Below, piece by piece: positions 1 through 32,127 of a stretch of 32,127 bases of DNA. The position numbers and the translations under genes are program-made. Below the pieces are notes generated by a model. The model did not search any database. It had not been told where the DNA came from and worked only from the letters and a program-made list of their open reading frames with translations. This stretch comes from Tabrizicola sp. GTDB taxonomy: Bacteria; Pseudomonadota; Alphaproteobacteria; Rhodobacterales; Rhodobacteraceae. The stretch covers positions 1 through 32,127 of the forward strand of contig JAAURK010000008.1 in assembly GCA_012032275.1 (NCBI GenBank). The letters run 5' to 3'. Positions within the stretch are counted from its first letter, which is position 1; each line of letters begins with the position of its first letter.

Positions 1-1243
1 GCCGTTCCAGCGCCGTGCGTTCCGCCGCGATGGTCGCATATTCGCTGCCGACGACGTCGATGCCGATGTCGGATCCCGCGGTTGCATCGACCAGCGTCGT
101 GCCGGTGGCGGCGAGGGCATCGCGGCAATCGCGGATGGCGAAGGTCACGCCTTCCAGCACGGCGCGGGTTCCGGCGGCGCGGTCGGTGGCATGCTCGAGG
201 CCGGTGAAGGCGCCCCGGATGGCGGCAGAGTTGAGCGGCGTCCGCTCGCCACCGAGATAGGGCAGGAACAGGGTCTTGCTGGGGGCCTGCAGCGTGGCGA
301 GTTCGCCGGTGAGGAAGGCGGCATCGCGGCCGACAAGCTGGGCATACCAGTTCAGCGCATCGGTCGCGGCCAGGATCACGCCCATCTGGTGCCAGGTTTC
401 CGGCAGCGCATGGCAAAAGGTGTGGACAGCGGTTTCGGGATCGGGGTGATACCCGTCATTGGCGGCAAAAAGCACGCCCGACGTGCCCAGCGACACGAAC
501 GCCTCCCCCGCCCGGACGACGCCGACGCCGACGCCCGAGGCCGCATTGTCGCCGCCTCCGCCCCGCAACAACGACGCCGGGGCAAACCCCCACCGCGCCG
601 CCAATGTTGCGCGCAATTGGCCCGACACGGCCGATCCTTCGACAAGCGTCGGCATATGGCTCCGCGTCAGCCAGGTCGCCTGCAAAAGCGCGTCCGACCA
701 GTCGCGCGCCTTGGTGTCGAGCCAGCTTGTTCCCGCCGCATCCGACATCTCGGCCACATGTTCGCCCGTGAGCCAGAGGCGGAGATAGTCCTTCGGGAGC
801 AGAACCCGTGCCACCCGCTCCCACAGCCGCGGTTCGTTCTTGCGGACCCAGACGAGCTTTGGTGCGGTGAAGCCGGGGAAGACGATATTGCCGGTCACCC
901 GCCGGAACATCGGATCGCCGTCAAGCTCGGCCGCTTCGGCATGGGCGCGGGTATCGTTCCACAGGATGCAGGGCCGCAGCACCTCATCGGCGGCATCAAG
1001 AAGGGTAGCGCCGTGCATCTGCCCCGAAAGCCCGATTCCGCGCACCGCCGAAAGGCCGCGCGCGGCAAGCTGATCCAGCACCGCTTCGACCGAGGTGATC
1101 CAGTCTGTCGGGGATTGTTCGCTCCACCCTTCGCGCGGGCGGGAGAGGGTAAGAGGTGCGGTCGCCTCTGCCAGAACCGCCTGGCGGTCGTCGATCAGGA
1201 TGCCCTTGACGCCAGATGTGCCCAGATCAAGGCCGATATACAT
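1..1243 (-). CDS. xylB: Xylulokinase, 3' end cut by window edge
   Basis: FGGY-family sugar kinase that phosphorylates D-xylulose with ATP to D-xylulose 5-phosphate, the entry point to the pentose phosphate pathway; cytoplasmic. The reading frame runs open from an ATG at 1243 to the window edge, giving 414 residues without a stop. The N-terminus has the phosphate-binding DLGTSGVKG motif (residues 5-13), followed by GLSGQMHGATLLD, which is typical of xylulokinases, and later GGGGDNAASGVGVG and the FLPYLGGERTP signature. Family members are about 480 aa, so some 70 C-terminal residues lie outside the window. The start overlaps the xylG stop by one base (TGATG), so translation is coupled. It is the last visible gene of the xylFHGB operon. 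The identity as a xylulokinase rather than another FGGY kinase rests on GQMHG and the neighbours. Confidence 0.93.
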   Translation of the reverse strand, partial: MYIGLDLGTSGVKGILIDDRQAVLAEATAPLTLSRPREGWSEQSPTDWITSVEAVLDQLAARGLSAVRGIGLSGQMHGATLLDAADEVLRPCILWNDTRAHAEAAELDGDPMFRRVTGNIVFPGFTAPKLVWVRKNEPRLWERVARVLLPKDYLRLWLTGEHVAEMSDAAGTSWLDTKARDWSDALLQATWLTRSHMPTLVEGSAVSGQLRATLAARWGFAPASLLRGGGGDNAASGVGVGVVRAGEAFVSLGTSGVLFAANDGYHPDPETAVHTFCHALPETWHQMGVILAATDALNWYAQLVGRDAAFLTGELATLQAPSKTLFLPYLGGERTPLNSAAIRGAFTGLEHATDRAAGTRAVLEGVTFAIRDCRDALAATGTTLVDATAGSDIGIDVVGSEYATIAAERTALER

Positions 1244-2001
1244 CACGCAGCCTGTGCCGGTGTCTTGCCCAGGATGATCATGCCGAGGATGTCCTCGTCG
1301 GTGACCTCGTTCACGTTTACCGTCCCGACCAGCTGGCCGTTCTTCATCACCGAGGCCCGGTCGCACAGCTTCATGACGTTGTGGATGTCATGCTCGATCA
1401 GGAAGATGCCGAGGCCCTGCGCCTTCAGCTCTTGAATAAGCTCTGCCACCATCTGGGTTTCATGTGGGCCAAGCGCCGCGGTCGGTTCGTCCATGATCAG
1501 GATCTTGGCGTTGAAATAGACCGCCCGCGCGATGGCGACCGACTGTCGCTGACCGCCCGACAGGGCCGAAACCGGAACGTTGAACTTGCGGAAGTTGGGG
1601 TTGAGCCGCCCCATGATCTTGCGCGTCTCCGCCTCCATGGAGCTGTCGTCCACAAAACCCATCGAATTGACCAGCTCTCGCCCCAGAAAGAGGTTCGAGG
1701 CGGCGTCAAGGTTGTCGGCCAGCGCCAGCGTCTGGTAGATCGTCTCGATGTTATGCGCCCGGGCGTCGCGGGGGTTGTTGATGTCAACCGGTTTCCCGTT
1801 GATCAGGATCTCGCCCGCATCCGCCTTGTAGGCACCGGACAGGCATTTGATCAGCGTCGATTTGCCCGCGCCATTGTGGCCAAGCAGGCCGACAACCTCG
1901 CCCGGGTAAAGATCGACCGTGACGTGATCCACGGCCTTGATACCCCCGAAGGAGATCGAGATATCACGCAATTCAACAAGAGGTGTTCCGGTTCTGGCCA
2001 T
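1243..2001 (-). CDS. xylG: Sugar ABC transporter ATP-binding protein, XylG-like
   Basis: ATPase subunit of a D-xylose-type (CUT2) ABC importer, at the inner face of the cytoplasmic membrane. The 252-aa protein has a single nucleotide-binding domain: Walker [10 protein letters not shown] near residue 41, Q-loop region [16 protein letters not shown] signature LSGGQRQ and Walker [13 protein letters not shown], then the switch His in IEHDIH. Enterobacterial XylG and RbsA are double-domain proteins of about 500 aa; this one is half-size, like FrcA, so two copies would be needed per transporter. It starts 12 bp after the xylH stop, behind a GAGGG Shine-Dalgarno. The specific substrate is inferred from XylF-like and XylB neighbours, not from the ATPase itself. 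Confidence 0.92.
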
Positions 2002-2013
2002 GGTTCTGGACCC

Positions 2014-3336
2014 TCACTTCGTTCCGCGGCGATAAAGGATGTCGAGATAGACGGCGAGCACCAGCACACCGCCCACGACGATGTTCTGGATGGCAGCGTC
2101 AAAGCCGATCAGCACCATGCCGGTCTGCAGGCTTTGCATGACCAGCGCGCCGATGATGGCGCCGTAGATCGTGCCCACACCGCCCGCAAGCGAGGTGCCG
2201 CCGATCACGGCTGCGGCGATCACGTAAAGCTCGTCCAGCGTGCCAAGCGAGTTCGTCGCCGAATTCAGGCGGGCAGAGGCGACGACGGATGAAAGACCGG
2301 TCAGGAAGCCCATCAGCGCAAAGATCTTGACCTTCATCCACCGCGTGTTGATGCCCGAAAGCTCTGCCGCGTCGGGGTTGCCGCCGATGGCATAGACATA
2401 GCGGCCGAAACGCGTGCGGCTCATCAGGACGGACATGCAGATACCGACCGCAAGCAGGATCAGCACCGGAATGGCAAAGCCGTGGCTGATGAACAGACCC
2501 TCTTCCGGGACGGTGATGCCATTGCGTTCGGCATATTGCCGGACGATGCCTTTCGGCCAGGGATAGGCGTTCACGACCAGCGTCGCCGCGATCACAATGC
2601 CGCATCCCAGGAGACCGAGGAAATACTCCGCCCACATCGGGCGCAGCGGGAAAGCGTGCTGCATTCTGGACCGGCGTCCGCCAACCAGCATCCAGATGAT
2701 GACAAGGCAGCCAAGGCCGCATACCAGCCAGCTTCCGGTGGCGCCGATGGATCCGTAGGGGCCGCCGCCCAGCAAGGCGAAGGTCGCGTCGACGGGCGAG
2801 ATCGTCTCGCCCCGCGCGACAAGGAACGCCGCGCCGCGCCAGACCAGCAGGCCGCCCAGCGTGACGATGAAGGCGGGGATGGTCAGATAGGCGATCAGCC
2901 AGCCGTGAAACGCCCCGATCAATGTGCCCAGTGCGACACCGGCAAGGCAGGTCAGCCCCCAGATCATCGGATCGCCAAGCCCAAGATATTTCGGAAGAAT
3001 CCAGACCTGCAGAATTCCCATGATCATCGCGCAAAAGCCAAGCAACGACCCGACGGACAGGTCGATGTTGCGCGTCACGATCACCAGCACCATGCCGGTC
3101 GCCATGATGCCGATGCTCGAGGTCTGGACGGTGAGGTTCCAGAGGTTGCGTGGCGTCAGGAATGCGCCGAAGCCGTTCACCAGCACGCCATAGAGGTGAA
3201 ACCCGATCCAGATCAGCAACAGCGCACCGATCATCCCAAGCAGGCGGGTATCGATCTCGGTCGCCTTGAGGAAGCGGGAGAATGGCCCCAGATGCGCGGT
3301 TTGCGTGGCGGGTGACTGAAGGGAAGGCTGGCTCAT
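2014..3336 (-). CDS. xylH: D-xylose-type ABC transporter permease XylH
   Basis: Membrane-spanning permease of the xylose importer (BPD_transp_2 family, CUT2 class). I place the start at the ATG at 3336 (residues MSQPSLQS), which has an AGGA Shine-Dalgarno seven bases upstream, giving 440 aa; the frame is open farther upstream but that part overlaps the intergenic hairpin and looks non-coding. Many hydrophobic segments are visible from about residue 30 onward, with the family-typical RNIDLSVGSLLGF and GTSLAGGVGTIYGAIIGALV regions. It is longer than enterobacterial XylH (about 390 aa); the excess is a periplasmic or cytoplasmic insert near GGRRSRMQHAFPLRPMW, as is usual in alphaproteobacterial XylH. 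It follows xylF after a 161-bp gap holding a strong hairpin. Confidence 0.92.
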   Translation of the reverse strand: MSQPSLQSPATQTAHLGPFSRFLKATEIDTRLLGMIGALLLIWIGFHLYGVLVNGFGAFLTPRNLWNLTVQTSSIGIMATGMVLVIVTRNIDLSVGSLLGFCAMIMGILQVWILPKYLGLGDPMIWGLTCLAGVALGTLIGAFHGWLIAYLTIPAFIVTLGGLLVWRGAAFLVARGETISPVDATFALLGGGPYGSIGATGSWLVCGLGCLVIIWMLVGGRRSRMQHAFPLRPMWAEYFLGLLGCGIVIAATLVVNAYPWPKGIVRQYAERNGITVPEEGLFISHGFAIPVLILLAVGICMSVLMSRTRFGRYVYAIGGNPDAAELSGINTRWMKVKIFALMGFLTGLSSVVASARLNSATNSLGTLDELYVIAAAVIGGTSLAGGVGTIYGAIIGALVMQSLQTGMVLIGFDAAIQNIVVGGVLVLAVYLDILYRRGTK

Positions 3337-3458
3337 GTCCACGTCCTGCACTTTGGAAAAGGGGTAAATACGGGTATGCGGCCATCGCCGGGCCGGGTGC
3401 CGGAACTGCGCGCCGCAAGACCATGCAGCGCTGTCGCCGCGACGTCCGGAACAAGGCA

Positions 3459-3482
3459 TGGCGCCGCCCGGAGGCGACGCCA
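3459..3482 (-). promoter_or_regulatory. Stable RNA hairpin between xylF and xylH
   Basis: Just after the xylF stop, the minus-strand transcript can form a 10-bp stem (arms 3473-3482 and 3459-3468, with one G-U pair) closed by a UCCG tetraloop. No U-run follows, so it does not look like a full terminator. Hairpins at this place are known from binding-protein-dependent transport operons, where they protect the 3' end of the binding-protein mRNA and lower expression of the permease. That role is an inference here. Confidence 0.6.
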
Positions 3483-3497
3483 GCGTGGTTCAAGCCA

Positions 3498-4522
3498 TTA
3501 CTGGCAGGCGGCGATCCCGTCCATTGCGCCTTCGCAAGCCTGCTCTTTCGAGATATGGCCCGCGTCGATGACGAGATCGAGGTTGTCCTTGGTGATCGGC
3601 GTCGGCGCCAGGAAGATCGCGTTCATTTCAACGCCCTTCTCACCGCCGGACCATTTCACCGCGCCGTTGACGGCATCGAGGGCCGACCCGCCGGCCAGAG
3701 CGGCAGCAATTTCTGCCGCAGCCGCGCCAAGCTGACGGGAGTCCTTCCAGACCGACACTGTCTGCGTTCCGCGTGCCACACGGTTCAGCGCGGCAAGATC
3801 GCCGTCCTGACCGCCGACCGGGATGTTCAGGCCCTGCGCGGAAAGCGCTGCGATCACGCCACCGGCCATCCCGTCATTCTCTGCGAGAACCGCATCGACG
3901 GCATTGTTGTTGGCGGTCAGGATCTGCTCCATGTTCGCCTGGGCATTGTCCGGCTTCCAGCCTTCCGAGAAGGCCTCACCGACGATCTTGATCTTGCCCG
4001 CTTCGACATCGGCACCGATCACTTCCATCATGCCTTCCAGCAGGAAGAGCGCGTTCGGATCGCCCGGGTCGCCCTTGATGATGGCATAGTTGCCCTCAGG
4101 CTGGGCGGCCTTCACGGTTTCCGCGATGATCCTGCCGACACCCTTGTTGTCGAAGGTCAGATAGAAGGCGCGCTCATCCTCGATCAGGCGGTCATAGCCG
4201 ACCACCGGGATGGCTTCGGCCGCGGCCTTGTCGATCGCCGGGCCGATGGCGTCCTTGTCCATCGCCAGGATGATCAGCGCGTCGGCGCCCTGCGCGATCA
4301 GCGCTTCGACATCGGTCAGCTGCTTAGCCGCCGAACCCTGCGCGTCCGCCGAAATGTAAGTGTTGCCCGCTGCCTCAAGCGCGCCCTTGATCGCGCCTCG
4401 TCCGTCTTCCACCGCTCTTCCTGGAAATTCGACCAGGAGACGCCAATGGTCAGGCCTTCGGCCAGCGCGGCCGACGAAAAGCCAGCCGCCGCAACGACCG
4501 CGGCGAGAAAGATTTTACGCAT
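3498..4522 (-). pseudogene. xylF: D-xylose-binding protein XylF, frameshifted near codon 44
   Basis: Periplasmic substrate-binding protein of the xylose importer. The ATG at 4522 has a GGGAGG Shine-Dalgarno and starts a clear signal peptide ending FSSAALA, followed by [22 protein letters not shown]. At about 4395 the frame breaks: the rest of the protein ([19 protein letters not shown] onward to 3498) continues in another frame. Restoring one G in the run read as cgcgcc would give DEAAIKGAL and a normal protein of 341 aa. Downstream of the break no stop interrupts the sequence and conserved stretches such as ALIILAMDKDAIGPAID, VVGYDRLI and VLAENDGMAGG are intact. A single recent deletion or an assembly error fits better than an old pseudogene. 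First gene of the operon, divergent from the ROK regulator. Confidence 0.9.
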
Positions 4523-4586
4523 TGTGATCCTCCCTATGGATGCGGCCAGCGCATGGCCGGTCCGACAGATTCGTCGGTACCCGCGC

Positions 4587-4615
4587 AAAATGGCGTGAAT
4601 AAATTCAGTTGTCAA
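4587..4615 (-). promoter_or_regulatory. Candidate xyl operon promoter in AT-rich divergent region
   Basis: On the minus strand a perfect TTGACA (4610-4615 on plus) lies 17 bp from CATTTT (4587-4592), a weak -10. It sits in the only AT-rich block (about 4588-4625) of the 213-bp xylF/ROK intergenic region. On the plus strand the same block offers TTGTCA (4609-4614), so promoters for the operon and the regulator may overlap back to back, and the ROK protein probably binds here. The exact operator is not resolved by eye. Confidence 0.5.
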
Positions 4616-4735
4616 AATAAAAATACTGCGAGACACTACGATCTCTGCCCTGTACACCCCATCTCCGGGCAATCATCGCCAGTTTCATGGGCTGTTCGGG
4701 GTTGAGCGGCGCTCATTAGTTCGGAGGCCGAATAA

Positions 4736-6013
4736 ATGGCTGTGATGCGCCAGATCGATGAAGACGGGGATCGGCGTCAAGGTGTCGGACCGCTCATTCC
4801 GCCGCTGTCGGATACGTTGCGCCCGCTTCGCCAGCAGGTTTTCGAAAGGGTGCGCGCTGCGGGGCTCATTCCCCGGGTTCAGGTGGCGAAGGATCTGGGT
4901 GTCAGCCCCGCCTCGGTCACCACGCTCACGTCCGAACTGATCGAAGCGGGGCTGATCGAAGAGATCGCGACCTCACGCGAAGGCGATGCGGGGCGCGGGC
5001 GCCCGGCCGTGGCGCTTGGCGTGCGGGCCGGTGCGCATCGGGTGGCGGGCATGAAGCTGTCGGACCGCGAGCATACGGCGGTCATCGTCGATTTCGCCGG
5101 CAATCTCATCGCGGATGACGTCATCCCGCGCAAGCCGGGTCCGGTGTCGGTCCCCGAGATTCTCGTGGCCGTGGAACTGCTGTTGGACCGGGTCTGCGCC
5201 AAGGCCGGACTGACCCGGCAAGAGCTTTCGGCCGTCGGCATCGGCCTGCCCGGTTTCGTCGATTGCACCGAGGGGCTGGTGCTCTGGTCGTCGGTGCTGG
5301 CGGACCGGTCGGTGCCCCTTGCCGCCCTCGCCTCGAAGAAACTCGGGCTGCAGGTGGCGATCGACAATGACGCCAATCTGGTAGCGCTGGCTGAGCTTTG
5401 GTTCGGGGCGGGACGGGGGCTTTCGGATTTTGCCGTGGTCACGATCGAGCATGGCGTCGGCATGGGGCTGGTGCTGAACCACCGGATCTATCGCGGGTCG
5501 CAGCGGCTGGGGATGGAGCTTGGGCATATCAAGGTTCAGCTCGACGGAGCCCTCTGCCGATGCGGGCAGCGCGGCTGCCTTGAGGCCTATGTCGCCGACT
5601 ATGCCCTCGCGCGGGAGGCGACGACGGCGCTCAACTGGGGGCACAAGGAGGGGCAGTCGATCGTCGTGCTGCTGGAAAGCCTCTATGACCATGCGAAGGC
5701 AGGAAATGCGACGGCGCGGTCAATCTTCCGCCGGGCCGGACGGTATCTTGCGGTGGGGCTGTCGAATGTGATCAACCTGTTCGATCCGGCGCTGATCATC
5801 CTGTCCGGCGAACGCATGCGTTATGATTACCTCTATGCCGCCGAAACCCTGGCCGAGATGGACAATCTGGTGATCCAGACCGGCCGCCCGCGCCCCCCGA
5901 TCGAGATCCACGCCTGGGGCGATCTGCTCTGGGCCCACGGCGCCGCGGCACTGGCCCTGTCAGCGGTCTCGGAGGGGATCCTCGCTCCGGCACGGGAACT
6001 CGCCGCACAATAG
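4736..6013 (+). CDS. xylR: ROK-family transcriptional repressor, XylR-like
   Basis: Sugar-responsive repressor of the NagC/Mlc/XylR class, 425 aa. An N-terminal winged helix-turn-helix is visible around residues 35-70 (VQVAKDLGVSPASVTTLTSELIEAGLI), followed by a sugar-kinase-like ROK domain with GIGLPGFVDCTEG, the DNDANLVALAE segment, EHGVGMGLV and the zinc motif CRCGQRGC (Cys274, Cys276, Cys281) with LELGH-type GMELGHIK before it. The start at 4736 is backed by GGAGG eight bases upstream; ATG at 4745 is a less supported alternative. It is divergent from the xylose operon, so xylose (or a derivative) is the likely effector and the operon the likely target; both are inferred from context. The symbol follows that context. 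Confidence 0.9.
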   Translation: MAVMRQIDEDGDRRQGVGPLIPPLSDTLRPLRQQVFERVRAAGLIPRVQVAKDLGVSPASVTTLTSELIEAGLIEEIATSREGDAGRGRPAVALGVRAGAHRVAGMKLSDREHTAVIVDFAGNLIADDVIPRKPGPVSVPEILVAVELLLDRVCAKAGLTRQELSAVGIGLPGFVDCTEGLVLWSSVLADRSVPLAALASKKLGLQVAIDNDANLVALAELWFGAGRGLSDFAVVTIEHGVGMGLVLNHRIYRGSQRLGMELGHIKVQLDGALCRCGQRGCLEAYVADYALAREATTALNWGHKEGQSIVVLLESLYDHAKAGNATARSIFRRAGRYLAVGLSNVINLFDPALIILSGERMRYDYLYAAETLAEMDNLVIQTGRPRPPIEIHAWGDLLWAHGAAALALSAVSEGILAPARELAAQ

Positions 6014-6121
6014 CTCCCGCCATCGCCAGGCCCGCCGCCTCGTCCAGAGCGAGGTGCCGGTCCGGGGCCAGTGCTGGCCTGCGTGGTCGACGCCGCGAAG
6101 GGCGGGTTCGAGCCAGGTTTG

Positions 6122-6664
6122 TCAGATGAGACGATCCAGAACGAAGTCGGCCCGCGCCTCGACGCCAACTTTCGGCAGAACATTCACTTCATAGCCAAGT
6201 TTCTCGAATGCGCTGAAAAGACGATGATACTCTGCGACGCCTTCGTCGAAATCGTGCCGTCGTTCAGGATCCGTCTGGTAAATCTCCGGCCAAGGCGGCG
6301 TCAGAAAAACGCGGCTTTGAAAGCGATCGTGTCCGGCGAGAGTTCTGAATGCGGGTATTCCAGTCGCATGCTCCAACGCAACGGCCGCGTCCACAAGCCC
6401 ACGGTCAAAGAAGACCCATTCTGCAAAGGCTTCTACGCGCTCCCGGTCGCGAGAGGCCATCTCGAATGCTCGTCTCGCGAAAGCCTCGAGGTTGACCCAT
6501 GGCAGCGCTCTTCCGTCACCCCGCAGTTCTTCCGAGACAATCCTCCGCCCAGGCTCCTCGATGGTTTCAAACCCTCGCCGCTTCAGTTCAAGCAGCAGCG
6601 TTGATTTCCCTCCTCCCGAACACCCCGAAAGGATAACGTCCTGATTGGCGCAGCTGATTGGCAT
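6122..6664 (-). CDS. Small AAA-type P-loop ATPase of unknown role
   Basis: A 180-aa protein with a P-loop GCSGGGKST at residues 14-22, right after a short beta strand (DVILS), and a Walker-B-like WVFFDRGLVDA around residue 87. This resembles the AAA_28/NadR-kinase-like family of small predicted ATPases or kinases (EEPGRRIVSEE is typical of that family). I start it at the ATG at 6664, which has GAGGAGGG upstream; the frame extends to 6742 without such support. It is convergent with the ROK gene and stands alone, with no partner gene on its strand within 290 bp, so context gives no function. G+C seems somewhat lower than in the xyl genes. Substrate unknown. Confidence 0.82.
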   Translation of the reverse strand: MPISCANQDVILSGCSGGGKSTLLLELKRRGFETIEEPGRRIVSEELRGDGRALPWVNLEAFARRAFEMASRDRERVEAFAEWVFFDRGLVDAAVALEHATGIPAFRTLAGHDRFQSRVFLTPPWPEIYQTDPERRHDFDEGVAEYHRLFSAFEKLGYEVNVLPKVGVEARADFVLDRLI

Positions 6665-6773
6665 GAGGCCCTCCTCGTCGTTCTCGAATTTTCCAAAGAA
6701 AGTCGACAGGCCGCAGTGTCCCGGTCCCAGACGGTCGCGCAAGCCTCGTGTCGTCGCCTACAGTGACCGCAGC

Positions 6774-6799
6774 GACGGTTCCTGGCGACGGTTCCTGGC
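6774..6799. repeat. 13-bp tandem repeat, two copies
   Basis: GACGGTTCCTGGC occurs twice in direct tandem, followed by a partial third unit (GACGGGG). It lies in the 298-bp gap between the ATPase start (6664) and the azlD end (6963). No coding or promoter role is visible. Confidence 0.75.
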
Positions 6800-6855
6800 G
6801 ACGGGGCAAGGCGGGGCGCCGTCGGGAGTGAGGGCTCTGACCGCGGCGCAAGCGG

Positions 6856-6902
6856 GCGATGCTGCCGGTCATGGCAAGACCCGCAGACCCGTCGCCTCGT
6901 CC
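6856..6902 (+). repeat. Mosaic intergenic repeat fragment (copy 1)
   Basis: Contains GCTGCCGGTCATGGC, then an about 16-base spacer, then CGCCTCGTCC. The same order and similar spacing recur at 15964-16007 (GCTGCCGGTCGTGGC ... CGCCTCGTCC). This and other fragments suggest a dispersed extragenic repeat restricted in this window to the 6-17 kb stretch. The alignment was made by eye. Confidence 0.55.
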
Positions 6903-6962
6903 TTGACGCGTGCCGCATGCGGGCCTTTGCGGCGGCGGACAAGAGCCGAGGCCAGATGTCCC

Positions 6963-7253
6963 CTACATGCCGATGTTTGTCCAGAGGGCGGCGATGGCCG
7001 TCCCGGCCATCATTGCCCAGACGGCGCTGCGCGACAGCACCATGACCAGCACCGTCGCAGCCGCGGCCGCGATCTCGCGCAAGCCCGCCTCGATCAGGGC
7101 TGTGGCGACAATGGCCGCGATGACAGAGGCTGCGAGCGTGTCGAGAAACCGTCTCAGCCGCGGCGTTGGATCGACGCCAGCCATCAGGACCGGGCCGATC
7201 GCACGCGTGGCGTACACCAGGACGGCAACCATGAGAACAAGTGACCAAGACAT
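6963..7253 (-). CDS. azlD: AzlD family small membrane protein
   Basis: A 96-aa, very hydrophobic protein with three to four transmembrane segments and the family feature VYATRAIGPVLM near the start, followed by RRFLDTLAASVIAAIVATAL. AzlD is the small partner of AzlC in exporters of branched-chain amino acids and analogues in the cytoplasmic membrane. The start codon directly abuts the azlC stop (TAGATG), so the two are translated together, as usual for this pair. Export substrate cannot be read from sequence. Confidence 0.9.
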   Translation of the reverse strand: MSWSLVLMVAVLVYATRAIGPVLMAGVDPTPRLRRFLDTLAASVIAAIVATALIEAGLREIAAAAATVLVMVLSRSAVWAMMAGTAIAALWTNIGM

Positions 7254-7952
7254 CTAGTCGCGCCCAACCAGGGAAAGGCCCGCACCGGCAAGGGCCGAGA
7301 CGATGACGCTCCATCCAGCTGGCAGGAGACCCTGCGTCGCGACAGCACAAAGTCCTGCAACCGCGACCGGAAGCGCCATCCGGGGCCTTCTCACCTCGCC
7401 CGCCAGGACGGCGGCGAAGAAGCAGAGCATGACAACATCGAAGCCGTATCGGGACACGTTCCCGATCACGTCCCCTGCAAGTGCGCCGATGGCGGTGCCC
7501 GCCACCCAGTTCAGCCACAGCGCCAGGCCCCCGCCAAGCAGCAGGCCGACATCGGTTTCGCCGTTGCGGAATTTCGGATGTGTCCGCGCAAAGTTCGGAT
7601 CGCTCAGCCAGGCGAGCGCCGGAAATCGGTGCCGTGCGGGCAGAGCATTCAGTTCCCGCGATACGACAGCGCCCATGACGACAAGGCGCGCGCTGATCGC
7701 CAGGACGATCAGCGCCAGCGACGCCCAGGCGACATCGGGGCCGGCGAAATCCAGGGTGGCAAATTGCGCGGCCCCCGAAAACACCAGTGCGCTCATCGCG
7801 ATGGCCTTCTCTGGCGAAATCCCGGCCTCGATGGCGGCCGCACCGAACGCGATACCGAAGGGCGTCGAAAAGACGGCCACGGGCATCAGATCGACGAATC
7901 CCGCCCAGACGCCCTTCCTCGTAAGCCGTATCTGCTGCCCGCCCTTAACCAT
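7254..7952 (-). CDS. azlC: AzlC family branched-chain amino acid exporter subunit
   Basis: Large subunit of an AzlCD exporter. The frame opens at a TTG at 7988, but I prefer the ATG at 7952 (MVKGGQQIRLTRKGVWAG), giving 232 aa, close to the family norm. Characteristic features are VAVFSTPFGIAFGAAAIEAGIS near the N-terminus, FSGAAQFATLDF (the family-typical SGxxQF) and the charged RHRFPALAWLSDPNFARTH loop before several C-terminal membrane helices. Neither start has a clear Shine-Dalgarno; with TTGACT (7983-7988 on the complement) 17 bp from TCTAAC, transcription could begin almost at the ATG, so a leaderless message is possible. Divergent from the CGNR zinc-finger gene. Confidence 0.9.
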   Translation of the reverse strand: MVKGGQQIRLTRKGVWAGFVDLMPVAVFSTPFGIAFGAAAIEAGISPEKAIAMSALVFSGAAQFATLDFAGPDVAWASLALIVLAISARLVVMGAVVSRELNALPARHRFPALAWLSDPNFARTHPKFRNGETDVGLLLGGGLALWLNWVAGTAIGALAGDVIGNVSRYGFDVVMLCFFAAVLAGEVRRPRMALPVAVAGLCAVATQGLLPAGWSVIVSALAGAGLSLVGRD

Positions 7953-7958
7953 GGAAGT

Positions 7959-8006
7959 GGTTAGAGCATCATGCCGGTTGCCAGTCAACCAGTATAAAGG
8001 TTAGAG
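7959..8006. promoter_or_regulatory. Divergent azlC/CGNR control region with inverted and direct repeats
   Basis: The 60-bp gap between azlC and the CGNR gene holds an inverted repeat GGTTG-N5-CAACC (7976-7990) and a direct repeat GGTTAGAG at 7959-7966 and 7999-8006, exactly 40 bp apart. A TATAAA box (7993-7998) could be the -10 of the plus-strand gene. The arrangement suits a shared operator, perhaps for the CGNR protein itself; that is inference. Confidence 0.5.
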
Positions 8007-8012
8007 TAGCTC

Positions 8013-8540
8013 ATGGGCTATGCGAGCGGTCATCCGATCCGCCTCATCTCGGGGCGTCTGGCGTTGGACTTCGTGAATACGGCCGACTGGTCTTCGGTCG
8101 GTGAGGTAACGCATGAAAAGCTTGCGTCGCTCGCCGATCTCGGGTCATGGGCGAAGGCCGTGGGTCTGTCGCGCACCATGCTGCCCGACGACATCGGCGA
8201 AGCCGTCGCCTACCGGCGCGCGCTCAGGCGGCTTTTCCTTCCCGCATCGCATGCAGTCGACAAGTGTGCAGCAGACCCGTTTCCGCACCGGGGCCTTCTT
8301 CTGGACGGAACGGCACGGCCACCGACGCACCCTCCGCTTCTCGACATGATCGCGACCTCCGCGCTGGCCCTGCTGTCCGACCCGCGCGAGATGGACCGGA
8401 TCAAGCTCTGCCCCGGCGACGATTGCGGCTGGCTGTTCCTGGACGAGACAAGGAACGCCCGCCGCAAATGGTGCATGATGGAGACCTGCGGCAACCGCGC
8501 AAAGGCCGCACGCCATTACGCCAAAAGCCGCGCTGGCTGA
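8013..8540 (+). CDS. CGNR zinc-finger domain protein (ABATE-type N-terminus)
   Basis: A 175-aa protein with the two-part structure of the CGNR family: an N-terminal stress-linked ABATE-like region beginning LISGRLALDFVNT (residues 11-23), and a C-terminal treble-clef zinc finger with Cys133, Cys138, Cys154 and Cys159, the last within the CGNR motif (159-162), with CGWLFLDETRN between. The family is regarded as putative DNA-binding transcription regulators; the metal-binding site is complete. It is divergent from azlCD across a 60-bp gap with repeats, so it may control that exporter. The N-terminal part is slightly shorter than in many members. Confidence 0.88.
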   Translation: MGYASGHPIRLISGRLALDFVNTADWSSVGEVTHEKLASLADLGSWAKAVGLSRTMLPDDIGEAVAYRRALRRLFLPASHAVDKCAADPFPHRGLLLDGTARPPTHPPLLDMIATSALALLSDPREMDRIKLCPGDDCGWLFLDETRNARRKWCMMETCGNRAKAARHYAKSRAG

Positions 8541-8573
8541 GGGCAGGGGGCAGGCCGCCGCGACTTCCTGAGA

Positions 8574-8605
8574 GGTGCCGCGGCACCCACCGCGGACCGG
8601 TGCCG
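8574..8605. repeat. Competing GC-rich hairpins downstream of the CGNR gene
   Basis: GGTGCCG (8574-8580) is followed directly by CGGCACC (8581-8587), a perfect 14-bp palindrome, and GGTGCCG recurs at 8599-8605. The middle arm can pair with either flank, giving two exclusive hairpins. There is no T-run. It could be an extragenic palindrome or a weak 3' end of the CGNR transcript. Confidence 0.5.
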
Positions 8606-8744
8606 TGGGACGGGAGTTCTCAAGGCAGATGCTGATACTGCTGAACAGCGGTCCGCTCCGCCCGGCCAGCGAACAAGTCCTCGTGCAACCAACCACCATG
8701 AAACATAATAGGAACATCATCTTTCATGCGCGGGGCTGCTATTG

Positions 8745-9386
8745 ATGGAAAGTATCGCACCTTACTTGCCCGGCATCCTGCTGTCCTACGGCGCATTTCT
8801 GATGGCCGTTGCCAGCCCCGGTCCGAACGTTCTTGCCGTGATCGGAACAGCCATGGCGGTGAACCGTCCGTCAGGTATGGCGCTGGCTATGGGTGTTGCG
8901 ACAGGCACGTTGAGCTGGGGAATGCTGACGGCAGTCGGGCTATCGGCACTGCTTGCGACCTATGCCTCCGCAATCCTCATCATCAAGTTGTTTGGCGGTC
9001 TCTACCTGCTTTGGCTGGCCTGTAAAGCGTTCAAGTCTGCGGCGTCTCCGCACGATATTGATGCGACCGAACTGGCGGGTGGCCCTCGCACGGCCTGGGG
9101 CTATGCCAGACGCGGATACATCATACAGATGACCAATCCGAAAGCGGCGCTTGCCTGGATCGCGATCATCTCGCTCGGCCTTGCGCCTGATGCGCCCCTG
9201 TGGGTCGCGGGCGCGATTGTGGGCGGCACGTTTGTCCTGTCGGTGGTGATCCACCTCGTCTATGCGCTCGCCTTTTCGACGCCGATGATGGTTCGGGTCT
9301 ACGGGCGCGCGCGCCGTATCATCCAAGGTGCGCTTGGCACCTTCTTTGGGCTGGCAGGTCTTCGTTTGCTGACGGATCGGGGTTGA
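8745..9386 (+). CDS. LysE/RhtB family amino acid exporter
   Basis: Inner-membrane exporter of the LysE superfamily, 213 aa from the ATG at 8745 (a TTG sits one codon earlier). The family signature SPGPNVLAVIGTAMA follows the first helix, with RPSGMALAMGVATG next, then KLFGGLYLLWLACKAFKSA and a later MTNPKAALAWIAIISLG, all standard in LysE/RhtB proteins. Five to six transmembrane helices are visible. These exporters move amino acids, homoserine lactones or related metabolites out of the cell; the substrate here is unknown. It is followed after 4 bp by the ABM-domain gene, so the two are co-transcribed. No strong Shine-Dalgarno is seen before the start. Confidence 0.92.
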   Translation: MESIAPYLPGILLSYGAFLMAVASPGPNVLAVIGTAMAVNRPSGMALAMGVATGTLSWGMLTAVGLSALLATYASAILIIKLFGGLYLLWLACKAFKSAASPHDIDATELAGGPRTAWGYARRGYIIQMTNPKAALAWIAIISLGLAPDAPLWVAGAIVGGTFVLSVVIHLVYALAFSTPMMVRVYGRARRIIQGALGTFFGLAGLRLLTDRG

Positions 9387-9390
9387 GCGG

Positions 9391-9723
9391 ATGGGAGTCT
9401 ATGACGCCAACGCAGCGGCACAGAACCTTAACACGGGTTTCATCGTCATGGTGCGGATTACCGCGAGGGAAGGAGAGGCCGATGCCGTGGCAGACATTCT
9501 CCAGCGCTTGGCCGAACCCTCGAACGCGGAACCCGGAATGAAGTTCTTCATGCCCTACAGATCACCGGATGATCCGTCGCAGTTCTTTGTCTATGAGCTT
9601 TATGAAGACGCGTCCGGATGGGACGCGCACAATGCCTCGCCACACTTCCTCGCAGCTGTCGATGATCTTGTGGCAAAGGCTGCACACCGGGAACGCATCC
9701 CATTCGCACCCTTCGTGACATAA
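9391..9723 (+). CDS. Antibiotic biosynthesis monooxygenase (ABM) domain protein
   Basis: A 110-aa single-domain protein of the dimeric alpha/beta-barrel ABM/YgiN family. The diagnostic stretches are VMVRITAREGEADAVADIL, then AEPGMKFFMPYRSPDDPSQFFVYELYEDASGWDAHNASPHF, in which the strand-helix-His pattern near the end is typical. The family includes quinol monooxygenases and haem-degrading enzymes but many members have no known reaction; I do not assign one. The start lies 4 bp after the LysE-type exporter stop, with GAGCGG just before the ATG, so the pair is probably one operon, linking a possible small-molecule-modifying enzyme with an exporter. Confidence 0.85.
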   Translation: MGVYDANAAAQNLNTGFIVMVRITAREGEADAVADILQRLAEPSNAEPGMKFFMPYRSPDDPSQFFVYELYEDASGWDAHNASPHFLAAVDDLVAKAAHRERIPFAPFVT

Positions 9724-9831
9724 AGCCGGGCTCCCAAAGGCAGATCGAGCTGATTTTGCGCGCCGAGCAGACAGCCGTCATTCAGGTTGATACCGGAAAG
9801 TCCCCACCGCCCCGAACGCAGAGGTTCGCGC

Positions 9832-9868
9832 CACCGCCTCGTCCCGAACGACATGCCGGTGCCGGGCG
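9832..9868 (+). repeat. Mosaic intergenic repeat fragment (copy 2)
   Basis: CACCGCCTCGTCCCGAACGACA followed by GGTGCCGGGCGG is closely matched at 15995-16030 (CACCGCCTCGTCCTGAACGACA, then TGTGCCGGGCCAC). It lies in the gap between the ABM-domain gene and the first MarR gene, and would be transcribed as the leader of the latter. Confidence 0.55.
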
Positions 9869-9870
9869 GC

Positions 9871-9913
9871 TTGCACGTTGGCAAGTTGTGTGTCGAGAGA
9901 GAGCGTTTCTCGA
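9871..9913. promoter_or_regulatory. Inverted repeats upstream of the MarR gene
   Basis: Two inverted repeats lie just before the MarR gene: TTGC-N6-GCAA (9871-9884) and TCGAGA-N9-TCTCGA (9893-9898 with 9908-9913). MarR dimers bind such imperfect palindromes and usually repress their own promoter, so these are reasonable operator candidates. No clear -35/-10 pair could be chosen. Confidence 0.4.
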
Positions 9914-9951
9914 TTGTTGCCATGGATATTGTCGTCATGTACAGTAATCTC

Positions 9952-10404
9952 ATGGAGAAGCAGAATCCCACGATTGGTTCACTGATCTGGCATCTTTCCA
10001 CGCGGTGGAGGACCGAAGTGGACCGCACAGTCGCGCCACTTGGCCTAACTCACGCGCAATACACCGTGCTCGCATCGCTGCACGCCATGACATCGCAGCC
10101 GACGCAGCGTGAACTCGCGGATGTCGTCGGGCTGACGCCGATCTACATATCCAAACTCATCCGGTCGCTGGAGAGTGCCGGCAATCTCGTGCGGGTGCCG
10201 GATCCAAAGGACAGCAGGGCCGTCAGGCTGACGCTAAGCGATCAGGGGCGCGAATGCGTTGTCGCCGCCAGAGATTCCGTCAGAAGACTGGACCGCGAGC
10301 TGACCAGACCGCTTGGCGAGCCTGACGGAGAAGCAGCGAGCGAATTCAGGAACATCTTGAAGGCCTTGATCCAACACCACAAGGACATGGGAGCCCGAAC
10401 ATGA
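9952..10404 (+). CDS. MarR family transcriptional regulator
   Basis: Winged-helix repressor of about 150 aa. The frame is open from a TTG at 9787, with ATGs at 9922, 9937 and 9952; I choose 9952 because the resulting N-terminus (MEKQNPTIGSLIWHLSTRWR) has the usual MarR length, but no start has a good Shine-Dalgarno. The dimerisation helix leads into GLTHAQYTVLASLHA, the helix-turn-helix TQRELADVVGLTPIYISKLIRSLESAG spans residues 51-77, and the wing VPDPKDSRAVRLTLSDQG carries the family Asp-x-Arg. Its stop overlaps the next gene's start by four bases (ATGA), so the two regulators are translationally coupled. It may control the upstream exporter/ABM pair. Confidence 0.9.
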   Translation: MEKQNPTIGSLIWHLSTRWRTEVDRTVAPLGLTHAQYTVLASLHAMTSQPTQRELADVVGLTPIYISKLIRSLESAGNLVRVPDPKDSRAVRLTLSDQGRECVVAARDSVRRLDRELTRPLGEPDGEAASEFRNILKALIQHHKDMGART

Positions 10405-10832
10405 CGACCGCAGAACCTCTGACCCGCTACCTCGGCAAAGCCGAACGGACACTGCAGTCACTGCTGCAGACGCAACTGCGCGCAGCAGGCATGACCTTCC
10501 CCGAATGGGCGGTACTCACGTTTCTTAGCGGCGGTCCGCTGACACGACAGCAGTTGACCGATGCTGTCGTCAAAGGTCACGTCGCAGGCGCGCGAGACCC
10601 TGCTGACCTGATCAAGGCGATGGTCGACAGGGGTTTGGCCGAAGCCTCTGGCGAGCGGCTTGCAATGACGGCAAAGGGCAAGGAAATCTTCGATCCGCTA
10701 CGCGATTCCGTCATGAAGATCACCGCCGAGCTGGAATTCGCGATATCGGAAGATGACCTCGCTGCAACGAAGCGGACGCTGCAAACCATTTCGGAGCGAG
10801 CGGCAAGAATGCTTGCAATCGCCGAGGTGTGA
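10401..10832 (+). CDS. MarR-like winged-helix protein, second of a coupled pair
   Basis: A 143-aa protein with MarR-type layout: helices 1-2 (YLGKAERTLQSLLQTQLRAAGM), FPEWAVLTFLSGG, a helix-turn-helix around residues 50-80 (TRQQLTDAVVKGHVAGARDPADLIKAMVDRGL), and a long C-terminal helix for dimerisation. It differs from canonical MarR in a shortened wing (EASGERLAMTAKGKEIF) without the Asp-x-Arg loop. It overlaps the preceding MarR gene by four bases. It could act as a separate repressor, or as a heterodimer or antagonist partner; the sequence does not decide. No gene follows on the same strand for 225 bp. Confidence 0.82.
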   Translation: MTTAEPLTRYLGKAERTLQSLLQTQLRAAGMTFPEWAVLTFLSGGPLTRQQLTDAVVKGHVAGARDPADLIKAMVDRGLAEASGERLAMTAKGKEIFDPLRDSVMKITAELEFAISEDDLAATKRTLQTISERAARMLAIAEV

Positions 10833-10934
10833 ACCGGCGGCGCGCGGCTTGGGGCAGGGCATTCGTCCCGGCACGAGGAGGAGGGGCTACTGGTTCCCGG
10901 CAGACCCCGGGGCCTACCGCGTCGCCCGGAGCGA

Positions 10935-10969
10935 TGTGCCCGGCCCGGATCACTTTTCGCCGCCGTGAC
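10935..10969 (+). repeat. Mosaic intergenic repeat fragment (copy 3)
   Basis: TGTGCCCGGCCCGGATCACTTTTCGCCGCCGT resembles 16021-16047, which has TGTGCCGGGCCACTTTTCGGCGCCGTC. It lies in the 225-bp gap between the second MarR-like gene (ends 10832) and the 159-aa gene (starts 11058). A short direct repeat (CAGTCGCCG, twice, 10969-10990 area) follows it. Nothing else is recognisable in the gap. Confidence 0.5.
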
Positions 10970-11057
10970 AGTCGCCGTGCCAGTCGCCGCGCAGGGCGTG
11001 TTCGCGCCTAAACCTCCGACTTTGCATCAGGCTTGAACACTCCCTAAAGTTACATGC

Positions 11058-11537
11058 ATGTATTGGCCCATTCCCGGCATAAAGAAGCACCCTGAACGAC
11101 GCTGGAATCAGCCCGACCGCATCTTCTTCGGCTTTGGTGCATGTCATATTCTGGCGGGTGTATTCCTGGAGGAAGCGCCCTTCCATGGTTTCTATGGTGA
11201 GTGGATTGTCCCGATCAGAGGTTTCGCCGGCACCCACATCTATGTCACCAACGGCCTCATATCATTCGACTTTCACGGCTACACCATTCGCGAGAGGCTT
11301 TTGGCCCGATACGGGAAAGGTCATCGGACCCGAAATCCCGCGTGGGACGCCGAGGTCGTGAAGATCGACTTTGATCTACTCGACACCCATGAGTTGAACG
11401 CCCGGAAGCATCTGGGGCCGGATCAATATTTCGGCGATCCGATACCAAGAGCGAGAGCATTCATCGCATCGAAGAGATACCCGGCAGAACTGCAGAAACT
11501 GGTGCGACCTGAGCGTCCCGTCCGCCGCGAACCCTGA
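11058..11537 (+). CDS. Conserved-looking hypothetical protein, 159 aa
   Basis: I do not recognise the family. The frame is open from an ATG at 11058 and the product looks like a soluble globular protein: aromatic-rich N-terminal half (RIFFGFGACHILAGVFLEEAPFHGFYGEWI), then GTHIYVTNGLISFDFHGYTIRERLL, and a charged C-terminus ending in RPERPVRREP. No signal peptide, membrane helix or cofactor motif is seen. Codon choice looks less GC-biased than in the metabolic genes nearby. It stands alone between the MarR pair and the convergent PEP mutase-family gene. The coding call rests on length, sensible amino acid makeup and absence of a better frame. Confidence 0.7.
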   Translation: MYWPIPGIKKHPERRWNQPDRIFFGFGACHILAGVFLEEAPFHGFYGEWIVPIRGFAGTHIYVTNGLISFDFHGYTIRERLLARYGKGHRTRNPAWDAEVVKIDFDLLDTHELNARKHLGPDQYFGDPIPRARAFIASKRYPAELQKLVRPERPVRREP

Positions 11538-11662
11538 CATCCGCGCAAGCCTCATGCCGCTGCTTGCGCCCGCGTGGTCGCTGACACGTGGCCGGGGTGA
11601 GGCGGGACGCGAGGGCTCGCGCTGACGTGCGCGCGGGTGGTCCCCATGCCGATGCGCAGCGG

Positions 11663-12430
11663 TCATCTCGTGAAACAGGCAGCCGCGTCGCGTTCCAAGG
11701 CCGCGGTCAGGCCGATGTAGGGGCTGGGTCCGAAGCTGATCCGGGAGACGCCGCAGGCTGCGAGATCGCTTATGTCTTGCGGATCGGCGGTCATCACGTT
11801 GACTGGAAGCGTCACCCTTTCGCAGAGGCCGCGGATCAGCGTCCTGTCGGCCAGCCCCGGCACGAAGAATCCGTCGGCGCCCGCCTCGGCATATGCGGCG
11901 GCACGTGCGACGGCATCGTCGAGGAGGCTCGCGTGGCCGCGATCGGGCGCCGCTTTCAGGAACAGGTCGGTGCGGGCGTTGATGAAGGCCGGAACGCCCA
12001 GGGCTTCGGCGGCGTCACGCACGGCGCGCAGTCGCGCCACCTGATCCACGATGCTGTAAAGACCCGGGGCATTCACCACCTGATCCTCGAAGTTCAGGCC
12101 GATCACCCCGAGCGTCAGCAGACGGCGGATGTTCTGCCCGACCGCTCCGGGATCGGTGGCATACCCGCCCTCGAAATCCACCGTGACCGGAAGATCCACG
12201 CTCTGCACGATCCTTGTCACCACCGCCAGCACGGCATCCAGAGGAAGCACCTCCCCATCCTCATGGCCCTGAGCGGCCGCCACGGACCAGCTGCCGGTCG
12301 CAATGGCCATCGCTCCGGCCCGCGCAACGGCCCTGGCACTCCCGGCGTCCCAGATGTTGTAAAGGATGAGCGGATTGTGCGGGACGTGCAGATGGCGGAA
12401 CACAGCGGCCTTGTCGCTTTCAGAAGTCAT
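11663..12430 (-). CDS. PEP mutase / isocitrate lyase superfamily protein
   Basis: A 255-aa single-domain TIM-barrel protein of the PEP mutase/ICL superfamily. Metal- and substrate-binding features are visible: YNIWDAGSARAVARAG near residue 24, VDFEGGYA (Asp85, Glu87), LNFEDQ (Glu115, Asp116) and FINARTD (Arg153, Asp155). The KKCGH catalytic loop of isocitrate lyase is absent, so it belongs with the oxaloacetate hydrolase/PEP mutase-like branch that cleaves or forms C-C or P-C bonds in small 2-oxo acids; the actual substrate is unknown. The start overlaps the ada stop by four bases (ATGA), so its translation is coupled to Ada. Both genes share a GGAA(A)CCGGCGC leader before their ATG. Confidence 0.88.
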   Translation of the reverse strand: MTSESDKAAVFRHLHVPHNPLILYNIWDAGSARAVARAGAMAIATGSWSVAAAQGHEDGEVLPLDAVLAVVTRIVQSVDLPVTVDFEGGYATDPGAVGQNIRRLLTLGVIGLNFEDQVVNAPGLYSIVDQVARLRAVRDAAEALGVPAFINARTDLFLKAAPDRGHASLLDDAVARAAAYAEAGADGFFVPGLADRTLIRGLCERVTLPVNVMTADPQDISDLAACGVSRISFGPSPYIGLTAALERDAAACFTR

Positions 12431-13500
12431 GCGCCGGTTTCCTTCCTCGTCTGCCTCAGATGCCGCTCGATCTCGATCAGGCGCTGCTTGCGCCAGAGAC
12501 CGCCGCCATAGCCGGTCAGCGCACCGTCGGCCCCGATCACGCGATGGCAGGGGATCATCAGCGCGATCTGGTTGGCACCATTGGCGCGCGCAACGGCCCG
12601 TACCGCCGAAGGGCGGCCAATCTGACGCGCGATGTCGGAATAGCTGCGTGTCTCGCCCGCCGGAATCGCCCGCAGCGCATGCCAGACCTGTTGCGTGAAG
12701 GCGCTGCCAGCCGGCGCAAGCGGGGTCAGAAACCGGGCCGAACGGGCGGCGAAATAGTCGGCAAGCTCCTTCGCCGCCTGCTCGGAGGGAGGCAGCGTAC
12801 CAAAGCCGATCTCCTCCCTCGACGCGGCCTTCAGTCGCGCCAGTTCCGCGGGCAGACCCTTGCGATCCACGAACTCCAGAAGATGGAGGTGACTGCGGCT
12901 GCTGACGGCAATCATGTCGCCCAGGGGCGTCGGTATCCAGGTCGCCCGCAGCAGCCGGTCTGCCCGCAGATCCGCCGGAGCGCAGCCGAGAAGTCGGGCG
13001 AAGGCCGACCTGAAGGCGCTGGGAGACGCGAAGCTTGCTTCGTGCTGTGCGGTGATGACCTTGCCACCGCTGGCCAGCGTCTCGAACCCCTCGCGGAGGC
13101 GGCGCTGGCGGGCCATTTCCAGGAATGTCATGCCGAACTGGCGCTTGAAGCTTCGCCGTACCGTGGAAAGGTCATAACCAAGCTTTTCGATATGACGCTC
13201 CGACCAGCGCAGGTCCGGTCGGTCGTCCAGCGCATGCAGAAGTGCTGCAATGGCTGGGTCGGCCAAGGCGGCCGCCTGGAGCGGGTGACACCGCTTGCAG
13301 GGGCGATAGCCTGCCTCGATGCACTCGCCGATGGTCGAAAAGAAGGTGCAATTCTCCTGCTTCGGCTTACGGGCGGGGCAGGTGAGCCTGCAGAAGACGC
13401 CGGTAGAGGCGACGCAGACAAAGGCTTGCCCGTCAAAGCGGCCGTCGCGGGCCAGCAAGGCGGCGTAGAGGGTCTGATGGTCAGGCAGATCAAACAGCAT
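12427..13500 (-). CDS. ada: Bifunctional Ada: regulator and O6-methylguanine-DNA methyltransferase
   Basis: DNA alkylation repair protein and transcription activator of 357 aa. The N-terminal methylphosphotriester domain has the four zinc Cys residues (37, 41, 68, 71; compare Cys38 as acceptor in E. coli Ada). An AraC-type helix-turn-helix follows (residues about 90-165, RSFKRQFGMTFLEMARQRRLREG). The C-terminal methyltransferase domain has the active-site PCHRV (Cys318) and the arginine-finger region GETRSYSDIARQIGRPSAVRAVARANGAN. The start at 13500 has AGGAA upstream. All catalytic parts are present, so the protein should be functional. It probably activates its own operon after methylation; the coupled PEP mutase-family gene would then be co-induced. 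Confidence 0.95.
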   Translation of the reverse strand: MLFDLPDHQTLYAALLARDGRFDGQAFVCVASTGVFCRLTCPARKPKQENCTFFSTIGECIEAGYRPCKRCHPLQAAALADPAIAALLHALDDRPDLRWSERHIEKLGYDLSTVRRSFKRQFGMTFLEMARQRRLREGFETLASGGKVITAQHEASFASPSAFRSAFARLLGCAPADLRADRLLRATWIPTPLGDMIAVSSRSHLHLLEFVDRKGLPAELARLKAASREEIGFGTLPPSEQAAKELADYFAARSARFLTPLAPAGSAFTQQVWHALRAIPAGETRSYSDIARQIGRPSAVRAVARANGANQIALMIPCHRVIGADGALTGYGGGLWRKQRLIEIERHLRQTRKETGA

Positions 13501-13559
13501 GCGCCGGTTCCTACCATTGCAGGAAGCGGCGCGTCGTCGCTTTTCGGGCGTCTATTCCA

Positions 13560-14642
13560 TTATTGTCTGCAGGAACATTCGTGCATGCCGCGGCGATGGC
13601 CCGCTTCAGGCCACAGCCCCGCCGAGACGACATGACGGTCAAAGACCACATCTCGATTATCGCAAGGACCGGTGCCCGCGAAACCACCACGGCCTCTCGT
13701 CCGAGGTCTTGATCCAGCGCCCCGCGCGCGTCGAAAGGGCCGGACCTTAGCCATGACCGGCCGGGCGCTTTCCCATTCCAGCCAGGCCAGCGCCTCCGGT
13801 GCCAAGGCCTCGGACGCCAGCTTTCGGTATGCCACAAGGTCGTCCTCTGCGAGAATTCCGGTCCACTTCCGCGAGGTGGCGCTGTCGAAGAAGGCTTCGT
13901 CGCTCTTCCAGGTGCCCTTTCCGGCATTGGGCGCGAAGCGGTCGGCCCGCGCCTTCATCTTCGCGAACCCTGCCGCAGCAACCAGCGGCTCCATGACATC
14001 CGGAGGCAGGATCACGCCAAGAAAACGCGCCACGCGCGCCATCTCTCCAGCGAGGTTGCGCGACAGGTCGGCATAGTGCACGAGCAGGACATTGGGTCGA
14101 TGCCTCTGTTCCATCGCCGACTTGTAATGGTGGATGACGCTGCCAAGGGTCGGCGCGGCGGTGCCCTGAAAGGATCGTTCAAGGTAATCCCGAAAGCCTT
14201 CGCGCGGATCGTCGAAAGCGGGCATGTCGTTGAAGTCGGCCAACATGTTCGAATGGTGCTTGCGCCAAGAGAAGTAGACGTCGACGGGATGCCGGTAAAC
14301 GCAGACGTATTGCAGGTCCGCCCAGAACGGGATGCCATCGAGCGGCGTGTGGGTCTTGAGGTGGCGGCGATCCGTCACCACTGCAAGCCGCGCCATCACC
14401 GCGTCGAACCTGTCACGCAATGCGTCGACCCAGGGCGAGTTGTCCGAGATGTTGGCGCGCACCTCCGGATTCGCCGAGATCAGCATGGCGACGATGGCCT
14501 GCATCCAGGTCGTGCCGGATTTGGGCGGCGTCACGATGACGATGTCGCCCGCGCGCGGGTCAAAGCGCTTCCACAGACGCGAATCCGCGATACTGTCGAC
14601 ATAGTCGGACGAAGGCGCTTCGGGCGCACCGATCACGGGCAT
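13560..14642 (-). CDS. Sulfotransferase family protein with aberrant C-terminal tail
   Basis: PAPS-dependent sulfotransferase of the cytosolic (Sulfotransfer_1) type. The start at 14642 (MPVIGAPEAP) has GGGAG close upstream. The PAPS 5'-phosphosulfate loop PPKSGTTW is at residues 39-46, the catalytic-type His in KTHTP at 98, the 3'-phosphate-binding VYRHPVDVYFSWRKH at 115-129, and a C-terminal GKGTWKSDEAFFD loop that resembles the family RKG(x)xGDW region. The recognisable domain ends near residue 290. The last 60 or so residues are Arg/Gly-rich and unlike the family; a TAA lies out of frame by one base near 13744. A 3' frameshift or loss of the original stop is therefore likely. Acceptor substrate unknown. 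Confidence 0.85.
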   Translation of the reverse strand: MPVIGAPEAPSSDYVDSIADSRLWKRFDPRAGDIVIVTPPKSGTTWMQAIVAMLISANPEVRANISDNSPWVDALRDRFDAVMARLAVVTDRRHLKTHTPLDGIPFWADLQYVCVYRHPVDVYFSWRKHHSNMLADFNDMPAFDDPREGFRDYLERSFQGTAAPTLGSVIHHYKSAMEQRHRPNVLLVHYADLSRNLAGEMARVARFLGVILPPDVMEPLVAAAGFAKMKARADRFAPNAGKGTWKSDEAFFDSATSRKWTGILAEDDLVAYRKLASEALAPEALAWLEWESARPVMAKVRPFRRARGAGSRPRTRGRGGFAGTGPCDNRDVVFDRHVVSAGLWPEAGHRRGMHECSCRQ

Positions 14643-15079
14643 GCTCTCCCACTTCCACGCCCGCCGGGGCGCGGCCCAAGGGCAAAGGCTAGGCGATCCG
14701 CAATTCCCGCACAAGGAAATCGCCGTCGAGCCCGTTGTGACGGATGCTCCGCACACGGCGAATGTCGGCTTTCGACGTTGTTCGGCATGATGCTGACTTC
14801 GCGTCGTGGAGCGACCGGCAAAAAGGCGCCAAGGTTCCCGACCGATCCGAGTTGGCCAATACGAAAGCGCCTCTGCCTCATGTAGAACCGGTGGAGACCC
14901 CGTCGTTTCAGCTTCTCTTGTCATCAAGCAAGCCCTGGAGATTGAGGAAAGGCCGCCCGAGCACCATCCGCACCGCATCAGCCGGATGATCGATCGTGCC
15001 GCGGTTGACCGTCTGCGAAACCGGAACATGTCCCCACCGTTGCAGAACCGGACCATGGTTCCAAGAAAGGATAGTCAGC
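14643..15079. other. 437-bp gap between sulfotransferase and secreted protein gene
   Basis: The divergent sulfotransferase and 246-aa secreted-protein genes are separated by this stretch. I see no recognised gene. Minus-strand frames contain short open pieces (for example one ending RPFLNLQGLLDDKRS near 14928 and one ending DGDFLVRELRIA near 14691) that may be remnants of older genes, but none has a convincing start or family. Promoters for both flanking genes must lie here; none is clear by eye. Confidence 0.4.
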
Positions 15080-15820
15080 GTGAACACGATGCCATTTGCG
15101 ACAGGAGCGGCCGCGCTTTTCCTGGCTTTCCCTGCGTTCGCGCAATCTCTCCTGTCCGATGTGGTGGGTGCATGGGACATCTCGGCCGAGGCCTGCGCCG
15201 TATCCGGCACCTCGCTGACCCGGATCGAGATCGCGCCTGACCGCATCGACACCTACGGCGGCAACGCCGTGATGCGCGAGGTCGAACAGATCGGCGCCGT
15301 CATCTTCGTGGCCGCCGACTTCCAGCAACTGGAAGGCGTCGAGGAGCTGGCGCAGCGAACGCGCACATATTTTCGCCTGTCCCAGAAAAACGGACCGGAT
15401 CGGATGAAATTCGTCTGGAAGGATGTCCAGACCGTCGACCTGGTGCGATGCGGCGCGAAGGCCGCCGGCGCGGAGGCATCTTTGCCGACCGAGCCCGAAT
15501 ATGACGGTCCGTTGCCGATTACCATGGGCCTCTGGGTGGTTGCAGGCGAGTCGTGCCAGGATCCCGCCAACGCCAGCTGGCGCGTCTATGACGGCGGGGG
15601 CTTGCGGGGCGCGTCCAGCACAGTGTGCGAGATCGATGCCACCGAGCGGGAAGGTGACAGCATCCTGTTCTCGCAGCTTTGCACGGCGAGCTATGACGAC
15701 GTGGTCCGTCCCAGCCGGGATCGGATCACGATTACCGCTCCCCTTCGGTTCACGCTTGTCGAAGGCGGTGAAGGCACAGGTCAGGACTTCAACTGGTGCG
15801 GCCCCGAACTGCAGCCGTGA
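15080..15820 (+). CDS. Secreted hypothetical protein with N-terminal signal peptide
   Basis: I do not recognise a named family. From the GTG at 15080, behind AAAGGA with about eight bases spacing, the 246-aa product begins with a Sec signal peptide (hydrophobic core ATGAAALFLAFPAFA) and continues QSLLSDVVGAWDISAEACAVSGTSLTRIEI. The mature part appears to have two similar halves, each opening with a WDIS/LWVVAGESC-type segment that looks like lipocalin-like or META-like small beta domains, and six to seven Cys that could form disulfides in the periplasm. An ATG at 15089 is a possible alternative start. It lies between the sulfotransferase and the repeat-flanked phosphodiesterase-like gene. Confidence 0.75.
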   Translation: MNTMPFATGAAALFLAFPAFAQSLLSDVVGAWDISAEACAVSGTSLTRIEIAPDRIDTYGGNAVMREVEQIGAVIFVAADFQQLEGVEELAQRTRTYFRLSQKNGPDRMKFVWKDVQTVDLVRCGAKAAGAEASLPTEPEYDGPLPITMGLWVVAGESCQDPANASWRVYDGGGLRGASSTVCEIDATEREGDSILFSQLCTASYDDVVRPSRDRITITAPLRFTLVEGGEGTGQDFNWCGPELQP

Positions 15821-15844
15821 CGCGGCGCGAAAGGCCGCCCCAAT

Positions 15845-15913
15845 CCCAGACAGGCGCGCCCATGTCATCGCTGACGGTGGCGGCAGCGCTGGTTTCTGGC
15901 GGCGGGGTGGGGC
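15845..15913 (+). repeat. Direct repeat, upstream copy, flanking the EEP-family gene
   Basis: A 57-bp core (15857-15913) matches 17018-17074 at all but one position, and is preceded in both by CCCAGACAGGCG. It lies 25 bp after the secreted-protein stop. Together with the copy at 16997-17074 it brackets the phosphodiesterase-like gene in direct orientation, about 1.16 kb apart. Confidence 0.9.
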
Positions 15914-15962
15914 AGCGTGTGCGTCGGGCGAGAAGGCTCTCACCGATGCGGCGCGATGGGGA

Positions 15963-16047
15963 GGTGCTGCCGGTCGTGGCCTGACCACCAGGCCCACCGC
16001 CTCGTCCTGAACGACACTTTTGTGCCGGGCCACTTTTCGGCGCCGTC
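15963..16047 (+). repeat. Mosaic intergenic repeat fragment (copy 4, longest)
   Basis: This stretch carries in one piece the segments found separately elsewhere: GGTGCTGCCGGTCGTGGC (as at 6859-6875), CACCGCCTCGTCCTGAACGACA (as at 9832-9853) and TGTGCCGGGCCACTTTTCGG (as at 10935-10960). It directly follows the 57-bp direct repeat, so the full element may be about 200 bp. The whole 317-bp gap 15821-16137 is made of repeat plus the short leader of the next gene. Confidence 0.6.
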
Positions 16048-16114
16048 CTCGTCGGCGCGAGGGGGGCGTTCGAGACCAACTTGCGGTTTTCAAGAAAATG
16101 TTGATTGTCAGCTT

Positions 16115-16133
16115 CAAGTCATCGAGAGACTTG
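16115..16133 (+). promoter_or_regulatory. Inverted repeat abutting the EEP-family start codon
   Basis: CAAGTC-N7-GACTTG lies five bases before the ATG at 16138 and encloses GAGAG, the only Shine-Dalgarno-like run. In RNA it would fold over the ribosome-binding site; in DNA it could be an operator. Either reading is inference. Confidence 0.4.
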
Positions 16134-16137
16134 GCTC

Positions 16138-16938
16138 ATGAAGATTATGTGCCTGAACAGTTGGGGTGGAAAGCTTTACGAAGAATTGTTGCCCTATCTT
16201 GAAGCTGCTTCGCCTGACATACTTTGCCTTCAGGAAGTCATTCACAGCCCGGCGTCGGGAAAAGACTGGCTAACTTACCGAGATGGCAGTCACATTCTTT
16301 CGCAGCGTGCAAACTTCTTCCGCGACGTCTCGCGCGCCTTGCCCAACCATTTGCCCACGTTCTGTCCTGCGGCACAGGGTGTCCTTTGGGATGAAGACCA
16401 GTCAATCCCGTCGCAGTGGGGACTTGCAACTTTCGTTCATCGTGCCTTTCCAGTTATTGGTCAGGTGCAGGGTTTCGTTCACAAGGATTATTCACCCGTC
16501 GGCTATGGCGATCATCCTCGATCTCGCAGCGCCCATGGCGTTCGCGTCTATGATTGCACAGCGGACCGAACCGTCAGCGTAACGCACATGCATGGGCTGC
16601 GCGATCTGAATGGCAAGCGGGACACTACCGAGCGCGCGGAACAGGCGCGAAAGCTGCTCGATCTGTCACGCTTGGTATCGAAACCCGCGGACGTGGTGGT
16701 AGTTTGCGGCGACTTCAACGTTGAACCAGACAGCGAAACTCTCAAGATTCTCGTGGACAGCGGGCTGAAGGATTTGGTCACCGGGCGTGGTTTCGAAAGC
16801 ACTCGGAGTTCACATTATATGAAGCCTGGCCGTTTCGCGGATTACATGCTCATCAATCGGGAAGAGGTTGTGAAATCGTTCGACGTTATCCACGATCCAG
16901 AAGTTTCGGATCACTGTCCGTTAGTTCTGGAACTATAG
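16138..16938 (+). CDS. Endonuclease/exonuclease/phosphatase (EEP) family protein
   Basis: A 266-aa metal-dependent phosphodiesterase of the EEP superfamily (exonuclease III / DNase I / sphingomyelinase-like). Catalytic landmarks are all visible: MKIMCLNSWG (Asn7), ILCLQEV (Glu33), VTHMHGLRD, VVCGDFNVEPDS, and the C-terminal VSDHCPL (Asp258, His259). There is no signal peptide, so a cytoplasmic nucleic acid or phospho-metabolite substrate is likely, not known. The gene is visibly less G+C-rich than its neighbours and is bracketed by direct repeats, which points to acquisition from elsewhere. Start chosen at the ATG at 16138, where similarity to the family begins; an upstream ATG at 16105 would add eleven residues of unlikely sequence. 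Confidence 0.88.
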   Translation: MKIMCLNSWGGKLYEELLPYLEAASPDILCLQEVIHSPASGKDWLTYRDGSHILSQRANFFRDVSRALPNHLPTFCPAAQGVLWDEDQSIPSQWGLATFVHRAFPVIGQVQGFVHKDYSPVGYGDHPRSRSAHGVRVYDCTADRTVSVTHMHGLRDLNGKRDTTERAEQARKLLDLSRLVSKPADVVVVCGDFNVEPDSETLKILVDSGLKDLVTGRGFESTRSSHYMKPGRFADYMLINREEVVKSFDVIHDPEVSDHCPLVLEL

Positions 16939-16996
16939 TCACGGTTCTCAAAGCAACCGTTCATCTTTCATGCCCAAACATCCCCACCGTCCCGAG

Positions 16997-17074
16997 CCCA
17001 GACAGGCGCAGAAGCCTCGCCCATGTCATCGCTGACGGCGGCGGCAGCGCTGGTTTCTGGCGGCGGGGTGGGGC
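16997..17074 (+). repeat. Direct repeat, downstream copy, flanking the EEP-family gene
   Basis: Second copy of the repeat at 15845-15913. The 57-bp core at 17018-17074 differs at one position; CCCAGACAGGCG (16997-17008) precedes it here with nine extra bases between. It begins 59 bp after the EEP-family stop. The end of the copy runs towards the convergent DUF1269 gene. Confidence 0.9.
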
Positions 17075-17111
17075 GGAAGAGGGGGCATTCGCCGCGCTCC
17101 GGAGGTGGCGA

Positions 17112-17657
17112 TTACGTCTTGCCTTCCTTGCCGCCGCCGAGCTGGTTTGCGGGCACACCGAGGGGTGGCACATGTTCCAGCATCGCCTTCAGCTTGGCCT
17201 CGGCATCGCGTGACAGTGAGGTGTGCAGCACCCGGCCTTTGGTGCGGAAAGGTTCCAGCCGCTCCAGCACCTTGTCGGGCGTCATCTTGCGCACCAGAAC
17301 ACCGACCGCCGCACCGCCCTTGTCGAGGCTCTGGCCGATATTGCGCAGGAAGTCGTCGTCGATGCCGATATCGCTGAACCTGCCCGCCAGCGCCCCGGCC
17401 CCGGCACCGACCGCCGCGCCCACGATCGGGTTCAGGAACAGCAGCCCGATCAGCGCGCCCCAGAGCCCGCCCCCGATCGCGCCCCCGGTCGTCAGATTGA
17501 CCGCCTGGTGCAGATGCACCTTGCCGTCTTCCTCGCGGGTGACAACGACCACATCCTCCATCTCGATCAGATATTCCTTCTGAAGCGCGACAAGCGCCTT
17601 GCCAGCCTCAAAAGCCGTCGCTTCATCGGGAAAGGCAACGATGATCAGGTCAGACAT
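17112..17657 (-). CDS. DUF1269 domain membrane-associated protein
   Basis: A 181-aa protein with the typical DUF1269 plan: an N-terminal alpha/beta segment (MSDLIIVAFPDEATAFEAGKAL, then KEYLIEMEDVVVVTREEDGKVHLHQ), a glycine-rich hydrophobic stretch that may insert in the membrane (GGAIGGGLWGALIGLLFLNPIVGAAVGAGAGALAGRF, about residues 57-92), and a C-terminal region (IGIDDDFLRNIGQSLDKGGAAVGVLV) with the family's second alpha/beta part. Length is normal. The family has no established function; members are often stress-associated, which is not shown here. It is a single-gene unit on the minus strand, downstream of gltB but separated from it by a possible terminator. Confidence 0.9.
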   Translation of the reverse strand: MSDLIIVAFPDEATAFEAGKALVALQKEYLIEMEDVVVVTREEDGKVHLHQAVNLTTGGAIGGGLWGALIGLLFLNPIVGAAVGAGAGALAGRFSDIGIDDDFLRNIGQSLDKGGAAVGVLVRKMTPDKVLERLEPFRTKGRVLHTSLSRDAEAKLKAMLEHVPPLGVPANQLGGGKEGKT

Positions 17658-17723
17658 GCATCAACCTCCGAAGTGGGAATGGATGCCGCAAACCCTGCGG
17701 CGCCCGATCTTTAGCACATTCAA

Positions 17724-17747
17724 AGCGGTTTGGAGAACCGTTTTCCT
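17724..17747 (-). terminator. Possible terminator after gltB
   Basis: CGGTT (17726-17730) and AACCG (17736-17740) form a short stem with a five-base loop immediately beyond the gltB stop. In the gltB transcript it is followed by CTTTG, a poor U-run; on the other strand TTTTCC follows. A weak intrinsic terminator is possible. Confidence 0.4.
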
Positions 17748-20700
17748 ATTCCGCCGGCATTGCTTTCTGCGCGTCGCTCAGTGGATGCGGCAGGTGGTGC
17801 AGCATCTCTTTCGGGCAGATCTGCAGGAAATTCCGCCGTTCTGTCGGCCAGTCGGACAGAAGCCGCGTCGCCAGCCCCGATCCCGTCTCGGCCGCATGGC
17901 GCCGGATCAGGCCTGTCAGCTGCGCCTCCCAATGCGGGTGGCCCATCGCCGCCGTGACGATGCTGTCGAGGTTCATGAAATCCTGGGCGACACCCTTCGG
18001 ATCGTAGACATAGGCCATCCCGCCCGTCATGCCCGCGCCGAAGTTCGCACCGATCCGGCCAAGGATCACCGCGACGCCTCCGGTCATGTATTCGCAGCCG
18101 TTCGACCCGCAGCCTTCCACGACCACCGAGGCACCGGAGTTGCGCACCGCGAACCGCTCTCCCGCCCGGCCCGCCGCAAAGAGAAAACCGTCGGTTGCCC
18201 CGTAAAGAACGGTGTTGCCGATGATCGTGTTCTCTTCCGGCACCAGCGGCGAGGCCATGACCGGCCGCACCACGATCAACCCGCCCGACAACCCCTTGCC
18301 GACGTAGTCATTGGCATCGCCCTGCACCTCAAGCTTGATCCCGCGCACGGCGAAGGCTCCCAGCGACTGGCCGCAGGATCCGTTCAGCTTGACCGTCAGA
18401 TGATCGGGCTGCAGGCTGTTGCGCATCCCGAACTTCTTCACGATATGGCTTGAGGCGCGCGTACCGATGGTCCGATGCGTGTTCCTCACCGCGTAGGAAA
18501 GCTGCATCTTCTCGCCATCCTCGAAGAAGCGGGCGCCGTCGCGGATGATCTCGGCATCCAGCGTGTCGGGCACCGCATTGCGCGGCTTCGACCGGTCGTA
18601 AGTGATCTTCTGGGCACCGTCGACCGTGATCAGCAGCGGGTTGAGGTCGAGGTCATCCAGATGCGCGGCGCCGCGGCTGACCTGGGTCAGAAGGTCGGCC
18701 CGCCCGATGATCTCATCCATCGACCGCGCGCCGATCTGGGCAAGGATCTCCCGCACTTCCTGCGCGTAGAAGGTGATGAGGTTGACCACCTTTTCCGCCG
18801 ATCCGGTGAATTTCGCCCGCAGCCGTTCGTCCTGCGTGCAGACGCCCACCGGGCAGGTGTTCGACTGGCACTGGCGCACCATGATGCAGCCCATCGCAAT
18901 GAGGGCCGCAGTGCCGATGCCGTATTCCTCGGCCCCGAGCATTGCCGCCATCACGATATCCCGCCCGGTGCGCAGGCCACCGTCGGTGCGCAGGGTGACC
19001 CGTTCGCGCAGGTTGTTCATGCTCAGCACCTGATGCGCCTCGGTCAGGCCCATCTCCCACGGCAGGCCCGCATATTTGATGCTGGTGGCAGGGCTGGCCC
19101 CGGTGCCGCCGTTGTGGCCCGAGATCAGGATCACATCGGCCTTGGCCTTGGCCACGCCCGCCGCGATCGTCCCCACGCCCGACGATGACACCAGCTTGAC
19201 CGTCACCTTGGCGCGCGGGTTGATCTGCTTCAGGTCATAGATCAGCTGCGCGAGATCCTCGATGGAATAGATGTCATGGTGCGGCGGCGGCGAGATCAGC
19301 GTCACCCCCGGTGTCGAATGGCGCAGCCGGGCGATCAGTGCCGTCACCTTCATCCCCGGCAGCTGCCCTCCCTCGCCGGGCTTTGCCCCCTGCGCCACCT
19401 TGATCTCCAGCTCGTCGCAGGCGTTCAGGTATTCCGCCGTCACCCCGAACCGCCCCGAGGCGACCTGCTTGATCTTGGCCGAGGGATTGTCCCCGTTCGG
19501 CTCTGGCGCGAAATGCGCCGGGTCTTCGCCGCCCTCGCCGCTGTCGGATTTCGCCCCGATCCGGTTCATCGCCACGTTCAGCGTCTTGTGCGCTTCCGGA
19601 GACAGCGCGCCAAGCGACATCCCCGGCGTGACAAAGCGCTTGCGGATCGAGGTGATGCTTTCCACCTCCTCGATCGGGACGGGTTTGCCCAGGGTCTTGA
19701 TATCCAGAAGATCGCGGATATGGATCGGCGGGTTCGCCCGCATCGCCGCGCTGTACTGCTTCCACAGATCATAGCTGGCCCGGTCGCAGGCCGATTGCAG
19801 CATGTGCATCGTCTGGGCTTCCCAGGCGTGCTTTTCTCCGGACCGGCGGGCCTTGTAGAAGCCGCCGATGGGCAGCACATCGCTGCCGCCAAGCCAGCCT
19901 CTGGCGTGAACCTCTTCCAGCTTCTGCTCGATCCCGGTGAGGCCGATGCCGCTGATCCGGCTGTGCATGCCGGGGAAATATTCCGCCACCATCGCCCGGC
20001 TGAGGCCCACCGCCTCGAAGTTCAGCCCGCCGCGATAGGAAGAGATGACCGAGATGCCCATCTTCGACATGATCTTCAGCAGCCCCGCGTCGATGGCGTC
20101 GCGGTAGCGGCGCATCGCATCGGTCAGATTGCCCTCCAGAAGCCCCCGGCCAATCCGGTCGGCCAGCGAATCCTGCGCCAGATAGGCGTTGACCGTTGTC
20201 GCCCCGCAGCCGATCAGCACGGCGAAGTAATGCGGATCGATGCATTCCGCCGACCGCACGTTGACCGAACAGAACGTCCGAAGCCCCTTGCCCGTGAGCC
20301 AGCTGTGCACCGCGCTCGTGGCCAGGATCATCGGCATGGGCACCTTGTCCGGTCCCTGATGCTCGTCCGTCAGCACCAGATGCCCGGCACCGGAGCGCAC
20401 CGCATCCTCGGCTTCGGCCCGGATACGTTCCAGCCCCTGACGCAGATCGTCGAGGCCGGGCGAAACGGGGAAGCTGCAGTCGATGAACGCCACCTGATCG
20501 CCGAACTGGCGCACCATCGCGTCGAACTCCGCATTCGCGATGAACGGGCTTTCCAGCACCAGGATCTCGGTCTGGGCAGAGCTTTCGTCCAGCACGTTCT
20601 TCAGGTTCCCGAACCGGGTCTTGAGGCTCATCACCCGGGCCTCGCGCAGCGAGTCGATGGGCGGGTTGGTCACCTGGCTGAAATTCTGCCGGAAGAAGTG

Positions 20701-22290
20701 GCTGAGCGGCCGGTAGACGCTCGACAACACCGCGGCGGGCGTGTCATCGCCCATCGAGGCGACCATCTCCTTGCCATCCTCGGCCATCGGGGCCAGCACC
20801 TGCTCCAGCTCTTCCAGCGTGTAGCCCGCGGCAATCTGGCGGCGGCGCAGATCGGCACCTTCGAACAGCGCCCGCTCCGGCACCTCTTTCAACAGGCTGT
20901 TGAGATCGATGACCTTCTCGATCCAGTCCGAATAGGGCTGGCTTTTGGCAAGCCGGTCCTTCATCGCGACGTCGTGGTAAAGTCGGCCCTCGGCCATGTC
21001 CACGGCGATCATCTGCCCCGGGCCAAGTGCGCCCTTCTCGCGCACCGTGGCCTCGTCCACCGGCACCATCCCCGCCTCGGATCCCGCGATCAGCAGCCCG
21101 TCTCCGGTCACGACATAGCGCATCGGACGCAGCCCGTTGCGGTCCAGCCCGCCGCAGACCCAGCGGCCATCGGTCATCGCCAGCGCGGCAGGCCCGTCCC
21201 AGGGCTCCATCACCGCGTTGCAATAGGCATACATGTCGGCCCAGGCCTTCGGCATGTCGGTCGTCGATTTCGACCAGGCTTCCGGCACGAGCATGGTCTT
21301 GGCCATCGGTGCCGACCGGCCAGACCGCACCAGCACCTCGAACACCGCATCCAGTGCCCCGCTGTCCGACGTGCCGGACGGCACGATCGGCTTGATGTCC
21401 TCGGCCGCGTCGCCGAAGTTGTTCGAGGCCATGCGGATCTCATGGCTTCGCATCCAGTTCATGTTGCCCTTCAGCGTGTTGATCTCGCCGTTATGGGCCA
21501 GCATGCGGAACGGCTGCGCCAGCCACCATTGCGGGAAGGTGTTGGTCGAATAGCGCTGGTGGTAGATCGCGAAGGCGCTCTCGAACCGTTCGTCCATCAG
21601 GTCGGGGTAGAAGGTCGCCACCTGCTCGGCAAGCATCATGCCCTTGTAGATGATGCTGCGGCACGACAGGCTGCACAGATAGACGCCCTGGATCTGCGCG
21701 GCCAGCGCCGCCTTCTCGATCCGGCGGCGGATGATGTAGAGCTCCCGCTCGAAGGCTTCGGCGTCGATCTCCTTGTCGCAGCGGATCAGGATCTGCTCGA
21801 TCTCGGGCCGGGTCGCATTGGCCTTGTCGCCCAGCACTTCGGTGTTCACCGGCACATGCCGCCAGCCATAGATGTAATGGCCCATCCGCAGCACTTCGGT
21901 TTCCACGATGGTCCGGCACCGCTCCTGCGCGCCGAAATCGGTGCGCGGCAGAAAGACCTGCCCCACCGCGATCAGCTTTTTCGCATCCGGTTCGTGCCCC
22001 GTGCGGCGCACCTGATCGTAAAAGAAGGTGACCGGGATCTGCACATGGATCCCCGCGCCATCGCCGGTCTTGCCGTCGGCATCCACCGCCCCCCGGTGCC
22101 ACACGGCCTTCAGCGCGCTGATCCCGTTCTCCACCACCCGCCGCGACGCCTTGCCGTTGATCGCGACGACCAGCCCCACGCCGCAGGAGGAATGTTCGTC
22201 CTCGGCCCGGTAAAGCCCGTTCGCATCCAGCCAGGCGCGCTTGTCTTCCTCAACACGGGCCCAGTTCTGGTCATGGATCGCGGTGGTCAT
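17746..22290 (-). CDS. gltB: Glutamate synthase (NADPH) large subunit
   Basis: Alpha subunit of glutamate synthase, which transfers the amide of glutamine to 2-oxoglutarate to give two glutamates, with GltD supplying electrons from NADPH. The start at 22290 (MTTAIHDQNWARVEEDKRAW) has AAGGA upstream; 1514 aa is normal. The class II glutaminase domain begins with the catalytic Cys36 (SSC-GVG), so a 35-residue propeptide is removed. Further on are the central domain, the FMN-binding synthase barrel (GQLPGMKVTALIARLR, SPPPHHDIYSIEDLAQLIYDLK, ISGHNGGTGASP) and the 3Fe-4S motif C-x5-C-x4-C (CIMVRQCQSNTC, about residue 1134), then the right-handed beta-helix GXGXG domain. First gene of a locus that ends or continues with gltD after three other genes; note that gltD lies upstream on this strand. 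Confidence 0.97.
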   Translation of the reverse strand: MTTAIHDQNWARVEEDKRAWLDANGLYRAEDEHSSCGVGLVVAINGKASRRVVENGISALKAVWHRGAVDADGKTGDGAGIHVQIPVTFFYDQVRRTGHEPDAKKLIAVGQVFLPRTDFGAQERCRTIVETEVLRMGHYIYGWRHVPVNTEVLGDKANATRPEIEQILIRCDKEIDAEAFERELYIIRRRIEKAALAAQIQGVYLCSLSCRSIIYKGMMLAEQVATFYPDLMDERFESAFAIYHQRYSTNTFPQWWLAQPFRMLAHNGEINTLKGNMNWMRSHEIRMASNNFGDAAEDIKPIVPSGTSDSGALDAVFEVLVRSGRSAPMAKTMLVPEAWSKSTTDMPKAWADMYAYCNAVMEPWDGPAALAMTDGRWVCGGLDRNGLRPMRYVVTGDGLLIAGSEAGMVPVDEATVREKGALGPGQMIAVDMAEGRLYHDVAMKDRLAKSQPYSDWIEKVIDLNSLLKEVPERALFEGADLRRRQIAAGYTLEELEQVLAPMAEDGKEMVASMGDDTPAAVLSSVYRPLSHFFRQNFSQVTNPPIDSLREARVMSLKTRFGNLKNVLDESSAQTEILVLESPFIANAEFDAMVRQFGDQVAFIDCSFPVSPGLDDLRQGLERIRAEAEDAVRSGAGHLVLTDEHQGPDKVPMPMILATSAVHSWLTGKGLRTFCSVNVRSAECIDPHYFAVLIGCGATTVNAYLAQDSLADRIGRGLLEGNLTDAMRRYRDAIDAGLLKIMSKMGISVISSYRGGLNFEAVGLSRAMVAEYFPGMHSRISGIGLTGIEQKLEEVHARGWLGGSDVLPIGGFYKARRSGEKHAWEAQTMHMLQSACDRASYDLWKQYSAAMRANPPIHIRDLLDIKTLGKPVPIEEVESITSIRKRFVTPGMSLGALSPEAHKTLNVAMNRIGAKSDSGEGGEDPAHFAPEPNGDNPSAKIKQVASGRFGVTAEYLNACDELEIKVAQGAKPGEGGQLPGMKVTALIARLRHSTPGVTLISPPPHHDIYSIEDLAQLIYDLKQINPRAKVTVKLVSSSGVGTIAAGVAKAKADVILISGHNGGTGASPATSIKYAGLPWEMGLTEAHQVLSMNNLRERVTLRTDGGLRTGRDIVMAAMLGAEEYGIGTAALIAMGCIMVRQCQSNTCPVGVCTQDERLRAKFTGSAEKVVNLITFYAQEVREILAQIGARSMDEIIGRADLLTQVSRGAAHLDDLDLNPLLITVDGAQKITYDRSKPRNAVPDTLDAEIIRDGARFFEDGEKMQLSYAVRNTHRTIGTRASSHIVKKFGMRNSLQPDHLTVKLNGSCGQSLGAFAVRGIKLEVQGDANDYVGKGLSGGLIVVRPVMASPLVPEENTIIGNTVLYGATDGFLFAAGRAGERFAVRNSGASVVVEGCGSNGCEYMTGGVAVILGRIGANFGAGMTGGMAYVYDPKGVAQDFMNLDSIVTAAMGHPHWEAQLTGLIRRHAAETGSGLATRLLSDWPTERRNFLQICPKEMLHHLPHPLSDAQKAMPAE

Positions 22291-22351
22291 GGCGGATTTC
22301 CTTCTCTTCGGCCTCCGGCGGAGCGCCCCGTCAGTCACAAAAGATCGTCAG

Positions 22352-22993
22352 TCAGATTGCTTCGGCCGTGGGCAGTCTGCCCGCGGTCAGGGTTTCAAGC
22401 TGGGTGGCCGTGATCAGCCGCATCGCGTGAACAAGCGCGCCGAGCGATGTCAGATAGATGACGGCAAAGGTCAGGTAGCTGCCGAAGATTGCGGTCATGT
22501 CAGTGGCTGTGGGCAGCGCCGCGGCAAGCAGCGCCCCGGTCACGATCGCCAGCACCTGAAAGATCCACCACGAGGTCACCGACGGCGCGGGCGGGTCGTT
22601 CAGGCCCATCTCCGGCTCCACACTGCTGTTCCAGATCTGGTTCATCGCGCGATAGGGTTGCCACAGGTTGAACGGTGGCACGATCCACCAGAGCGCCACC
22701 GCAAAAGGCCCCATGCGGCGCTTTTCCGGCCGAAGCCGCCGGGCATTTGCTGCCGCGCAGACCATCCACAGGATCAGGAACACGACCTGCGCCGCGAACA
22801 GCGCCGCAACCAGGCTCAGCGCCAGCCGCACCCTCTCGTCGCTTGGCGCGAGATAGTCGTTCAACACCGGCAGATCGTGATCAAGGCCGAAGATCATCGC
22901 CCCGGTCAGCAGGATCGTCACCATCGTGCCAAGGCAGACCAGCAGCAACAGAACCCCGGAGAGCCGCACCATCGTTGCGCCGCGCTCAGCCAT
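22352..22993 (-). CDS. DUF4328 multi-pass membrane protein
   Basis: A 213-aa inner-membrane protein with about five hydrophobic segments. The diagnostic DUF4328 core is WWIVPPFNLWQPYRAMNQIWNSS, in the loop after the third helix. I choose the ATG at 22993 (MAERGATMVRL); the ATG two codons earlier (22999) has a slightly better distance to GAGGGAG, and the choice is open. The start lies inside the end of the upstream secreted-protein gene (8-bp overlap), so translation is coupled. 61 bp separate its stop from the gltB start. Function unknown; it belongs to the three-gene set lying between gltD and gltB. Confidence 0.85.
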   Translation of the reverse strand: MAERGATMVRLSGVLLLLVCLGTMVTILLTGAMIFGLDHDLPVLNDYLAPSDERVRLALSLVAALFAAQVVFLILWMVCAAANARRLRPEKRRMGPFAVALWWIVPPFNLWQPYRAMNQIWNSSVEPEMGLNDPPAPSVTSWWIFQVLAIVTGALLAAALPTATDMTAIFGSYLTFAVIYLTSLGALVHAMRLITATQLETLTAGRLPTAEAI

Positions 22994-23684
22994 GACCATC
23001 CGCTCCCTCAGCCGGCGCGAAGGACATGATCGCATCGCAATCATAAAGCGGCTGCGTCTTCTGGAACCCCGGCTCTCCGGGAAAGATGAAGTCGATCGGG
23101 CTGCCATCCAGCGGCAGGAAGGTGCCGTCTCCGGGATCCCATTCCGACGGGCCGGAAAAGAACAGCCGCCATTCCGGATGGATATATTCGTTCCCCCGGT
23201 TGCGACGCAGGACGTTACCCGAACCGTCCACCTCCGTCGCCTCGAACTCTGTCCGTTTCAGTTCGATCCCGTCGATGACCACCGTCTCGCCCGTCAGCCG
23301 GTCAAAGCCGGTCACGGCAGAGTTGGCACCATCCGTGCGCGAAAGCGCGAAGTCGAAGGTATCAAGGCCGCTTGAAAGCAGTTCGGAAAAGGATGCCGGG
23401 TCTGCCGGGCCCGGGTCCAGCGTCTGGCGCACCCGCCCCCTGTCCTCGAGGCTTTCGACCCATTGCGCCTCGCTGTCGATGCGCGACTGGAAGAACAACC
23501 CTTCCTGATCAAAATCCGCCCGCCACTGATCCCCCGCCGGATCGGCCTCGCAGCGGTAATGGTTGGATACCCGGCAGCCCTTGGCCTGCACGGTCATGAA
23601 CACCTCGCACCCCTCGGGCGCGGTCCAGGTTCCGGCGAACGAGACAGACGGCAGGACGATGATCGCAAGGATTAGGCTTCTCAT
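22986..23684 (-). CDS. Secreted hypothetical protein, paralogue of the adjacent gene
   Basis: A 232-aa predicted periplasmic protein with a short signal peptide (MRSLILAIIVLPSVSFA). I do not recognise a family. It shares with its neighbour at 23681-24418 a cysteine array C-x10-C-x7-C (Cys26, Cys37, Cys45), the sequence TVQ between the first two, HYRC/YFRC at the third, and near the C-terminus PGEPGF followed by a fourth Cys (LYDCDAI). These conserved Cys suggest two disulfides in the periplasm. The start overlaps the stop of the neighbour by four bases (ATGA) and its end overlaps the DUF4328 gene, so three genes are translated as a coupled set. Confidence 0.82.
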   Translation of the reverse strand: MRSLILAIIVLPSVSFAGTWTAPEGCEVFMTVQAKGCRVSNHYRCEADPAGDQWRADFDQEGLFFQSRIDSEAQWVESLEDRGRVRQTLDPGPADPASFSELLSSGLDTFDFALSRTDGANSAVTGFDRLTGETVVIDGIELKRTEFEATEVDGSGNVLRRNRGNEYIHPEWRLFFSGPSEWDPGDGTFLPLDGSPIDFIFPGEPGFQKTQPLYDCDAIMSFAPAEGADGHG

Positions 23685-24418
23685 GCTGAGGCACTCGCTT
23701 CTGGCCGGACCACCGACCCCAGGATATTGCAGTTCAGTGTCGGCTCCGTGGCGTCGAAGCCCGGCTCCCCAGGCGAACGCACTTCGACGGGCGGGCTATC
23801 CACATCCATGAGCCAGCTGCCGTCGCGTTGCCGCACCCCCGTTTCGCCCTCGATCGGAAGCCCGATCTCCGGTGACCAGTAAAGATATACCGCAACCCCC
23901 ATGGGCGTGGCCGAACCTTCGAGGTAGAGTTCGTCTTCGAGACGGATCTTCGCGAAGGAATGACCGTCGATCAGGATGTCGGAAGCGACAAGCGTTGCGG
24001 TGCCTTGCGCAGAAAAGACATACGTGTGTCCTGCAGCATCCGCTTCTCCAGCGTAGGAGTAACGGTATGGCTCGCCGGGCAGAAGTGCCTGCCAATCGAT
24101 CCTGGCCATACTGTCACTTTTTCCCCTCAGGGATATTCCGCCGCCATGAAAGACAACCTCGATAAGCCCGTAGGTATCGGTCATCGTGCTTCGCAAGGTG
24201 ATGCCCAACCCGGCGTCAGTCTCTGCGCGATGGACGCCCGGTCCGTCCGAGGGGCAGCGAAAGTACCGCTGCAGGGTACAAGCGTCGCTTTGGACGGTAA
24301 GCACCTGCGCGCAGTCGGCAGGGCGCGCGCCCTCTTGCTCTGCCAAGGCAGGGCAGGCAAGGCAGAAGGGGATCAGAAACGCCCGGATCAACAGGTTCCC
24401 GCTGAATTGGTCAATCAT
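23681..24418 (-). CDS. Secreted hypothetical protein, first of a tandem paralogous pair
   Basis: A 245-aa predicted periplasmic protein. The signal peptide has a hydrophobic core RAFLIPFCLACPALA after a somewhat long N-region. The mature part begins with the C-x10-C-x7-C array (Cys36, Cys47, Cys55), as in the next gene, and ends with SPGEPGFDATEPTLNCNI, again as in the next gene. Between them are strand-like repeats (YGLIEVVFHGGGISLRG, HTYVFSAQGTATLVASDILIDGHSFAKIRL) suggesting a beta-rich fold. GGAGGT lies about 12 bases before the ATG, rather far. It starts 69 bp after the gltD stop. The two genes probably arose by tandem duplication followed by strong divergence. Confidence 0.8.
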   Translation of the reverse strand: MIDQFSGNLLIRAFLIPFCLACPALAEQEGARPADCAQVLTVQSDACTLQRYFRCPSDGPGVHRAETDAGLGITLRSTMTDTYGLIEVVFHGGGISLRGKSDSMARIDWQALLPGEPYRYSYAGEADAAGHTYVFSAQGTATLVASDILIDGHSFAKIRLEDELYLEGSATPMGVAVYLYWSPEIGLPIEGETGVRQRDGSWLMDVDSPPVEVRSPGEPGFDATEPTLNCNILGSVVRPEASASA

Positions 24419-24487
24419 TGTGACGTTTCCACCTCCGGAAGCTCGGCCCTGCGCGCCGGAGAGATGCCAGAAGCTTGAACCCGTTCT

Positions 24488-25924
24488 TCATTCCGCCGCC
24501 ACTGCCCCGGTCTGTTTCAGATAGTCCATGATCGCCTCGGCCGCCTCGCGGCCGTCGCGGATGGCCCAGACCACCAGCGACGCGCCTCGCACGATGTCGC
24601 CTGCCGCATAGACGCCGGGAAGGCTCGTTGCATGGGTCCGGAAGTCGGCCTTGATCGTGCCCCAGCGGGTGACTTTCAGGTCTGGCACGCCCCAGAGCGT
24701 GGGCAGATCTTCCGGTTCGAACCCGAGCGCCTGGATCACCAGATCGGCGGGTTCCACATAATCGGCGCCTTCGATGATTTCGGGGCTTTGACGCCCGGTC
24801 GCATCTGGCGGGCCAAGGCGCATCCTTTGCACCATCACGCCCTCTACCTCGGTGCCGCCGCTGAACCCTTTCGGAGCGGAAAGCCACACGAAGTCAACGC
24901 CTTCCTCTTCGGCATTCTGCACCTCGCGCTGGCTGCCGGGCATGTTGGCACGGTCGCGCCGGTACAGGCACTTGACGCTCAGCGCGCCCTGCCGCACGGC
25001 GGTGCGCACGCAATCCATCGCCGTATCGCCGCCGCCGATGACGACCACGCGCTTGCCCGAAGCGTTCAACTCGCCGCTGTCAAAGGCCTCGACGTCGTCG
25101 CCAAAGCTCTTGCGGTTGGAGGCCGTCAGATAGTCCAGTGCCTTGACGATGCCTGATGCACCGACGCCCGGCGCCTCGATATCCCGCGCCTTGTAGACGC
25201 CAGTCGCGATCAGCACCGCATCATGCTGGCCCCGGATCGCGTCAAATGTCAGGTCGGCTCCGACCGCGCAGTTCAGCACGAATTGCGCCCCCGCCGCGGC
25301 AAGCTGTTCGATCCGCTGCATCACCACGGGTTTTTCCAGCTTGAAGCCCGGGATGCCGTAGGTCAGCAATCCGCCCGCGCGGTCGTGGCGGTCATAGATC
25401 GTGACCTGAACCCCCCCGCGCCGCAACACATCCGCCGCCGCAAGCCCGCCCGGCCCTGCACCGATGATGCCAACACTTTCGGGCCGTTCCACGCGCGGCC
25501 TGATCGGCGCGACCCAGCCCATTTCCCAGGCGGTATCGGTCAGGTATTTCTCGACCGCGCCGATGGTTACCGTGCCATGGCCGGAATTTTCGATCACGCA
25601 GTTGCCTTCGCAAAGCCGGTCTTGCGGGCAGATCCGGCCGCAGATTTCTGGGAAGGTATTGGTGGCCTGGCTCAGCTCATAAGCCTCTTGCAGCCGACCC
25701 TCGGCTGTGAGCTTGAGCCAGTCGGGAATATTGTTGTGCAGCGGACAATGCGACTGGCAATAGGGCACGCCGCATTGGCTGCACCGCCCGGCCTGCTCTG
25801 CCGCTTTTTCCGCCGCATACTGGCGGTAGATCTCATGAAAATCCTGCGAGCGCAGATCGGCCGTCCGCTTCTCTGGCGTTTCCTTGCCGACAGTCACGAA
25901 TTTCAGCATCTTCTGCGTGGCCAA
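24488..25924 (-). CDS. gltD: Glutamate synthase (NADPH) small subunit
   Basis: Beta subunit of glutamate synthase; oxidises NADPH and passes electrons through FAD and 4Fe-4S clusters to GltB. The N-terminal iron-sulfur region has CSQCGVPYCQSHCP and CGRICPQDRLCEGNC; FAD binding is at GIIGAGPGGLAAADVLRRGG and NADPH binding at VVIGGGDTAMDCVRTA, with the C-terminal GVYAAGDIVRGASLVVWAI. A TTG at 25924 has an excellent GGGGAGG six bases upstream, whereas the first in-frame ATG near family start (25909, MLKFVTVG) is 21 bases from it, so I take the TTG and 478 aa. A CCCGGG-N8-CCCGGG hairpin (25945-25964) precedes the ribosome-binding site. Length fits the family. Confidence 0.96.
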   Translation of the reverse strand: MATQKMLKFVTVGKETPEKRTADLRSQDFHEIYRQYAAEKAAEQAGRCSQCGVPYCQSHCPLHNNIPDWLKLTAEGRLQEAYELSQATNTFPEICGRICPQDRLCEGNCVIENSGHGTVTIGAVEKYLTDTAWEMGWVAPIRPRVERPESVGIIGAGPGGLAAADVLRRGGVQVTIYDRHDRAGGLLTYGIPGFKLEKPVVMQRIEQLAAAGAQFVLNCAVGADLTFDAIRGQHDAVLIATGVYKARDIEAPGVGASGIVKALDYLTASNRKSFGDDVEAFDSGELNASGKRVVVIGGGDTAMDCVRTAVRQGALSVKCLYRRDRANMPGSQREVQNAEEEGVDFVWLSAPKGFSGGTEVEGVMVQRMRLGPPDATGRQSPEIIEGADYVEPADLVIQALGFEPEDLPTLWGVPDLKVTRWGTIKADFRTHATSLPGVYAAGDIVRGASLVVWAIRDGREAAEAIMDYLKQTGAVAAE

Positions 25925-26096
25925 AGCGCGCCTCCCCTCGACTGCCCGGGCAATCCCCCCCGGGAGCGCATCTCTACTTCCGATTGGAAACGAATAAAAG
26001 TCAATCATGCTTACCTAAATTCAACTATTTCTCTGGAAGGGACAGGATTTCTGCCCCATCTTTGGGAAAATAGGTCAGCATAAGTTCCGTATATGC

Positions 26097-26900
26097 TCAG
26101 AAGCCCGCCGCAAGCAGCACCAAAGCCAGCGAGCCCACAATGATTCGCCACCAGCCGAACAGGGCAAATCCGTGTCGCGTCACATAGCCAAGCACCCATT
26201 TCACGACGAGAACCGCGCTCAGGAAGGCCACGGCAAAGCCGATCGCGATTTCGGTCACCGCGCCAAAATCAAGCACGTCGCGGTTGGCATAAAGATCATA
26301 GGCAAAGGCGCCGGCCATTGTCGGCATCGACAGGAAGAACGAAAACTCCGCCGCCGCCCGCTTGCTGAGGCCGAGCATCAGCGCGCCCACGATGGTCGCG
26401 CCGGACCGGCTGACACCGGGGATCATCGCAAGGCACTGGAAGACCCCGATCGCCAGCGCCTTGCGCAGCGGCAATGCCATCGCATCCTCATGCCGCGGCG
26501 GCGGGGCCATCCGGTCGACGAACAGCAGGACGATCCCGCCAAGGATCAGCATCACGGCGATCAGCACCGGTGTTTCGAACAGGACCGTCTTGATGAAATC
26601 ATGCGCCAGAACGCCGATCACCGCCGCCGGAAGAAACGCCAGCAGCACCGAGATCAGCGCATGGGTCGATGCCGGGTCGCGGCCGACGGTCGAGAAAACT
26701 TGCCAAAGCCGGGCCGCATAGACGGTCAGGATCGCCAGGACCGCGCCAAGTTGAATGACGACCTCGAAGGTCTTCCCCTTGCTTTCAAAGCCCAGAAAAT
26801 GGCCCGCCAGCAGCAGATGCCCGGTCGACGACACGGGTATGAACTCCGTCAACCCTTCAAGAAGGCCCAGAAGGGCGGCGATGATCGTGGTGTTTTCCAT
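26097..26900 (-). CDS. uppP: Undecaprenyl-diphosphate phosphatase
   Basis: Integral membrane phosphatase (BacA/UppP) that recycles undecaprenyl diphosphate to the monophosphate carrier for peptidoglycan and other envelope polymers; loss raises bacitracin sensitivity. The 267-aa protein has the two family motifs: [15 protein letters not shown] (Glu15, Glu19, Ser25, His28 matching E. coli Glu17, Glu21, Ser27, His30) and [10 protein letters not shown] with the catalytic Arg. Eight or so hydrophobic helices are visible. It starts 3 bp after the stop of the di-haem cytochrome gene, so it is co-transcribed with it. The 172-bp region between its end and gltD start is AT-rich and should hold the gltD promoter. 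Confidence 0.96.
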
Positions 26901-26903
26901 ATC

Positions 26904-27785
26904 CTACCTGTCGCGGAAGCGTTCGGCCCGCACTGTGCCATCGGCCTCGACCACGCCGCGCATCTCGGCCGCGCCGCCGATCCGCGGCCGGTCATCCACC
27001 CGCGTGCCGCCATCGATGACAAACCCGGCGCCGTCGATCTCTGCCTCTGCGGTCAGCGTGCCGCGCAGGCGGATGCGCGCTCCGACCGGGATCTGGGCTG
27101 CCACGCCACCGGCATCGGGCGCGCCTTGCGCGATCCAGTCGCGGATCAGGCGGATGTCTTCCTCGGGCAGCCAGGGCGGGCCGTCGAACGGCATCCGCGG
27201 CTCCGCCACTCCGACGACACGACGCCAGATCTCTGACATCTCCGGGTTTCCCGGCAGGACGACCAGTCGGTCACCGCCCCTGAGCACATTCTCCAGACTG
27301 TCCAGCCGGAGCCCTTCCGGCGGTGCTTCCAGCTTGGAATTGTCAGAGTGGCATTTGATGCAGGCCTTGAAGAAGATGGGCTGAACATCGGGCCAGAGCA
27401 CCGGTTCACCCGGGGCCGGACGGCGGCGTTCAGGCGCAGGGGCGGCCACTGCCTCGCCCGCGGGCATTCCGGCCGCGACCCATCCTTCCACCAGCGCGAT
27501 CTCTGCCGGATCAAGAAAGGGCGGCCCGTCCAGTGGCATCTGCGGCTCCGCCTCGCCCCGTAGCCGTCGAAGAAGCGGGCTCGCCCCATCGCCCGCCACC
27601 ACCACGGGGCCGTTCTCGCTGCCCTTCAGCACACTTTCCAGCGTGTCGAGCCGCAACCCCAGAGGTGCATCCTCTCCCGAATGGCACATCACGCAGCGGT
27701 CAGCGAAAAGCGCGCCGACTTCTGCAAAGTCCTGAGCCATCCCTGGCCCGGCCAGAAGGCCCAGCGCCAGGACAGTGCGGCGCAT
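26904..27785 (-). CDS. Di-haem cytochrome c-type protein with duplicated domain
   Basis: A 293-aa exported protein (signal peptide MRRTVLALGLLAGPGMA) with two haem c motifs, CVMCH (31-35) and CIKCH (142-146). Each is followed by the same domain: GLRLDTLESVLKG ... EPQMPLDGPPFLDPAEIALVEGWV and GLRLDSLENVLRG ... EPRMPFDGPPWLPEEDIRLIRDWI, an obvious internal duplication of a planctomycete-type cytochrome domain (PSCyt1-like). A C-terminal 60-residue beta domain (GARIRLRGTLTAEAEIDGAG to the end) resembles DUF5666-like OB folds. Likely a periplasmic electron carrier or redox sensor. Its start overlaps the NDUFA9-like stop by one base, and uppP follows after 3 bp, so it sits in one operon with both. 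Confidence 0.9.
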   Translation of the reverse strand: MRRTVLALGLLAGPGMAQDFAEVGALFADRCVMCHSGEDAPLGLRLDTLESVLKGSENGPVVVAGDGASPLLRRLRGEAEPQMPLDGPPFLDPAEIALVEGWVAAGMPAGEAVAAPAPERRRPAPGEPVLWPDVQPIFFKACIKCHSDNSKLEAPPEGLRLDSLENVLRGGDRLVVLPGNPEMSEIWRRVVGVAEPRMPFDGPPWLPEEDIRLIRDWIAQGAPDAGGVAAQIPVGARIRLRGTLTAEAEIDGAGFVIDGGTRVDDRPRIGGAAEMRGVVEADGTVRAERFRDR

Positions 27786-28771
27786 CAGGTCTTCTTCAGG
27801 TTCTTGGCCGACTCCTTGATCGCCAGATACTGGCCAGAGGGGCGGTAGCGCCAGAGATATTCGGGCAGAACCGCCTCCATCGCAGTCGGCGCAATTCCCA
27901 GTTCCGCCAGCCCCCTGGCGCCGGGCGCGACCACATTGTCCACGGCAAGGTTCTTCACCTGATCGCGGGTGATCATCCTGTTCTCGATCAGGCCAAGCGT
28001 CGCGGCCTGAACCATGTCGAACCCGAACCCCATGATCCGCGCCAAAAAGAACGGCACGTTCAGCACCAGCCGGCGGCGACGGATCACCGCCAGCATCCGG
28101 ACCATCAGGCTGCGGAATGTCTCTGTATCCGGGCCGCCAAGTTCATAAAGCCCGGGCGTCGCCTGCCCCAGAACGCCCTTGACCGCCGCGGCGGCCACAT
28201 CATCCACATAGACCGGCTGGAACCGCGTCTCTGCCCCGACGACGGGCAGCACCGGCCCGAGCCTGCTCATCGCGGCAAAGCGGTTGAAGACCCCGTCTTC
28301 CGGCCCGAAGATGATCGATGGACGCAGGATCACCGCCGCGGGAAAGGCCGCCAGCACCGCCGCTTCTCCCTCGGCCTTGCTGCGGGCATAGCTGCTGGCC
28401 GATGCCGCATCCGCCCCGATGGCCGAGATGTGAACTAGCCGCGCCACCCCCTCTTCGGCGGCAATCCGGGCGATCCGCGCCGCCCCATCCGCCTGCACCG
28501 CGTCAAAGCTGTTCCTGCCGAGGCTGTTCAGCACGCCGACGCAGTTCACCACCGCATCCGCCCCCCGCATCACCGCCCGCACGCTCGCATCGTCGCGGAT
28601 GTTGCAGCCCATCGGCTCCACCTGGCCGACCGTTCCATAGGGCTTGACGAAAATCGCATCGTTCGGGCGGCGCACGGCCACGCGGACCCGCCAGCCCTCT
28701 TTCGCCATCCGCCGCGCGATGTAGCGGCCGACAAAGCCCGATCCGCCATAAATGGTGACAAGCCTGCTCAT
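27785..28771 (-). CDS. NAD(P)-binding protein, complex I NDUFA9-like
   Basis: Atypical short-chain dehydrogenase of 328 aa related to the mitochondrial complex I subunit NDUFA9/NdufA39. The dinucleotide-binding motif TIYGGSGFVGRYIARRM lies at residues 5-21, followed by VNCVGVLNSLGRNSF and the substrate-side HISAIGADAASASSYARSKAEGE; the catalytic Tyr-x3-Lys is present as YARSK. ILRPSIIFGPEDGVFNRFA is typical of the family. I start at the ATG at 28771 (MSRLVTIYGGSGF); the frame extends to 28834 with unlikely sequence. Coupled by a one-base overlap to the cytochrome gene. Bacterial members have no proven function; a role with quinones or complex I is inferred from the family only. Confidence 0.92.
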   Translation of the reverse strand: MSRLVTIYGGSGFVGRYIARRMAKEGWRVRVAVRRPNDAIFVKPYGTVGQVEPMGCNIRDDASVRAVMRGADAVVNCVGVLNSLGRNSFDAVQADGAARIARIAAEEGVARLVHISAIGADAASASSYARSKAEGEAAVLAAFPAAVILRPSIIFGPEDGVFNRFAAMSRLGPVLPVVGAETRFQPVYVDDVAAAAVKGVLGQATPGLYELGGPDTETFRSLMVRMLAVIRRRRLVLNVPFFLARIMGFGFDMVQAATLGLIENRMITRDQVKNLAVDNVVAPGARGLAELGIAPTAMEAVLPEYLWRYRPSGQYLAIKESAKNLKKT

Positions 28772-28861
28772 CTGCACGATCCCCGCTGTGCCCTTTGCGC
28801 CTGACTGAATAGCCCCGGCAGGCGCGCGGAACAAGCCGCAATCGGGCGGCGGGGTGGCCTA

Positions 28862-30229
28862 CTAGCCGCCGTAAAGCTCTGACTCGGCGCCGACATATCC
28901 GTTCCAGGCGAACCAGTAGGAAATCTGCCCTGCCAGCCGTCCGAGCCTGCGGCCATCGGGGGCGACCAACGCCTCTTCCGTCGCCTGCCACTCTGCGCCA
29001 TCTGCGGCCAGAAGCGCGCCACCCCGTGCCGCAAAGCGCTCTTCTCCCCGCTCATAGGCCCGCACCGTCCGCCCTTCGGGATCGCCGATCAGAACCACCG
29101 GTTGCCCGGCAAGCGTGTCGTTGATCACCGGCTCTGCCCGGAAAGCCGCCAAAGGCCAGGCCTTCGCCCCGCCGAACAGCCGCAGACCGAACACATAGTC
29201 CTTCTGCCGCAGTTTCGACTGATCGACATTGGTCGGGAACATCAGGTTCTTCGAGGCGAAATACTCGTTGTAAACCACCCCCGACCCGTAATCGCGGGAA
29301 TAGCCCGTATCCAGCGAGAGGACCGACGTCCCCGGATTGGCCGCCCGCCAATCCTTCCAGGCAGCTATCGCCACCGGCCGCTGTTCCAGGGTGATCCCGC
29401 TTTCCACCAGCGGCCCCACCACCGGCTTGCCGGTAAACTGGTTCCAGAGCGACAGCGTCTCGCGGTCAAACATCAGCTTGTTCGACCGATAGAGAAACCC
29501 CGACGATCCAAAGACGAAAGGCTTCCGCCGCCCTTTCACCCCGGTTTCAAACAGGATGCCCGACCCGCAAAGCGTGCAATAGGCCAGCGCCACGGGCACG
29601 CCACCGATCACATCGTTGAACATCTCGTGCCAGCCCATGATCCGCAACGGATAGGCCCGCACATCGCCGTTGATCGCGATGCCGAAGACCAGATCGTCGG
29701 CTTGCAGATATGCCGCGCTGTCCGCCGCAACCATCGCGGGGTTGTCAAGCGACGGTATCCCGTCCTTCACCACCCCGCCCCAGGTGATCTCTTCCAGCCG
29801 GATCTTCATCCTTTCCCGCGGGATCCACTCCGGCTTCAGGAAACCGTCGAAATTCGGGTCGATCCGCAGGTAGAGGTCGCGCTTCATCCGGGCATAGCTT
29901 GGATGCGGGACAACTTCGGGATGGCGTTCCTGCCAGAGCATCCAGTCGAACCAGTCATCGCCGCCCTTCTGCCCGGTGATCGCCTCCAGCACCTCGACAA
30001 TCGGCCTGTCGGGGGCCGAGGTGAAGCGCATCGCCTCGATCAGGCCAGCGGTCATGTCCGGATTGCCGCGCTGCCGGATCGCCTCCAGCCCGGCGGTGAA
30101 GGAGGCGCTGTCGCCATCCACCAGCGCCACCAGCGCCTCATACATCTGGTCCGTTTCGGCAATTCCCGCGCGCGGCAGCACCGTGGCGGCCAGGGCGAGT
30201 CTCAACAAATGGCGACGATACAGTTGCAT
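28862..30229 (-). CDS. DUF3179 domain protein with exported N-terminus
   Basis: A 455-aa protein. The N-terminus MQLYRRHLLRLALAATVLPRAGIA has a twin Arg before a hydrophobic core and an Ala-x-Ala-like end, so it is exported by Sec or Tat. The DUF3179 core spans about residues 140-440, with GIPSLDNPAMV, FGIAINGDVRAYPLRIMGWHE, the paired Cys motif AYCTLCGSG (Cys218, Cys221), FGSSGFLYRSNKLMFDRETLSLWNQFTG and VLSLDTGYSRDYG, all conserved in this family. The start at 30229 has GAGGGGG upstream. It lies 90 bp upstream of the NDUFA9-like gene on the same strand and may head that operon. The CxxC might bind metal or be a redox pair. Function not established. Confidence 0.9.
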   Translation of the reverse strand: MQLYRRHLLRLALAATVLPRAGIAETDQMYEALVALVDGDSASFTAGLEAIRQRGNPDMTAGLIEAMRFTSAPDRPIVEVLEAITGQKGGDDWFDWMLWQERHPEVVPHPSYARMKRDLYLRIDPNFDGFLKPEWIPRERMKIRLEEITWGGVVKDGIPSLDNPAMVAADSAAYLQADDLVFGIAINGDVRAYPLRIMGWHEMFNDVIGGVPVALAYCTLCGSGILFETGVKGRRKPFVFGSSGFLYRSNKLMFDRETLSLWNQFTGKPVVGPLVESGITLEQRPVAIAAWKDWRAANPGTSVLSLDTGYSRDYGSGVVYNEYFASKNLMFPTNVDQSKLRQKDYVFGLRLFGGAKAWPLAAFRAEPVINDTLAGQPVVLIGDPEGRTVRAYERGEERFAARGGALLAADGAEWQATEEALVAPDGRRLGRLAGQISYWFAWNGYVGAESELYGG

Positions 30230-30342
30230 CCGACATCCCCCTCGCCCTCGATGCGCCATTCTGCGCCGGACAGGCGATCACATGCACCTCAACAGGCGGT
30301 GAAGACCGCAAAAATCCACCGCAGGAAATTTGAACGGCCCCG

Positions 30343-30371
30343 TTGACTCCGCTGCGACGCCCAATTAGACC
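30343..30371 (+). promoter_or_regulatory. Promoter of tRNA-Leu
   Basis: TTGACT (30343-30348) is separated by 17 bp from TAGACC (30366-30371), ending 15 bp before the mature tRNA. The -35 is strong and the -10 weak, a pattern common for stable RNA promoters in this group. Confidence 0.6.
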
Positions 30372-30386
30372 GCGCGTCACGACATC

Positions 30387-30471
30387 GCCCAGATGGCGGA
30401 ATTGGTAGACGCGCTGGTTTCAGGTACCAGTGCCGCAAGGCGTGGAGGTTCGAGTCCTCTTCTGGGCACCA
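30387..30471 (+). tRNA. tRNA-Leu (CAG)
   Basis: 85-nt class II tRNA. The acceptor stem GCCCAGA pairs with TCTGGGC (30461-30467), followed by discriminator A and encoded CCA. The D-arm region GCGGAATTGGTAGACGCGC, the anticodon stem CTGGT/ACCAG with loop TTCAGGT (anticodon CAG at 30421-30423), the long variable arm GTGCCGCAAGGCG and the T-arm GGAGGTTCGAGTCCTC are all canonical. It reads CUG, the main leucine codon in such GC-rich genomes. Confidence 0.97.
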
Positions 30472-30480
30472 TTCCATTTC

Positions 30481-30526
30481 AAAAGCCGTGCGGCCCGATC
30501 AGGTTGCGCGGCTTTTGCCTTTTCCG
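30481..30526 (+). terminator. Intrinsic terminator after tRNA-Leu, possibly bidirectional
   Basis: AAAAGCCGTG (30481-30490) pairs with CGCGGCTTTT (30507-30516), with one G-U pair, and is followed by a T-rich run. It ends the tRNA transcript; on the minus strand the same stem with CTTTTG after it can end the WYL-regulator transcript coming from the right. Confidence 0.75.
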
Positions 30527-30554
30527 CCCGCCGCGCCGGGATGAGAGGGGGCCA

Positions 30555-31241
30555 TCACACCGCCTGCCGCATCCGGGCCAGCATCTCGCGCAGCAGGGCC
30601 ACGCGGCGGGGGCGAAAGCTGTCAGCGGTCCGCGCCACAGAGGTCATCTCGGCCAGGTGAAAGCGGCGGAAATCCTGACGCAGGCAGCACCAGGCCAGGC
30701 ACATCAACGTCCGGTCCAGAAAGACGACGGACAGCGGCCAGATCCTGCGGCTGGTTTCCGCCCCGTCCCGCGCGCGGTAGTTCAGATCCACCGCCTCCTC
30801 CTGCCAGATCGCCTCGCGGAGCAATGCCAGATGCAGCGGCGCAGGGGGGCGACGCTCGAACCGGTAGACCTGATGCGCGGTGTGGATCGCCTGCCGCTGG
30901 ACCCGGTCGGGCAGGGTTGCCACGATCTTTGCCAGCGCCGCATCGGCGGCCCGGGCCAGCGCCTCGTCGCCCGCCAGCCGAACCTCGGCCAGGCCCAGAA
31001 CCAGCGCCTCCACCTCAAGGCGGGTAAACATCTGCGGTGGCAGTGCGGGATCCTCGGTCAGCGTATAGCCAAGCCCGGCGGCACCGTCGATCAGCGCGCC
31101 TCCCGCCCTCAGCGCGTCGATGTCCCGGTAAAGCTGGCGTGGCGAGACGCCGGTTTCCTCGGCCAGCCTAGCGGCGGTCACCGGCTGGGGCAGCATCCGG
31201 ATTGTGGTCAGCAGACGCAAAAGGCGGTCGGCACGCGGCAT
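30555..31241 (-). CDS. WYL-domain transcriptional regulator (YafY type)
   Basis: A 228-aa regulator. The N-terminal HTH_11 winged helix (residues 1-60) begins MPRADRLLRLLTTIRM with the recognition region ARLAEETGVSPRQLYRDIDALRAGGA. The C-terminal WYL-like ligand-binding domain is seen from about residue 135 (LREAIWQEEAVDLNYRARDGAETSRRIWPLSVVFLDRTLMCLAWCCLRQDFRRFHLAEM); here the WYL signature itself is degenerate. It is divergent from the GST gene across 90 bp, a frequent pairing for this regulator class, so it probably controls GST and itself. Ligand unknown. The ATG at 31241 is the only good start. Confidence 0.9.
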   Translation of the reverse strand: MPRADRLLRLLTTIRMLPQPVTAARLAEETGVSPRQLYRDIDALRAGGALIDGAAGLGYTLTEDPALPPQMFTRLEVEALVLGLAEVRLAGDEALARAADAALAKIVATLPDRVQRQAIHTAHQVYRFERRPPAPLHLALLREAIWQEEAVDLNYRARDGAETSRRIWPLSVVFLDRTLMCLAWCCLRQDFRRFHLAEMTSVARTADSFRPRRVALLREMLARMRQAV

Positions 31242-31278
31242 GAGGGGAATCTTCGCACAAAGATACTGACGGTTTCTG

Positions 31279-31290
31279 GCAGGAGCCTGC
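31279..31290. promoter_or_regulatory. Inverted repeat between the WYL regulator and GST
   Basis: GCAGG-AG-CCTGC sits near the middle of the 90-bp divergent gap. It is the only clear dyad there and a fair operator candidate for the regulator. No convincing -35/-10 pair was identified on either strand. Confidence 0.4.
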
Positions 31291-31331
31291 TCTTATCAAC
31301 TGCCTATCGCAAGTCAGAAAGGAACGCGACA

Positions 31332-31958
31332 ATGTTGACCTTCTTCCATTCCCCCAACTCCCGGTCCAGCGCCATTGCCGCCTTGATCGAAGAGATGAAC
31401 ATCGCTGACTGGGTCGAGACCCGCATCGTCACGATCCCCCGGCAGGACGGATCGGGCAGGCGCGACCCGTCGAACCCGCATCCCGAAGGCAAGGTGCCCG
31501 CGCTCGTCCATGATGGCCATGTGATCACCGAACGCGGTGCGATCATCCTGCACCTTTGCACCCTCTTCCCCGACAGCGGCCTTTCACCCGCACCGGGCAC
31601 GGCGGCCTGGGGCGAATTCATCAGCTGGATGGTCTGGTATCAGGGCGTTCTGGAGCCGGTGGTGATCTTCGAGGGCGCGGCGCTTGACCATCCCTGGCTG
31701 ACCTCCACCTTCCGCAGCCACAAGGAGGCTGTTGCCCGCATTCGCGCCGCGCTTGACAGGGGGCCCTGGCTGATGGGCGACACCTACAGCGCCGCCGATC
31801 TGCTGGTTCACGCGCCCTATGCCTGGTTCAAGGAAGCGGCGCCCGACGATCCGACGATCCGCGACTGGATCGCGCGCTGCATGGCACGCCCGACGGGCCG
31901 GAAGATCCTGGACCGGGACGCCGCGCTGATCGCCGCTCAGGCCGAAGCGACCGCCTGA
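31332..31958 (+). CDS. Glutathione S-transferase family protein
   Basis: Cytosolic GST of 208 aa. The thioredoxin-like N-terminal domain has FFHSPNSRSSAIAALIEEM with the candidate active-site Ser in SPNSRS, the cis-Pro site GKVPALVHDG and glutathione-binding ERGAIILHLC. The all-helical C-terminal domain includes GPWLMGDTYSAADLLVH, a GST N-capping/hydrophobic-staple region. AAGGAA lies about seven bases before the ATG at 31332. It may conjugate glutathione to electrophiles or have a peroxidase role; the substrate is not evident. Divergent from the WYL regulator, and its last 22 bases overlap the 3' end of the convergent thioredoxin-like gene. Confidence 0.93.
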   Translation: MLTFFHSPNSRSSAIAALIEEMNIADWVETRIVTIPRQDGSGRRDPSNPHPEGKVPALVHDGHVITERGAIILHLCTLFPDSGLSPAPGTAAWGEFISWMVWYQGVLEPVVIFEGAALDHPWLTSTFRSHKEAVARIRAALDRGPWLMGDTYSAADLLVHAPYAWFKEAAPDDPTIRDWIARCMARPTGRKILDRDAALIAAQAEATA

Positions 31959-32127
31959 TCGAACATCTGCTTCAGGGCGTCCTTGGACGAATGCGTATAG
32001 GTCTGCGCCAGCACCTCGCTGCCCTTGAGCACCACAATGGCACCACGGCTGCGCACGCCGTATTGTCTGGCCAGATCGGATTTCTTGTAGGTGTCCCAAT
32101 CGACATCGTAGAACTAGATCACCTTGT
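31937..32127 (-). pseudogene. Thioredoxin-family protein, C-terminal part, with in-frame TAG at the edge
   Basis: The minus-strand frame from the window edge encodes FYDVDWDTYKKSDLARQYGVRSRGAIVVLKGSEVL and ends QMFDQAVASA, the C-terminal half of a thioredoxin-fold protein (compare the VDxD and the strand after a cis-Arg/Pro loop). Only about 60 residues are present; the CxxC region would lie outside. In the same frame a TAG (32114-32116) stands just before FYDVDW; CAG to TAG would explain it. So near the edge it could be a sequence error. The stop overlaps the convergent GST gene by 22 bp. Confidence 0.55.

Follow-up and report, generated by a model that had tools for sequence, protein, structure and literature searches.

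Judged by genome sequence, the glutamate synthase operon has an established third member in about a third of the Rhodobacteraceae genera sampled. This gene, which we call B, is located between gltD and gltB, and the genomes that carry it showed no copy at any other place. A core nitrogen-assimilation operon of a large bacterial family includes, with B, a conserved secreted protein for which neither Pfam nor NCBIfam has a model, and B provides a link from nitrogen assimilation to the cell envelope that can be put to the test. We analysed a window of 32,127 nucleotides from Tabrizicola sp. (contig JAAURK010000008.1), in which an initial annotation had singled out three coupled genes lodged between gltD and gltB. 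That observation is real; B is its most interesting part, whereas the trio as such represents a local variant.

The five genes of the locus lie on the minus strand in the order gltD, A, B, C, gltB. The gene for the glutamate synthase small subunit, gltD (24488-26008; NCBIfam TIGR01318, E 1.2e-160), is followed after 69 bp by A (23681-24418; 245 aa), a diverged upstream paralog of B with a signal peptide. The stop of A overlaps the start of B (22986-23684; 232 aa) by 4 bp in an ATGA (23681-23684), and the stop of B overlaps the start of C by 8 bp (22986-22993). C (22352-22993; 213 aa from the ATG at 22993) encodes a DUF4328 membrane protein (PF14219, E 1.5e-18, 67.3 bits against a gathering cut-off of 27.2), and 61 bp separate it from gltB (17746-22290), the large subunit gene (NCBIfam PRK11750, 1675 bits; Pfam GATase_2, Glu_synthase and GXGXG). 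Strand, overlaps and gaps as first described were all reproduced from the sequence; the profile matches bear out the identities first given to C, gltD and gltB, and A and B are indeed paralogs (24% identity, E 9e-12), neither of which matched Pfam or NCBIfam. Both proteins had been called secreted and Cys-rich; their N-termini are signal-peptide-like, but with 4 Cys in B and 6 in A the second term is overstated. Upstream of gltD, also on the minus strand, lies an uppP-like undecaprenyl-diphosphatase gene (26097-26900), called uppP below, which served as a control.

As in a standard gltBD operon, both subunits are conserved and share one strand; unlike it, the locus here has gltD first and gltB second, and they are separated by additional genes that include at least one for a secreted protein. 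The expectation that gltD and gltB are usually adjacent does not hold in Rhodobacteraceae: among 39 sampled genera without a clear B, the two were direct neighbours in just 20 and had other genes between them in 19, while in B-positive genera adjacency is impossible because B lies between them by definition. No promoter-like or terminator-like sites were seen in the intergenic gaps, and the interval 21000-27000 contained no RNA elements at Rfam gathering scores. Overlaps together with gaps of this kind would fit a single gltD-B-gltB transcript. A phage or anti-phage defence origin was considered for A, B and C and rejected, since none of the three had a match in PADLOC or PHROGs at E up to 0.1.

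Scanning genome contigs identified 80 B loci in Rhodobacteraceae, and B lay between gltD and gltB wherever both flanks were present. A separate scan of 289 genomes of the class found no B outside this family. To lessen bias, we also ran a profile of B (alignment A1) on 345 Rhodobacteraceae genera, scoring at most 8 candidates per genome and listing all but the weakest matches, and located the gltB start in the same genomes to measure the position of B relative to gltB. The profile matched 121 genera at E 0.001, and 118 of the 345, about one third of the genera sampled, had a clear B among the matches listed. In 115 of these 118, B was on the same strand as gltB and just upstream of it, within 4 kb. 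The three exceptions are assembly breaks: in two (G021 and G189) B adjoins gltD on a broken contig, and in one (G108) gltB had no match. Among the matches listed, no unlinked copy of B was seen in any of the 118 genera. One fragmented assembly (G178) had two extra B pieces on a separate contig, which also carries uppP. The window genome showed no further convincing copy of B or A; a weak match of 50 residues at another place in it (E 0.05) is likely due to chance. Plasmid-borne relatives of B and C were likewise sought and rejected, as 72,556 plasmid records contained no match to either.

Roughly two in three genera have gltBD and no B. Most B-positive genera have a single B; other lineages carry 2-4 tandem copies, all inside the same interval. 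The distribution is patchy, with at least 13 changes of B presence over a gltD tree of 64 tips, a weakly resolved tree on which loss and gain of B are not distinguishable.

Several features speak for a meaningful link of B to gltB. The stop of B overlaps the start of gltB in 20 of 90 loci, in 14 of these by exactly 14 bp. B is under strong purifying selection, with dN/dS of 0.06-0.24 among relatives (14 pairs), and its distances correlate with those of gltB (r 0.85 over 82 loci), consistent with long co-inheritance. Given frequent overlap with the gltB start, the consistent linkage across the 118 genera and a published view of the interval as potentially co-transcribed (below), co-expression of B with glutamate synthase is very likely, in line with the shared transcript first suggested. 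The uppP control, however, was linked just as strictly. It was linked to gltB in all 68 B-positive genera with both genes on one contig (31 on the same strand, 37 on the opposite strand) and was present in all 38 B-negative loci reaching far enough, which amounts to 106 of 106 testable genera. Tight linkage alone is therefore no proof of a functional tie for B; the block is stable as a whole, and vertical inheritance within such a block would by itself keep B strictly linked.

A and C have very different distributions from that of B. Among 149 genera, C scored above its cut-off in the window genome only, and we consider it, on this comparison, a local addition. Its GC content of 0.645 is similar to that of the neighbouring genes, so composition lends no support to recent transfer. 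A-type upstream copies are rare, occurring at few other loci (L008, L013, L015, L031, L051, L115 and L121), and 4-bp overlaps with the B gene recur at two of these (L008 and L015). Four of the 6 Cys of A are conserved, and the same four are kept in all A-type copies aligned. These copies tend to cluster in the tree apart from B, a grouping that is provisional because of long branches and that suggests an old, diverged paralog lineage, sister to B.

Structure prediction is compatible with an envelope protein. The AlphaFold2 model of B, built from 81 aligned sequences, is all-beta (pLDDT 90, pTM 0.82); that of A, from its own alignment with B sequences included, reached pLDDT 84.6. The same four structures head the matches of both models: 4fvs (Z 10.1 for B, 9.9 for A), 3fzx (9.5 for each), YmcC 2in5 (7.2 and 9.2) and DUF1849 6ntr (7.2 and 8.4), where Z under 8 is often background. 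Alignment of the predicted models to 6ntr covered 157 residues of B (rmsd 4.2) and 163 of A (rmsd 4.3), and the B model also bore a weaker resemblance to LolA/RseB. B is confidently predicted to form an open beta-barrel, which may be of the YmcC or EipB kind. Its 4 Cys (C26, C37, C45 and C216) are invariant, and the predicted strand positions would pair C26 with C45 across the first hairpin, leaving C37 and C216 to form a second disulfide.

By sequence, comparison of B with known structures gave chance-level matches only, and neither a Pfam family shared by the 30 members of the B alignment nor a DUF1849 match to B or any of these members was found at E up to 1. The YmcC-like lipoproteins (2in5, 3fzx and 4fvs) are the best structural matches of both A and B, but they share 4-9% sequence identity with them, and B, for which Pfam has no match, also lacks a lipobox Cys. 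With the signal peptide of B judged by eye from alignment A1, the first Cys falls ~8 residues past the likely AXA site, and without a Cys at the likely cleavage site B is not lipoprotein-like. EipB (6ntr) is an alphaproteobacterial periplasmic beta-spiral with a role in envelope integrity and a conserved synteny block (reviewed in PMC10787603); unlike B, it belongs to DUF1849 by sequence, and its locus lies near bamA, mainly in Rhizobiales. These structural relatives are exported, as the signal-peptide-like N-termini would also suggest for A and B. Fold similarity alone does not establish function.

With about even confidence, we favour B as a Rhodobacteraceae-specific secreted third cistron, gltD-B-gltB, encoding an envelope protein of the periplasm that is expressed along with glutamate synthase. 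As for its biochemical role, we infer that export would bring B into the periplasm and that its barrel, held there by two disulfides, may bind a lipid, lipoprotein or polysaccharide intermediate. B would thereby help to keep the envelope intact, its amount following the expression of glutamate synthase, much as in the initial suggestion that dose follows nitrogen assimilation. Glutamate synthase is a cytoplasmic enzyme, so B is unlikely to be one of its subunits. The serious rival, to which we give a substantial if minority chance, is that B is a passenger, which a single ancestral event placed in the gltD-gltB gap and which was inherited with a stable block while serving a function unrelated to nitrogen or glutamate. 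In its favour, uppP is invariably linked to gltD in the testable genera, two thirds of genera do without B, and the slot also houses GFA-family, alpha/beta-hydrolase-like, LTXXQ-like and DUF4328 proteins. Yet the strand and position of B are constant, whereas uppP varies in orientation and sequence type; overlaps of the B stop with the gltB start are common; and tandem copies of B, up to four, never leave the slot. The reading that we favour could be taken further: shared transcription and translational coupling could tie the amount of B to glutamate synthase and so connect nitrogen assimilation directly with envelope construction in Rhodobacteraceae, with the neighbouring uppP as a second envelope gene. 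We regard this extension as unlikely.

Two other accounts concern B. In Rhodobacter sphaeroides, where gltB is RSP_1146 and gltD is RSP_1149 (PMC3849096), RSP_1147 and RSP_1148 are hypothetical genes that lie, like the window genes, between these two; judged by how the genes are arranged in Cereibacter changlensis, they are probably the GFA-family and B orthologs. In a Tn-seq study of this species, both genes, described as adjoining gltB/gltD, were needed on minimal medium, were viewed as possible parts of one transcript with gltB and gltD, and were proposed to function in amino-acid biosynthesis (PMC5513736). A direct role of B in glutamate or amino-acid metabolism would follow from that proposal, but we consider it improbable, as B is secreted, has no enzyme family match and is missing from many genera, and as transposon insertions upstream of gltB could exert polar effects on it. 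The passages of that study on the two genes describe neither a fold nor a survey of the family and give no control for polarity, and the paper does not use the word 'polar' (PMC5513736), so that lost gltB expression remains a simple explanation of the phenotype. The Tn-seq phenotype of the interval genes may thus be polarity on gltB, and since insertions in B may mimic gltB loss, the reading of transposon data in this operon is affected. Searches of the literature on the gene pair in Rhodobacteraceae turned up nothing on B besides this Tn-seq remark. The other account is that of the initial annotation, in which C anchors A and B in one envelope complex. The genes do overlap in the window, and A and B are paralogs sharing a predicted fold. 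However, with C exceeding its cut-off in a single genus out of 149, most B-positive genera having a single B, and A-type copies diverged and at few loci, we find such a complex highly improbable and reject the trio as a conserved unit. Of the original envelope idea, what stands is its compatibility with the predicted fold; and of the co-occurrence in gltBD proposed as its check, the residence of B there, not the trio together.

The gltD-gltB interval holds further genes of its own. At many loci a GFA-family protein (PF04828) is encoded between B and gltB; such genes occur in the interval at L005, L012, L149, L161 and others, and L161 seems to have as many as three in a row. An alpha/beta-hydrolase-like gene of ~260 aa occupies the gltD-B gap at L006, L007, L010, L014 and L022, and its cluster spans 17 loci. 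At L134 and L156, a secreted LTXXQ/heavy-metal-resistance-like protein is encoded between gltD and the GFA-family gene. At L170 (G123), one of the 19 loci without a clear B that have other genes in the interval, a very diverged four-Cys B-like protein, which the sequence search finds only weakly, lies at interval coordinates 559-1225 after gltD. Finally, uppP-like genes, which serve to recycle the lipid carrier of the envelope, are found upstream of gltD throughout the family (window 26097-26900 and L133-L171). They fall into two sequence types: the first mostly shares the strand of gltD, and the second is mostly on the opposite strand.
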